This document shows, piece by piece, positions 1-45,446 of a stretch of 45,446 nucleotides of DNA. Below the pieces are notes generated by a model. That model saw nothing but the letters and a program-made list of their open reading frames with translations. It was not told where the DNA came from and made no database searches. This DNA is from a virus. Both the position numbers and the translations under genes were made by a program. The stretch spans positions 1 through 45,446 of IMG/VR virus record IMGVR_UViG_3300044908_000046. One strand, given 5' to 3'. Each line of letters opens with the position of its first letter. Position 1 is the stretch's first letter.

Positions 1-127
1 TCTTTCTAAGGACCTTTTGGGTGCAATAGCTATTGCGTCACCAGCATCAAAATCTTGCGTCATGGGTGTCGGATTTTGCGTCACCGGAGCGGAATCTTGC
101 GTCACTGGCTTTTCTTCGTCACGCAAA
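1..127. repeat. Direct terminal repeat, left copy (circular-contig overlap)
   Basis: These 127 bases are identical to the last 127 of the window (45320-45446). The repeat lies inside one reading frame, which continues correctly only when the two copies are merged. That indicates a circular or circularly permuted molecule of about 45,319 bp. A length of 127 equals a commonly used assembler k-mer, so an assembly overlap is more likely than a true packaged terminal repeat. Confidence 0.95.
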
Positions 128-396
128 CTTTGCGTCATGCCAGCGATACTGTATCCGTTTACTCCCTTTGGTCCGCCGTCAGCAATTACCTCAAGCTCAC
201 CGGAATCTCTCAATTTCTGGATGCAGTACTGGACCCCGCGTTCGCTCATGCGGGTTTCGCGCGCAAGCGTGGCTATACTAGGCCATGCCCCGGTGCCATC
301 AGCGTGGGCGTGGTTCGCAATCATCAAGAGTGTGAGTAGGTAGCTGCCTTTATGTTGGGAATGTTCTGTGACAAACGATGCTGCTTGCCAGCTCAC
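1..396 (-). CDS. Replication initiator-like winged-helix protein, N-terminal part (gene crosses the contig junction)
   Basis: Start and middle of a gene that continues at 45125-45319. Joined, it has 197 codons (196 aa). It begins with GTG at 396 behind a GGAGG site. Residues 1-35 form a hydrophobic helix region. About residues 38-72 are a typical helix-turn-helix (WPSIATLARETRMS, then a recognition helix and a wing ending at SGELEVIADGG). This N-terminal type is shared by phage replication proteins such as lambda O and other helix-turn-helix initiators. From about residue 87 the chain carries repeated M/V-T-Q tripeptides encoded by DNA iterons, and then a charged C-terminus. The role as origin-binding initiator is inferred from the fold and the iterons. 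A purely regulatory DNA-binding protein is the alternative. Confidence 0.8.
   Translation of the reverse strand, partial: MSWQAASFVTEHSQHKGSYLLTLLMIANHAHADGTGAWPSIATLARETRMSERGVQYCIQKLRDSGELEVIADGGPKGVNGYSIAGMTQSLRDEEKPVTQDSAPVTQNPTPMTQDFDAGDAIAIAPKRSLER
23..137. other. Putative replication origin with five iterons inside the initiator gene
   Basis: The octamer TTGCGTCA occurs at 33-40, 55-62, 76-83, 97-104 and 130-137. Spacing is 22, 21, 21 and 33 bp, so the first four lie about two helical turns apart. A perfect 14-bp palindrome (GCAATAGCTATTGC) sits at 23-36 beside the first iteron. Across the junction, 45304-45329 is strongly A/T-rich (about 21 of 26 bases) and could be the unwinding element. 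Iterons inside the initiator gene next to an A/T-rich tract match the layout of ori-lambda within gene O. This is an inference from layout only. Confidence 0.6.
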
Positions 397-506
397 GGCC
401 CCTCCGTGCAAAGGGCGGAAGCCGGAGTGCACGCCCCGGCCCCCAATCCAGTTCCGACCGAAGCAATGAAGCGACCATTGCCGCGCCGGTGTGAGCCTGA
501 GATTTA

Positions 507-713
507 TCACAGCTTTCCGTCTAGCGCAATAGCGGCGTTTGCGGTAAAAACCGCCTCGCGCAAGAGCCGGATCGCCGCGGTCTGGTCCGCGCAATTTGGC
601 GTATTATCAACTATGCACTGGCCCATTTCTTTTGCTTTGGCGCGGATTGCTTCGTACTTCGGAAGCTGCTCTGCGCTTGGTGCGTGATAAGTAAATATGT
701 TGTTGATGTCCAC
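507..713 (-). CDS. Acb2/Tad1-type anti-defence protein (cyclic nucleotide sponge)
   Basis: A 68-aa protein starting at GTG 713, placed 4 bases after a strong AAAGGAGG site. The sequence has the Acb2/Tad1 helical-hairpin pattern. It opens with FTYHAP, then a conserved Gln and Tyr-Glu-x-Ile-Arg-x-Lys-Ala-Lys helix, a central P-N-C segment, a helix with repeated Ala/Leu, and the closing ANAAIA motif. Known members (T4 vs.4/Acb2, Tad1) bind cyclic oligonucleotides or gcADPR signals and so block CBASS or Thoeris. The frame is open to an ATG at 806, giving a 99-aa form with a basic extension, but the ribosome site favours the short form. Ligand specificity cannot be judged. The gene sits directly upstream of the initiator gene in the early operon. 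Confidence 0.75.
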   Translation of the reverse strand: MDINNIFTYHAPSAEQLPKYEAIRAKAKEMGQCIVDNTPNCADQTAAIRLLREAVFTANAAIALDGKL

Positions 714-811
714 TCGTCCTCCTTTGGATTTAGCTACAAAGCCTGAAGCACCGTAATAGTGCCGCATGAATCTTTCGCTTACCGGCCCGTGCGCTCTATC
801 TCTCATTCTGT

Positions 812-1036
812 TTACCTGTCAAGGGGTTTCTGCTCCGCCGTGTACGAGAGCGCAAATCTTATCGGACACCAGTCGCATGACGTGTTTTTCGCCACGTCAC
901 CCAAGAACTTCGTGCAGAAACTAAAATGGATGCAATCGCTGCAAGTCCGTCCTTCCGGCAGGTCCATCGAAGCGAATGTGTGACCGCCTACTGGATGCCG
1001 TTCCTCGGGAAGCCCGCATTTAACGCAGCGCTTCAC
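812..1036 (-). CDS. Small Cys-rich protein, two zinc-type Cys clusters
   Basis: A 74-aa protein. The GTG start overlaps the upstream stop in a GTGA, so translation is probably coupled. It has an N-terminal C-x2-C, a DLPEG segment, then C-x2-C-x4-C and a second Cys in the motif NTSCDWCPIRF. The second half recalls small phage proteins with a C-x2-C-x2-F core, but no function is known to me. It probably binds zinc and acts early in infection. In-frame ATG codons upstream (to 1090) would run over the neighbouring gene and lack a good ribosome site. Confidence 0.6.
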   Translation of the reverse strand: MKRCVKCGLPEERHPVGGHTFASMDLPEGRTCSDCIHFSFCTKFLGDVAKNTSCDWCPIRFALSYTAEQKPLDR

Positions 1037-1248
1037 TTGCGACACCTGTGGACATGCCCGCTGCACCATGCGCAGACCAGCATCTTGCAATCCCTACAGC
1101 GGAACCTTCTCGGGAATACCTCTTCGCCGCAGTCCTCGCAAGCGCGAGAACGGGCAACGTGTTTTGATGCAGTAGCCACCTGCTTTTTGCATTGTTTTGT
1201 CAAAAGGCCCCCTCTACTGCCGCGCCCCCGCCAGCCGCCGCCGTTCAC
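1033..1248 (-). CDS. Small zinc-finger-like protein
   Basis: A 71-aa basic protein. The C-terminal half carries four C-x2-C-type Cys pairs and His residues (ACEDCGEE, RCRDCKMLVCAWCSGHVH), consistent with a double zinc site. The N-terminus is Gly/Arg-rich. It starts at GTG 1248, where the GAGGTGG ribosome site and the start codon are part of one copy of the dispersed element described below. The stop overlaps the next start by four bases. Function unknown. Confidence 0.6.
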   Translation of the reverse strand: MNGGGWRGRGSRGGLLTKQCKKQVATASKHVARSRACEDCGEEVFPRRFRCRDCKMLVCAWCSGHVHRCRK

Positions 1249-1283
1249 CCACCTCGACGTTCTGAGCGGCTCTTACCTAGCGG
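1246..1283. repeat. Dispersed early-region element, copy 1
   Basis: One of six related elements of about 38-46 bp. On the minus strand it reads CTAGG, 21 bases, GAGGTGGGTGA, so it supplies the ribosome site and GTG start of the gene at 1033-1248. It shares a 16-base core (TCACCCACCTCGACGT) with the copy at 41292-41331 and has a degenerate GCTAGC half. Confidence 0.6.
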
Positions 1284-1533
1284 GTATCTCATACTCTGCT
1301 AAAGCCAGAGCTTCGGCAGGCAGCGCGTTCGCTATTTTCTTGAATCGCGCAAGTCCTTCTGCTGTCGTCCGGCAATCCACCGCTTCGCCGACCAACTCCT
1401 GCTCTTTTGCTGTGAGCCTGCGGCGAATGTGAAAGGCGCGAGCACGGTCTTCAATCCACTCCCCGGCTTTTGCATCGCCAAATCCGTCAAGAATCTCTCG
1501 CGCCATCGCCTCCAAAATGCTCGAAGAAACCAT
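1273..1533 (-). CDS. Hypothetical 86-aa early protein
   Basis: Acidic-basic mixed, mostly helical protein with no family I recognise. It starts MVSSSILEAMAREILDGFG and contains the helical segment LTAKEQELVGEAVDC. I chose the ATG at 1533, but no strong Shine-Dalgarno is visible there, and starts at GTG 1551 or ATG 1506 are possible. It ends about 25 bases before the next leftward gene, and its stop lies inside the dispersed element region. Confidence 0.55.
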   Translation of the reverse strand: MVSSSILEAMAREILDGFGDAKAGEWIEDRARAFHIRRRLTAKEQELVGEAVDCRTTAEGLARFKKIANALPAEALALAEYEIPAR

Positions 1534-1663
1534 AATGCTTTGATGACTCACTGAGCAGTGCCAGACCGGCCCGCCGAAACCGTTCTCGATTCATTCGTAA
1601 CCGCTGTTCACCGTCAGGATAATGCTCAAGCCGCGCCTGAAAAAGTGAAACTGCGGCTGACAT
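1487..1663 (-). CDS. Possible 58-aa protein overlapping the next gene's start
   Basis: An open frame of 58 codons starting at ATG 1663, in the otherwise empty stretch between the genes at 1721 and 1533. The product is basic and helical (LFQARLEHYPDGEQ near the start). It overlaps the gene at 1273-1533 by 47 bases and has no clear ribosome site. The protein-like composition is the only support. Otherwise I see no feature in 1534-1720. Confidence 0.3.
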   Translation of the reverse strand: MSAAVSLFQARLEHYPDGEQRLRMNRERFRRAGLALLSESSKHYGFFEHFGGDGARDS

Positions 1664-1720
1664 GTTTCAAACGCGAAACGACAATGATTCTTGATTGCAA
1701 CGTTGTGTTGGTATCCCACG

Positions 1721-2068
1721 TTAGCCCCTTCCAAACTTCTTGTTGCGGTCGCCGCGAACTGCTTTGCCCCGGCGAGCCTCTTGCTGGGCGCAGAGCTTGC
1801 CCATGATGGCCGCTAGGCGGGTGCTGTGCTCGTCGAGCCGGGTATTCACAAGCCGCAATGCTTCAGGGAAGCCCGAGTACAGTTCTATGCGGTCGTGGAT
1901 ATTTCGGAACATCCTGTCCAGCTTGTCGCTCAACTTGGCGGCGTAAATGTTTTGCTCGTTCTGAATTTCCAGCACCGCCCCCAGCAGCAACTCCCTGAAC
2001 CGCACGGTGTCTTCTTTGGCGGCCACGAGGGCGTCGAGCTGCTCTTGGATCTTATCGAGTGAAGTCAC
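1721..2068 (-). CDS. Hypothetical coiled-coil protein
   Basis: A 115-aa protein that is almost entirely alpha-helical with heptad-like spacing of Leu and Ile (LDKIQEQLDALVAAKEDTV, then KLSDKLDRMFRNIHDRIE), ending in a basic tail (RGDRNKKFGRG). This suggests a coiled-coil dimer or trimer with a nucleic-acid-binding tail. It starts at GTG 2068 behind GGGGTGAC. No family recognised. Confidence 0.6.
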   Translation of the reverse strand: MTSLDKIQEQLDALVAAKEDTVRFRELLLGAVLEIQNEQNIYAAKLSDKLDRMFRNIHDRIELYSGFPEALRLVNTRLDEHSTRLAAIMGKLCAQQEARRGKAVRGDRNKKFGRG

Positions 2069-2094
2069 GAGTCACCCCTATGCCACTGCCATGA

Positions 2095-2607
2095 CTAGCG
2101 TTGCGGATAGAACCCTGCCTGATCTACGGTTTTCAATCCATTTCCGGGCATTCCTATTGCGCTCGGAGCCCATCCGTCGCCGACAAACTGCGTTGCCGAT
2201 TCCCTATCCCACGGACCAGTGCCACGCTGCTGACTCCAAAAGTCTCCTTTGGTTGCCAAGTACTCAACTAGTTCGGCCTTGGTTGCGAATGGCGGCGTAA
2301 CGGGCGTTCCTTCGCTGACCGTCTCGTAAACCTGGAACCAAGTTGCTTCGCCATCCGCCCACTTCGGACGGTAATACTCTTTGTCCGGCGGGTCGCCAGC
2401 CCACTGCCAGTAGTATTTATAGGCCTTGCGCCAATTTTCGCTTTCGTCTTTCTGGTCAGCGTGTTCGCCTTTCGACCACTGGACGCATTCAGCGAACCAT
2501 TCCGCCGCGCGTTCCTCAAAATCTTGGTCATGCAGCGGATGGTACTCTCCGCTTTCCTTGCGTGGGTGCTCCCAATTCGGTGGAACCATTCTGACTTCTC
2601 TGCCCAT
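2095..2607 (-). CDS. Conserved phage protein of the MGREVRxVP type
   Basis: A 170-aa acidic, Trp-rich protein. The ATG at 2607 follows GAGGAGAGGTG, which decides the start against an upstream ATG at 2640. It opens MGREVRMVPPNWEHP, has a central W-x-W-A-G-D-P-P-D element, and then FQVYETVSEGTPVTPPFAT. Small proteins with this MGREVR opening and the 'ETxSEGxPVxPxFAT' segment recur in many tailed phages without a known function. Length is in the usual range. Confidence 0.7.
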   Translation of the reverse strand: MGREVRMVPPNWEHPRKESGEYHPLHDQDFEERAAEWFAECVQWSKGEHADQKDESENWRKAYKYYWQWAGDPPDKEYYRPKWADGEATWFQVYETVSEGTPVTPPFATKAELVEYLATKGDFWSQQRGTGPWDRESATQFVGDGWAPSAIGMPGNGLKTVDQAGFYPQR

Positions 2608-2629
2608 CACCTCTCCTCGATTGACCACG

Positions 2630-2668
2630 GCGCTAGCCATGAACTCAGCCAGTCCGAGGTGTTCCCAA
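2630..2668. repeat. Dispersed early-region element, copy 2
   Basis: On the plus strand GCGCTAGC (2630-2637), 18 bases, then CGAGGTGTTC. It fills the junction between the stop of the gene at 2675-2857 and the start of the gene at 2095-2607. Its orientation is opposite to copy 1 relative to transcription, so here it cannot supply the ribosome site. Confidence 0.5.
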
Positions 2669-2674
2669 AAACTA

Positions 2675-2857
2675 TTACTGATTCGCCCACAACCCTAAGC
2701 CAATCGCCACAACCACCAGCGCACCCAGCCAGCACAAGACCACTAGCAATTCTTCGCCGGTGATGTCGTGCCGCTCCCGCAACTGGGCTAGGATGGCTCG
2801 CGCGCGGCGGCGGTCGGCTGTGATGAGCTCTTCTTCGGTGACGGGCTTAGGTTTCAT
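2675..2857 (-). CDS. Small single-span membrane protein
   Basis: A 60-aa protein with a charged N-terminal helix (residues 1-37) and one C-terminal transmembrane segment (LLVVLCWLGALVVVAIGLGL), ending WANQ. This is an N-in or tail-anchored layout. ATG 2857 overlaps the upstream gene's end by 11 bases. Early phage membrane proteins of this size often act in superinfection exclusion or host takeover, but nothing here specifies which. Confidence 0.65.
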   Translation of the reverse strand: MKPKPVTEEELITADRRRARAILAQLRERHDITGEELLVVLCWLGALVVVAIGLGLWANQ

Positions 2858-3152
2858 GTTCTGCCTTCCATGCCGCTATTTCGTCATTGCTCCAATGCCG
2901 CAGACAGGTCACCAGATACAGCCCAAAGAGCGTAGGGTTCTCATCGAGCACCCGCAGAATGCGCTCACGTTCGGCATGAAACTCCGCAAAAGTTTGCTCA
3001 TCGGCTGCAAAGGTGATCCTCTTGCGCTTCTCGACATTGGCAATCCGTTTCCTTGCCTCTCTGCGCGGCAATTTAAAGACTACCGGTTCGTCGTCCGCCA
3101 GATGGTCGTTCAGCCATGCCCATCGTGCTTTGACTTCGGCCCAACGCGGCAT
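2847..3152 (-). CDS. Hypothetical basic protein
   Basis: A 101-aa basic helical protein (MPRWAEVKARWAWLNDHL at the N-terminus, then an Arg/Lys-rich stretch and a Glu-rich helix). The start at ATG 3152 overlaps the upstream HNH stop as TGATG and follows GAGGTGGGG. Function unknown. Confidence 0.6.
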   Translation of the reverse strand: MPRWAEVKARWAWLNDHLADDEPVVFKLPRREARKRIANVEKRKRITFAADEQTFAEFHAERERILRVLDENPTLFGLYLVTCLRHWSNDEIAAWKAEHET

Positions 3153-3511
3153 CAACCCCACCTCGCCCGTGCGCCAAGACGCCCTATTTTCCCAAGATAT
3201 TTTATGGGGTCGCCTTCGATTGCCCGGCGCCTGTTCTCCCAGATCGAAACAATTTCCAAGTGCTCAGGATTAACGCACATTTTATTGCTACACAGATGGT
3301 CGACGGTCATACCTTTTGGGATTTCCTTGTGCATGGCATATGAAAACCTATGCGGGTAAACGTGCTTCCACTTGCCGTCGACTTTTATGGCGAATCCTCC
3401 ATACTCATTACGTTTACAGCCAGTCCACAACCAGCAAGTCGGAGTCTTTTGGACTTGCGCCCAAAACCGGACCTCAGCAGTAGCTACTTTAGAAAGCCTA
3501 GGCAATCTCAA
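3152..3511 (-). CDS. HNH endonuclease (homing type)
   Basis: A 119-aa protein with the HNH_3-like pattern. It has CWLWTG near residue 26, a Tyr/His-rich strand (HRFSYAMH), and then the core VDHLCSNKMCVNPEHLEIVS, with catalytic His of the DH pair and the downstream N-P-x-H. It ends in a basic tail. These free-standing endonucleases cut DNA at an unoccupied site and spread with their gene. The likely start is TTG 3511, overlapping the end of the ERF gene by 14 bases. Its insertion between the recombination gene and the next early gene is typical of a homing intruder. A close relative lies at 42885-43367. Confidence 0.85.
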   Translation of the reverse strand: MRLPRLSKVATAEVRFWAQVQKTPTCWLWTGCKRNEYGGFAIKVDGKWKHVYPHRFSYAMHKEIPKGMTVDHLCSNKMCVNPEHLEIVSIWENRRRAIEGDPIKYLGKIGRLGARARWG

Positions 3512-4373
3512 TCTCCATGCGCTCGCACAGAGTCTTGAAGTCGGCTAGGAACTCCGGCGCAAACTGATAGTACGAGCCATTGCCAAGCTTCGATGGCTTC
3601 TTTTTTGCGTCCACATCCCGCAGGAAGTCGCACACCTTGTTGTCGGCTAGGTACCCATTCACAGCTATATCGCTATTGGGCATAATCTTGATGAAGACAA
3701 TCCGGCGCGCGTCCTGGGATGTGGTTTCCTGCGCATTAGCGCGCATCTCAGCGACTTTCTGCTCGCCAACGGCCTTGGCAGCCACCTTGCCGCGTTCCTT
3801 GGCCGATTTGGCGTCTTCTTTGCTATCCTGCTCGGGATCGTCGCCTGTAGGTATCAGGAAAGCCTTCATCAGCATGTATTTCTCGCTGCCGGTAAAAGCT
3901 TTGTAAAAGCCCTTATCCACGTTATCTTCGCCGACGCCATGCACCACGATGGTCTTTTCCTCGCCAGACTCGCCGTCGGCAAAGGTCCACTCCACCTCAA
4001 TTTCCGTCAGCTGCGTCTTGCGCACAACTTGAATCGGCTGATTGTTGACCCACTTGGTTGTTTCGACTTCGAGCGGCGAGCGCACAACCTTGGTGACGTT
4101 CGGAAAGATGAACAGATGCCGCGAAGCCAGTTCCTTGCGGATGGCATCGGCCAGGTCGGCCTCGGTCACGTAGTCGTACTTGTGGAACTCGTTTCTGCCG
4201 CGCTTGGCAACACGCTCGACCGCGGCCATGACTTCGCAGAGTTTTTGCACCAATGTTTTTGGTTTCGGCTCATCTGCCGGCGTGGCCGCACGCTTGGCAA
4301 TCTCGTCTCTAACCTCTTTGCGATTCGAAAACCGGTGTTCGCCATCGCTAGGAATGACCATTTGTTCGCTCAC
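3498..4373 (-). CDS. ERF-family single-strand annealing recombinase
   Basis: A 291-aa protein matching the ERF superfamily in its N-terminal domain. The helix VQKLCEVMAAVERVAKRG near residues 42-60 is followed by Y-x-Y-V-T-E-A-D-L. The signature GVGEDNVDKGFYKAFTGSEKY and PTGDDPEQ lie at about residues 146-182. ERF proteins (P22 Erf, Sak) anneal complementary single strands in recombination-dependent replication and repair. The Ala/Lys-rich linker (about 185-215) leads to a C-terminal domain I do not recognise. It starts at GTG 4373 in a GTGA overlap with the upstream gene. Confidence 0.85.
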   Translation of the reverse strand: MSEQMVIPSDGEHRFSNRKEVRDEIAKRAATPADEPKPKTLVQKLCEVMAAVERVAKRGRNEFHKYDYVTEADLADAIRKELASRHLFIFPNVTKVVRSPLEVETTKWVNNQPIQVVRKTQLTEIEVEWTFADGESGEEKTIVVHGVGEDNVDKGFYKAFTGSEKYMLMKAFLIPTGDDPEQDSKEDAKSAKERGKVAAKAVGEQKVAEMRANAQETTSQDARRIVFIKIMPNSDIAVNGYLADNKVCDFLRDVDAKKKPSKLGNGSYYQFAPEFLADFKTLCERMEIEIA

Positions 4374-4552
4374 AATCCCTCTTTTCTTTTGTCCAGCTCT
4401 TGCTCGGCTCGGTCGATATGCCGCTCATCCACTTTGCTCTTCTCGTCTTCGATGAACAGCGAAATCCTGTCCTGCATGGTGTCGAGTTCAGACCAAGTTA
4501 ACGGCTCATCCCTGAAGCAGCGCTTACAGGTTTGCGTCAGAATGTCGGCCAT
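4370..4552 (-). CDS. Hypothetical 60-aa protein upstream of the annealing protein
   Basis: Charged helical protein with one C-x2-C pair (TCKRCFRDEPLTW) and a Glu/Lys-rich C-terminus. It is coupled to the ERF gene by a GTGA overlap. I placed the start at ATG 4552, after the upstream stop at 4576. Longer in-frame starts reach 4651 and 4747 but would overlap that gene. Function unknown. Confidence 0.5.
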   Translation of the reverse strand: MADILTQTCKRCFRDEPLTWSELDTMQDRISLFIEDEKSKVDERHIDRAEQELDKRKEGL

Positions 4553-4575
4553 GGCTTCGCCGAACTCGGACGGTT

Positions 4576-4926
4576 TCAAGACACACCCCGCTTCTTCTCC
4601 CGCATTTGGGTTTGGGAGTGATTCTTTGCTATGAAATAGCCAGCCAACCATTCCGCGATGGCCTTGTGCGGTTGCCTGTTGAGAAGCGGGGAACTCAGAG
4701 CAGGGCTTATCAAGGCACAGCGGAACACTGACACGACACAACTGCACCCTCGATTTGCTCTGGAGTCGAGGCCGTGGACCAGCTTGCCAGATTTAGTTGT
4801 TCGGGGAGTTGCATGACCCCTCCGACAAGGGTTGGAAGGGGAGAGTGTCGGCCCTCCCCAACCAAACATCTCACCAAAGCGGTTAAGTGACCGCCGCCTC
4901 ATGAGCTCGCACAAATCTTCTATCAT
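4576..4926 (-). CDS. Doubtful 116-aa open frame
   Basis: The frame begins MIEDLCELMRRRSLNRFGEM at ATG 4926, 9 bases after the last base of GCGCGGAG-like sequence. The middle is Cys/Ser/Arg-rich and not clearly protein-like, although the end (KAIAEWLAGYFIAKNHSQ) looks helical. It fills an otherwise empty 400-base interval. It may be real, broken or spurious. Confidence 0.35.
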   Translation of the reverse strand: MIEDLCELMRRRSLNRFGEMFGWGGPTLSPSNPCRRGHATPRTTKSGKLVHGLDSRANRGCSCVVSVFRCALISPALSSPLLNRQPHKAIAEWLAGYFIAKNHSQTQMREKKRGVS

Positions 4927-4960
4927 CGCTCCGCGCTGACTGCAAGCAAAATCGCTCCCA

Positions 4961-5004
4961 GCGCTAGCTATTACTGATTGGTAAGACGAGGTGTGTTCAC
5001 AAAG
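4961..5004. repeat. Dispersed early-region element, copy 3
   Basis: GCGCTAGC (4961-4968), 19 bases, then GAGGTGTGTTCAC on the plus strand. The GAGGTGTGTTCA part is identical to copy 5. It lies at the stop of the leftward gene at 4997 and, in that direction, ahead of the next gene. No plus-strand gene is expected here. Confidence 0.6.
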
Positions 5005-5203
5005 CATTTCTTGTCCACCTATTCGCAAAGCTAGGTTTGCCAAGCGCGCGCTCCAAGGCTTCCTTGACCTTTTTGCGCTGTTCGGCCAGCCAGGCACGCT
5101 TGAGGAGCCGTTCAAACTCGTCGGTGGACATCTCGCTGCCGTCGCATTCGCACTGGTCCAGGTAGATGGTTGCTTGGCAGTGCGGGCAGACATGGCCATC
5201 CAT
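4997..5203 (-). CDS. Small zinc-ribbon-like protein with charged helix
   Basis: A 68-aa protein. An N-terminal knuckle (HVCPHCQATIYLDQCEC) has four Cys, followed by an acidic linker and a Lys/Arg/Glu-rich helix (RLLKRAWLAEQRKKVKEALE). I chose ATG 5203, 12 bases after the upstream stop. Its stop lies inside copy 3 of the dispersed element. It probably binds zinc; partner unknown. Confidence 0.6.
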   Translation of the reverse strand: MDGHVCPHCQATIYLDQCECDGSEMSTDEFERLLKRAWLAEQRKKVKEALERALGKPSFANRWTRNAL

Positions 5204-5214
5204 GGTTTCCAGGC

Positions 5215-5481
5215 TCAAGGCCGCACCACGCACCAAACACTCTTGTTGTCGCGCACGGTCGAGAATTTGCTGACGTGAGGCGTTCCTTTGGCTCGGAGTG
5301 CGGCGAATCGCTCATTGCGCGCGGTTTTATCGGCAAACTCCTCGACGGTCATCTTCTGCTTGCCGTACTGATGACCACGGCCCGCAAAAGGCGTTCTGGA
5401 ATGGCGCATTTTTGTGCGTCGCCCAGCCCATCCTGGTCGCTCTGAAGCTTCCTTCCAGTCCTGAAAACTAAGAATGTTCAT
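5215..5481 (-). CDS. Hypothetical 88-aa protein
   Basis: Basic soluble protein beginning MNILSFQDWKEASERPGW, with a central RGHQYGKQKMTVEEFADK element. The ATG at 5481 follows CTAGAGAAA and lies 17 bases after the upstream stop. No family recognised. Confidence 0.55.
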   Translation of the reverse strand: MNILSFQDWKEASERPGWAGRRTKMRHSRTPFAGRGHQYGKQKMTVEEFADKTARNERFAALRAKGTPHVSKFSTVRDNKSVWCVVRP

Positions 5482-5498
5482 GATTTTCTCTAGTAGAT

Positions 5499-5744
5499 TC
5501 ACATTCCCTCCATGTCGGCGATGTAGCAGCTTTTCGAGCAATAGCGGTCGGTTTTGTCGCCGATCGGATAGCCGCAAAACCTGCATTTGTACGCTTCGAG
5601 CACAGCTTCTTGGCAAGACTCCACCACGCAATAGGCTTCGAAGTCGCCAGAGAGCTGGTCGGCTTCGTCTAGCCGGGCGAGCGGGGCCAGGTAGGCCAGG
5701 ATGCCTTCGAGTTGCGCCAGTCCTTCGTCTTCGTCAACGGTCAT
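5499..5744 (-). CDS. Small protein with C-terminal zinc finger
   Basis: An 81-aa acidic protein. Residues 1-50 are a negatively charged helical region. The C-terminus carries C-x2-C-G-x10-C-x3-C (CRFCGYPIGDKTDRYC...C), a treble-clef-like zinc site resembling those that detect modified or foreign protein ends. ATG 5744 overlaps the upstream stop as ATGA and follows GGGAGG. Confidence 0.65.
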   Translation of the reverse strand: MTVDEDEGLAQLEGILAYLAPLARLDEADQLSGDFEAYCVVESCQEAVLEAYKCRFCGYPIGDKTDRYCSKSCYIADMEGM

Positions 5745-5992
5745 GCGGGCCTCCCTTCGGATCGTAACTGTGAATCGCGCTCATGTTCTTCCTTGGCAAG
5801 CAACGTCTCGACTTCATCCTGCCAGTGCGCGTAGATGTTCCAGATTCGGTAGGCCGGATACTTAAACTCGCCAAACAGCACACCGTCTCGCGTCACAACG
5901 ATGTTGGCGTCCTGCACCATGGGATCATCATTGAGGCAAGCCGTAGCAATGAATCCTTTGTGCTCGATCTTGAACGCTTCATGCGCGGTCAC
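5741..5992 (-). CDS. Hypothetical 83-aa early protein
   Basis: It starts at GTG 5992 behind GAGGAGGGG, which excludes the longer frame to 6067. The N-terminal two-thirds looks like a beta-rich domain (FIATACLNDDPMVQDANIVV, then GVLFGEFKYPAYRIW), followed by an acidic helix. Function unknown. It follows copy 4 of the dispersed element in the leftward direction. Confidence 0.6.
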   Translation of the reverse strand: MTAHEAFKIEHKGFIATACLNDDPMVQDANIVVTRDGVLFGEFKYPAYRIWNIYAHWQDEVETLLAKEEHERDSQLRSEGRPA

Positions 5993-6014
5993 AGCCCCTC
6001 CTCGGTTTCCTGTT

Positions 6015-6060
6015 GCGCTAGCTCGTAAACTACTGATCTTGCTGAGGTTTGTGCAAAACC
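6015..6060. repeat. Dispersed early-region element, copy 4
   Basis: GCGCTAGC (6015-6022), 21 bases, then GAGGTTTGTGCAAAACC on the plus strand. It fills the junction between the stop of the gene at 6064 and the ribosome site of the gene starting at 5992. Confidence 0.55.
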
Positions 6061-6063
6061 TTT

Positions 6064-6459
6064 TCAAACATTTTCTCTTGCCGCTTTGCGTGCGAGATCG
6101 CCCTGCTCGACCAGGTTCACATCAAATCTCATGGAAGCTTCGGCAATCACGGCGTCGGCCCGCACCGGATCCAGCACGTCAAACGGGCATCCCCACAGCA
6201 GAAACGAAACCTCATCGAGCAGGGCATCAACTTTACGCTCGACTTGGGTGCGTTCGCGCCGCTCGGTGGCCGGGGCTGGCACAACGGGCTGTTCCGCTCG
6301 GGTATGGCGCGGGCACCATCCCGACTCGCAACCCTTGGCGGGGACCATTTCCCTTGTCATGGGGTGGCAGACCAGCACCCGCCAGAGGCAGCGGTTTTGC
6401 TTGCAGAATCTTTCGGGGTGCTTTTCTTTGTCCAGGGCGACTTTACTTTGGATGTCCAT
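6064..6459 (-). CDS. Hypothetical early protein with Cys-rich N-terminal half
   Basis: A 131-aa protein. Four Cys and several His in residues 15-55 (RFCKQNRCLW, then CHPMTRE, then CESGWCPRH) suggest a zinc-bound fold, followed by a Pro/Ala linker and a helical C-terminal domain. The ATG at 6459 has no Shine-Dalgarno and lies only 6 bases after a possible -10 box, so the transcript may be leaderless. Confidence 0.6.
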   Translation of the reverse strand: MDIQSKVALDKEKHPERFCKQNRCLWRVLVCHPMTREMVPAKGCESGWCPRHTRAEQPVVPAPATERRERTQVERKVDALLDEVSFLLWGCPFDVLDPVRADAVIAEASMRFDVNLVEQGDLARKAARENV

Positions 6460-6465
6460 AAAGAA

Positions 6466-6494
6466 ATTGTCTCAAACGTGTTATAGATTGTCAA
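6466..6494 (-). promoter_or_regulatory. Putative leftward early promoter
   Basis: On the minus strand TTGACA (6494-6489), a 17-base spacer, then GACAAT (6471-6466), close to the sigma70 consensus. An operator-like AAACGTGTT (plus strand 6474-6482) lies within the spacer. It would drive the leftward operon with a very short or absent leader before ATG 6459. Confidence 0.5.
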
Positions 6495-6513
6495 TGGCTA
6501 AAACGTGTTTAAG
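6474..6513. promoter_or_regulatory. Operator-like repeats (two copies)
   Basis: AAACGTGTT occurs at 6474-6482 and 6501-6509, 27 bases apart. The wider consensus, read leftward, is CTTATAACACGTTTTAG. A third copy on the opposite strand is at 6711-6727 over the divergent promoters. Three copies confined to one control region suggest a regulator-binding site. No candidate repressor gene is obvious. Confidence 0.45.
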
Positions 6514-6522
6514 GCGAAGCAT

Positions 6523-6702
6523 TCACGAAACCTCTTGCAATTCCTCTGCTTTCATGGCTTTGGCGGCACGCGCTTTTGAAAGATTATTGCGCAAAGCCCT
6601 TGTTTTACGCGGCGATGTGGCTCGCCCTATCTTTGAGAGATGGCAAATGAGGCAATTCTTGGCGTGGCGCAGGTGGCCGCACTTTCTAGTTGACTTTGGC
6701 AT
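6523..6702 (-). CDS. Small basic zinc-finger protein, first gene of the leftward operon
   Basis: A 59-aa, strongly basic protein. A compact Cys/His cluster (CGHLRHAKNCLICH) near the N-terminus is followed by an Arg/Lys/Ala-rich helix. It starts at ATG 6702, just 8 bases after a TATAAG -10 box and without a Shine-Dalgarno, so leaderless translation is likely. The composition suggests nucleic-acid binding. It mirrors the basic zinc-finger protein at 6751 on the other side of the divergent promoter. Confidence 0.6.
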   Translation of the reverse strand: MPKSTRKCGHLRHAKNCLICHLSKIGRATSPRKTRALRNNLSKARAAKAMKAEELQEVS

Positions 6703-6718
6703 ATTTAGGGCTTATAAC
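6690..6718 (+). promoter_or_regulatory. Putative rightward promoter
   Basis: TTGACT (6690-6695), 17 bases, TATAAC (6713-6718), a good sigma70 match. Its -10 overlaps the -10 of the opposite promoter and the operator-like ATAACACGT. It would start the rightward unit about 30 bases before ATG 6751. Confidence 0.6.
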
Positions 6719-6739
6719 ACGTCTTTACGTGCCACGCAA
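6711..6739 (-). promoter_or_regulatory. Putative leftward promoter, back-to-back with the rightward one
   Basis: On the minus strand TTGCGT (6739-6734), 17 bases, TATAAG (6716-6711), ending 8 bases before ATG 6702. The two divergent -10 boxes share the TTATAA sequence, so polymerase binding in the two directions should be mutually exclusive. Confidence 0.5.
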
Positions 6740-6750
6740 TAGGAAAGACC

Positions 6751-6951
6751 ATGAGCGTTTCCAAGCAAAGGCGCTGGCAGTTGCGGATGATAGCGGATGG
6801 CAGATGTCAGACTTGCGGAAGACCTCGCAACTTGTACATAGCGCAGTGCGACGATTGCAGGGCGCTAGATCAGAGACGGCAAAGAAGAAAGCGCGGCTCG
6901 AAGCCCTGGAAGAAAGGCCATCCCGGCAGGCCACCGAAGACAGCGGCATGA
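6751..6951 (+). CDS. Small basic zinc-finger protein
   Basis: A 66-aa protein. RCQTCGRPRNLYIAQCDDC supplies two C-x2-C pairs, followed by a run of Arg/Lys and a KPWKKGHPGRPP tail. This resembles HNH-like zinc cores without the catalytic residues, or a DNA-binding knuckle. ATG 6751 follows AGGAAAG. First gene of the rightward unit. Confidence 0.65.
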   Translation: MSVSKQRRWQLRMIADGRCQTCGRPRNLYIAQCDDCRALDQRRQRRKRGSKPWKKGHPGRPPKTAA

Positions 6952-7055
6952 GCGAGCCATGCATTGTTGTAAAAGGGATACAGTTTGTGCATCCCAACAT
7001 CCGGAGATCGGAAGAGAACTGGGCACGAAGGCGGGGGACTGTGGGCGCTAGCTAG
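6948..7055 (+). CDS. Possible 35-aa protein coupled to the upstream gene
   Basis: ATG 6948 overlaps the upstream stop as ATGA. The product is short and polar with a basic end (RRSEENWARRRG). It ends inside copy 5 of the dispersed element. The coupling supports it; nothing else does. Confidence 0.4.
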   Translation: MSEPCIVVKGIQFVHPNIRRSEENWARRRGTVGAS

Positions 7056-7090
7056 AGAACTGCTTTGCCGTGCTGAGGTGTGTTCAAAAC
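7045..7090. repeat. Dispersed early-region element, copy 5
   Basis: GCGCTAGC (7045-7052), 22 bases, then GAGGTGTGTTCAAAACG. Here the GAGG and GTG act as ribosome site and start of the rightward gene at 7080. This is the only copy associated with a rightward gene. Confidence 0.6.
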
Positions 7091-7475
7091 GACACACCTT
7101 TATTTTCTTGCATTCCCGCCCAAACTAGCGAATTATTTGTGCGCGCACTCCCTGACCACAGGCAGGGGCAGATTCCTGTTGCCTGGACCCGAGCACGTCA
7201 AAGGTTTTCTATTGCCGCACCGCAACTATCTGATCCGCTACCCGAACGGCTTCAAACGCCACGCCAGCCAGCAAGAAATCCTATTGCTCGGCTCATCCCT
7301 CGAGCAGACCGGCCCGCGAGAATACCAGGCCAAAACCATGGCGATAGATGGCGCGCGCACAGAGCCGGACTATTACCGTGGGCTCTTCATCTTCGAAGAT
7401 CCCCGCCACAAGCGGCACACCGAGCGGCTAGAGAGTTCCGAAGCATTGGCATTGAGACTCCAAATTCAAATCTGA
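7080..7475 (+). CDS. Hypothetical 131-aa protein
   Basis: It starts at GTG 7080, supplied by the dispersed element. The middle reads like a small beta-rich domain (GRFLLPGPEHVKGFLLPHRNY) with a later FIFEDPRHKRH element. No family recognised. It precedes fibre-like and terminase genes, so it is probably at the early/late boundary. Confidence 0.5.
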   Translation: MFKTTHLYFLAFPPKLANYLCAHSLTTGRGRFLLPGPEHVKGFLLPHRNYLIRYPNGFKRHASQQEILLLGSSLEQTGPREYQAKTMAIDGARTEPDYYRGLFIFEDPRHKRHTERLESSEALALRLQIQI

Positions 7476-7487
7476 GAGGAAACACCC

Positions 7488-7991
7488 ATGGCACCCACCG
7501 TAACGCAGGCTCCTTCGGCTTTTGACGGCCAGCAATTTTTTGCAACCTCAAGCGTAGGAACAAGCCCCGGCCCATTCCCCGCTGTGGGCATGAACTACGC
7601 CAAGATCAACCTGACTTCGGCGCAGATTCTCGCCTTGCTGACGACTCCAATCCAGGTCGTTGCCGCTCCGGGCGCGGGCTTCTACATCAACCCGATTGCC
7701 GTGACCATCAACTTCATCGGCGGGTCTGTGGCCTACACCAACGCCGGCGGCGCGGTGACGTTGACGGTTGGTTCGCGCACCGCTTTGACGGTGGCGGAGG
7801 GCATGATTACGACTGTTTCCCCGAACCGCACGCACCAATACACGCCATTTGCCGCCGGCCTCGACACTGCTGCCAGCCCGCCTACCGATGAAAACGCGGC
7901 CCTGTTCATCACCAAAGCGACGAACAACTACGCCGCGGGAACGGGGACAGCGTCGGTTGTGGTGTACTACACCGTCGAAGCCTTTGTATAA
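7488..7991 (+). CDS. Virion fibre-like protein, paralogue of the fibre C-terminal domain
   Basis: A 167-aa Gly/Thr/Val-rich beta protein. From about residue 40 it aligns with the last 130 residues of the protein at 20787-22127. Shared blocks are LTSAQILALLTTPI, VAAPGAGFYINPIAV, GGSVAYTNAGGAV, SPNR and PPTDENAALFITKATNN. This points to a shared trimeric or decoration domain on the particle surface. ATG 7488 follows GAGAGGAAACACCC. Placement ahead of TerS is unusual for a fibre gene. Confidence 0.6.
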   Translation: MAPTVTQAPSAFDGQQFFATSSVGTSPGPFPAVGMNYAKINLTSAQILALLTTPIQVVAAPGAGFYINPIAVTINFIGGSVAYTNAGGAVTLTVGSRTALTVAEGMITTVSPNRTHQYTPFAAGLDTAASPPTDENAALFITKATNNYAAGTGTASVVVYYTVEAFV

Positions 7992-8003
7992 TAAGGACTT
8001 AGC

Positions 8004-8702
8004 GTGCCCAATTACGTCCAGTCATCATTGCAAAATCCTCTTGCTGGGCTCATGCGTGGAGTTGTGGGTTACAGCTTCGGCAAATACCTCGCATCGACCA
8101 TCTCAGCCTCACCGGGCGGATTGGTGCGCGCGGCTGGCGGAGTCGTAACGATTACCGTCAGCGCGGCGCATAACTGGCAAATCGGCGGCAGCGTCTACAT
8201 CGGGCTTGGAGTCATCAGCGGCGTAACTGGCCTCGAGCCAACCTCCGTGCTTGGAACCCGTTTTGACGGATGGTACACAGTGACGGCTATCGGCTCAGCG
8301 ACAACCGCAACCCTGGTCCCCAACGATCCCGTCATTCTGCACCAAGCCCCGGACACGGGCGGCGTAGGTACAGCGATTGGCATCCAGTACGAATCCCCGG
8401 CAGCCCCGCAAGCTGGCCAAGCCTTTGCCCTGTCAGGCCCGGTTTCACTCAACTCATCGCTTGGCTTTGCGGTGGATGGCAAGTTCAGCGGAGCTCCCGG
8501 AGCTTTCGAAGTGGACATCCAAGGCGCCGACGCCGATGCTGACGCCAACTATCAGACGCTTGCCGGCTTCAACATCACGAGCGTAGACGCCACCAACAAC
8601 ACCTTCCACGCCGATTGCACCTGGAACATACCGAAGTTCGCCCGGGTAAGACTACTCAGCGTAACCAACGCGGTCGGCTTGGTAGCGGCGATCCGAGGCT
8701 AA
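8004..8702 (+). CDS. Virion-type beta-rich protein
   Basis: A 232-aa protein rich in Gly, Ala, Val and Ser. It has repeated beta-strand patterns (GGVVTITVSAAHNWQIGGSV, GWYTVTAIGSATTATLVP) and a terminal half resembling a jelly-roll-like structural domain. No charged enzyme motif is seen. GTG 8004 follows an AGGA site. Position between a fibre paralogue and TerS suggests a structural or decoration role. Confidence 0.55.
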   Translation: MPNYVQSSLQNPLAGLMRGVVGYSFGKYLASTISASPGGLVRAAGGVVTITVSAAHNWQIGGSVYIGLGVISGVTGLEPTSVLGTRFDGWYTVTAIGSATTATLVPNDPVILHQAPDTGGVGTAIGIQYESPAAPQAGQAFALSGPVSLNSSLGFAVDGKFSGAPGAFEVDIQGADADADANYQTLAGFNITSVDATNNTFHADCTWNIPKFARVRLLSVTNAVGLVAAIRG

Positions 8703-8703
8703 T

Positions 8704-9141
8704 TTGGCAAAGAAACTCACCCCGCAGCAACGCGCCCTGGTCAAGAATCTCGTCAAGGGCATGAGCATCACCGAGGCCGCGCGCTCAGCGGGTTACGCCG
8801 ATAACGGCTACGTCGGCCAGCTTGGCTCGCAAGCACTTGAAAACATTCGCCTTAAAATGCCAGAAGTCCTAAATCGGCACGGGCTTACCGACGATGTGCT
8901 GGTAGAGGATTACCTAAAGCCGCTGCTTGAAGCAGAAGAGACGAAGTTCTTCCAGAAGGATGGCATAGTCGTTGAGCGGTACAACGTTATCGCGTGGGGG
9001 CCGCGCAAGGAAGGCCTAGATATTGCCTTCAGATTGAAAGGCAGCTACGCTCCAAAGAGTGCGGACGAAATCGAGGCCGGAAACATCACCATCAACATAG
9101 CTGCCATGCCTCGCCGCGGTGAATGCCCACCATCGACATAG
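8704..9141 (+). CDS. terS: Terminase small subunit
   Basis: A 145-aa protein with the classic TerS opening LTPQQRALVKNLVKGMSITEAARSAGY, a helix-turn-helix that recognises the packaging start, and later a helical oligomerisation region. The small subunit forms a ring that directs TerL to viral DNA. The start is TTG 8704 behind GAGG. The gene overlaps TerL by 19 bases, which supports the assignment. Confidence 0.85.
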   Translation: MAKKLTPQQRALVKNLVKGMSITEAARSAGYADNGYVGQLGSQALENIRLKMPEVLNRHGLTDDVLVEDYLKPLLEAEETKFFQKDGIVVERYNVIAWGPRKEGLDIAFRLKGSYAPKSADEIEAGNITINIAAMPRRGECPPST

Positions 9142-10607
9142 GCGACTTCTATCAGCCAGACCACGGCGCATCTTGGGGGCCACAGCATCAATTCCATGCA
9201 AGTACAGCCAGATACCCACTTCAAGAAGGCACTCGCGGCGGCGGCAAGACGCTGGCGCTTCTTTGGGAAGGGATCCGCTCGGCTTGCGAAGTCCCTGGCT
9301 CGAACAATCTTCTCCTTCGCCGCACGCTCAAATCCAGCCAGCAGGGCGGCATTGAAGATCACTTCCTCAAGTACGTTCCCAAAGGCATCTATCGGCAGTA
9401 CAACGGCCAGCAGCACACCGTCTATTTCCACAACAAGTCCAATCTTTTCTTCGGGCACATCAAAGCCGACAGCGACCTCAAGCAACTCCAGGGGCCTGAA
9501 TATCTCTACGTCGGCTGGGATGAGCTTACACAGTTTACTTATCCTCAGTGGGCATTCATTAAAGGCTCCAATCGTTGTCCGGTTCCGTTCGATATTTACG
9601 GTGACAAGCCGCGCGCCCGTATGGCCGGGGGCACTAATCCTAACGGAATCGGGTCAGGCTGGGTCAAAGCTCTGTGGATCCAGCACAAGCTTCCCGCCGG
9701 CATAGTCGATGACACCTACAACCCAGCGGACTACGAAGTCATCCACTCAAGCTTTGCCGACAATCCCATCTACGCCAACGACGCCGAATACATCGCAGGA
9801 CTTAGTTCGCTTCCACCCAATCTCCGAGCAGCCTGGCTTGAAGGCAGTTGGGACATCCTTGCCGGGCAGTTCTTTCCGAACTGGGACATCCAGCGGCACG
9901 TCAAAGCGTTTACGTTTCAGGATTGGCAGCCTCGTTGGATTGGTATTGATTGGGGCTTCAACCACGCCACCTGCGTACTTTGGTTCACGAACGCCGAAGT
10001 CGTTGATTCTTTTGGGCAAAAGAAGACGGTTATCGTTTGTTACCGCGAGCTGGTTAGGCGCGGAATTAATGAGCAGACGCTTGCAGAAGAGATTCTCCGG
10101 CACAATTCTGGCGAGCGAATAAGCAATGTCTTCCTCTCCCCAGAGCGATTCAACCGGGTCAACGAAGAGCACACCATTGCAGACCGCATGGGGGACGTTC
10201 TTGCTGGCGGGGGACTTCCACGGCCCGAACGAGCCAATAACGATAGGGTTGGTGGATGGCGGCTGGTATACACTCTTCTGGACTCAGAAGGGTTTTGCGT
10301 TAGTGCCCACTGTCGTGACGTGATTGATTCAATCCCGCAACTGATGCGGGACGACAAAGACCTGGAAGATGCGGCCAGCGAAGGCAATGAACTCTATCTC
10401 GACGTTTGCGAAGCGCTGCGCTACGGGATCATGTCGTACTTCAATCCCAGGCCAATACCACGAGCAATCCAAGACGATTTGCGCGTCCGAGCAATTCCCG
10501 ACATGACGGCTAAATATCTAGAAATCATGCGCTTAGAGGCGCGCAAGCCCGGAAGCGAGTTGTTCATCAACATGCCTAATCGTGTGGCTCCGTGGCGAAG
10601 ACAATAA
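9123..10607 (+). CDS. terL: Terminase large subunit (packaging ATPase and nuclease)
   Basis: A 494-aa protein with all expected parts. Walker A is GTRGGGKT at residues 36-43. Walker B and the catalytic acid are YLYVGWDE near 127-134. The coupling motif TNPNG is at 171-175. The RNase H-like nuclease domain has D276 in GIDWGF and a later acidic residue in DVCEALRYG (D427). It pumps DNA through the portal and cuts concatemers. The family is Terminase_6-like. GTG at 9120-9122 would add one codon, while the ATG at 9123 is in phase with MPTIDIGDF. Length is normal. Confidence 0.93.
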   Translation: MPTIDIGDFYQPDHGASWGPQHQFHASTARYPLQEGTRGGGKTLALLWEGIRSACEVPGSNNLLLRRTLKSSQQGGIEDHFLKYVPKGIYRQYNGQQHTVYFHNKSNLFFGHIKADSDLKQLQGPEYLYVGWDELTQFTYPQWAFIKGSNRCPVPFDIYGDKPRARMAGGTNPNGIGSGWVKALWIQHKLPAGIVDDTYNPADYEVIHSSFADNPIYANDAEYIAGLSSLPPNLRAAWLEGSWDILAGQFFPNWDIQRHVKAFTFQDWQPRWIGIDWGFNHATCVLWFTNAEVVDSFGQKKTVIVCYRELVRRGINEQTLAEEILRHNSGERISNVFLSPERFNRVNEEHTIADRMGDVLAGGGLPRPERANNDRVGGWRLVYTLLDSEGFCVSAHCRDVIDSIPQLMRDDKDLEDAASEGNELYLDVCEALRYGIMSYFNPRPIPRAIQDDLRVRAIPDMTAKYLEIMRLEARKPGSELFINMPNRVAPWRRQ

Positions 10608-10726
10608 TGAATCGACACTCCCCTACGATGTATAGGGCAGGTTACGTACGACTGCAAGTAATCAAATTCAATAAGATGTTGTACAAGAATTGTGATCGGC
10701 TGTCTCCGGCCCCGGAGTGGCGATAA
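10607..10726 (+). CDS. Possible 39-aa protein filling the TerL gap
   Basis: ATG 10607 overlaps the TerL stop as TAATG, and its TAA ends directly before the next gene's GTG at 10727, so it fills the interval exactly. The product is basic with several Tyr and Arg. The perfect fit is the main evidence. Confidence 0.45.
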   Translation: MNRHSPTMYRAGYVRLQVIKFNKMLYKNCDRLSPAPEWR

Positions 10727-11032
10727 GTGAAACGCGCTAAACAACTTGAGCTTTACTCTCCTGAAGCCAGGCTGATAGAGATTCTCGACCGAGAACTACA
10801 GCGCGCGCACGCCAAAGAGGACTTCCTGTCAGGAAAGATTGAACGCCTGGAACTGGCCATGGCGGCATTCAGCAACGCCCCGGCCAAGGCTTACGTGGAT
10901 CGCACCGACGCCAAGCCTATCACCGAGGTTCCCGTGCCAGAGCCAGCCAAAAAGACCTGGAAGCAGACCAAAGCCGAGTGGGACGCCTTGCCGGACGACA
11001 AGAAGCAGGCAGCGATTGAAGGTGCGAATTGA
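10727..11032 (+). CDS. Hypothetical helical protein after TerL
   Basis: A 101-aa protein. The N-terminal half is a coiled-coil-like helix (ARLIEILDRELQRAHAKEDF). The C-terminal half is Pro/Lys-rich, ending KKTWKQTKAEWDALPDDKK. It starts at GTG 10727 with no gap after the preceding small frame. Probably a late structural accessory; function unknown. Confidence 0.55.
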   Translation: MKRAKQLELYSPEARLIEILDRELQRAHAKEDFLSGKIERLELAMAAFSNAPAKAYVDRTDAKPITEVPVPEPAKKTWKQTKAEWDALPDDKKQAAIEGAN

Positions 11033-11047
11033 TATATACAAATCGTC

Positions 11048-11075
11048 TTGACATGTACACACAACTCGGTATAGA
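11048..11075 (+). promoter_or_regulatory. Putative promoter of the HNH insertion
   Basis: TTGACA (11048-11053), 16 bases, TATAGA (11070-11075), directly ahead of GTG 11084. It is a near-consensus sigma70 promoter inside the late unit, serving a gene that looks like a mobile insertion. The leader would be about two bases long. Confidence 0.55.
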
Positions 11076-11083
11076 AACTATGT

Positions 11084-11569
11084 GTGCACGACGAAGTATG
11101 CAACCGTTGTGGATACACAGGAGTTGCTCTCCAAACCCATCATCGAGACAGGAACAGGAAAAACAATCTCGCGGAAAACTTGGAGCGCCTGTGCGCGAAC
11201 TGCCACATTTTAGAGCATCGCTCAAACCCGAGACGGCGTACTTTGCTGGCCGACAGGGTGATCAATTTAAGATTAAGCGGGCAGGAACTGGCCGAGTGGC
11301 GAGCGAAGGCGGGAGAGCGCGGCTTGTCGGCTTGGATACGGGAAAGGTGCAATGGAGCAGTACAAACGAACTCGGGGGATCATGGAGGTGGCGACGTGCC
11401 ACGGCGTAGAAGAGTACGTGTGGTGGCGCGGAGCGCTGATCCCGCTCCAGTGGTTGAGGGAGGAGTACCAGCGGAGACTTGCAATCTCTGCGGGCACCCT
11501 GGTGAACCTGGGTTCCATGGCCAGCGATGTCGGAAGTGGGGATGTTCCAACTACGCATATGCGAGGTGA
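11084..11569 (+). CDS. HNH endonuclease fused to a ribbon-helix-helix-like segment
   Basis: A 161-aa protein in three parts. Residues 1-50 are an HNH zinc domain (C-x2-C-G, QTHHRDRNRKNN, LERLCANCHILEH). About 55-90 resembles a ribbon-helix-helix (DRVINLRLSGQELAEWRAKA...LSAWIRERC). The C-terminus has a second Cys cluster (CNLCGHPGEPGFHGQRC). It probably cuts specific DNA as a homing-type enzyme. GTG 11084 has no Shine-Dalgarno and a promoter lies just upstream, which fits a self-contained intruder between terminase and portal. Confidence 0.75.
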   Translation: MHDEVCNRCGYTGVALQTHHRDRNRKNNLAENLERLCANCHILEHRSNPRRRTLLADRVINLRLSGQELAEWRAKAGERGLSAWIRERCNGAVQTNSGDHGGGDVPRRRRVRVVARSADPAPVVEGGVPAETCNLCGHPGEPGFHGQRCRKWGCSNYAYAR

Positions 11570-11572
11570 CCT

Positions 11573-11926
11573 GTGAAAGGTGCGACGAGTTTTGACGGCA
11601 AGCTGTCCGGCAACGTGCAAACCGTAGGCCGCTACGACGAAAGCAAAAAGCCTGCCGGCGGGGAAGACATCCATTCCGTAGTGGCCAAGCACGGCCCAGC
11701 CGACCGCCATGTCATCACCAAGACAGCGAAAGGCTTCCACTCAGAGACGCATCACGGCGGGCACATCCACCACGCCGACCACGCCACGCTTGACGAAGCG
11801 CACCAGCACGGCAAAGTAGCCATGGAAGACGCCGAGCACAACACCATGGGCGAAGATGCTATGAGCAATGCCGGAGAGCGCGGAGCAGCCGAGAAGCCGA
11901 TGGGCGGCAAGAGTTACATGGAGTAG
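11573..11926 (+). CDS. Histidine-rich hypothetical late protein
   Basis: A 117-aa polar protein with a striking His-rich middle (HSETHHGGHIHHADHATLDEAHQHG), probably metal-binding or disordered, and an acidic end. GTG 11573 follows GAGGTGAC. Small His-rich proteins of this sort sit between terminase and portal in other podoviruses, with no established role. Confidence 0.6.
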   Translation: MKGATSFDGKLSGNVQTVGRYDESKKPAGGEDIHSVVAKHGPADRHVITKTAKGFHSETHHGGHIHHADHATLDEAHQHGKVAMEDAEHNTMGEDAMSNAGERGAAEKPMGGKSYME

Positions 11927-11930
11927 GCCG

Positions 11931-12089
11931 ATTCCCGCCACGTCTCGCGCGCAATTCAGGTGGCTCCATACTTCTGACGCGGCAAAGAAGCTTGGCAAAT
12001 CCGGCGTCAAGGAATGGATAGGCGCAACCGGCAGTCCGAAGAAACTCCCTGAGAGGAAATCGACAAAGTGGGTCAATAAAGATGGATAG
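11931..12089 (+). CDS. Small virion-associated protein with an apparent ATT start
   Basis: A 52-aa basic protein of the common phage type opening (M)PATSRAQFRWLH and closing KKLPERK...WVNKDG. The expected initiator Met codon is ATT at 11931-11933, with GGAG seven bases upstream. No ATG or GTG fits. An upstream ATG at 11868 would give a longer form overlapping the previous gene by 59 bases and lacks a ribosome site. The stop overlaps the next ATG by eight bases. Confidence 0.6.
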   Translation: MPATSRAQFRWLHTSDAAKKLGKSGVKEWIGATGSPKKLPERKSTKWVNKDG

Positions 12090-12387
12090 GCGAGGATTCC
12101 TGAGAACGCTTGTTGGCGGAATTGCTGTTGGCGCAGCTGTGCGCACTTGGCCGTTCAGGGTTTACAGTTTCCCGCCAGTTCCGGATCGCATCGATCAGGT
12201 GGACCTGAAATATTGGGGCGTCGATTGGGGCTCCGGCGTATCGTCAACCGTTTGGTATGTGCATCAAAGTCAAGCCGCAGCATGGAAGGATTTGGGTGGC
12301 ATAGCCTATTACACACCGGAATTGGGCACTCAATCTCGCTCGTTCACCTTATCCAGGACGATTATCTGCCAAACACTGAAGAGTTAG
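12082..12387 (+). CDS. Tat-signal protein upstream of the portal gene
   Basis: A 101-aa protein. The N-terminus MDRRGFLRTLVGGIAVGAA has the twin-arginine pattern (RRGFL) plus a short hydrophobic stretch, the hallmark of Tat export. The mature part is beta-rich (QVDLKYWGVDWGSG, then VWYVHQSQAAAWKDLGG). It overlaps the previous stop and the portal start. A folded, exported phage protein made with the head genes is unusual. Function unknown. Confidence 0.6.
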   Translation: MDRRGFLRTLVGGIAVGAAVRTWPFRVYSFPPVPDRIDQVDLKYWGVDWGSGVSSTVWYVHQSQAAAWKDLGGIAYYTPELGTQSRSFTLSRTIICQTLKS

Positions 12388-14840
12388 CCGCTAGCCAAGG
12401 ATCGCAAGACCCTGAGCAGCAAGACCAGCAGGAACAGAAGTTCCAGCCGGGAGAACTTTGTTCCGTCGATGCAACCGACAACCGCGTCGAGATCGCTGAC
12501 GATGACGAAGAGGCGGAAGCCAAGCGCACCTGCATCAAGCATCTGTGCTCGCGGGTAGCGCAGCGGGACATGGTGAGCCGCCGCTTGGAAGTCCGGGACG
12601 CCTGGAAAGCGCGCTACTTCTACCGCGGCAACCAGCACTTGCTCGACGGCCCCAAAGGGACTCTCGTAACTCCTTCGATGGTCAGCCTTGGCGGGCAAAG
12701 CTTTGACGACCACAACGACGAAACAAACATCTACTTGGGATTTGGGGACATCCTTGGCGCGGCTCTGACCGCTGCACTGCCTGCTGTCCGGTTCGAGCCC
12801 GAAGATCCGACCAACGCCAGCGACATCTCAGCCAGTGAGAATGCCGAAAAGGCCCGCCAACTGATCGAGCGCAACAACGACATGCTGACGGTCTTGGCCG
12901 ACCTTTCGCGGTATCTCTACACCGATGGACGATGCGTTCTTGAAGCGAGACATGTTCTCGACGGGCAGCGCTTCGGCTATTCGAATCCGGGCGTAACCGA
13001 AGAGCAGGAAGAAGTAGCCTATTTGCCGGAGCAGGGCGAGAATCCCACGCCGCAGGAAAGCGGGCAAGCGGGGACAGGCGTGCCGCGAGGCTCGGAAGTC
13101 ATTACTTGCTACGGAGTGCTCGAATCGAAAGTCGCCGTCCAGTCGAACTGCCTTGCAGACACTTCTTACCTGCAAATCAGCAAAGAGGGCGACATAACGA
13201 AGTTCAAGACGGAGTACCCCGACAAGGCCGATGAAATCAAAGCCGGGCAATCGCCTACGGCGGAATCCGAGTACGAACGTCTGGCCAGAACAGCGATTAT
13301 GATGGGGATGCGGCCATCGGGGCAGAACCGCGACTCGATGGCGCACAACGCCACCAAGCAACGCACCTGGATGCGGCCGGAGTTTTACACCGAAGAGGAA
13401 GACGACGATCTGAGAAACTGGCTGTACCAGGAGTTTCCCAAAGGGCTCATGGCCGTCATGGTTGGCCAGACGCTTTGCGAGCAGCGAAACGAATCCATGG
13501 ACGACCATCTGACGCTGATCCATGCCCGGTCGGGAGACGGCGCGCACCGGCCAGCGCTAGGCAGTCCGGTCATTCCCATCCAGGAGAAGCTGAACGATTG
13601 CGTAGAACTGACGCACGAAAGCTTCATGCACCTGATCCCTCGGGTTTGGGTAGGCTCGGAGATTGATGTTGCGGCGTTGCAGGATGCGGAGCGCCGACCA
13701 GGGCAGTACTTGAAGGCTCCGAAAGTCACCGGCAAAGGCACCGCCGACCTGTTTTTCACCGAGCAGCAAATCGAAATTGCTCAAGGCATGATTCAGTACA
13801 TGCAATGGCTGTTTGGCGAAGCTCCGCAATTCCTTTGTGGAGGAAGCCCAGCTCTTTTTGGCGGAGACACGCAAGGCAACAACACGCTTGGAGGAATCAC
13901 CATTCAGCGCGACCAGGCGCTCGGGCGAGTGGGACTGACCTGGCGGAACATCCGCGGCGGCTATGCCAATCTGATTCGCCAAGCGGTGCAAGCTGCAGCC
14001 ACGTACCGCGAAGAGACCATGACTGGAACCGTTCCAGGCCAAGGCAAGCAGATGCAAAAGCTGGCCATCGACCCGAACGACCTCAAAGGGAACATCAGGT
14101 GCTTCCCCGACCAGGACGACAATTTCCCCGAGAGCTGGGTAGCGAAACGCGCAGTCTGGAACAACGTGATCGGCATGGCGGCAAAGAATCCTCTGCTGGC
14201 CAAAGTCTTGAGCACCGCGCGCAACATGATGCTGGCCAAGGACAAAGCCGGCCTGCCGGAAATGGTCATTCCTGGAGCGGACTCCAGCGAAAAGCAGATG
14301 GGCGAGATTCAGATTCTCTTGCAATCGGCCCCGGATCCCAATCCCGCCCTACAGCAAGCCCAGCAAAAGATTCAGCAAGCGGCCATCGAGGCTCAGCAGA
14401 AGGGAATTCCCATTCCACCCGAAGCAGCGCAGCAGGCCCAGCAGCAACTCGCACAAATCCCGCAAGTCATTTCCACGGTAAAACTCGGCAAGCTTGACGA
14501 TCACGCCGGGGAGATGAATGAAATCGAAACGTGGGCGAGATCGAGCGACGGAATCCGAGCGGCAGCGGAGCAGCCCGAAGGCTATGAAAACGTGATGACG
14601 CACTACGACGAGCACGCCGCGGCGCTCAAGGCTCAGCAGGCAGGCAACCAACCGCAAGGCAAGCCGCCCAGCGATTCCTTGACTGTAAATTTCAAAGACC
14701 TCCCGATTGATGGTAAAGTCCAAGCCGCCGGGAAGGTTGGCATCCAACTCGATGCTGGTAAAATGCAAGCCGAAGAGCAGCAGGAAGACGCCAAGGAATT
14801 GGCGGTTAAAGCAGCGCAAAAACCGCCGATGATTCAATGA
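12366..14840 (+). CDS. Portal protein
   Basis: A large protein of about 824 aa between TerL and scaffold, which is where a portal is expected. It has an acidic, Gln-rich N-terminus, a central body (DAWKARYFYRGNQHLLDG, later a long helical region with ITIQRDQALGRVGLTWRNI) and a Gln-rich helical C-terminus (QQAQQKIQQAAIEAQQKG) like podoviral portals. The start is uncertain. No ATG or GTG occurs between 12147 and 12570 in a sensible place. CTG 12366, after AGGA, gives PNTEELAASQ. ATG 12570 would remove 68 residues. The dodecameric portal forms the DNA channel. Confidence 0.75.
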   Translation: MPNTEELAASQGSQDPEQQDQQEQKFQPGELCSVDATDNRVEIADDDEEAEAKRTCIKHLCSRVAQRDMVSRRLEVRDAWKARYFYRGNQHLLDGPKGTLVTPSMVSLGGQSFDDHNDETNIYLGFGDILGAALTAALPAVRFEPEDPTNASDISASENAEKARQLIERNNDMLTVLADLSRYLYTDGRCVLEARHVLDGQRFGYSNPGVTEEQEEVAYLPEQGENPTPQESGQAGTGVPRGSEVITCYGVLESKVAVQSNCLADTSYLQISKEGDITKFKTEYPDKADEIKAGQSPTAESEYERLARTAIMMGMRPSGQNRDSMAHNATKQRTWMRPEFYTEEEDDDLRNWLYQEFPKGLMAVMVGQTLCEQRNESMDDHLTLIHARSGDGAHRPALGSPVIPIQEKLNDCVELTHESFMHLIPRVWVGSEIDVAALQDAERRPGQYLKAPKVTGKGTADLFFTEQQIEIAQGMIQYMQWLFGEAPQFLCGGSPALFGGDTQGNNTLGGITIQRDQALGRVGLTWRNIRGGYANLIRQAVQAAATYREETMTGTVPGQGKQMQKLAIDPNDLKGNIRCFPDQDDNFPESWVAKRAVWNNVIGMAAKNPLLAKVLSTARNMMLAKDKAGLPEMVIPGADSSEKQMGEIQILLQSAPDPNPALQQAQQKIQQAAIEAQQKGIPIPPEAAQQAQQQLAQIPQVISTVKLGKLDDHAGEMNEIETWARSSDGIRAAAEQPEGYENVMTHYDEHAAALKAQQAGNQPQGKPPSDSLTVNFKDLPIDGKVQAAGKVGIQLDAGKMQAEEQQEDAKELAVKAAQKPPMIQ

Positions 14841-15121
14841 AGACCGAAAACGCTTTTATTATGTATTCTGGCGAGTTCGAAAGCGACGGCGCCGAGCTGT
14901 ACAGCCTGAACGGGCAGAGGTTGTTTCCTCTTATTGGCCCAAGCGGCGGTCTCAAAGCGGTTATGGCTTTTTATGTCTGGGATGGCAACCCGACCGATAA
15001 ACCACTGGACGAAGTCGGTGTTCGCGGCGAGATTTTGATGAATGACACAGAGGAGAACGTCGAAAAGGTAGTTCGGGAAACGTTCGCTAAATTCCGTTTG
15101 AAACAAAAGGAGAAAAAGTAA
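14837..15121 (+). CDS. Small protein resembling the coat protein C-terminus
   Basis: A 94-aa protein. Residues about 22-60 (Y-S-L-NGQ-RLFPLIGPSGGLKAV, then FYVWDGN) align closely with the last part of the major capsid protein (Y-D-V-NGQ-TTFPTIGPSGGLNAS, then FYHVWAGN). The C-terminus is a charged helix (EKVVRETFAKFRLKQKEKK). ATG 14837 overlaps the portal stop as ATGA. It may be a diverged duplication that contacts capsid subunits, for example as assembly or decoration factor. That role is inference. Confidence 0.65.
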   Translation: MKTENAFIMYSGEFESDGAELYSLNGQRLFPLIGPSGGLKAVMAFYVWDGNPTDKPLDEVGVRGEILMNDTEENVEKVVRETFAKFRLKQKEKK

Positions 15122-15444
15122 TGACGACACAAGCACCTCCAGCACCGCCTGTACCGACCGCACCGCATGGACATGCACCTTCAGCAACTCCGGTCGATCC
15201 CAAAATCGCAGCAGCCGCCGCTGCCGATGCCGCCGCCAAAGCGGAAGCCGCCCGCAAGGCCGCGCTTGTGGCTTCAACCGCCCCGGCACCGCCACTCACC
15301 GCCGTTGACATCATGGGCCGCGTCCGCGAACAGTTGGCGTTTATGAAGAATCCCAACAACACTTCGGACATGACCTACAAAGGCTGTGACCGCATTGAAG
15401 CGTTGCTGGAGCTTCTCGACCCGTTGCTGCCTGTGGTGAAGTAG
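15121..15444 (+). CDS. Ala/Pro-rich head-region protein
   Basis: A 107-aa protein. Residues 1-60 are low-complexity Ala/Pro (including a run of AAAAAADAAAKAEAARKAA). The C-terminal part is a compact helical segment (DIMGRVREQLAFMKN, then DRIEALLELLDPLLPVV). It starts at ATG 15121 in a TAATG overlap. Possible assembly accessory; not recognised. Confidence 0.6.
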   Translation: MTTQAPPAPPVPTAPHGHAPSATPVDPKIAAAAAADAAAKAEAARKAALVASTAPAPPLTAVDIMGRVREQLAFMKNPNNTSDMTYKGCDRIEALLELLDPLLPVVK

Positions 15445-15480
15445 CGTCAATTCAGGGGACAGGGAAGAAAGGAGTAGCCC

Positions 15481-16740
15481 GTGGATGGCGAAGACCTCGA
15501 AGTTCTTGACGTTGGTGAATCAGGTGATGAAGGGTCGTCAGCCCAAGACGTTCAGGTGGGCGATGAACCCGGAGCAGGAGACAGCGCTTCTGAAGGCGAT
15601 AGTGAGGCGTCTCAGGAAGAATCTCAGGAGCAAGCTGGACAAGATGCTGCTGACAAAGGTGACGGGCGCAAAGTCGCAGCAGTCGTCCGGCAACACCTGG
15701 CCGAAGTCAAGAAGACCAACCCAGTCCTTGCCAAAGAGCTTGAGCGCATCTACTGGAAAGGCCAAGCGATCGACAAGCTTGGCACGACTCAGGAACTCAC
15801 TGCGCTCAAAGAAGCGGTAGAACTGCATGGCGGCGTGGAAGGGCTCAGTCAGATGGCTGAGGAAGTCCAGGCTGGGCGGCAGCTCGAGGAAGGCTTCAAG
15901 CGCGGCGATCCGAAAGTCATTGAAGGCTGGGCCACCGACTTCCCTGACGGGTTCAAGAAGCTTGTTCTGCCGGCGCTTGACCGCCTGGAGCGCATGGACC
16001 CGGCCTTTCACGAGCAGGCCGTTTCGACTGTCTCAACCAAGTTCCTTGAAAAGTACGGAGTCTTCGATGCCGTGGGGCAGATGGGCGAAGCCCTGCGCAA
16101 CGGCAAGACCGACGACGCCATACGCCTCTATAACGATCTGGTTGGCAAAGTGTTTCAGCCCATGCGGGGGCTGGCGACAAAAGCCGCTACGGACCCGCTG
16201 GCCAGCGAACGCGAGCAGATCAACTCGCAGAGAGAAGAGCTTGCCAAGCAGGAAAAGGCGCAGTTCTACGGCTCGGTACGCTCTGAAGTCAATCAGCAGG
16301 TTGGCCGGGCGATGAACGCGGAGATTGGGAAGCTTCTCAGGGGCCGGAAACTCGATCCCGAGATGGGCAACCGGGTGCGCTCGGAAGTGACCGAAGAGAT
16401 CAAGAAGCTTCTGGTAGCGCAAGCGGACTACGCCAAGAGATATGAAACCATCATGGGCGCAGGCAACCGCGACAAGGCTATAAAGTTTATTGTGGACAAC
16501 GCTCAACGCAACATGCCCAAAGCCGTGCAGACGGTTCTGAAGTATCGGAACCTGCTGGGGACGAACAGCAACGGCGCGCGTCCACCGGCAAAGGTTGCAC
16601 CGAAAGGCGCACCGCAAACGGTCGTCGGTCGGCCCAGCATTGCCGATGTGGACTTCACGAAAACGGACAAAGCCACGTTTCTCGGCTCGCGGCAGCATGG
16701 CAGAGCGTTTCTGAGAAGCGGAAAGATTGCAACCTGGTGA
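15481..16740 (+). CDS. Scaffolding protein (candidate)
   Basis: A 419-aa protein immediately before the capsid gene. The first 60 residues are strongly acidic and Ser/Glu/Gln-rich, and the rest is helical and charged, with a coiled-coil at about 240-300 (REQINSQREELAKQEKAQF). This layout and location match phage scaffolds, which fill the procapsid and then leave. No protease triad is visible. GTG 15481 follows AGGAG. Confidence 0.7.
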   Translation: MDGEDLEVLDVGESGDEGSSAQDVQVGDEPGAGDSASEGDSEASQEESQEQAGQDAADKGDGRKVAAVVRQHLAEVKKTNPVLAKELERIYWKGQAIDKLGTTQELTALKEAVELHGGVEGLSQMAEEVQAGRQLEEGFKRGDPKVIEGWATDFPDGFKKLVLPALDRLERMDPAFHEQAVSTVSTKFLEKYGVFDAVGQMGEALRNGKTDDAIRLYNDLVGKVFQPMRGLATKAATDPLASEREQINSQREELAKQEKAQFYGSVRSEVNQQVGRAMNAEIGKLLRGRKLDPEMGNRVRSEVTEEIKKLLVAQADYAKRYETIMGAGNRDKAIKFIVDNAQRNMPKAVQTVLKYRNLLGTNSNGARPPAKVAPKGAPQTVVGRPSIADVDFTKTDKATFLGSRQHGRAFLRSGKIATW

Positions 16741-16741
16741 A

Positions 16742-16924
16742 ATGGAAAAGCCTGATGCGCAGAAACTCAGCCATGAATCCGTTGGATATGAGCAGCCGTC
16801 ACAGCATACGTTTCAGCGCTGTAGCAAATGTGTTCATTTTATCGACGCCAAGCCGCCAAGATGTGAAGGCGTGAAGTCACCCATCCAGGCAACGTCTTGG
16901 TGCAAACGATATTCTCGTTCCTAG
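16742..16924 (+). CDS. Small C-x2-C-x2-F Cys protein ahead of the coat gene
   Basis: A 60-aa protein. RCSKCVHFIDAKPPRCEGV, then SWCKRY, matches the short four-Cys pattern C-x2-C-x2-F...C...W-C-x2-[FY] seen in small proteins of podoviral head modules and sometimes annotated as HiPIP-like. A metal site is likely. ATG 16742 overlaps the scaffold stop by 1-2 bases; GGTGAA precedes it. Confidence 0.6.
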   Translation: MEKPDAQKLSHESVGYEQPSQHTFQRCSKCVHFIDAKPPRCEGVKSPIQATSWCKRYSRS

Positions 16925-16996
16925 CCAGCGCTTCGTGATCGCGGGCCTCACGTTAAACACGCAGGGCAGCAAACGCTAGCGAACGGATTGCAGCAA

Positions 16997-17012
16997 CCCT
17001 TCTACGGAAGGG
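16997..17012 (+). other. UACG tetraloop hairpin upstream of the coat gene
   Basis: CCCTTC (16997-17002), loop TACG, GAAGGG (17007-17012). A 6-bp stem closed by C(UACG)G belongs to the very stable UNCG family. No T-run follows, so it is not a terminator. It may stabilise or mark a processed 5' end of coat mRNA. The 178-base interval 16925-17102 otherwise shows only an isolated CGCTAGCG palindrome (16974-16981) and no gene. Confidence 0.45.
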
Positions 17013-17102
17013 CACTACAAGCTAAACACCGCCCAGAGCGAAGGGCGCGCCAGGGGAAGCGCAAATCGCGGCAAGTAAGTCCACGAATCAAAGGAGTTGC
17101 CT

Positions 17103-18437
17103 ATGGCAGCTCTATCAGAAACGAGTATCGAGGCGGTCGAGCTCGAGACAGTAAGAGACGATGTTCCAGATCTCATGCTGACCGAGGACACGCTTTACAG
17201 CCGTCTCAAAAAAGCGGGCCGCATGCTTCCCATGTCCACCTCTACCGGAGGCGGACCGGGAACAGGAAACTTGTGGGACCCGACGGGCCGACCTTCCCTG
17301 CGTATTCCCATGCGCATCAAGGCAGGCTCGGCATTCCTGCAGTTCGCCGCGGACGGCGGCGATATGGGCCGCGGCACGGGTTCGGCTTACGCAGCGCAGT
17401 TTCTCTTGCCGGTAGCTTTTGCAGAAGCCTGCGAGATTACCGCGCAAGCCGTATGGTCATCCGACTCCGGCAAAAAGTCCCGCATCAACGTCAAAGCCAC
17501 GGAGTTCACCCACACCAACGAGCAATTCAAATCCAACCTGGATGCAGCTTTCCAGGGTGATGGCTCGGGAACCCTCGACACCGTCGTTCTCCCGGCTTCG
17601 GGCGGAGGCGCGGCTGGACCTTCGTTCTCGAACACAACCGTCGTCAACGCGAATCAGTTTTTCGATAACCAAGTCGTGCAAGTCTTTCCGGCAGTCGGAG
17701 GAGTAGCGCGGGGCAGTTTCCAAATCTCCTTCGTTGACGGCGTGACGAACACGCTTTGGTCCGCAGACGCTTTGCCTCCAGGCACGGCAGCGGGCGACAT
17801 CCTGGTCATCAACGGCGCAACCGGAGCGGCGGGCACCTCGATCATGGGTATCCGCAGTTACCAGGTAAACGGCAACGGCGGGACTTTGAACGGTCTAGCC
17901 CGCGCAAACTATCCTGGCAGGCTTTCCACTCCACAAGTCAACCTTGGCGGGGCTTTCATCACCGAAGCCACTGGCCGTTTCGTTACCAGCAAAATCAGCC
18001 TGGCGCTCGGGACAGAATCCCCGGCGCTTGCCGATCTCATCTGGTACATGAACGTGGACCAGGCGGCGGCGGTTGAGAATCTTGCCGTGCAAGTGGCCAT
18101 CACCAACCAGCAGGAAATCAAGGGCAACAGTTCGCAAGACATGCTGAAGCGCAACACGCCGAAAACGTTTGTCGATTACGACATCGTGCGCAGCGTTCAC
18201 GCTTTGCCGGGGCGCATCGATGCGCTCTGCCTACGCTACTGGGGAATGGGAGAGTTAAAGGCCCCAGACCTCTACGATGTCAATGGCCAAACGACATTTC
18301 CAACCATCGGGCCGTCAGGCGGACTCAACGCAAGTACCATTTTCTATCATGTATGGGCCGGAAATATCTTTTCTTCCAATGTGCGCGCTGGTGCGATTAT
18401 TCTGAACGCGCAAATTCCTACAGGCGTGTTCGGCTGA
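17103..18437 (+). CDS. Major capsid protein
   Basis: A 444-aa protein starting at ATG 17103 with a strong AAAGGAG site eight bases before it, suggesting high expression. It has a coat-like helix near the N-terminus (YSRLKKAGRMLP), a central insertion-like beta region rich in Gly/Ala (about 170-260), and an HK97-fold-like C-terminal half ending FPTIGPSGGLNAS...FYHVWAGN. It lies directly after the scaffold candidate, flanked by a hairpin and a terminator. No N-terminal delta domain or cleavage site is apparent. The exact coat family is not certain. Confidence 0.8.
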   Translation: MAALSETSIEAVELETVRDDVPDLMLTEDTLYSRLKKAGRMLPMSTSTGGGPGTGNLWDPTGRPSLRIPMRIKAGSAFLQFAADGGDMGRGTGSAYAAQFLLPVAFAEACEITAQAVWSSDSGKKSRINVKATEFTHTNEQFKSNLDAAFQGDGSGTLDTVVLPASGGGAAGPSFSNTTVVNANQFFDNQVVQVFPAVGGVARGSFQISFVDGVTNTLWSADALPPGTAAGDILVINGATGAAGTSIMGIRSYQVNGNGGTLNGLARANYPGRLSTPQVNLGGAFITEATGRFVTSKISLALGTESPALADLIWYMNVDQAAAVENLAVQVAITNQQEIKGNSSQDMLKRNTPKTFVDYDIVRSVHALPGRIDALCLRYWGMGELKAPDLYDVNGQTTFPTIGPSGGLNASTIFYHVWAGNIFSSNVRAGAIILNAQIPTGVFG

Positions 18438-18452
18438 TAACTTTTGCGGCCC

Positions 18453-18480
18453 GGAGAGAGCCGAAATCTCTCCAACTTTT
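18453..18480 (+). terminator. Terminator-like hairpin after the coat gene
   Basis: GGAGAGA (18453-18459), a 7-base loop, TCTCTCC (18467-18473), then AACTTTT. A leaky terminator here would give more coat mRNA than downstream mRNA. The next ATG (18481) follows directly and has no separate Shine-Dalgarno, so hairpin folding could also hide the only GGAG. Confidence 0.55.
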
Positions 18481-19179
18481 ATGAGAGTCGAAATCATCCG
18501 CCAATCGAAAACCTGTCCAGAAAGCTACGCGAAGTTTCTCGAACGCGTGGGCGGGATGAATCCCTACAGCGAGCCGAACTTCAAATTAGTTTGGGGGCCG
18601 AGTACCACAACGACGATTTGGGGGCAGATGGAAGGCGGCTCCTGTGGCCAGCACATCCAGCTTGAGTTTGGTCCAGACCCCATTTGGCATTTGGTCATGT
18701 ATAAATTTCCAGAGATGTGCGGCCTGTCTCCAGAGCAGTGGTACGAACAGAGTTACGATCCGGTTTCAGGACTCCATTGCTGCGGGGATTATCCTTTCCG
18801 CGGCTACTACTCGCACAACCGGAGACTAAACCAGTTGAACTACCGCATTCTCGAGGAACTCATCCCCAAGATTGACGCTGCTCGCGGCATGACCTTCGCC
18901 GAAAGGAAGCGGCAGATACTCGAAGAGATGGAAGCAGAAAAGCGCGAGTCGCGGCGCATCATCGCGGACGCCTACAGAAATGCAACCCCGGCCTTTGGCG
19001 GAGTCGCGGGCACCTACGAATCGAACCGCGAACAGTGGACCAGAAAATACCAGCACAAGATGACCGCCGCTGAAGCTATGGCTAGACTCAGAAGCCGAAT
19101 CGACCACGCCTTGTGGGCAAAACGGAATCCGCAACTTTCGCAGGAAGAGATCAACCGTCGAGTAATCCAAGGAGCCTAG
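18481..19179 (+). CDS. Hypothetical head/neck protein
   Basis: A 232-aa protein. The N-terminal half has several Cys, Trp and Tyr (MRVEIIRQSKTCPESYAKF, then a GLHCCGDYPFRGYY element) and the C-terminal half is a charged helix (RKRQILEEMEAEKRESRRI). Position between coat and adaptor suggests a neck or assembly role. No family recognised. Confidence 0.6.
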   Translation: MRVEIIRQSKTCPESYAKFLERVGGMNPYSEPNFKLVWGPSTTTTIWGQMEGGSCGQHIQLEFGPDPIWHLVMYKFPEMCGLSPEQWYEQSYDPVSGLHCCGDYPFRGYYSHNRRLNQLNYRILEELIPKIDAARGMTFAERKRQILEEMEAEKRESRRIIADAYRNATPAFGGVAGTYESNREQWTRKYQHKMTAAEAMARLRSRIDHALWAKRNPQLSQEEINRRVIQGA

Positions 19180-19181
19180 AC

Positions 19182-19913
19182 ATGCCAGCACGACCGGACA
19201 TCGCAAGAAACGTGGAAACAGGAATGAACGGAGTAGTCGAGTACCAGCCGAATCCGCTCAACCAGTTTGCCCCGAAATACAAAGTCTACATTTTCAACAT
19301 CGGCCCGATGAAGCACGAAGTCCCGAAAGGCTCTTGGGGAACGTTCAAGATTCCCGCTTGCGAGCCCGGCCAGCGGTACAGCAGGCCGCTGATTCTGCCG
19401 TCCATCTTCCGGTCGAGTTACATGGACGCGGCATCACTTGCCATGAAAACGGACGACATCGAAGGCAAGCACGTGGCGCAAGACATCGTGAATCCCTTCC
19501 TTGGCGGCGATTGGTCGGAAGGCCAAGACCTGACGGAAAAAGGCGTGTTCTGGACGATGAACGAAACGCCGACCGAGGAAGAGTTGGCGACAGCCAGAAC
19601 GAAAATGGAGGCATACGGGCGGAAGCAATTAACGATTGCCACAGAGCTTGAAACAAAGGGACAGCTTGGCGCTATAACGCCAACTATGCGCCTGTTTGCA
19701 ACGTACTTCGGCGAAGACCGTTCTTGGAATAAGATTTACCGGAAGATAGGCGAGTGTCCAATGTGCGGGGAGCCCGCCAAGGAAGGAATTGTGCGCCACA
19801 CGTGCGGGTACATCTTCGACCCGCAAAAAGCGTACGAAGCTGATTTCATAGACGCAGAAAAGCGTGACGAATTGCTCATGCGGCGCGGGCAAGCGCCAAA
19901 GAGCAAGAAATGA
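19182..19913 (+). CDS. Hypothetical head/neck protein with C-terminal zinc ribbon
   Basis: A 243-aa protein starting at ATG 19182 after AAGGAG. The first 120 residues look beta-rich (YKVYIFNIGPMKHEVPKGSW). Near the C-terminus, GECPMCGEPAKEGIVRHTC gives three or four zinc-type Cys/His ligands, followed by YIFDPQKAYEADF and a basic tail. An in-frame start at 19113 would overlap the previous gene. Function unknown. Confidence 0.6.
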   Translation: MPARPDIARNVETGMNGVVEYQPNPLNQFAPKYKVYIFNIGPMKHEVPKGSWGTFKIPACEPGQRYSRPLILPSIFRSSYMDAASLAMKTDDIEGKHVAQDIVNPFLGGDWSEGQDLTEKGVFWTMNETPTEEELATARTKMEAYGRKQLTIATELETKGQLGAITPTMRLFATYFGEDRSWNKIYRKIGECPMCGEPAKEGIVRHTCGYIFDPQKAYEADFIDAEKRDELLMRRGQAPKSKK

Positions 19914-19962
19914 TCTTCGCTGGGCTATGAGAGCTTCCGTACGTATTCCCTGCGCGCGCGAA

Positions 19963-19986
19963 CCTCATTCGCTCAGCGAGGCTTTT
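19963..19986 (+). terminator. Weak terminator-like hairpin before the adaptor gene
   Basis: CCT and CGC segments pair with GCG and AGG around a short loop in 19963-19980, followed by TTTTT. The stem is short and interrupted, so strength is doubtful. It ends two bases before the AAGGAG site of the next gene. Confidence 0.3.
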
Positions 19987-19998
19987 TAAGGAGACGTT

Positions 19999-20790
19999 AT
20001 CAGTAATCTTCAAATCGGCGTGTACCCAACGGTCGAAGGCGTCCTTACGTTTACGAGGGCTATAATCAACGATCAACTTCGCAATAATTCTGGGAGCATT
20101 CTGACAGACAACGCCAGTTTCACTCTCGACTTTGTGAACATGGCGATTGAGGAGTGCCAGACTTATCTGGCCAACAACGGCGTCTCGACGCAGATCGTTG
20201 ATAATTTAGTTCTCACGCCCATTACGCCGACGCCAAACCTCGATCCTGACTGTCAAATATTCATCGGCTACAACGGATACTTTGATGGCTCGGTGATGCA
20301 CGCAACACCAGTGCTTCCTCCAGACGTTATCGTCCCTTTGAAAATCTGGCAGCGGCAAACCGGAAGCGCACAGCAATTCTCGCCGATGAATCCCGCAAAG
20401 GATGGTTTGCGGTCGGCCCAGCCTGGCTCGGTCTTTGGCGAGTGGGAATGGCGGCAAGGGGCTATCTACATGGTTGGCTGCACTACCACACAAGACATTC
20501 GCATCCGCTACGAGCAATCTATTCTTGACTTGACGACCAATACAGGATTCTCCCAGCAAACCATTATGATCCCTCGTTCTCGGCGTGCATTGGGATTCCT
20601 TGTAGCGAAGTATTACGCACTGTCACGCGGCTCGCCGCAAGTTCCGGCAGTTCAAGCCATGGCTGAAGATGCGATGAATCAAATTATTAACCGGGAAATC
20701 CGCGCAGACCAAAGGAATCCGATCCGTCCGCGCGGCTATCGTTCTGGCGGGCGAGTAGATGGAGCCATGGGCGGGAGTAGCTTCCGTTGA
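19999..20790 (+). CDS. Head-tail adaptor-like protein with an apparent ATC start
   Basis: A 263-aa protein reading (M)SNLQIGVYPTVEGVLTFTRA, a typical adaptor opening with the helical pattern NDQLRN...FTLDFVNMAIEECQTYL. The later GEWEWRQGAIYMVG and IRIRYEQSILDL strands fit podoviral neck adaptors. The perfect AAGGAG (19988-19993) is five bases before ATC 19999, and no ATG, GTG or TTG lies in range. GTG 20020 would be 26 bases away. The start therefore appears to be AUC. It would join the portal to the tail nozzle. Confidence 0.6.
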   Translation: MSNLQIGVYPTVEGVLTFTRAIINDQLRNNSGSILTDNASFTLDFVNMAIEECQTYLANNGVSTQIVDNLVLTPITPTPNLDPDCQIFIGYNGYFDGSVMHATPVLPPDVIVPLKIWQRQTGSAQQFSPMNPAKDGLRSAQPGSVFGEWEWRQGAIYMVGCTTTQDIRIRYEQSILDLTTNTGFSQQTIMIPRSRRALGFLVAKYYALSRGSPQVPAVQAMAEDAMNQIINREIRADQRNPIRPRGYRSGGRVDGAMGGSSFR

Positions 20791-22127
20791 GTACTTACTT
20801 CCGCTACGACAAATCTGCAAGCAGCGTAGTAGGTTTAGCTCTGCCGGGAGTCAGTGTCGCTGTGCTCACCCAGCCAGCAGTCATTACAACACAACCCGGC
20901 AGCCCGCTGGCAACAATCTGGAACGCCGCACTCTCTAACGCTCCTACTCTTTCGCTGGCAACCTGGGCCAACGGCTACATCACCTTCACGCTTGGCAGCA
21001 TGCCTTCCGATGTGGTTGTCGGAGCGTATCTCAGCGTCTCTGGCATCAATCCAACAGGCTACAACGGCATCTGGCAAATCTACTCGATTACGGGGCTTCT
21101 CGTCACCGTCACGCAGAGCAACGGCAGCCTCATCACCGTAACACCGGGGACTTACGTGTCAGGCGGGACGGTAGCAACTTCGGCTTTGCCGAATCCATTT
21201 CTCACCGACCAGCTTGGAAACTTTTTTTTCTATGCGCTTCCCGGAATCTACACCGTGCAGCTCTACGGCACCGCCCTTCCGACTCAGCTCGTGCTTGCCG
21301 ATCAGAACGTGGTTGCGGGCGGCGGAAGCGGAAGCGTTACCAGTGTCGGCCTTACCATGCCTTCCGAGTTTTCTGTTGCTGGATCGCCCGTATCGGCTTC
21401 TGGCACTTTGGCGGTCACAAAGGCCACAGAAAATGCCAACACGGTTTGGGCCGGGCCGACAAGCGGCGGAGCGGCGCAGCCAGCGTTCCGGGCTCTGGTA
21501 GCCGCGGACCTGACCGGGGTAGGCGGAACGGTTTCAAGCGTCTCGCACACCCTGACGGTTCCGGGGATCTTCAGTTCGTCGGTAACGGGCTCGCCTGTCA
21601 CAACCACGGGCACGCTGGCCGATACGATCACGCTTGTAAATGAAAATGCCAACACGGTCTGGTCCGGACCGGCCTCTGGCGCCGCTGGCGTTCCGGCTTT
21701 TCGCGCCCTGGTAGCTGCGGACCTGCCGCAAACGGTTACGGCGCTAACCTCAGCAAACATCCTTGCTTTGTTCGGGACTCCGATTACCTTGGTTCCCGCA
21801 CCGGGAGTTGGTTTCCGCATCGTTCCGCTGGTCATCCAAATTGTTTTCTTTGGCGGCTCGATAGCCTACACCGACGCAGGCGGAGCGGTTTCCTTTGTTG
21901 CCGGCAGCGCTTCGCAGGCGCTTGTGAGCAACGGAATTTTCCTTGTCACTATCTCGCCCAATCGCGCCATTCAGCAAATCGGAAGTTTCTCGGCCACGGA
22001 CACTGCCGGGAATCCTCCGACGGATGACAATGCCGCCCTGGTCATTTCAAAAGTGACGAACAATTTTGCCGCCGGAAACGGAACGGCGAAGATCACAGTC
22101 CAATATCTAATCCTGGCAACTACGTAA
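20787..22127 (+). CDS. Tail fibre or spike-like repeat protein
   Basis: A 446-aa Gly/Thr/Val/Ser-rich protein. It contains two copies of a fibre repeat, at about residues 185-245 and 250-315 (SVTSVGLTMPSEFSV...ENANTVWAGPTSGGAAQP and SVSHTLTVPGIFSS...ENANTVWSGPASGAAGVP), each ending FRALVAADL. This pattern is common in tail fibres. The last 130 residues match the protein at 7488-7991. The TTG start overlaps the adaptor stop as TTGA. A receptor-binding or stalk role is likely. Confidence 0.7.
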   Translation: MSTYFRYDKSASSVVGLALPGVSVAVLTQPAVITTQPGSPLATIWNAALSNAPTLSLATWANGYITFTLGSMPSDVVVGAYLSVSGINPTGYNGIWQIYSITGLLVTVTQSNGSLITVTPGTYVSGGTVATSALPNPFLTDQLGNFFFYALPGIYTVQLYGTALPTQLVLADQNVVAGGGSGSVTSVGLTMPSEFSVAGSPVSASGTLAVTKATENANTVWAGPTSGGAAQPAFRALVAADLTGVGGTVSSVSHTLTVPGIFSSSVTGSPVTTTGTLADTITLVNENANTVWSGPASGAAGVPAFRALVAADLPQTVTALTSANILALFGTPITLVPAPGVGFRIVPLVIQIVFFGGSIAYTDAGGAVSFVAGSASQALVSNGIFLVTISPNRAIQQIGSFSATDTAGNPPTDDNAALVISKVTNNFAAGNGTAKITVQYLILATT

Positions 22128-22141
22128 AAAAGGAGAAATAG

Positions 22142-22546
22142 ATGGCCACCGCCACTTTCAAGTTCAACACAACAAACAAATCGCCGCAAGGGGACGTGAC
22201 GCAGGATTGTGTGACCTACTATGGGACGGTCACATTTTCCGCTTCAGGGGATACTTACGCTACGGGCGGCCTGCTGCCTCTAACTGGTTTTGCGATGGCC
22301 AACCTCGGGCCATATGCCAACCGCACGCCACTCTACGTTGACTTTCAATCGACGGCAGGAAGTGGCTGGTGGTATCAATGGAACTACGGCACCGGCAAGC
22401 TGCAAATCTTTGGCGGCGGAGCGTCCGGCGCAGCTACCACATCCAACATTGAGTTCAGTAACGCCACGGCGCTAAGCGGCGGCACGCCATCCATTTTCGC
22501 CGACACTGTGAACTTCAAGATAGTATTCCCCAAGACCATATCGTGA
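22142..22546 (+). CDS. Small virion protein, beta-rich
   Basis: A 134-aa protein. Its GGLLPLTGFAMANLGPYANR and GSGWWYQWNYGTGKLQIFGG segments follow the pattern of small capsid or fibre-tip decoration proteins found beside fibre genes in many phages. ATG 22142 follows AAAAAGGAG. No enzyme motif. Confidence 0.6.
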   Translation: MATATFKFNTTNKSPQGDVTQDCVTYYGTVTFSASGDTYATGGLLPLTGFAMANLGPYANRTPLYVDFQSTAGSGWWYQWNYGTGKLQIFGGGASGAATTSNIEFSNATALSGGTPSIFADTVNFKIVFPKTIS

Positions 22547-22556
22547 TTAGCTGGAC

Positions 22557-25500
22557 ATGAACAACGCAAGCGGTGCTTCCGATGTCGCGCTAACTGTATG
22601 GGGTGGTGCGATTCCAGAGATGGATCCGGCAGATTTGCCGGAGGGTGGAAGTCCGCAAAATCAGGACGTAGATTACTCCGTCGGGCGCGTCTTCACGCGC
22701 GGCGGCACGCTCGGGCAATTTGTTTTTGCGGGATTGTACAGCGAAAAGATTGCAGGCTACGCGCAATCCCTGCCGGGGCCGTCCACACCCAACGAAGCTC
22801 CGTGGAACTCGCCCACCAACGCCACGCTCGGAATTCCCGGAACCTACGCCAACGTCACGTTAAACGGAACTAACACAACGCCAAGCCTCGTGCAGTACGC
22901 GCAAGGCAGCGCTGCACCGATTACCGTAAACCACGAAACCGACAGCCCAACCATCCAGAACGTTACGACTGGCGCATTCCTTGAGCCGGGCTTGGTGAAA
23001 GGCAACACGCTGTTTGTTTTCCCGGTCATCACATCGGCATCGCAGCCCATCGGGAATATCATCTTTCCCATCAGCGGAATCACCGATAATTCAGGAAACA
23101 CCTACATCCCCATGGGCACGCCGGCGGGATTTGGCGTTGCAGGTCCGGCAATAGATTGGTGCCAGCCGTTCTATTGCGTGCTGAACCAGACCGTCAATAA
23201 CCTGACGATTAACTACACCTACATTATCGGTCAGCAGACCTACGTAACCGCAGTGACGAGTTACTTTTCGGCTGTCGGCGGGCTTGGCGCGGTCGATGTT
23301 CCGTTCACGGTAGCGCAAGGAACTGCCGCGGGGGCAGGCGCAATCGCTTCACCCAGTTTCACCACAACAAACCCGAGCGACGTGCTGATTGGCTTTTCGA
23401 TCTCTGCCGCTGGCGTAGGGCTTGGCCCGAGCTGGACCAGCCTTGTCTCGGCGGTAGGTGAATATCTGGCCGTCACCGCCGTAGGAACCTACAGCGCTGC
23501 AGCGACGGTCGGCGGGGCAGGGGCATGGTTCTGCTGGGGCGGAGCTTTCAAGGCGCAAGCGCTTTGCAGCATCACGTTCACAAATCCCGTCGCCAAGGGA
23601 AGCATTGTCGTTGCCGAGCTTTTCAGCCAAGGGCCGGGAATCTCTCCGGTTTGCAATGATTCGCAAGGGAATGAGTATCAGCTTGCCGTTTCGAACACTT
23701 CAAACGTCAACGGGCAGCAGGCATTCATGTTCTACACCGTCAATCCTGTTTCGGCTGGGACGCTGACCGTTTTAATCACTTGGAATGGCGCATTTACGCT
23801 GTATGGATTGATTCACGAAGTCGCTGGCGTCACGGTTCTCGATCAGGTCAGCTCCAACGCCCAGAACAGCGCGAGCGTAGCGGCGCCAACTCTCACTATT
23901 GGGCAGAATGAGTTTTGTATCGGCGCGGCCTCGACGCAATTCTCCGCCACGGTTTCAGGGGCATTTGCCGCCATCCAGAACATCACCGGAAACTATTCGT
24001 CGTCATTCCTTATCAGCGCAGGGCCGACGGTCCAAGCGACCTGGACGCAGACCAGCGGCGGCTGGGTTGCGCTGATGGCGACGTTTCGCTCGGGAACTTC
24101 GTCTCCCAACCGCTCGCAGATACTTGCCTCTTCCAATTTCCCTTTCACGATCCCCGCAACGGAATCCGTTCTTGGCTTGCAGGTCGAAGTTTTCGGGCAT
24201 CAATCGACGCTGTCGCCGGACGCCATTCTGACCGCTCAGATTCTCTTGCCCAATGGAACGCTTTCGCCTAAAACCGTGGCTTTCCAACTGACTCTGGCCG
24301 ACACGGAGTTTGTCGCCGGAGTTACAAGCTTCTCCTGGGCGATTCCGCTGACTCCGGCACTGCTCGACAATCCAACCTTCACCGTCAATCTCGTAGCTAC
24401 AGCCTTGGGCGGTGAAGTAGCCAGCTTCTTTATCTATGCCGTGAAACTCAAGGCTTGGCTGTCTCCTGCGCCCGCCTCGAACATAAATTGGATCAAGACG
24501 TATGAGCAGACAGACGGCGAGATAGATACTCTCCTGCTCGACGCGAACGGCCTCTTGTGGGATGAGAATGTCACTGCAAATCCAGGAGTTTTGAACAATA
24601 TTTCAACAGCCATCCAGCCGGGCAGTTACGCCAAGTCAGTGACTTTCGATGACGTGGAATACATCGGCATATCGAATCTGATTAACGGCACCGACGTTCC
24701 AAGGCTGTGGAACGGGCAATGGCTCGACAGGGTTTCGCAGGTCGGCCCGGGCGCTCCGCCGTCGGTGACCACGACAAGTTCCGGCAGTGCTGTACTCACG
24801 ATCACGCAAAATGCAGCAACAGCTCTGCCAACCGGAGCGCACGACTGGCTATTGGTCAGTGCCGCTCCATCGGCTACCGGGACGTTCAGCGCTCCGGCAA
24901 CTCCCGGAAACGTGATGACGATTATCGTTCATGCCGCTTTCGTTCCGCCAACTACGGGAAGCCCTCTTGCTCCAGTCTATAAAGTAGGAACCAACATCCA
25001 GATTCTAGGGTTTCCATCCATCGCTGGAAACAATGTCAACAACGATCCCGCAGGCGTCTTCAATCCGGCCTATTACACCATCACCAGCGTTGGCTCGACC
25101 GTTGCAGGCCAGCAAAGCTATGACTGGATCACCTTTCAGGTTCCGTTTACGGCCTACTACAACGCGCTGACTCCCGGCGGCTGCACGATCCAATCGACGC
25201 TTGCGACGCTGACCGCGGCAGTGCAGGTTCCGTTCCTTGAAGTCGGCAACCAGATGACCGTTACCGGAGCGGGCACGGCGGGCTACGACAACACGTTTGT
25301 GGTGGCAGCCACGCCCAACGCCGCGCAGTTGCAAATCACGCAAACCAGCCTGACAGCCAACGTCGCCAACTACGTCTTTACCATCATCACCGGAGTTGCG
25401 CCTGTTTTGGGCCAATTTGCCACGGTGACAGGAACTCTCAATGGCAACGGGATCTTCAACGTATCGAATGCCGTAATCACTTCTGCCAGTCCGACCAGTT

Positions 25501-27740
25501 TCTCCGTGTCTCTGGTTTCTTCATCGAACATTTCGCCGGCTGCTGAGACAGGAACGGGAATCATTTCTGGAACCATCTTCCAGTTCGATCCCGCCGGCAC
25601 AGTGACCAATCCAATCCTGGGCAATTCCACCGGAGGACTGGTTTCGACAACCGGCGTGATGGGCGTCGGTACAAGGCAATGCGTCGTTATCTTCCAAACC
25701 AGGAATGGAGCACTGACCGCTCCGTCGCCTTTTGTGCAGTTCACCATCACGGCCTCGGCTGGAGCCATTGTCGTTTCGAACATTCCCATCGGCCCGCCAA
25801 ACGTTACCGCGCGCATTCTTGCGTTTACCGGGGCGAATGGCGGCAATTTCTTCTGGATTCCCGAGCCTGTGCAGGTGACAACCAACGGCCAGCTTATCAC
25901 CTACCCGGCGACGCTCATCAATGACAATATCACCACGCAGGTGACGCTGTCGTTTCCCGATGCGGTTCTCTTGGCAGGCGATGCCATCGACGTAGCGGGA
26001 AACAATCTTTTCGAACAGGCCGAACTTGGCTCTTGTGTAGGCTTTCTCAGTTACTCCGACCGGCTGATAGCCTGGCAGGAACAGAACAAAATCCAGAACT
26101 TGCTCAATCTTTCCTTTGATGGCGGCATAGGCGTTCTCTCTAGCGCCGTGCAGGGAACCACAACGACTTATCCGCTGGGCTGGACGGTTGACCCGATCAA
26201 TGGCGGAGGAATCTCGCTGATTGTCTCGCCCATCTTCGGCAGCGCGTTCTACATCAAGAATGCAACAGGCGTTTCACAAGCCATCTACGGAATGATCGAG
26301 CAGCCAGCCTATCAGGACATCTATCAGGTTCCGATTGTCACAACCAACACGCAATACTCGATTCGCGTGACGGCCTGCTGCCCTTCGGGAGTCACGCTCG
26401 GCAACTTGGTCATGGATATTTACAGCCCGAAGCTCGGAACCACGTTCGGAATCTTTTCCGTGCCGCTTGCGAGCATGACAACGACCATGCAGATTTTTAC
26501 CGGAACTCTTGTTACGACGGCATTCACTACCGTACCGCTTGATTTGGAGTTCAGAGTCTATGCCACAAATCTCCCGAACGGCGGAGATGTGGAAGTGGAT
26601 CGCGTCGAGCCTTTTCCCACGGCAGAGCCTTCCTTTGCGACTTCCTTCACCGCCAGCTACGCGGACAATCCCGAAGCATTCGATTTGGTGACCGGGCACT
26701 TCGGGCCGTCGCAGAATCAGCAGCCGATTCGGGGCGGCATGGTTCTCTTCGACACTTTATACGCGCTGAAAACAAAATCTTGGTACTCGACCAGCGACAC
26801 CGGGAATTCGGAGCCTGCTTTCTGGAATTGGCGGGAAGTTTCGAACAAAATCGGAACTATCGGCAGTCACTCCTATGACTACGGGGAGGACTGGGCGTTT
26901 TCAGCGTGCCGCGCGGGAGTCTACTTTTTTTCTGGTTCTGAACCACTTAAAGTTTCTCAGGAAATTGCGCCTGTTTGGGATCTCATCAACTGGCCTGCCG
27001 CGCAAAGCATCTGGCTGCGCAACGATCCTGAGCAACGAAGGCTTTATGTTGGCGTTCCCATCGCTACGCCAAATATTTACATGCCGCAGTTCCCAATCAA
27101 CGCAAATCCGCAGACGCCAAACGTCATTTTGATGATGAACTACCGCGAACTCAACTCGGGAATGGCCATCGCCGACACTGCGCCTATCAGAAGTTCCTTT
27201 TCCGGCAGACTACTCGCACCGGAACCCGCTAGGAAGTGGTCATTCTGGAACTTGCAGAGCCCGTATGCTGATTTTTGCGACAGAGCCAACAATCAGACGC
27301 CGCTTTTCCTTTGCAATGGCGTCGGAAACTCAAAGGTCTACGCATTCTCACCGACAGAACTTGATGACGACGGGTTACCGATAAATTCATACTACGTATC
27401 GTTCGGCATGGTTAAAGCAGACCAGCAAGATGCGAAGGGCCTTGGACTTAGACGCATGTTGCTTGGATACCTAAGTATTTTGGCGGAAGGTGCCGGGAAT
27501 TTGAATGTCAGCGTGTATGTCCAATCGCCACAGAATCTCCCATTTCTTCTAGGGTCCATTCCTCTTAGCCAATTTACGCTCGGCGACTTAGAAGTTGCAG
27601 CGAATTTAACCGGGGACCGTTTTTTCATTTGTGTGGGGACGAATGCGGTCGGCTCAAGCTTTTCATTATCGAAAATTGTGGCATCTCTTCAAAAAGATGC
27701 GTGGTCCCCTCTGCGCGGATTGGCAACGGCGAATCCCTGA
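22557..27740 (+). CDS. Giant tail nozzle-like protein with large beta-domain insertion
   Basis: A 1727-aa protein. The first ~45 residues (WGGAIPEMDPADLPEGGSPQ, then GRVFTRGGTLGQF) and the region from about residue 1370 (RGGMVLFDTLYALKTKSWY, GTIGSHSYDYGEDWAFS) resemble the two ends of podoviral tail nozzle (tail tubular B or P22 gp10-like) proteins, which normally have 500-900 residues. The 1300 residues between are Ser/Thr/Gly/Val-rich beta sandwiches with several repeated Ig-like units. It probably forms the tail tip and may carry adhesion domains in place of separate fibres. Confidence 0.6.
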   Translation: MNNASGASDVALTVWGGAIPEMDPADLPEGGSPQNQDVDYSVGRVFTRGGTLGQFVFAGLYSEKIAGYAQSLPGPSTPNEAPWNSPTNATLGIPGTYANVTLNGTNTTPSLVQYAQGSAAPITVNHETDSPTIQNVTTGAFLEPGLVKGNTLFVFPVITSASQPIGNIIFPISGITDNSGNTYIPMGTPAGFGVAGPAIDWCQPFYCVLNQTVNNLTINYTYIIGQQTYVTAVTSYFSAVGGLGAVDVPFTVAQGTAAGAGAIASPSFTTTNPSDVLIGFSISAAGVGLGPSWTSLVSAVGEYLAVTAVGTYSAAATVGGAGAWFCWGGAFKAQALCSITFTNPVAKGSIVVAELFSQGPGISPVCNDSQGNEYQLAVSNTSNVNGQQAFMFYTVNPVSAGTLTVLITWNGAFTLYGLIHEVAGVTVLDQVSSNAQNSASVAAPTLTIGQNEFCIGAASTQFSATVSGAFAAIQNITGNYSSSFLISAGPTVQATWTQTSGGWVALMATFRSGTSSPNRSQILASSNFPFTIPATESVLGLQVEVFGHQSTLSPDAILTAQILLPNGTLSPKTVAFQLTLADTEFVAGVTSFSWAIPLTPALLDNPTFTVNLVATALGGEVASFFIYAVKLKAWLSPAPASNINWIKTYEQTDGEIDTLLLDANGLLWDENVTANPGVLNNISTAIQPGSYAKSVTFDDVEYIGISNLINGTDVPRLWNGQWLDRVSQVGPGAPPSVTTTSSGSAVLTITQNAATALPTGAHDWLLVSAAPSATGTFSAPATPGNVMTIIVHAAFVPPTTGSPLAPVYKVGTNIQILGFPSIAGNNVNNDPAGVFNPAYYTITSVGSTVAGQQSYDWITFQVPFTAYYNALTPGGCTIQSTLATLTAAVQVPFLEVGNQMTVTGAGTAGYDNTFVVAATPNAAQLQITQTSLTANVANYVFTIITGVAPVLGQFATVTGTLNGNGIFNVSNAVITSASPTSFSVSLVSSSNISPAAETGTGIISGTIFQFDPAGTVTNPILGNSTGGLVSTTGVMGVGTRQCVVIFQTRNGALTAPSPFVQFTITASAGAIVVSNIPIGPPNVTARILAFTGANGGNFFWIPEPVQVTTNGQLITYPATLINDNITTQVTLSFPDAVLLAGDAIDVAGNNLFEQAELGSCVGFLSYSDRLIAWQEQNKIQNLLNLSFDGGIGVLSSAVQGTTTTYPLGWTVDPINGGGISLIVSPIFGSAFYIKNATGVSQAIYGMIEQPAYQDIYQVPIVTTNTQYSIRVTACCPSGVTLGNLVMDIYSPKLGTTFGIFSVPLASMTTTMQIFTGTLVTTAFTTVPLDLEFRVYATNLPNGGDVEVDRVEPFPTAEPSFATSFTASYADNPEAFDLVTGHFGPSQNQQPIRGGMVLFDTLYALKTKSWYSTSDTGNSEPAFWNWREVSNKIGTIGSHSYDYGEDWAFSACRAGVYFFSGSEPLKVSQEIAPVWDLINWPAAQSIWLRNDPEQRRLYVGVPIATPNIYMPQFPINANPQTPNVILMMNYRELNSGMAIADTAPIRSSFSGRLLAPEPARKWSFWNLQSPYADFCDRANNQTPLFLCNGVGNSKVYAFSPTELDDDGLPINSYYVSFGMVKADQQDAKGLGLRRMLLGYLSILAEGAGNLNVSVYVQSPQNLPFLLGSIPLSQFTLGDLEVAANLTGDRFFICVGTNAVGSSFSLSKIVASLQKDAWSPLRGLATANP

Positions 27741-28348
27741 TGGCGCTCGACACCAATCGCTTCCTGAACAGTTTACGCTCGGCGGTTTCCTGGGAGGAAG
27801 CGCGGCGCGGCGTGCATCTTTTGCTTTCCGATCTGACTGACCAAATCAGCAACGGATTCAAGCAACTTGCGGTGCAACCGACCGGCAAGGTCCAGCCTCC
27901 CGCGCCAGTTCAAAATCTGAACGTAGTGGCGAATAGCGGCACAGTACATGCCGTGATTACTCATAATTCAGAACTGAGAAAAGGCGCGCATTACTTTATT
28001 GAGGCAAGTCCAAACGATCCAGCATTCGGGCAGCCTCACGTATTCGACTTGGGGGCAAGCCGTTCATTGTTCACGGCCTTGCCAGGGAAAGACAGTTCAG
28101 GCACAAATATCAATTACTACTTTCGTTCCTATGTTCAGTATCCTGGCAGCGATCCAGCTCCGCATACGAACTTCGGAACCAAATACGTGCCGACGCCCGT
28201 AGTGGTAGGCGGCTCCGCGCAATTTACTCCACTGGCGAGCACCGGAAGCGGAACGGGACTGGCGAACGGAACAACGGGCGGCGTTGGATTTGGCACAGTC
28301 TTGCAACGTCCCGCACCCGGACCCAAGAGGCAACTGACAACGGTATGA
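27740..28348 (+). CDS. Hypothetical tail-region protein
   Basis: A 202-aa protein. It has a helical N-terminus (FLNSLRSAVSWEEARRGVHLLLSDLTDQI), then Ig/fibronectin-like strands (LNVVANSGTVHAVITHN), and a Gly/Thr-rich end. ATG 27740 overlaps the previous stop as TGATG. It probably attaches to the tail tip. Confidence 0.6.
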   Translation: MALDTNRFLNSLRSAVSWEEARRGVHLLLSDLTDQISNGFKQLAVQPTGKVQPPAPVQNLNVVANSGTVHAVITHNSELRKGAHYFIEASPNDPAFGQPHVFDLGASRSLFTALPGKDSSGTNINYYFRSYVQYPGSDPAPHTNFGTKYVPTPVVVGGSAQFTPLASTGSGTGLANGTTGGVGFGTVLQRPAPGPKRQLTTV

Positions 28349-28728
28349 ACATTCGTGAGTTCGAGCCAAGCGATTTGAAGCGATTGATTGAACTCCATGC
28401 AGATGGGATAACGCCAACGAATGAGTTTCCAGATCCAGCGAATCCTTTGACACTCATAAAGCAGTGCGTTGTAGACGGAGAACGCATTGTGGCTGCGGGA
28501 CTCGCAAGGCTGGAATTGAATGTCACGCTCGTGCTCGATCACTCGTGGAGCACGCCAAAGGCTAGGTTTGAAGCTGTTAAGCTCTTGCAGGATGAAATGA
28601 ACAAAAAGGCGTATGGCTTTGGGCTTGACTGGGCGTATGCGGAGGCCGGGCCGCGATTCGGCAGACGGCTCCAGAAGCTTGGCTGGATTCCAGCAAAAGA
28701 TGGGCTTTATTTTCTGAGGATACAATGA
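28345..28728 (+). CDS. GNAT-like acetyltransferase
   Basis: A 127-aa protein opening MNIREFEPSDLKRLIELHAD, the usual N-terminal strand and helix of GNAT enzymes. It then has VAAGLARLEL strands and a terminal KLGWIPAKDGLYFLR element like the last GNAT strands. The acetyl-CoA loop (R/Q-x-x-G-x-G/A) is not clear, so activity is uncertain. Small GNAT-like proteins recur in phage tail modules. The gene overlaps both neighbours by four bases (ATGA). Confidence 0.6.
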   Translation: MNIREFEPSDLKRLIELHADGITPTNEFPDPANPLTLIKQCVVDGERIVAAGLARLELNVTLVLDHSWSTPKARFEAVKLLQDEMNKKAYGFGLDWAYAEAGPRFGRRLQKLGWIPAKDGLYFLRIQ

Positions 28729-29312
28729 GCAACAGTCGCGTGAAAGCGGCGCAGAACGCTACAAACACAGCCACGGCAACCGGGGCAGGGTACGGCGCCA
28801 ATGCAACCAACATCGGCTCATCTCTTGTGCCCTTCGAGAAAAAACAACTCACCAACCCCACGGGGATGAATCCCACGGATATAAATAATACGCTGGTAGC
28901 CGGAGAGCAAGGCGCTGGCGGAGCAAACGCGGGAATCACCGGACAGGCAAACCTCGAAGCCGCGCGCACGCACAATACCGGCGCACTCTCGGGAGTTCTC
29001 GACCAAGCCTCAAGAAATAAAACGCAGCAACTCAGCCAAAACGCTCTCGGCGTGCAGAACGAAAACGCCAAAGTAAAACTCGGCCAGCAAGACGAAGCTG
29101 CAAAGAATCTCGGAGGACTCTACGGCACAGATGTAAACGCGCAACTGAAGGCGGAAGGTCTTGTGCCCGCCGATATTGGGGCCTGGACGCAGGCAAACCA
29201 GACAAGCGGATTGCAGCAAGGATTGGGAGACGCTGAAGGCGTTATGGGTTCGCTTTCCAATGCAGCGAAGGCGGCATACGGCGGAGCCAACGGTGCGGGG
29301 TACATGACATAA
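28725..29312 (+). CDS. Candidate internal virion (ejection) protein
   Basis: A 195-aa Ala/Gly/Asn-rich helical protein with no Cys (TGAGYGANATNIGSSLVPFEKK, then EAARTHNTGALSGVLDQASRN). The composition and position after tail genes, ahead of two larger helical Gly/Ala-rich proteins, match ejection proteins of T7- and P22-like phages. ATG 28725 overlaps the GNAT stop as ATGA. Confidence 0.5.
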   Translation: MSNSRVKAAQNATNTATATGAGYGANATNIGSSLVPFEKKQLTNPTGMNPTDINNTLVAGEQGAGGANAGITGQANLEAARTHNTGALSGVLDQASRNKTQQLSQNALGVQNENAKVKLGQQDEAAKNLGGLYGTDVNAQLKAEGLVPADIGAWTQANQTSGLQQGLGDAEGVMGSLSNAAKAAYGGANGAGYMT

Positions 29313-30863
29313 ATGGCAACTCCACTTCCAGCACTCGACCCGGAAAAACTGCGGCAATTGGCGTTGTTGAGCTCCGCTACGCCCGCCGCTCCGCAGCCTG
29401 TTCCTGCTGGTCGCACAGAAGGCAACGTCATGCAGCCAGTTGGCGTGCATGGAATGGACCGCGATCCGGGCATACATCCGCTTTCGCCATTAAAGCGCGT
29501 TGGTGGCCCTCCTGAGGTTCCAGACATCGGCGGCGGTGCGCCAGTTGCGCCAAGTGGATTGCAGCCTGTAGGCACTCCGTCACCCGTCAAGCCGCTTACT
29601 TTTGCCGAGCGGCAGAAATTGCCGTTGGTCGGAGCTCCGGGCAGCGCGGAGAACTACCAATCACAACTTGCCCGCATTGCCGATCAGAAAGCGAATCCAT
29701 TGGGCACGGCAGAAAATCATCCCGGAGTGCTAGGCAAGATTGGACATGCGCTCGGTAAAGTCGGAAACATAGCCGGAGATATTTTCGCCCCAGCGACCAT
29801 GGGCCTCATTCCAGGCACGGATTTGAACAGACGGATGCAGGAACATGGCCTTGAAAGCAAACTAGGCCAAGCCGAGACACGCGAAGGCGCGCAGAAAGTT
29901 GCCGAAGCCAAAGAACAGCACGAGGAGCATGTAGACGACACCAACGAAACAAAACTCGACCAAGCCCAGCAAAAGATTGATGAAACGGAAAACAAGGACA
30001 AGGGCGCTCGGGAAGTCGCCCTCCGCAAGCAAGGGCTCAAAACAGACGACAAGGGAATGCCCGTCCCGCTTGCGCCGGAGGACATGAGCGAGAACGAAAG
30101 AGCCGTCCACGATTTGAAAGTGGCGCAAGCCGATGCCCAAACGTCCAAGGCCATGCTCGACAAGATCAAAGCCGACCCAAACTCCCCGCAGAGCAAAGCC
30201 CTGCTTGAGCGTGTCCGCACTATGGCGAAAAACGCCGACACCGCGGCAGGAAAGCTCGGGCTCGACAAGGACAAATTCAGGGCGGATTACTTCGGGCTCG
30301 ACAAAGACGGGAATCCGCTGGCAGGCACGGCCACGGATGAAAAGACCGGAAAGCCCATCGGACCGCGAGTAGCCAACGCCAGCAACAGTAGTGCTGACCG
30401 CATCAAGCGTTCTGACTTGGCAAGAAACGTGGAAGTGAATCTCACCTCTTTCAAGGAACTTGTAAAGAGCAACCCGAACCTGTTTGGAAAAATAGCTGGC
30501 CGATTCACCACTGTTCAGCAGATGGTAGGTTCTGACGATCCAGAAATTGCTCGCGCCGGGGTCATGGTTCACAACGCCGCACTTGCCAGCAACGGAGCGC
30601 ATGGCGTGCGTTCAGCGGAAGCCGTTAAGCAGACAGAAGATGAATTGCTCAACCACTTCCGTAATGGCGTAGATGCGACGGTGGCGGCAGCCGATGAAAT
30701 GATCAAGAGTGTGTCGAGTTTCCGAGAAGACGCCCGGCACGGAAAACGGCCCGACGAAACACCTATCAGGGGAACGCCCACCGTATCTGCCGCACCTGGA
30801 CAAGCCAGTGCCACACCGCCCAAGACGGCCGAAGAGTATCTGAAGAAATTCCAGAAACCCTAA
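29313..30863 (+). CDS. Candidate internal virion (ejection) protein
   Basis: A 516-aa charged, helical protein. It has a Pro-rich N-terminus (1-110), a long coiled-coil at about 185-310 (AQKVAEAKEQHEEHVDDTNE, then KLDQAQQKIDETENKDKG), and a helical C-terminus. It lies between similar proteins, so it may form part of the injected channel. No muramidase motif seen. Confidence 0.55.
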   Translation: MATPLPALDPEKLRQLALLSSATPAAPQPVPAGRTEGNVMQPVGVHGMDRDPGIHPLSPLKRVGGPPEVPDIGGGAPVAPSGLQPVGTPSPVKPLTFAERQKLPLVGAPGSAENYQSQLARIADQKANPLGTAENHPGVLGKIGHALGKVGNIAGDIFAPATMGLIPGTDLNRRMQEHGLESKLGQAETREGAQKVAEAKEQHEEHVDDTNETKLDQAQQKIDETENKDKGAREVALRKQGLKTDDKGMPVPLAPEDMSENERAVHDLKVAQADAQTSKAMLDKIKADPNSPQSKALLERVRTMAKNADTAAGKLGLDKDKFRADYFGLDKDGNPLAGTATDEKTGKPIGPRVANASNSSADRIKRSDLARNVEVNLTSFKELVKSNPNLFGKIAGRFTTVQQMVGSDDPEIARAGVMVHNAALASNGAHGVRSAEAVKQTEDELLNHFRNGVDATVAAADEMIKSVSSFREDARHGKRPDETPIRGTPTVSAAPGQASATPPKTAEEYLKKFQKP

Positions 30864-32686
30864 TGGCCGACACCCCACAAATCGACTGGCAGAACGATCC
30901 CGACTTTCATCAGCTCCCCTTGGCTGAGAAGCATAAGGTCTTGCTCTCCGCCGATCCCGATTACAAAGCGCTTCCCCCGCAGGAACAATCCAAAGCGCTG
31001 AACTCAATCCATTACGGAGCGGGCGGAGCGGGAACAGGCGCAGAATTTACAAAAAACAAGCTGTCAAACGAACAGGGCGGAGGGATCACCACAAAAGGGG
31101 CGGGCACGGCTGCTGGCAACGTCCTGAAGCAGCAAGCCGTCAGCACTTTCTCGCCAACCAACATGGCCAAGAGTGCAGGGCTGATGGCGATCGACCCGTT
31201 GAATGTGCATTCTTTGCCGGGAGCCTATGACGAAGCAAAAGCGGGATGGCAGCGCGGGCATGGCCTACTAGGAAAAATCGGGGAATCGGTAACTTCTGGC
31301 CTTGGCTCCTACGTGGGCATGAGCGGGAAAAGCGCGGCGGAACATGGCGAGCGGGGCGAAGGCGGGGCGATTCTCGGAGAAGCGGCTGTTCCGGTTGCGG
31401 AACTGGCAGCAGGAGAGGCAATCGGCCGTGGCGTCCCTGCTCTCAGAAAGGTTGGCGGGGAGCATCTCTACACTCCGGAAGGAACTTTGAAGCCAACCGT
31501 CAAAACCATTGGGCAGGTTGGCGGAATGGTTGGAGGCGGAGCTTACGGTGCGGCCCATGGCAATCCTGCCGCCGCAGTGATAGGTGCAGGGTCGGGATAC
31601 AGACTTGGCCCAAGCCTCATAGAGAAGGCGTTTCCTTATCGTCCATCGCCGGAATTTCCTGGCGCTCCTCTGCCGGCAGCCAGCGATTTCTACGCCCACG
31701 AAGGGGCAGAGCGAAACGCTATCCGCAGTAAAAACGAGGCTTTGACCAAACAGCAAGCCCGAGAAGCGGCTCGGCAAGAGAAATTGCAACCCATCCCAAC
31801 GGACACGCCAACTCCCATCTCACCCGGTGCACACTTGCCTTCCGCCAATGAGTTCTATGCCAAGGAAGGGGCGGAGAGAAACGCGATTCTTGCCCGTGGC
31901 GAGGGAGAGAAACCGGCTGTGGCGGAGTTCCCTGGCGCGCACCTGCCATCCATGGAGGACTTCTACTCCAAACGCGGAGAGGAGTTGAATGCGATTCGCA
32001 GACGGGGCATCAATGAGCCGAAACCAGCCGCGGGAGAAGTTGGATCTGCTGGCACGGCCCCATCTCCAGAAGTTATGCACTTCCCCGAACCGCGCGCTTT
32101 GCAACCGGGAGATAAGCCGGGGTCGATGTATTCCATCCCACGCGACGAACTGACCGGAGCGGCGCAGCGCGGAGCCCCTGGAGCTGGCGACGTTCTGCGC
32201 AATATCAACAAGCCGATCATTTACACGCCGCGAGAAGGTGTGGGGTACCCCGGCCCGCGCACAGAACCTCCGCCTACCTTGCCGCCGACCGTGACAGCCG
32301 CGCATCAGCCCGAAGTCATCCGCATGGGAACTGGCGTTGGAGCCGAAGGCCCGCAACCCGTCGGAGTAAGAAAAGTTGGGACAGCCAACGACCGGCCACA
32401 GGTGCCTTACAAGGGCGGCATCAACGAAAAAGGCGTGGAAGCATCTATGCGAACGATTTCCCTGGAAGATATGGTGACGGGATTATCTACGGAAGTTCAG
32501 CGGATGACTGACACGCTCAGAAATTCTCCAGGCAGGCCGGCGGCAGAGAAGGCGCAGATGCAACAGCAAATCGACCAGTACCAGCAGAGATTAGATGAAT
32601 TGCGCAAATCCGCACAAACCAAAGGGGTCGCGCAAAGAGCCGAGCGCCAGCGGGTCGCAACTCTCAGAAGCGGCAGAGTTTTCTAG
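30863..32686 (+). CDS. Candidate ejection protein with triple peptide repeat
   Basis: A 607-aa protein. Residues about 75-270 contain Gly/Ala segments, including a glycine-zipper stretch (VGGMVGGGAYGAAHGNPAAAV) able to enter membranes. Then come three repeats of the pattern PGA-x-LP-x3-x-FY-x2-GAERNAI-x-(K/R) (for example PGAHLPSANEFYAKEGAERN). The C-terminus has a charged helix. It starts at ATG 30863 in a TAATG overlap and convergently overlaps the minus-strand genes at its end. It is the likely membrane-spanning part of the ejection complex. Confidence 0.55.
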   Translation: MADTPQIDWQNDPDFHQLPLAEKHKVLLSADPDYKALPPQEQSKALNSIHYGAGGAGTGAEFTKNKLSNEQGGGITTKGAGTAAGNVLKQQAVSTFSPTNMAKSAGLMAIDPLNVHSLPGAYDEAKAGWQRGHGLLGKIGESVTSGLGSYVGMSGKSAAEHGERGEGGAILGEAAVPVAELAAGEAIGRGVPALRKVGGEHLYTPEGTLKPTVKTIGQVGGMVGGGAYGAAHGNPAAAVIGAGSGYRLGPSLIEKAFPYRPSPEFPGAPLPAASDFYAHEGAERNAIRSKNEALTKQQAREAARQEKLQPIPTDTPTPISPGAHLPSANEFYAKEGAERNAILARGEGEKPAVAEFPGAHLPSMEDFYSKRGEELNAIRRRGINEPKPAAGEVGSAGTAPSPEVMHFPEPRALQPGDKPGSMYSIPRDELTGAAQRGAPGAGDVLRNINKPIIYTPREGVGYPGPRTEPPPTLPPTVTAAHQPEVIRMGTGVGAEGPQPVGVRKVGTANDRPQVPYKGGINEKGVEASMRTISLEDMVTGLSTEVQRMTDTLRNSPGRPAAEKAQMQQQIDQYQQRLDELRKSAQTKGVAQRAERQRVATLRSGRVF

Positions 32687-32802
32687 CGTGGAGAATGGCT
32701 GTAGAGCAAGTCGCGCAGCTTGCCGGGAACCTTCATAGGCGCAGCGGCATTCCAGGCTTTCTTTGGAGGCTTCGGCGGCTTGGGTGTGGCTGGCTTGGTC
32801 AC
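32683..32802 (-). CDS. Possible 39-aa Pro/Lys-rich protein, antisense to the late unit
   Basis: A minus-strand frame starting at GTG 32802 in a GTGA overlap with the frame upstream. The product is rich in Pro and Lys (KPATPKPPKPPKKAW) with a basic end. Its stop overlaps the convergent ejection gene. It is part of the minus-strand island with the HNH gene. Support is from coupling and composition only. Confidence 0.4.
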   Translation of the reverse strand: MTKPATPKPPKPPKKAWNAAAPMKVPGKLRDLLYSHSPR

Positions 32803-32912
32803 GAGCGCCCCTTGATGGCGTCAATAAGTTCTTTCCAATGCAGCGTAGCCCACTTTTCCGTGAAATGCGCCAGCGCGCCAAGCGAGAGCAGCAGAATCAT
32901 AGTGTTCAGCAT
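32799..32912 (-). CDS. Possible 37-aa membrane protein, antisense to the late unit
   Basis: ATG 32912, then a single hydrophobic segment (MILLLSLGALAHF) and a short charged tail. It ends in a GTGA overlap with the next minus-strand frame. It follows the HNH-AP2 gene in the leftward direction, so all three may be one transcript. Confidence 0.4.
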   Translation of the reverse strand: MLNTMILLLSLGALAHFTEKWATLHWKELIDAIKGRS

Positions 32913-32995
32913 GGACCGAGTCTCGCAGGAACGTCGATTCCTAGAAATAGACGACTGGTACCCTTTTGAACAGTACCTTTGGCAGCCGAGAAGTA

Positions 32996-33547
32996 CTATT
33001 TGAAATTCTGAAAAGCAAACTCGCCATGCAACTCCTTCGCAGCCTTGTCGTAAGCCTTGGCCGCCTCTTCGGGGGTAGGGAAATTTCCAAGGATGAATCT
33101 TTTCCCATTACAGCGAATCGCCGCTCGCCAGCCAGTTTTAAGTCCGTAGAAAGAAACGCCCTTGAAACCAGAAGTATTGGTAGAACACAGTCCAGCGTTT
33201 TGAGCATTCTGCGCCGTTGTGGACTTCCGAAGGTTCTGCCTGCGGTTGTCGAGCGAGTCTCCGTTGATGTGATCCGCAAACTCTCTATTTTTACACCCAA
33301 GGATAACGCGATGCATCCAAACGTGAAACTGTCTTGGCCCAACACCGGAAAAGTTAGTCATCGCTCGCACGGCGTAGAATTGGCGACACCCGTGCCGCGT
33401 CCGGGAATGAGCGTGCCAAGCGAATTGCATGAGCCAGTCGTAGTCGGAAGCGTCAACGATGGTAACTTTTCCTTTGGTGAGAGGAATTACTTTATACTCT
33501 TTGTTGAATGGCTGAGTAATCTCGCGTCTGAATACGCGGGCTGGCAT
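32996..33547 (-). CDS. HNH-AP2 homing endonuclease
   Basis: A 183-aa protein. The N-terminal two-thirds is an HNH domain (FHVWMHRVILGCKNREFADHINGDSLDNRRQN-type core; Asp-His and Asn residues in place). The last third is an AP2 DNA-binding domain (SGFKGVSFYGLKTGW, RFILGNFPTPEEAAKAYDKAAKE). ATG 33547 follows GAAGGAGG. It lies antisense, directly beside the SGNH gene start. This type moves by cutting an uninterrupted allele. Paralogous to 35545-36075. Confidence 0.85.
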   Translation of the reverse strand: MPARVFRREITQPFNKEYKVIPLTKGKVTIVDASDYDWLMQFAWHAHSRTRHGCRQFYAVRAMTNFSGVGPRQFHVWMHRVILGCKNREFADHINGDSLDNRRQNLRKSTTAQNAQNAGLCSTNTSGFKGVSFYGLKTGWRAAIRCNGKRFILGNFPTPEEAAKAYDKAAKELHGEFAFQNFK

Positions 33548-33568
33548 AGACCCTCCTTCAAAGGGCGT

Positions 33569-35551
33569 GTGCTACTCAGCCATTTTGCCATACTTTCTCT
33601 TCTTTGTCTGTCATTACCAATTAGTACCTTAACTCAAAATCCGCCTGGCGGTTACGGACCAGGCCAGAGCGGCGGGGGCGGCTCCAGCACAACCTCCGTT
33701 TCCGCTATTCCGGGCTTTCCTGGCGTTACCTCCGTGCCGATTACTTCCGGCTTGATAGCGGAGTACCGGATGCTGCCCACAGAGTCTCCTGCCGCGCTGG
33801 TGGACTATTCAGGCAACGGCAACAACGCCACTGGAACGGCGGGTGTGGCTCCGACAATCATCCCTGTTACTGGCGGCATTTCCTGCCCAGGCACCGGGGG
33901 AGTTGTCCTGCCTGCGGGACTCAATTCCGCGCTGACTATCATCGCTTTCATCGGCTATCAGTTGCCATCGGTCAGCACAGACAGCGCCATACTCAGCGGG
34001 AGCACCTTTAACATCGCCTTCGACCTAAATTCTGGAGGGGGCGCTCCGATCCTTGGACAAGGGATTCTCCGCACAGTTAAGCCTGGCTTAGCTGTCACTC
34101 AGGCTTATGCCAGCGCACTGGGCACGAATGTCGTTGCGGTCACAATGGGCACAACCGATGTTCTCTATCTCAATGGCGTGGCAGTGCCGGATTACACTAC
34201 CGGGCCGGGAACGTCCGCGGGGCTTCAGTCCTCGGGGGCATGGCAAATCTGCGGTGCCGGTGCTCTCTACTACACCGGGCAAATCTACTACATGGCTCTT
34301 TACAACCGCGCGCTGACTGCGGCGGAGATTGCCGGAGATTCGAAGTTCATACTCAGCGCGATGGCGAATCGTAACGTTCCGCAATCCTTGCAATCGAGCG
34401 TAGTAGGCAACACCTACACCTGCGTCGGAGATTCCATCACAGTGGTTAACGGCGCTCCGCTGTCCTGGTGCAACAACATGCCGGGGATGACCAATGGCTC
34501 TTGGACAACCTTCAACTTCGGCCTAGCAGGAAGGACCTCGCAATCGGAATCCACGGCGGCAAAAATCGACAACGACTTGTACATGCGGCAGCCTGCCAAC
34601 GGACGCTCGGTCATCAACATCTTTGAAGGCATCAACGACTTTGCCACGCCAAAAACCGGGACACAGATTATCGAGTACCTGATGAACTGGTGCCGTGGCA
34701 GGAAAAACTCCGGGTATGACCGGGTTTTCATGGTTTCCATGATTAGCAACACGCTATACGATGCCGGGAAGGATGTGCTAGACCCTCTTGAGCGCCAATA
34801 CTGGCGTGGCTGCTTCGATGGTTTCACGGACTTAGGCGGCACGCTCGGGCTAGGAGCCGACGGGCAAAGCGCTACAGGATTCTTTCAGGGCGATCATATT
34901 CACCCCACACAGCAATCCGTTCTGAACATCATGGCTCCGTTGATTCAGCGCACGTTCAATGACTTGTACGCAGCGCAGGATTTCTCAACCGGGAACACCT
35001 ATACGACCACAGCCACCGTTCCAGCGACGATCACCGCGGCCACTGAATCAACCAACACGATGACGTTTACCGTGGCGAATACGTTCTCTCCAGGCCAGTG
35101 CGCCATTGTTACGGGTGTCACCCCGGCAGGCTATAACAGCACGGCGGGAAACCTGACCATGGGATGCTGGTTTATTTTGACGGCGAGCAGTTCGGCATTT
35201 ACCGCATACAACGGAACAACCGGACTGGGGGCGGGGACCATCTTCGGCACAGCGGTAGTTCCTCAAGAATTGGATGTGGATGTGTATGCGACTCTCGGCG
35301 GTTCAGCGGTAACTCCGATCCACACGCTACAGACATGCCAAGGGAGAACCGGGCAGCCCATCTATCGACGCATCACCAATTCGACAAGCCCGTGGACAAT
35401 CACACCTTTTCTATCGACGGAAACAATAGATGGCGGCGCTACATTCACAGCACCGCTCGCCACATCTACTAACTGGCCAATCGTCAAGCTGGAGTCTGTT
35501 CTTGTGAGCGCGGCGGCAGCAGGTTGCACCTGGAAGGCTTCGACTCAATGA
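33569..35551 (+). CDS. Secreted LamG-SGNH hydrolase
   Basis: A 660-aa protein. GTG 33569, after AAAGGG, begins a Sec signal (LLSHFAILSLLCLSLP) followed by a Gly-rich linker. About residues 70-270 form a LamG/concanavalin-like sandwich (LIAEYRMLP, VDYSGNGNNATG). An SGNH esterase follows, with GDS near 287-289 (block I), NFGLAG (block II), GIND near 353 (block III) and D-H-x-H near 442-445 (block V). The C-terminal ~190 residues are beta-rich. It probably removes acyl groups from surface sugars. Signal peptide on a phage enzyme is notable. Confidence 0.75.
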   Translation: MLLSHFAILSLLCLSLPISTLTQNPPGGYGPGQSGGGGSSTTSVSAIPGFPGVTSVPITSGLIAEYRMLPTESPAALVDYSGNGNNATGTAGVAPTIIPVTGGISCPGTGGVVLPAGLNSALTIIAFIGYQLPSVSTDSAILSGSTFNIAFDLNSGGGAPILGQGILRTVKPGLAVTQAYASALGTNVVAVTMGTTDVLYLNGVAVPDYTTGPGTSAGLQSSGAWQICGAGALYYTGQIYYMALYNRALTAAEIAGDSKFILSAMANRNVPQSLQSSVVGNTYTCVGDSITVVNGAPLSWCNNMPGMTNGSWTTFNFGLAGRTSQSESTAAKIDNDLYMRQPANGRSVINIFEGINDFATPKTGTQIIEYLMNWCRGRKNSGYDRVFMVSMISNTLYDAGKDVLDPLERQYWRGCFDGFTDLGGTLGLGADGQSATGFFQGDHIHPTQQSVLNIMAPLIQRTFNDLYAAQDFSTGNTYTTTATVPATITAATESTNTMTFTVANTFSPGQCAIVTGVTPAGYNSTAGNLTMGCWFILTASSSAFTAYNGTTGLGAGTIFGTAVVPQELDVDVYATLGGSAVTPIHTLQTCQGRTGQPIYRRITNSTSPWTITPFLSTETIDGGATFTAPLATSTNWPIVKLESVLVSAAAAGCTWKASTQ

Positions 35552-36075
35552 TTTATTTGAGCAAATTTGTGGTGATGAACTTTTGCGGCTTCATCGTAGG
35601 CGTGCGCAGCCTCTTCTTTTGTCGCAAAATCTCCCAGCCAAATGCGCTTGCCAGAAACGCATATGGAAGCGGCCCATCTTTTGTGTCCACTCTGAGGAAA
35701 TATCCCCTTGAAACCACTTCTGTTCCTGCGGAGCATTCTTCTGTTTGTGCAATTTTCTTGATGCGTGCACAAACGAAGATTACTCTTTCGATTGTTGAGG
35801 CCGTCGAAGTCTTTGTGGTCAACTTCTTGTTTTTTATTGGCGCGAAGTATTTCTCGGTGCATTCTTATTTCTTTGCGCGGTTGGCCATAATTCCTAGGGG
35901 CGCTGCGGACCGCGTAGGATGTGTATGCGTAACAATGGACTTTCCAATTCCATTTCGAGAGCCACTCAAAATCTTCGGCGTCAACGGTGGCATTTTGTCC
36001 CATCGTAAGCGGAATAAAACGGTAGGATGGATCGAGCGGCTGGACAACCTCGTGTCTCTTCACGGGGCGTTTCAT
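35545..36075 (-). CDS. HNH-AP2 homing endonuclease, second copy
   Basis: A 176-aa protein with the same layout as 32996-33547. It has an HNH core (EIRMHREILRANKKQEVDH, DGLNNRKSNLRLC), then an AP2 domain (SGFKGIFPQSGHKRW, RIWLGDFATKEEAAHAYDEAAK). It starts at ATG 36075 behind GTGAGGTG and ends seven bases inside the SGNH gene's stop, antisense. With the other copy it encloses the hydrolase gene. Confidence 0.85.
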   Translation of the reverse strand: MKRPVKRHEVVQPLDPSYRFIPLTMGQNATVDAEDFEWLSKWNWKVHCYAYTSYAVRSAPRNYGQPRKEIRMHREILRANKKQEVDHKDFDGLNNRKSNLRLCTHQENCTNRRMLRRNRSGFKGIFPQSGHKRWAASICVSGKRIWLGDFATKEEAAHAYDEAAKVHHHKFAQINH

Positions 36076-36120
36076 CGGTGCACCTCACATGCACTGAGTT
36101 CAGCCGCATTTTAACATAAC

Positions 36121-36903
36121 ATGTCCCCGATTGAACATACACCGCTCACGCCCCGGCACTATTCTGACTTTATGCGCAACTCATGGCGAATCATCTCGGG
36201 GCTCTTCTGGGGCACGCTGTTCTGCTTGCTCTATCCTTTCTGGACGCTAGGGCAGGCGATCACCGTCCAGCCAACGAATGAAACCGTCACAGTGGGCTCT
36301 TCGGCGACTTTCTCTGTGACTGTCAGCGGAGGGCCGTGCTCGCCGTTCTGGACAGTAAACGGAGTTGGTCACTACGGCTCCAAAGGTTCGACCGTCACCT
36401 ATGTTATCCCGCTGGCCACGATTGCCGAGAGCGGAACCACGCTGAGCGTCAACCTCTATGGTTGCACCGGGGGAACAGCCAGTTTGCAATCCAACACCGT
36501 GACGCTCACTGTGATTCCTGTTCCGCCGACTGTTAGTTTGACCGTTACCGGCCAGCTCGTCTTTGACGATTCAACCGCCGTGTACTCTGGGCCAGTTACC
36601 ATCAGCCAGTGGAACGGGACTACTTGGGTGTCTGCGGGAAGCGTGGCTAGCGACACATTGGGGAACCTCACTGGCTCGCTTTCCATCAACACGGGCTTGG
36701 TGGACGCCAACGGGTACGTCGAACTTGAGTTCATTCTGCCGGGGACTTCCGCGCCGATCGCGCAATTCTCGAACACGATGGCGGTAGATCAATTCACGCA
36801 GGGCTCGACGGGGCTTACGATTCAAGTCGTTTTGTTCAAGGCGCCTATGCTCGCAAAGTTACTCGCCGTCACGAAAAGTTCTTCGTTTGCATTGACGCCC
36901 TGA
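36121..36903 (+). CDS. Exported Ig-like domain protein
   Basis: A 260-aa protein. A hydrophobic Sec signal (ISGLFWGTLFCLLYPFWTLG) ends at TLGQA, followed by an Ig-like module (ITVQPTNETVTVGSSATFSV) and a second beta module. ATG 36121 has no clear Shine-Dalgarno, and ATG 36172 gives a more usual signal length. It lies right after the HNH gene and before another exported protein. Possible cell-surface or receptor-binding role. Confidence 0.55.
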   Translation: MSPIEHTPLTPRHYSDFMRNSWRIISGLFWGTLFCLLYPFWTLGQAITVQPTNETVTVGSSATFSVTVSGGPCSPFWTVNGVGHYGSKGSTVTYVIPLATIAESGTTLSVNLYGCTGGTASLQSNTVTLTVIPVPPTVSLTVTGQLVFDDSTAVYSGPVTISQWNGTTWVSAGSVASDTLGNLTGSLSINTGLVDANGYVELEFILPGTSAPIAQFSNTMAVDQFTQGSTGLTIQVVLFKAPMLAKLLAVTKSSSFALTP

Positions 36904-36913
36904 TGGAGATTTT

Positions 36914-37141
36914 ATGAAATTGGCATTCTTAATGCTTTTATTCGCTCTGCCCCAGGCCGGGCACGTTGAAAAGGGCAAGACCAAACTCGACGCTGACGGG
37001 AAAAGTATCGTCCGCTTCCACCAGAAATTCGATGCCATGCCCCATTGCGAGGCCACGGGCGGCAAGGTCAAAGCGTGGACCAGGGAATCTATTCACGTGA
37101 TCGGCATGCCGGGAAGTAAAGTTTCATGGGTCTGCAACTAA
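36914..37141 (+). CDS. Small exported beta protein
   Basis: A 75-aa protein. MKLAFLMLLFALPQAG is a short Sec signal. The mature part resembles small phage beta domains with pattern G-x-A-x-V-x-F-x4-F-x3-P-x-C...W-V-C, distantly like H-type lectin modules. Two Cys near both ends could form a disulphide outside the cytoplasm. No function proven. Confidence 0.55.
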   Translation: MKLAFLMLLFALPQAGHVEKGKTKLDADGKSIVRFHQKFDAMPHCEATGGKVKAWTRESIHVIGMPGSKVSWVCN

Positions 37142-37494
37142 GACAATGTGTCGCCTTTCGGGAAGAGCACGCTTCGAGCGCGAGCGTGTATGTGCGCTGC
37201 GGGGAGCGGACCAAGACCCACAAGGGCAGCCGGTTTTGCAGGGCGCACGAACAGGCGTACAGAGAAATCATACTCGGCATTCTGATGCAGGGCGGCCGGA
37301 ACAAGCCGCCGCGGTCCTGGGGCGCTAACGGGAGGCCTGTAAGGGTATATTTGCGCTCGCAGGAAACCAGGCAGAAGATTAGTGCCACAATGAAAGCCAG
37401 GGGAGTGGAGCCAAGCCTCGCAACGCTCCGCAAGGCGCACTCGGCAGAGTCGCGGCAGAAGATCAGTGCCACGCTGAAAGCTAGGGGCTTATGA
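37126..37494 (+). CDS. NUMOD3-like motif protein (homing-associated)
   Basis: A 122-aa basic protein. Two tandem NUMOD3-type motifs (SQETRQKISATMKARG and SAESRQKISATLKARG) occupy the C-terminus, and the N-terminus has a Cys/His cluster (VRCGERTK, RFCRAHEQ). NUMOD3 motifs are DNA-binding parts of homing nucleases, but no nuclease core is visible, so this may be a remnant or an uncoupled DNA-binding protein. It overlaps the previous stop. Confidence 0.6.
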   Translation: MGLQLRQCVAFREEHASSASVYVRCGERTKTHKGSRFCRAHEQAYREIILGILMQGGRNKPPRSWGANGRPVRVYLRSQETRQKISATMKARGVEPSLATLRKAHSAESRQKISATLKARGL

Positions 37495-37928
37495 TGTACC
37501 AGACGGCGGCAAACCCGAATCTGCAAGTTGTCCTTGCATGGCTCCAACCCGCTCTATTGGCCGTTGTCGGCATCATTACCGCGTGGGGCATCGGCCTCGC
37601 AAAGAGCCGAGGCGAGCGAGTTGAGAAAGCCACCAAGGAAAACGCCGCGAAGCAGATAGAAATTCTCTCCGTCACCCATGACGTTCACACACTGGTAAAC
37701 AGCCAGTACGGTATCGCCTTGGCGCTAATCAATACGCAGGCCCGCGCAAAGTTAGCCGACGCCAAACTCATCGCGGCGCTGAACTCCGATCAAGCGAAAA
37801 AGGAGCAGTACGAGCAGGACATTCTACTGGCGAAACTCAACGTGGAAGATTCCGAGAAAAAACTTGCCGAACACGAAGCCAAACAGCACGTTGTGGACAT
37901 CCGTGACGCGAAGGACGCGAAGGCGTGA
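37491..37928 (+). CDS. Membrane-anchored coiled-coil protein (possible lysis component)
   Basis: A 145-aa protein. It has an N-terminal transmembrane segment (VVLAWLQPALLAVVGIITAW), a stretch with HDVHTLVNSQYGIALALINT typical of small phage membrane proteins near lysis genes, and a long Lys/Glu coiled-coil C-terminus. ATG 37491 overlaps the previous stop as ATGA. A holin-associated or spanin-like role is possible, but no spanin lipobox is present. Confidence 0.5.
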   Translation: MMYQTAANPNLQVVLAWLQPALLAVVGIITAWGIGLAKSRGERVEKATKENAAKQIEILSVTHDVHTLVNSQYGIALALINTQARAKLADAKLIAALNSDQAKKEQYEQDILLAKLNVEDSEKKLAEHEAKQHVVDIRDAKDAKA

Positions 37929-38074
37929 GCACTTGCCCCATCTGCAGCCAGGAGATCAAGCCCGGCGAAGGCGAACTCCACACCGTTTTGGGCAAGGCTT
38001 ACGAGTATCACAGGACATGCCTTGAAGCCCTGATGGCCAAGGTGCAAGGGAAGCGGGACGGGCGCAAAAAATAG
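37925..38074 (+). CDS. Small zinc-ribbon protein
   Basis: A 49-aa protein starting at GTG 37925 in a GTGA overlap. TCPICSQEIKPGEGELH, then YHRTCLEALMA, gives C-x2-C...H...H-x2-C, a likely zinc ribbon, followed by a basic tail. It is coupled to the membrane protein upstream. Function unknown. Confidence 0.6.
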   Translation: MSTCPICSQEIKPGEGELHTVLGKAYEYHRTCLEALMAKVQGKRDGRKK

Positions 38075-38159
38075 GACTCTGGGCGGTTCGTTGTAGGCGG
38101 CGAAAGCCGTTGGGGCTGGGAACAGCGGGCCGCCCGGAGACTGACAGGATGATACGGAT

Positions 38160-38327
38160 TTGGCGGCGTATGGCGAATTACTTGAACTGCTCGGTGCAGT
38201 CGTGATGTTTGCGCTTGTCGTTGTGGGGCTGTTCGGGGCGGCAGTTTTAGCGGCGTTGTTTCTGATGGAAGCGATTCACTACAGCGTTCGCGTGATTCGA
38301 AGAAAGTGGAAGGAAGGCAAGATATGA
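38160..38327 (+). CDS. Small membrane protein, holin candidate
   Basis: A 55-aa protein with one or two hydrophobic stretches (LLGAVVMFALVVVGLFGAAV, then LAALFLMEAI) and a basic C-terminus (RVIRRKWKEGKI). This is the size and charge layout of small holins. The TTG at 38160 is the first usable start after an in-frame stop. AGGA lies about 10 bases upstream. The stop overlaps the next ATG as ATGA. The interval 38075-38159 has no gene I can see. Confidence 0.5.
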   Translation: MAAYGELLELLGAVVMFALVVVGLFGAAVLAALFLMEAIHYSVRVIRRKWKEGKI

Positions 38328-38947
38328 ACAGGCGCAGATTCGTACAGAGCGTTCCGCTGATGGCGGGAACCGCTGTTTTGCTTGAGGGCTGCCCCACGGG
38401 AGCGGTCGATACCGTCCTGAACTTGCTGAATCTTTTGGCCCCAGGAATTGACGGGATTTTGCCGCTGGTCGGGCTGGCCGATCCGATTCTGATTCCTGTC
38501 TTGCAAGGGGCCGTCGCGGCCTTTGATGCTACGCTTGCAACCGTCACGGCGGCGTGGAAAAACTACGAAACCGCGCTGGCGGCGAACGGCGGCAACACTC
38601 CGTCTCTGCTGCAGATGTTCAAGTCGGCCTTGTCCAGCCTGAACACCAATATCCAACAGGTTCTCGCCGCCGCCCACGTCAAAGACCCGGCCACGGCCAC
38701 AGTGATAGGCGAAATCGTGGCCGCCGTCAGCACGGAAATCGGGCAAATCGTCTCCATCTTTACGCCTCCGCTGGCCACGCATGCGACGGCGCGAACCAAC
38801 GCCACGGTTGCGGTCATGCCGACCGACACGCAAATAACCGCAGAGGAGCTGGCGTTCAAGAATCGTATGAGGGCCATTCTCAGCAGGCAAACGGGCGACG
38901 TGCAACTCGATGCGCAAACGGCCACCATCGCCAAGGCGTTCAACTAA
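38324..38947 (+). CDS. Tat-signal, possible lipoprotein
   Basis: A 207-aa protein. The N-terminus MNRRRFVQSVPLMAGTAVLL carries the twin-arginine motif (RRRF), and the following EGC could be a lipobox-like Cys (LLEGC). The mature protein is a long Ala-rich helical bundle (LNTNIQQVLAAAHV, VIGEIVAAVSTEIGQIVSIF). It resembles small exported proteins of bacterial origin more than lysis enzymes. ATG 38324 follows GGAAGGAAGG. Second Tat-type protein in this genome. Confidence 0.55.
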   Translation: MNRRRFVQSVPLMAGTAVLLEGCPTGAVDTVLNLLNLLAPGIDGILPLVGLADPILIPVLQGAVAAFDATLATVTAAWKNYETALAANGGNTPSLLQMFKSALSSLNTNIQQVLAAAHVKDPATATVIGEIVAAVSTEIGQIVSIFTPPLATHATARTNATVAVMPTDTQITAEELAFKNRMRAILSRQTGDVQLDAQTATIAKAFN

Positions 38948-39165
38948 TGCCCAGTCAACAATTGTCCTACGGCGACACGGTGGTAACTCTTCATTACTCG
39001 CTGTTTGGAGGGGCTACGACGGTCGATATTTCTTGCCGCCTCTACCAAGCCAAGGGCATGTCCCTCGATGACTTCATGGCGCTGGCAAACGTTGGAATAG
39101 AAGCCAAGGCCAAACTGCTCGATCCGGCAGTCATGGGCAGCGACGGTATCTTGCGGGCCGGGTGA
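38947..39165 (+). CDS. Hypothetical 72-aa late protein
   Basis: Starts at ATG 38947 in a TAATG overlap. The product begins with beta strands (LSYGDTVVTLHYSLFGGATTVD) and has a C-terminal helix. No family recognised. Cotranscribed with the Tat protein. Confidence 0.5.
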   Translation: MPSQQLSYGDTVVTLHYSLFGGATTVDISCRLYQAKGMSLDDFMALANVGIEAKAKLLDPAVMGSDGILRAG

Positions 39166-39171
39166 CTCTTT

Positions 39172-39453
39172 TTGGATAGCGGGCTGCTCGGGGCTGTGCA
39201 ACGCTCGGATATGTTGCGTTCAGCTATAGCTCCAGCGTTTCTTCCTCATGCGGGCGGGCGAGGGCCAAACACTACTTCACCCGCCTCCTGCCCACAGGCT
39301 GAGTGGCAGGGCGTTGGGGTTGTTTATTGCCGAGAAACGGATCCGCCGGAATTCAGAATTGTTTATCCGAACACGATTCCCAAGGAAATCAAAGATTTGA
39401 TCTTCGCGCAATTTGGCGCTGGAAGTTTAGAATGGTCAGTGTGCTCTAAGTGA
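39172..39453 (+). CDS. Hypothetical 93-aa late protein
   Basis: The first part (about 1-45) is Pro/Ala-rich. The second (GVGVVYCRETDPPEFRIVYPNTIPKEIKD) looks like a small folded domain. TTG 39172 is a poor start and ATG 39211 is an alternative. Low support beyond an open frame and position. Confidence 0.4.
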   Translation: MDSGLLGAVQRSDMLRSAIAPAFLPHAGGRGPNTTSPASCPQAEWQGVGVVYCRETDPPEFRIVYPNTIPKEIKDLIFAQFGAGSLEWSVCSK

Positions 39454-39487
39454 CAGACTTCCTTCCCAGCCCGAAGGAGAATGAAGC

Positions 39488-39679
39488 GTGCTCATCTCAC
39501 TTTTAATCGCCGTCATCGTGATCGGGCTGCTGTTCTACGTCCTGAGTCTTCTGCCGCTACCGCAACCTTGGGCCAATATCGCCAAAGTGGTGCTGGTCGT
39601 AATCGTCATCATTTGGCTGCTCGGGTATGTGGGAATGCTCGGCGGCGGGTACAACTGGGGACCGCACCGGCTACCTTGA
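39488..39679 (+). CDS. Two-span small membrane protein, holin-like
   Basis: A 63-aa protein with two transmembrane segments (LISLLIAVIVIGLLFYVLSL, then VVLVVIVIIWLLGYVGML) separated by a short PLPQPWANIAK loop, like small two-helix phage holin-type proteins. GTG 39488 follows GAAGGAG. Together with 38160-38327 it is a second holin candidate. Confidence 0.55.
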   Translation: MLISLLIAVIVIGLLFYVLSLLPLPQPWANIAKVVLVVIVIIWLLGYVGMLGGGYNWGPHRLP

Positions 39680-39702
39680 CTTGCATGCTAGACTAGCGGG
39701 CC

Positions 39703-40221
39703 ATGAGCGATAAATTTGAGCGGGCCTACCGGCAAGGCGAGATAGGCGAGCGGGAGAAAGAACAGGCCGAAGACGCCCGCGAAGAGATTCACATTTTGGG
39801 GCGCATCGCCCACGACTGGCACGAAGTAGCGCAAGAATTGATCCGATTTCTAAAGACTTTTGGAAAGCCAGCAGCATCGGGTTTCACATTTCAAAATACG
39901 GGAGAAAACGCAATGCCGACTAATTTTTCAGTAACGCCTGGTAACTCGTTTCAAATCACCGCCACGCCGAACGGGACTATGGGGACAGCAGTTCCAGTTT
40001 GGACATGCAGCGATCCGCTTGTTTCGTTCACGCCGGATGTTACTGGCCTCATCCTTGCCGGTGCGACCTCGGCTACGGACACGGCAGCCAGTTTCACGCT
40101 AACTCTGACAGGCATCAATTCCGCAGGGGCGACGATCAGCAGCACGCAGGTTATGTCGTTTACGCCAGCGGTGGTCACAGGGACGCCCGCAACAGCTTTT
40201 ACTTTCGTACAGAACAGCTAA
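39703..40221 (+). CDS. Late protein with Ig-like domain and possible internal start
   Basis: A 172-aa frame in two parts. Residues 1-70 form a charged helical region (GEREKEQAEDAREEIH). From residue 71, MPTNFSVTPGNSFQITA is a complete Ig-like phage domain ending VTGTPATAFTFVQNS. A GGGAGAA site stands just before ATG 39913, so a shorter second product is likely. Last gene of the late unit. Confidence 0.55.
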   Translation: MSDKFERAYRQGEIGEREKEQAEDAREEIHILGRIAHDWHEVAQELIRFLKTFGKPAASGFTFQNTGENAMPTNFSVTPGNSFQITATPNGTMGTAVPVWTCSDPLVSFTPDVTGLILAGATSATDTAASFTLTLTGINSAGATISSTQVMSFTPAVVTGTPATAFTFVQNS

Positions 40222-40233
40222 TCACCGGACTCC

Positions 40234-40300
40234 GGGGGCTGGCACCCTTCCGAAACCTTCCAAGAGCTCCCTACTCAAGAGCTTGCCAGCCCCCTTTTTT
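40234..40300 (+). terminator. Late-unit terminator
   Basis: GGGGGCTGGCA (40234-40244) pairs over 11 bp with TGCCAGCCCCC (40284-40294) and is followed by TTTTTT (40295-40300). This is a strong rho-independent signal for rightward transcription, although the loop is long (39 bases). On the minus strand no T-run follows. It separates the two convergent units. Confidence 0.85.
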
Positions 40301-40307
40301 CTTTCGC

Positions 40308-40952
40308 TCATTTCGGCTCCCTGCTGGCTGGCGTGGACGCACTCCAACCTATACATCCACCACTGGCGTCCCAGTCCATATGGTCCCCATCGTGTCCTCT
40401 GCGTAGATTGCAAACAAAACTGTATTTGATGGCTTCGCAGAACACCCGCTCCGCTGGCGCTGCCGTAGCTGGACGTGTGGGCCTGCCACGTAAAAATGCG
40501 TCGTCCTCAAGAACGTGTTCGGACGGGATACCATCTAAACTTGGATCATTCAACCACTTTCTGAGCTTTTCGATCCCTGCGTCGATATTTCCAGAACCGA
40601 AGTTCTCATCATCGGATGCACACCATTCGTCGTAATCCCTCACTAGTTCAGCCAATACGGTTCGGTGCTCCACTGCCAGTTGATAGCGACTTTTAGTTAG
40701 TGTTCCCGCCTGCGCCCCCTCTGCCGTGACTGGAGGGGTGCAGTCTATTGGGCAACGGTGAGTATTTGCACAACGAGAACAAGTGTTTACCACTTTCCAC
40801 GCTGGCGCTGCCGTGACTGGACGGGCTGCGGCGTGCAGAATAGCGTCAATCACCCATTCGTGCGGTTGGAATGGTTCGGCGTAGTAACTTTGCGGTTTTT
40901 CTTTTGCACAGTAGCGCGCAATCGTTATAGCTTCTTCCCTTGTCATTCCCAT
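40308..40952 (-). CDS. Modular Cys/His early protein
   Basis: A 214-aa protein and the last gene of the leftward unit. Helical segments are joined by repeated Ala/Pro/Thr linkers. It contains a central Cys cluster (CSRCANTHRCPIDC), an acidic helix, and a terminal C-N-L-x2-GH-x-GDH...GGCIGW motif shared with 42661-42888. The linker repeats at nucleotide level suggest growth by duplication. ATG 40952 overlaps the previous gene's end by 10 bases. Confidence 0.6.
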   Translation of the reverse strand: MGMTREEAITIARYCAKEKPQSYYAEPFQPHEWVIDAILHAAARPVTAAPAWKVVNTCSRCANTHRCPIDCTPPVTAEGAQAGTLTKSRYQLAVEHRTVLAELVRDYDEWCASDDENFGSGNIDAGIEKLRKWLNDPSLDGIPSEHVLEDDAFLRGRPTRPATAAPAERVFCEAIKYSFVCNLRRGHDGDHMDWDASGGCIGWSASTPASREPK

Positions 40953-41296
40953 GTGTGCTCCGTGATACGGACATCCTCGAACTCGAATAGTTCTGCGACT
41001 TGGTTTGCGTCTTCGCGTCGGCAGAATCGAATCGCTTTCAGTGAATCCTTAGTCCACTCGAAACCACCTGACCAACAAGTAGCCCATTCGGGACCGGGAC
41101 GCTCTATCAGCCATGCCTGCGCCCCCTCTGCTGGGACGGGCTGGGCGGGATTTAACCTGCTGGCATGCTTCACGCCCATGTAGAAATAAAGGGCATGCGT
41201 GCATTCAGGAAACTCATCGCACTTGCAGCCTATCGGATCTGGTGCGTCTTGCGCTGCTCTCAACTCATCCATGAGGGGACCCCCGCTTTCTCTCAC
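40943..41296 (-). CDS. Hypothetical early protein
   Basis: A 117-aa protein. GTG 41296 and its GAGGTGG site are provided by copy 6 of the dispersed element. The C-terminal part (WLIERPGPEWATC, then IRFCRREDANQVAELFEFEDV, ending ITEHTW) follows a pattern seen in small phage proteins that read W-L-I-E...AIRF-x-R-x-x-DA...TEH-x-W. Its N-terminus has extra Cys/His residues. Function unknown. Confidence 0.6.
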   Translation of the reverse strand: MRESGGPLMDELRAAQDAPDPIGCKCDEFPECTHALYFYMGVKHASRLNPAQPVPAEGAQAWLIERPGPEWATCWSGGFEWTKDSLKAIRFCRREDANQVAELFEFEDVRITEHTWE

Positions 41297-41331
41297 CCAC
41301 CTCGACGTGCAGCGCGGCTTTTAGCTAGCGC
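41292..41331. repeat. Dispersed early-region element, copy 6
   Basis: Plus strand: CACCCACCTC (41294-41303), 20 bases, GCTAGCGC (41324-41331). Read leftward it supplies the ribosome site and GTG of the gene at 40943-41296. It is closest to copy 1. Confidence 0.6.
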
Positions 41332-41340
41332 GATTCTTTT

Positions 41341-41393
41341 GCCGCCGAGGCTGTGCTCCATTCTTCTTTACTTGCAGGCTGGGCCTCGGCGGC
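41341..41393. other. Long-loop inverted repeat beside the dispersed element
   Basis: GCCGCCGAGGC (41341-41351) and GCCTCGGCGGC (41383-41393) form a perfect 11-bp inverted repeat with a 31-base loop. In the leftward direction it lies between the stop at 41410 and the next start at 41296. No T-run of terminator type follows. It could be an RNA switch, terminator variant or protein site. Confidence 0.4.
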
Positions 41394-41409
41394 AACGGCA
41401 AAACCAGAC

Positions 41410-41694
41410 TCATTTCGTCACGCTATGAATCTGGTCACATTTACATTCGAGAAACATGTTTCCGCACTTGTCACACATCGGTGTATTTACTGGAATGGAG
41501 TCAAGGGATGCTTCTTCTACACGCTCGTACTCTTCCACCCACTTGACGGCATCCTCGCGGCTAAGAAATTTATCCGCAATTACCTGCTCCACTTGAATAA
41601 CGCTCCACGTCCCTTGCTTCTCATTAAAACGTACATCGTGTTCAATGGGTGCGCTCACATCCCCTCGCTTCCCTGACGCGCCCCGCGCCGTCAT
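41410..41694 (-). CDS. Small Cys-rich early protein
   Basis: A 94-aa protein. ATG 41694 overlaps the upstream stop as ATGA; GTG 41658, with AGGGG upstream, would remove 12 residues. Central strands (VRFNEKQGTWSVIQVEQVIADKF) lead to CDKCGNMFLECKCDQIH, a likely zinc site. Function unknown. Confidence 0.55.
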   Translation of the reverse strand: MTARGASGKRGDVSAPIEHDVRFNEKQGTWSVIQVEQVIADKFLSREDAVKWVEEYERVEEASLDSIPVNTPMCDKCGNMFLECKCDQIHSVTK

Positions 41695-41882
41695 ACGTCT
41701 CCCAGCGCCCCGTCTATCTCGACGATGCGGGCCTCGCATTGCCGGCGGATGTCGTCCAGCAGTTTGGTTTCCGGGTCTGTCGCTGTGGGCGCCATGCCTT
41801 GCAAAGTGACAATTTCCTGAGCAATCTCCGCAAATACTAGCCGGTCATCGTTGACTGTGGGCTCGAGATTAGTGGCTTTCAT
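41691..41882 (-). CDS. Small helical early protein
   Basis: A 63-aa acidic helical protein (VFAEIAQEIVTLQGM, then LLDDIRRQCEARIVEI). ATG 41882 follows GAGGTGTGTCC. It sits between two overlapping genes (ATGA on both sides). No family recognised. Confidence 0.55.
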   Translation of the reverse strand: MKATNLEPTVNDDRLVFAEIAQEIVTLQGMAPTATDPETKLLDDIRRQCEARIVEIDGALGDV

Positions 41883-42316
41883 GGACACACCTCGGCGTCG
41901 AGTACTTGGGTGGCGACCGCATCAGGCAGGCTAGGCGGGGCTTCATCGGGTTCTACTGATCGCACCCAGTCAATGAGTTGCTCCATTGTCCAGGGTTCAT
42001 TTTTGGCGCTTAGATCTTGATAACGTTTATCCTGCATGACGTGAGCATCGAACAAGTGCGCGATAGCTTGTGAAATCGTGCCCACCGTCGCCCAACTGGG
42101 GCAAGAGCACGCGCCTTTAATCCAAGTATGCAGCCACGGCCATTCATTGATCGCGTCCTGCATGCTGATAATTCCAAATTCATCGCCCTTGAATCCCCCG
42201 ATGGCTTGCCCTGCCATCCCGATCGCGCAACCTCCGCCTCTGCTGTCCGTAACCCTCCCTGCAATTGGCGTTACCAAAAGCCGCCCTAAAGCTATTGCCT
42301 CGCTGAGTCTAAGCAT
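41879..42316 (-). CDS. Conserved phage protein of the 'LSEAIxLG' type
   Basis: A 145-aa protein. MLRLSEAIALGRLLV, a C-A-I-G-M-A segment, a CSCP element, and AHLFDAHVMQDKRY...WTMEQLIDWVRSVEP follow a widespread phage protein pattern (LSEAIRLGxML...CAIGAA...IIxHLNDxHxWTREQIADWVExIE). It probably binds a metal through the Cys and His residues. Function unknown. ATG 42316 follows AAAGGAG. Confidence 0.7.
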   Translation of the reverse strand: MLRLSEAIALGRLLVTPIAGRVTDSRGGGCAIGMAGQAIGGFKGDEFGIISMQDAINEWPWLHTWIKGACSCPSWATVGTISQAIAHLFDAHVMQDKRYQDLSAKNEPWTMEQLIDWVRSVEPDEAPPSLPDAVATQVLDAEVCP

Positions 42317-42328
42317 TTGTTGCTCCTT

Positions 42329-42664
42329 TCAGATTTTGTACGGCTCCAATACTCTCTTTGCCTCGACGTAGGCGTCTTCTAGCCGCTTGGCCCAACTGTT
42401 GGGCTTATCAGCGTCCACTAAGCCGGCGGCTAGCCCTTCTCTGGTTGCTTCTGTGAGGCGCCGGAGGGCTACAAGTACCGCTCCGTGCGCAAATCCCGGA
42501 CAATCGCACTGCGCATCCGTGGCTCCGTCGAGCAGGTTATAACACCGTCCGCCGTTGTCGCCGTTGGGGAACTTGTGCATCCCGAGGACGTGACCGCACC
42601 TTTCGCACTTCTCTTGTTTGCCTGCAAAGGGCCAGAACTGCTCTACGTCCGGTTGTTCGCTCAT
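42329..42664 (-). CDS. Zinc-site early protein
   Basis: A 111-aa protein. Residues about 18-60 hold CERCGHVLGMHKF, GRCYNLL and QCDCPGF, five to six Cys plus His. The second half is helical (VALRRLTEATREGLAAGL). ATG 42664 overlaps the upstream stop as ATGA. Function unknown. Confidence 0.6.
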   Translation of the reverse strand: MSEQPDVEQFWPFAGKQEKCERCGHVLGMHKFPNGDNGGRCYNLLDGATDAQCDCPGFAHGAVLVALRRLTEATREGLAAGLVDADKPNSWAKRLEDAYVEAKRVLEPYKI

Positions 42665-42888
42665 CCCGCCCTCCAGCCTACACAGCCGCCGCTAGGATGC
42701 GATTCCTGATGGTCCCCGGCGTGGCCATGCGGCAAATTGCAAGTAAAGCCGCCCTTTTCGGCTCCGCAAAGCCCCCGCGGCGGCAGGAAGGCTAGAATGT
42801 CTACGTGGAAATTTCTCTCCAAAATTAACAAGGCCTCTGTGGGCACGCGCGCCAAGTTCTCTCTTAAATCTAAGTTGCTTCGGCTCAT
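42661..42888 (-). CDS. Small C-x-H-x-H motif protein
   Basis: A 75-aa protein. ATG 42888 overlaps the HNH stop as ATGA. The C-terminus LCGAEKGGFTCNLPHGHAGDHQ...GGCVGW matches the terminal motif of 40308-40952 and a small Cys/His pattern common in phages. Probably metal-binding. Confidence 0.6.
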   Translation of the reverse strand: MSRSNLDLRENLARVPTEALLILERNFHVDILAFLPPRGLCGAEKGGFTCNLPHGHAGDHQESHPSGGCVGWRAG

Positions 42889-43367
42889 GTATTTTGGCCC
42901 CATGACTTTCTTTGGCGCAGAACGTTGCAAATCTTACAATACCTGCCGCCCCTCTTTCCGGGAGGCCGATACGTATTCTCTGGCGTAAAAGCGTGGCCGT
43001 GTTTGCACTGCGTTTTCTTTGCGTTTAATGCTGTAACACTCGTACCTCGCAGGATATTCTCTTTACTGGTGACAGGCTCTAAATGGGCGGGATTCACGCA
43101 CGCCCGGTTGCGGCAGAGATGGTCCAGCGTTAGACCATCCGGTATCGGGCCAACGGTCAGTTCCCAGCAAATTCTAGCGGCTTTACAATAGTGAGTCTTA
43201 TCCCGCCGAAACATCCCATATCCTTGGGTTGTACCTGATAGCCAAGCCCAGCAAGGTCCAAGATCGGGGCGGTACTGTGGAATTTGCCCGTTCTTATCCA
43301 CTTTCGGCCAAAACCGTGTCTCCAAAGGGATGCTTATAAATTTGCCGTTACTTCCGAATGCCCGCAC
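42885..43367 (-). CDS. HNH endonuclease
   Basis: A 160-aa protein. N-terminal strands (FWPKVDKNGQ, CWAWLSGTTQGYG) precede the HNH core LTLDHLCRNRACVNPAHLEPVTSKEN. A terminal zinc site (CKHGHAFTPENTY, YCKICN) is also present. GTG 43367 follows GAGAGGAGG. It shows the same core as the enzyme at 3152-3511, so both may descend from one family that spread within this genome. Confidence 0.85.
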   Translation of the reverse strand: MRAFGSNGKFISIPLETRFWPKVDKNGQIPQYRPDLGPCWAWLSGTTQGYGMFRRDKTHYCKAARICWELTVGPIPDGLTLDHLCRNRACVNPAHLEPVTSKENILRGTSVTALNAKKTQCKHGHAFTPENTYRPPGKRGGRYCKICNVLRQRKSWGQNT

Positions 43368-43719
43368 GGACCCTCCTCTCTGCCTTGTCGCTCCGAATCA
43401 TCAAATGCCGGGCGTGGTGGCATCGGCGGCAACTCGCCAGCGTGCCATCTTCCGTATCACAGCCTCCCTGGCCAAGGGAAGGCTCGTGGTGCAGTTCCAT
43501 GGTCTCCCAGGCGATGTTTCGCTGGCAGCGGCCTCCCAGGACGCCCCGCAGGCGCATCTCACAGCATCCCCGGCTCCGCTCAAAGACCTTTTGGCGCAGG
43601 GCCGCCATATCCAGGCCAAACAGGAACGTTTTGCCCCGCCTGACATAGGAACGGGGGTCGGCGAAGCGCGCCGCGGCGGTGGCTTCCCGGTCGATGATCT
43701 GTGGGTGCTTGCGTTTCAC
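43348..43719 (-). CDS. HNH endonuclease
   Basis: A 123-aa protein of a different HNH branch, RQKVFERSRGCCEMRL, then CQRNIAWETMELHHEP, then TLASCRRCHHARH. The zinc Cys pairs and the HH catalytic centre are visible. This type also appears as a packaging-linked nuclease, but here it is in the early operon. GTG 43719 overlaps the upstream stop as GTGA. Confidence 0.75.
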   Translation of the reverse strand: MKRKHPQIIDREATAAARFADPRSYVRRGKTFLFGLDMAALRQKVFERSRGCCEMRLRGVLGGRCQRNIAWETMELHHEPSLGQGGCDTEDGTLASCRRCHHARHLMIRSDKAERRVRAGIRK

Positions 43720-44033
43720 AGCCACTCCTTGAGCCAAGCCTTGGCACGCCCTGTTTTCACGTCGTTGGTCGAGAATCTCAAAAGTCTGTACCCCATCATT
43801 GTGGCTGTGTTGGCCTTCTCATTGTCCGATCCGTAGCCTTTGCCATGTTTCCCCGCGTGATAGCCGTCCACTTCGATGGCCAGGCTGGTAAAGACCTCGG
43901 GCCGGTCGCAGAGAAGGAAGTCGAACCGCCATTTACGCTTTTCATCGAAGCGGTACTCCGTCACATACTCAATCCCGAGCTCGGTCAAGAACTTGGCCAT
44001 GAGGATCTGCCCGACGTTAGGGCCGCGCTTCAT
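43716..44033 (-). CDS. PD-(D/E)XK-type nuclease (DUF559-like)
   Basis: A 105-aa protein. A helix (GQILMAKFLTELGIEYVTEY) leads to a strand WRFDFLLC (the PD-type Asp), then AIEVDGYHA (the E-x-D/K-type strand), YGSDNEKANTATMMGYRLLRF and the terminal NDV. This resembles very-short-patch/DUF559 endonucleases or phage resolvase-like nucleases. ATG 44033 overlaps the upstream stop as ATGA. It could process recombination intermediates with the ERF protein. Confidence 0.7.
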   Translation of the reverse strand: MKRGPNVGQILMAKFLTELGIEYVTEYRFDEKRKWRFDFLLCDRPEVFTSLAIEVDGYHAGKHGKGYGSDNEKANTATMMGYRLLRFSTNDVKTGRAKAWLKEWL

Positions 44034-44206
44034 GGCTTCTCGGCCCGCTTCCGCTCCGCCTCGCATGCCGGGCACTTCTTTTCTCCGCCAATATCCAGCA
44101 TGGCTCGGAAGTGCTTGGCGCAGTACGCCCGAGTCGCCGCTTGTTTGTTCGTCGGCGTTAGCGCCTCTGCGCTGTCCTGATGGGCTGGCCAGTGCTTATC
44201 GCTCAT
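44030..44206 (-). CDS. Small 58-aa Cys-pair protein
   Basis: ATG 44206, after GGGAGAG, begins a helical protein (SAEALTPTNKQAATRAYC) ending in CPACEAERKRAEK, a C-x2-C pair with a charged tail. It is coupled to the nuclease gene by an ATGA overlap. Function unknown. Confidence 0.6.
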   Translation of the reverse strand: MSDKHWPAHQDSAEALTPTNKQAATRAYCAKHFRAMLDIGGEKKCPACEAERKRAEKP

Positions 44207-44251
44207 CGCTTCTCTCCCGCGGCACCACGGGCTCGAGTTCGTAGGCTTGTC

Positions 44252-44437
44252 TCATGGCCTTTCCTTGGCCAGTGCGCGAAACACGCTCAGAATGGCCGTG
44301 TCTACACCGTAAGGCAATCGCACCAGCCGGAAATTGTCAGGCTTGTAGGTTAGTCTTCGCTCTGTGCGCTTTAGAATCCTGTCAGCTTCGCTAACCCTCC
44401 GCCGGTGAATGATAGTCCCGAGTTTGTTTGTCCGCAT
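44252..44437 (-). CDS. Small basic early protein
   Basis: A 61-aa Arg/Lys-rich protein (MRTNKLGTIIHRRRVSEADRI, then YKPDNFRLVRLPYG). ATG 44437 follows GGAGG. DNA or RNA binding is plausible from charge alone. Confidence 0.55.
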   Translation of the reverse strand: MRTNKLGTIIHRRRVSEADRILKRTERRLTYKPDNFRLVRLPYGVDTAILSVFRALAKERP

Positions 44438-44483
44438 TTAGCCCTCCACTGCGCTACCATATCACTTGACCGAGACTTGCTAG

Positions 44484-44708
44484 TCAGACGTAGTTCAACT
44501 CCATTTCGCACATCGAGTAAAAAGGCCGCGGGTTGTGAACGATAGTCCAATCAAATCCTTCCATATGAATCTTTAGCCACAATTCCGCGAATGGCTTGTC
44601 TCGCTCGTAAAAAGCCTTTGCTGGCCACTCCCGCCGCTTCCATTCCTCAGGAGAGCCATTGCCGTCCACTTGTTCCCACTTGGAAGCCATGATTAGCAGA
44701 ATTTTCAC
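44484..44708 (-). CDS. Hypothetical 74-aa early protein
   Basis: GTG 44708 follows GGGAGGG, which decides it against longer frames up to 44804. Trp-rich acidic protein (WEQVDGNGSPEEWKRREWPA, ending SMCEMELNYV). It overlaps the gene before it by 62 bases. Function unknown. Confidence 0.5.
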   Translation of the reverse strand: MKILLIMASKWEQVDGNGSPEEWKRREWPAKAFYERDKPFAELWLKIHMEGFDWTIVHNPRPFYSMCEMELNYV

Positions 44709-44847
44709 GGTGTCCCTCCCTTGCGTGGATCGCTTCGGCTTCTGACTCGCACATCGCCACCCAGCCGCACGTTTCGCAACGAACTGTCCACTTACGAGCG
44801 GCAAAGCTCGGGTCGTACCAGAGTTCTATGCTGTGCTCTACGCCCAT
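44647..44847 (-). CDS. Small zinc-finger-like protein
   Basis: A 66-aa protein. ATG 44847, after TTGAGG, overlaps the previous stop. W-T-V-R-CETCGWVAMCESEAEAIHAREGH forms a C-x2-C...H-x4-H-type site. The C-terminal 15 residues overlap the next gene. Function unknown. Confidence 0.55.
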   Translation of the reverse strand: MGVEHSIELWYDPSFAARKWTVRCETCGWVAMCESEAEAIHAREGHRENSANHGFQVGTSGRQWLS

Positions 44848-45128
44848 TTCAACCTCAAAATGTGCCACGCCTTGCATTTAGGACAAGGCTCACAAATCCA
44901 TCGTCTTGATCTGGAATTCTTACGCAAATCCCACAACTCATCTTCGGCTTGCTGCTTAGTGTATGGCTTACGGACGCAGCAATACTTTGAATCTGGAAGT
45001 CCTCGTATGACGGTGATACCGCGCTGCACATGCAAAGCATCCTGTGGCGTGCTTCCCCTCTTGCGACGTTTCCCTAAGCTAGGCTTCTGCCGCAAACGGT
45101 CTTCAACCGAGATGTTATAGCCGCTCAA
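44838..45128 (-). CDS. Small Cys/His early protein downstream of the initiator
   Basis: A 96-aa basic protein. TTG 45128 overlaps the initiator stop as TTGA. It has an Arg/Lys-rich start (RLRQKPSLGKRRKRGS), a middle strand region (YCCVRKPYTKQQAEDELWDL), and CEPCPKCKAWH at the end, a common phage zinc knuckle. A longer frame runs up to 45224 but overlaps the initiator gene. Confidence 0.55.
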   Translation of the reverse strand: MSGYNISVEDRLRQKPSLGKRRKRGSTPQDALHVQRGITVIRGLPDSKYCCVRKPYTKQQAEDELWDLRKNSRSRRWICEPCPKCKAWHILRLKWA

Positions 45129-45446
45129 GGTATATGCTCGTCCTCGTAAACCCTCTCGCCGGTCGAAGGCGAAATCAAAAACCGCTGGCCAGCATCGTCT
45201 CTCTGCCATGCTCGGTCGTTCCACGCGTCGGCTCTTTCTCTTACGATTTTGATTCTTTCCTCGTATGGAAGATGGGAAATAGAAAGCGCCGAAGGCGCGG
45301 ACGTTTCTTTTATTTCAATTCTTTCTAAGGACCTTTTGGGTGCAATAGCTATTGCGTCACCAGCATCAAAATCTTGCGTCATGGGTGTCGGATTTTGCGT
45401 CACCGGAGCGGAATCTTGCGTCACTGGCTTTTCTTCGTCACGCAAA
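45125..45446 (-). CDS. Replication initiator-like protein, C-terminal part (continues at bases 396-1)
   Basis: C-terminal part of the junction-crossing initiator gene, ending in TGA at 45125-45127. Bases 45320-45446 duplicate 1-127. The unique part, 45125-45319, encodes a charged tail rich in Arg, Glu and Asp. It includes a probable helix (YEERIKIVRERADAW) and a short stretch (RFLISPSTGERVY) near the end. In lambda O the C-terminal domain contacts the helicase loader. Whether that applies here cannot be seen. The stop overlaps a TTG start for the next leftward gene. Confidence 0.75.
   Translation of the reverse strand, partial: LRDEEKPVTQDSAPVTQNPTPMTQDFDAGDAIAIAPKRSLERIEIKETSAPSALSISHLPYEERIKIVRERADAWNDRAWQRDDAGQRFLISPSTGERVYEDEHIP
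45320..45446. repeat. Direct terminal repeat, right copy (circular-contig overlap)
   Basis: Exact copy of bases 1-127. Iterons and gene segments within it should be counted once only. See the left copy for interpretation. Confidence 0.95.

Follow-up and report, generated by a model that had tools for sequence, protein, structure and literature searches.

The virus DNA analyzed here, a record of 45,446 nucleotides (the window), most probably contains the lambda-like, theta-type iteron origin of a tailed phage with a circular (or circularising) genome, located inside the gene of its initiator; from sequence comparison we put the probability of this reading at about 0.87. What the sequences show is the gene with its iterons, a palindrome, an A/T-rich tract and selection at the DNA level, together with a layout that recurs across the homologous genes.

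Bases 1–127 are identical to 45320–45446, which gives a circle of 45,319 bp, and the TTGCGTCA copies at 45352–45423 are the terminal repeat counted a second time. A single ORF crosses the closed junction on the minus strand (396 to 1, then 45319 to 45125), with a GTG start and a product of 196 aa. The features of this region and of the leaders discussed below are listed in Table 1.

Table 1. Features on the window, with strand (minus, or a point where no strand applies) and supporting evidence.
Feature	Positions	Strand	Evidence or remark
Initiator gene, first part: GTG at 396, winged-helix domain (HTH_36), iteron array	1..396	-	Junction-crossing ORF
Initiator gene, last part, continuing from base 1 over the closed junction	45125..45319	-	ORF; homologues L003 and L004 unbroken here
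Iteron 1 (130-137) with inverted arm: TGACGCAA-AGT-TTGCGTGA, 19-bp near-palindrome	119..137	-	L004: TGACGCAAAGTTTGCGTCA
Iteron 2, read V-T-Q	97..104	-	Octamer match and ORF
Iteron 3, read V-T-Q	76..83	-	Octamer match and ORF
Iteron 4, read M-T-Q	55..62	-	Octamer match and ORF
Iteron 5 (TGACGCAA), read G-D-A-I in another frame	33..40	-	L003 and L004 show the same frame shift
Perfect 14-bp palindrome GCAATAGCTATTGC, gene nt 361-374, overlapping iteron 5	23..36	.	Exact in L003, L004 and L132
A/T-rich tract, part 1, candidate DNA-unwinding element	1..28	.	Top A/T 40-mer of the gene
A/T-rich tract, part 2, over the junction	45308..45319	.	Same 40-mer
127-bp terminal repeat of 1-127	45320..45446	.	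Circular-contig overlap, no second origin
Putative structured leader of the initiator mRNA: hairpin 1 444-417, loop 433-428 CGTGCA, partner TGCACG 410-405	397..444	-	
Putative second leader copy: loop CCGACA 4851-4846, partner TGTCGG 4827-4822, ribosome-binding site 4821-4817, ATG 4814-4812	4812..4867	-	

The encoded protein matches HTH_36 of Pfam (E 2.3e-7; 31 bits, with the cut-off at 25) and, among the PHROGs, phrog_1032 "replication initiation protein" (E 1e-16), phrog_8540 (E 2e-13) and phrog_391 (E 3e-10). It has the N-terminal winged-helix profile of the HTH_36-type phage replication initiators (PHROG 1032 / 8540 / 391); DNA-selected iterons inside the gene are a trait found here and absent from these profiles. 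AlphaFold modeling predicts a winged helix-turn-helix (wHTH) with pLDDT block means of 83–97 over residues 1–90, and pLDDT below 50 from residue 96 on, inside the array. The repeat-bearing stretch is thus predicted to be disordered, fitting a linker that could tolerate DNA-driven sequence. A PDB sequence search gave no match, and a fold search returned generic winged helices only (MarR, RbkR, LexA). Assignment of the protein to lambda O was rejected: it has no Phage_rep_O (PF04492) match at E 1, where lambda O itself matches at 5.7e-36, and hhalign of the family profile A3 against lambda O gave a probability of 0. The segment behind the array aligns poorly to L003 and L004, and by eye the C-termini look as if swapped at the array between these proteins and that of the window. 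The C-terminal halves of L132 and L140 carry a domain of unknown function (phrog_15768), to which the window protein has no match.

Five iterons, a 14-bp palindrome and an adjoining A/T-rich tract over the junction, inside a winged-helix gene, had been described in an earlier sequence-only reading, and all were confirmed. The repeat reads TTGCGTCA on the window strand (spacings of 22, 21, 21 and 33 bp from the lowest coordinate) and TGACGCAA on the gene strand, where the five copies lie at gene nt 260, 293, 314, 335 and 357. Including the terminal repeat, the window has 10 octamer matches against 1.98 expected, a number reached by 0 of 100 shuffles; one extra copy, at 4532, is no more than chance. 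An inverted arm is found at iteron 1 only, with no visible inverted half at iterons 2–4. The A/T-rich 40-mer (gene nt 369–408, 70% A+T) ranks first of the 551 40-mers in the gene and lies directly beside the array; genome-wide, 154 of 45,319 60-mers equal the best A/T-richness of the 60-mers at the tract. Of nine genes examined, seven (the window, L003, L004, L132, L135, L018 and lambda O) have their A/T-richest 40-mer behind the last iteron, whereas L133 and L134 depart from this rule.

The two closest relatives, L003 and L004, encode proteins 72% and 52% identical to the window protein; the octamers are unchanged in both and follow one another at 33, 21 and 22 bp, one 21-bp unit being absent. 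L132 keeps the palindrome exactly though its octamers have changed. For three related genes, compared pairwise, we took codons encoding the same residue in both genes and counted third-position differences inside and outside the octamers and palindrome. Inside, third positions never differ (0/17, 0/14 and 0/14), whereas outside the array they differ in 47/91, 42/70 and 49/83 (Fisher p about 2e-5 each). Since third positions are frozen and the motif persists through changes of frame, the repeats are selected as DNA, with the peptide repeat as a by-product.

Homologues were collected from IMG/VR and two Acidobacteria MAG contigs by protein searches blind to repeats. From 58 homologous genes, 13 near-identical ones were removed, leaving 45 non-redundant genes, window included. 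The 58 do not include the copies L137–L139, L160–L161, L165–L167 and L200–L202, nor L157, L164 and L168, which come from the same contigs as L188, L199 and L187, nor L171–L172; the initiator L018 and lambda O were tested separately. Synonymous codons were shuffled 200 times within each gene with the peptide kept, and repeated 7-mers were counted. The repeats exceed peptide needs in 38 of the 45 genes (at most 1/200 shuffles reaching the observed count; 37 of 44 without the window). As the homologues are not independent lineages, this count overstates how often the feature arose. The remaining seven show no clear repeat excess in this test. Among control ORFs of the same contigs, 4/97 pass a slightly stricter version (0/200), and lambda O, the positive control, has 51 repeat pairs versus 17.8 (0/200 shuffles). 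Octamers with at least three direct copies within 180 nt occur in 29/45 homologues versus 7/97 controls, and 24 of these 29 arrays use more than one frame. Exactly 22 bp is the distance at 44 spacings among the arrays; as this shifts each copy to the next frame, the arrays run through all frames. The octamer varies by homologue group (TGACGCAA, GGGTGTCA, CGGGGTGC, AACGGGGT), and its position behind the wHTH is constant.

The first scan of genome contigs gave nothing and the second the two Acidobacteria MAG contigs, and with 3/396 genomes the phylum scan does not settle the host. Among the matches listed, an IMG/VR scan for the iteron pattern gave mostly chance or other systems, with tblastn to the window protein finding a known relative only. 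An 18-mer search with iteron plus palindrome retrieved the two relatives already known, together with an unrelated gene present twice (L005, L007). An A/T-rich phage gene, maybe a replication gene, on the minus strand of L009 (about 6745–6797) has four TGACGCAA copies in its coding region, spaced 11, 22 and 11 bp.

In the mechanism we propose, the winged-helix N-terminus (residues 1–86) would bind the iterons that directly follow in its own gene. Its sites, the first inverted and the others direct at 33, 21, 21 and 22 bp, would lie roughly on one helix face. The resulting nucleoprotein complex would bend the DNA and melt the A/T-rich tract adjoining the last iteron, where the host helicase would be loaded. 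Initiator binding, melting, helicase loading, fork direction and initiation itself are steps that we infer. The scanned ORFs include a terminase, HNH nucleases and an annealing protein of the Erf type, and none of them was recognised as a phage helicase, loader or polymerase; among ORFs with a P-loop-like motif the terminase is the only supported case. Cumulative GC skew with the junction closed, which had been proposed as a check, did not locate the origin: the detrended extremes (9,824 and 39,914) are not at the junction and sit near gene-direction switches. The DnaA box TTATNCACA has 0 matches in the whole circle, and two weaker matches are distant, at 40,902 and 6,050. Downstream of the initiator, on the minus strand, lie a small restriction-nuclease-like protein (43716–44075; DUF559/DUF2726-like below the Pfam cut-offs, phrog_503) and an HNH_3 endonuclease (42885–43367).

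The repeats could instead owe their existence to the protein, if the M/V-T-Q peptide repeat had a function that the DNA merely reflects, perhaps after recent tandem duplication. Four of the five copies do share a frame, two of the spacings equal 21 bp exactly, and one 21-bp unit is missing from L003. The peptide repeat described before, however, holds for those four copies and breaks down at 33–40; the fifth copy is likewise off-frame in L003 and L004, relatives with a 22-bp period pass through three frames, and the stretch is predicted to be disordered. With the frozen third positions and the synonymous shuffles, this frame evidence refutes the peptide as the main explanation, and we consider it very improbable. 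For the same reasons (a fifth iteron off-frame, relatives using all three frames, frozen third positions), the earlier statement that DNA and protein repeat constrain each other did not hold, and on the sequence evidence is to be replaced by selection at the DNA level. An artefact of assembly, created by the overlap of the contig ends, has a negligible chance of being correct: the array does sit exactly at these ends and the terminal repeat doubles its apparent count, but five copies persist once the overlap is removed and the independent contigs L003 and L004 have the same array in unbroken genes, which refutes it.

A further alternative is that the iterons are operators for autoregulation or for a neighbouring gene, with replication starting elsewhere or by recombination. 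Iteron-binding proteins often autoregulate, and the ERF protein (window 3498–4373) would suit the recombination variant. The array, however, lies about 260 nt into the coding sequence, not where a promoter would sit, the A/T-rich tract follows it in most of the genes examined, and the matching protein families are named for replication initiation. We therefore regard operators as an unlikely explanation and an origin inside the initiator gene as the preferred one.

The 48 nt ahead of the initiator start codon can form a hairpin with a 6-nt loop, and the segment complementary to this loop (410–405) lies directly 5' of the ribosome-binding site (404–399). Most relatives with such a leader can form a second small hairpin that contains the ribosome-binding site, and the partner segment falls within its loop or close to it. 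This geometry occurs, with differing sequences, in 8 of the 45 homologues (the window, L003 at 4943–5000, L004, L133–L136 and L140). Visual inspection first revealed the element, and the sequences in which it had been noticed also served for the test, whose limits were set afterwards; on this footing the eight leaders score 36 to 45, each reached by at most 4/200 dinucleotide shuffles, and 1/113 upstream regions of other ORFs, taken as controls, scores 33 or more (34). The scan also scored L141 (65/200 shuffles as good), L198 (0/200) and L204 (1/200), of which the latter two differ in geometry. It found the leader absent in 34 of the 45, including L132, which by eye has a related, different geometry.

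Nine distinct loop pairs were available from the eight homologues (two share one), the second copy in the window and a pair common to L255 and L262. The pairing covaries across these nine pairs: in the six columns every cell pairs, with three or four pair types in five columns; when the partners were re-dealt, full pairing was reached in 0/5000 trials (mean 0.59). A scan of the contigs gave 7 matches with complementary partners versus 2 with reversed ones, and a looser scan gave many scattered matches beyond the leaders. By single-strand folding the stability of the window leader is unremarkable (z -0.85), as is that of the L133 leader (z -0.37), and the other six range from -1.4 to -3.8. Rfam 15 gave 0 matches at gathering score in nine sources and 0 at E 10 for window 380–700; for L262 10500–10850, two chance-level matches fell below gathering. 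A promoter scan at window 200–700 found none. By eye, promoter-like -35/-10 pairs are present upstream of the leaders of several relatives.

A second leader copy precedes another minus-strand start codon in the window (Table 1), and a longer version is found in L255 (3664–3813) and on the minus strand of L262 (10612–10761), about 81% alike over about 175 nt. In these two contigs the leader does not stop at the ribosome-binding site but continues into a conserved block, which includes a CCTCGA/TCGAGG hairpin. This block could encode a short peptide (..TASTPE.IEGAV); as most third codon positions are kept too, it may belong to a larger non-coding RNA. The L262 leader region had no match in INPHARED by blastn. 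The recurrence of the leader at 4812–4867 and on two further contigs suggests that several early operons may respond to one signal or regulator. Downstream of the second copy lies the Erf-type single-strand annealing protein (3498–4373, minus strand; phrog_155, E 5e-32, and Pfam ERF).

We lean slightly towards the view that these leaders represent an undescribed RNA element, in which two hairpins have fully complementary loops of 6–7 nt, the second touching the ribosome-binding site, and pairing of the loops, as a pseudoknot or a kissing complex, would act as a switch on initiator translation and, through it, on replication. Plasmid RepZ leaders offer a precedent for pseudoknot-controlled translation of an initiator. 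Among the papers listed, no title or abstract matched a leader of this kind, which is not proof of absence. The folded leader RNA is the apparently new part of the system and may set the amount of initiator; if true, this would be a new control of phage replication via initiator translation.

For the origin itself, the analogy with lambda has become a tested comparative result across a wide group of little-studied phage initiators. As the repeats are indifferent to the reading frame, the initiator gene itself reveals the origin, and synonymous shuffling of that gene offers a simple origin finder for uncultured phages. The pairs of initiators and iterons with differing octamers are a ready set for studies of co-evolution.

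Origins inside initiator genes are known from several systems. In repABC plasmids, the available text of PMC3155836 places oriV within repC, with an A/T-rich core disabled by silent mutations; the origin inside the initiator gene is as in the window, whereas iterons, as far as that text describes repC, are lacking. One distant homologue (L203) gave a weak match to RP-C (E 0.005, below the cut-off), which is no evidence of membership. Bacillus phage SPP1 resembles the window by layout, with direct repeats and an A/T-rich unwinding element (oriL) within initiator gene 38 (gp38) in the part of PMC6316719 that describes them. According to the same part, SPP1 has its own loader gp39, helicase gp40 and a second origin oriR, none of which was seen in the window. 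The gene of the phrog_270 initiator L018 contains a TTGACGCAA array whose copies are 22 and 48 bp apart, a layout like that of the window. It differs in being a low-GC gene with another best-matching family (phrog_270); it was found by the iteron pattern and is therefore not independent of it. About 30 loci (e.g., L012, L020 and L023) have L018-like spacing, judged on spacing alone.

The arrangement is also that of phage lambda. The lambda protein is of the Phage_rep_O family, whereas that of the window is of the HTH_36 type, and no P-like loader was recognised beside the window gene. As outlined in the available text of PMC5043065, O dimers bind lambda iterons of 19 bp that are almost perfect inverted repeats, whereas in the window the first site alone is dyadic. 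The lambda iterons (L142), like those of the window, use more than one frame. The earlier proposal of a lambda O and ori-lambda layout therefore holds for the arrangement, by comparison, and not for the protein. In the sections of PMC5043065 and PMC7466680 that cover it, the lambda origin maps within O, where a 40-bp A/T-rich region is opened, and its order is that of the window: an N-terminal DNA-binding domain, then intragenic iterons with a period of about 20 bp, then an A/T-rich tract.

Follow-up and report, generated by a model that had tools for sequence, protein, structure and literature searches.

The window, by which we mean the whole 45,446-base soil phage genome analyzed here, encodes a tiny protein of a known counter-defence family. 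In other phages, Acb2 sponges take up the cyclic-nucleotide signals through which bacteria bring about the death of infected cells. A gene on the minus strand at 507-713, beginning with GTG, specifies a 68-aa protein of the Acb2/Tad1 hairpin type, and we read it as a minimal Acb2-type sponge for cyclic oligonucleotides, with a probability of about 0.82. The Acb2 of Pseudomonas phages is a hexameric sponge that takes up cyclic di- and trinucleotides (PMC12043709). The protein described here is predicted to fold as a two-helix hairpin, would probably form a hexamer like the Acb2 proteins of known structure, and, judging from its family, would bind cyclic oligonucleotides that act as second messengers and leave them intact. 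Free signal would then be lowered during infection, and CBASS effectors, or those of another defence that works by cyclic-nucleotide signalling, would stay inactive.

Minus-strand translation of 507-713 gives VDINNIFTYHAPSAEQLPKYEAIRAKAKEMGQCIVDNTPNCADQTAAIRLLREAVFTANAAIALDGKL* (68 aa). Immediately 5' of the GTG, at 714-725 on the same strand, the Shine-Dalgarno region AAAGGAGGACGA can be read from the sequence, and it is a strong ribosome-binding site. An ORF finder reports a 99-aa version (507-806). This version was rejected as the gene because AAAGGAGGACGA precedes the GTG and because four close relatives (L008, L010, L011 and L012), which differ upstream, have no in-frame start 5' of it. 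When a profile derived solely from five distant phage relatives was searched against 1020 six-frame segments of the window, the 68-aa ORF was the sole match (E = 1.6e-26); of 5000 shuffled versions of the protein, not one scored with the same profile, and the ORF is far above chance. Between the window and the relative L006 there were 19 synonymous and 4 other changes (pS 0.42, pN 0.026), and dN/dS was 0.04-0.14 in those of the window's pairs with close relatives in which synonymous sites are unsaturated. Since synonymous changes far outnumber the others in close relatives, the gene is under selection, and among these relatives the purifying selection is strong.

A sequence-only reading of this DNA had assigned the product to the Acb2/Tad1 family, and this call was borne out by a Pfam score above cut-off, by profile matches to an Acb2 homolog and to the T4 group, and by structure search. 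Sequence and structure-search evidence combined, membership is secure. The protein scored 44.6 bits (E = 1.7e-11) with PF24729.2, the Pfam model of the Acb2/Tad1 hairpin domain, whose curated cut-off is 27 bits, and the match spanned positions 1-57 of the 58 in the profile. The model matched the genome at this one place (507-713), gave no match in 14 control genomes, and was matched by all 26 aligned relatives. T4 Vs.4 (Acb2) matches PF24729 at 7e-20 and also matches, at 7e-4, phrog_1454, the PHROG to which the 68-aa protein itself belongs (E = 1.3e-16). Against the PDB, the best match of the 26-relative profile was "Acb2 homolog 43" (9ptq), a modest match (E = 0.0037) that came only from the broader alignment A1, which includes phages of other hosts; T4 Vs.4 (7uq2) followed lower down (E = 0.9), and the tighter alignment A2 found no Acb2 match in the PDB. 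Aligning the relatives with T4-type Acb2 proteins by hhalign gave E = 7e-5 and a probability of 63%, with Y9 paired with Y8 of T4. No PADLOC or NCBIfam model matches the 68-aa protein. Designed four-helix proteins and oxidoreductases, returned by a single-sequence phmmer search of the PDB (E 0.02-1.6), were rejected as composition matches.

The sequence-only reading had also staked its proposal on a structural match to the hairpin, and such a match was obtained. AlphaFold2, supplied with 20 relatives, modelled two long antiparallel helices, as is characteristic of the family, at residues 17-37 and 42-63 (pLDDT 88.7). A model made without an alignment was poor (pLDDT 61) and was discarded. The second helix is encoded at 525-590 on the minus strand, and its residues D43, R49, R52, E53, A58 and N59 are invariant or near-invariant. 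In a Foldseek search of viral models, each of the best nine matches was named as an Acb2/Tad1 hairpin protein and had a probability of 1.00; the best E was 1.7e-3. In the PDB, ranks 1-3 were taken by cGAMP-bound chains of T4 Vs.4, with E-values of 1.0-2.4 that are not significant; this result is weak alone because helical hairpins are common.

T4 Vs.4 thus shares the Pfam family with the 68-aa protein and is its rank-1 structural neighbour in the PDB (7uq2). It differs in its length of 88 aa, in a longer inter-helix loop, and in a C-terminal F82-QPEEKY tail. Acb2 homolog 43 is a solved short homolog, with a 76-residue chain and six chains in the entry, whose sequence identity to the 68-aa protein is low. 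The founding Acb2 (p26) of Pseudomonas phages (8h2j, 8ixz), which has the GY...K pattern in common with T4 Vs.4, differs in its chains of 92-93 residues and was not reached directly by the profile of the window's relatives.

Next, we considered which branch of the family the protein belongs to, since the sequence-only reading had named both anti-CBASS and anti-Thoeris functions. Tad1 (Thoeris anti-defence 1) shares the PF24729 hairpin, and the Pfam model spans the helical part of both proteins; binding of cyclic nucleotides is also known for Tad1 (PMC12043709). On these grounds, a Tad1-type protein that sequesters glycocyclic ADP-ribose was a rival reading. In Tad1, however, an N-terminal beta sheet (beta1-beta4) precedes the two helices, and the gcADPR pocket is formed by conserved loops together with the helices (PMC12043709). 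According to both the translation and the AlphaFold2 model, the N-terminal beta domain is absent from the 68-aa protein, which is a stand-alone hairpin as in Acb2. In close relatives no in-frame start lies further upstream, and most relatives are 66-76 aa long, the usual length in the clade. A hairpin alone, at this clade length, points to an Acb2-type protein, which takes most of the weight from the anti-Thoeris reading; we regard the latter as very improbable. The Acb2 part of the earlier proposal is supported by the hairpin family match, while its Tad1, anti-Thoeris part is not supported, given the missing beta domain.

The residues that would make up a binding site are partly those of T4 Acb2. 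All three motifs singled out from the sequence are present, FTYHAP at residues 7-12, YEAIRAKAK at 20-28 and ANAAIA at 58-63, although FTYHAP does not lie at the very start of the protein as had been stated. The N-terminal signature, F7-T-Y9-H10-A-P12 ... Y20, is encoded at 654-695 on the minus strand, and unique relatives retain F7 in 82/82, Y9 in 81/82, H10 in 81/82 and P12 in 80/82 cases. By hhalign, Y9 corresponds to Tyr8 of T4 Acb2, a ligand contact there, and R24 corresponds to Lys23; R24, too, is kept in 81 of the 82 unique relatives. In Pseudomonas Acb2, Y11 and K26, which we take to be the equivalents of T4 Y8 and K23, are presumably cGAMP contacts. Two other T4 residues, T68 and F82, appear not to be conserved. 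T68 pairs with R49 (R in 79/82 unique relatives) and F82 with A63 (A in 80/82), in a pairing that is approximate across the hairpin turn, with A63 at the end of a short C-terminus. For T4 Acb2, a role of Y8 is described in two studies (PMC12657218, PMC12657230): binding of dinucleotides is disrupted by Y8A, F82 makes a stacking contact with the ligand (PMC12657218), and the T68M substitution reduces affinity (PMC12657230). The pocket role of T68 and F82 is documented for the T4 protein, and is not shown to define the Acb2 family.

Judged by these alignments, the T4-type cyclic-dinucleotide pocket appears partly conserved, with the general site kept and its details changed. With part of the pocket changed, the putative ligand is named here only as a cyclic oligonucleotide. 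One alternative, which we consider possible though on the unlikely side, is a hairpin-family protein with a shifted ligand, such as a cyclic trinucleotide alone or a signal not yet described. The clade-wide replacement of T68 and F82 by R49 and A63, with the tyrosine and the basic residue remaining, is in its favor, as is the finding that the di- and trinucleotide sites of Acb2 are separate and that ligand range varies among homologs (PMC12043709). Against it, the approximate alignment at the hairpin turn leaves room for another residue to stand in for F82. Moreover, a shifted ligand would be a special case of the sponge reading and not a separate function. Given that the tyrosine and the basic residue are kept while R49 and A63 replace the rest of the pocket, the clade may have become specific for another nucleotide alarm signal, perhaps one used by an undescribed soil-bacterial defence system; we offer this as a doubtful, speculative extension.

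The position of the gene was examined as well. The window carries an exact 127-base direct terminal repeat (1-127 and 45320-45446), and the genome is therefore probably complete. The repeat join lies inside the gene of a replication initiator, which is consequently split in two when the sequence is read linearly: from a GTG start codon at 396 on the minus strand, its 5' part covers 1-396, and the remainder extends through the terminal repeat as far as 45125. It matches PF13730 (HTH_36; E = 2.3e-7) and phrog_1032, "replication initiation protein" (E = 1e-16). The placement of the acb2-like gene one gene upstream of a replication initiator, on the same strand, was thus confirmed. This adjacency makes early synthesis plausible, as would suit the proposed sponge. 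When the leftward gene cluster was scanned for sigma-70 promoters, 3 sites were found versus 2.8 in shuffles, no excess, and so it is from position that we infer early transcription and the "early operon" status of the gene.

The same adjacency could instead point to a small helical replication protein, a partner of the initiator that does not bind nucleotides. We consider this highly unlikely: the initiator is no conserved neighbour, the flanks being different in the relatives whose surroundings were read, among them L001, L050, L051, L063 and L077, and both family membership and the conserved tyrosine signature favor nucleotide binding. A search for a conserved operon context found none. Neighbouring genes differ between phages, and the presence of the gene beside different neighbours in dissimilar phages is as expected for an exchangeable accessory gene.

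Relatives of the putative sponge are widespread. A degenerate scan of IMG/VR showed that at least 173 viral contigs encode them, of which 80 were kept, and the named phage records recovered by tblastn numbered 112, the majority from phages of Paenibacillus, Gordonia and Mycobacterium. Relatives also occur on genome contigs of Acidobacteriota, Planctomycetota and others. One Pyrinomonadaceae MAG (G013, the L127 genome) holds two separate Acb2-hairpin genes, on contigs C4 and C52, perhaps in two prophages. The closest named phage record by tblastn is the acidobacterial Tunturi_1, a Tunturiibacter phage, whose gp101 (XJP11592.1) is 56% identical to the 68-aa protein over residues 2-65. At 71 aa, gp101 is likewise a short stand-alone hairpin that matches PF24729; it differs in its neighbouring genes, and its record reads "hypothetical protein", not sponge. 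From this closest named relative, our guess is that the host of the window phage belongs to Acidobacteriota. The family of an Acidicapsa genome that carries a relative was searched as a possible host family, the window's own host not being established, and PF18144 (CBASS nucleotidyltransferase) was above cut-off in 5 of its 150 genomes. So few CBASS nucleotidyltransferases speak against the sponge reading.

The clade of putative sponges of about 70 residues is common among uncultivated phages and also occurs in one phage isolated from Acidobacteriota. The protein is a clear, unsurprising addition to the known Acb2 sponge family, one that a specialist in phage counter-defence would find expected. 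It gives a putative function to a short gene labelled only hypothetical in the closest named relative, and it extends the family to phages of little-studied soil bacteria. Such small, well-conserved proteins could be used to probe the nucleotide signals of these hosts.

Several other genes of the window were recorded. The leftward cluster that contains the acb2-like gene also encodes, at 3498-4373 on the minus strand, an ERF-type single-strand annealing protein (PF04404, E = 7.7e-14; phrog_155, E = 4.8e-32). Four minus-strand genes of HNH_3 endonuclease type (3152-3511, 42885-43367, 32996-33547 and 35545-36075) resemble mobile insertions of the homing type. The first has an additional match to a homing-endonuclease zinc loop; the last two have an AP2 domain and lie on the strand opposite to the plus-strand structural genes. 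In the structural region, the plus-strand ORFs 22557-27740 (1727 aa) and 12147-14840 (897 aa) had no PHROG match at 0.001. Within an 861-aa plus-strand ORF at 32966-35551, a Laminin_G_3/concanavalin-like domain was recognised (E = 1.2e-6) along with a weak match to GDSL lipase; the product is possibly a receptor-binding or polysaccharide-modifying tail protein. At 43716-44075 on the minus strand lies a gene for a small DUF559-like, nuclease-like protein (phrog_503, E = 4.9e-24), and ORFs resembling it occur close to the acb2-like gene of both L050 and L053.
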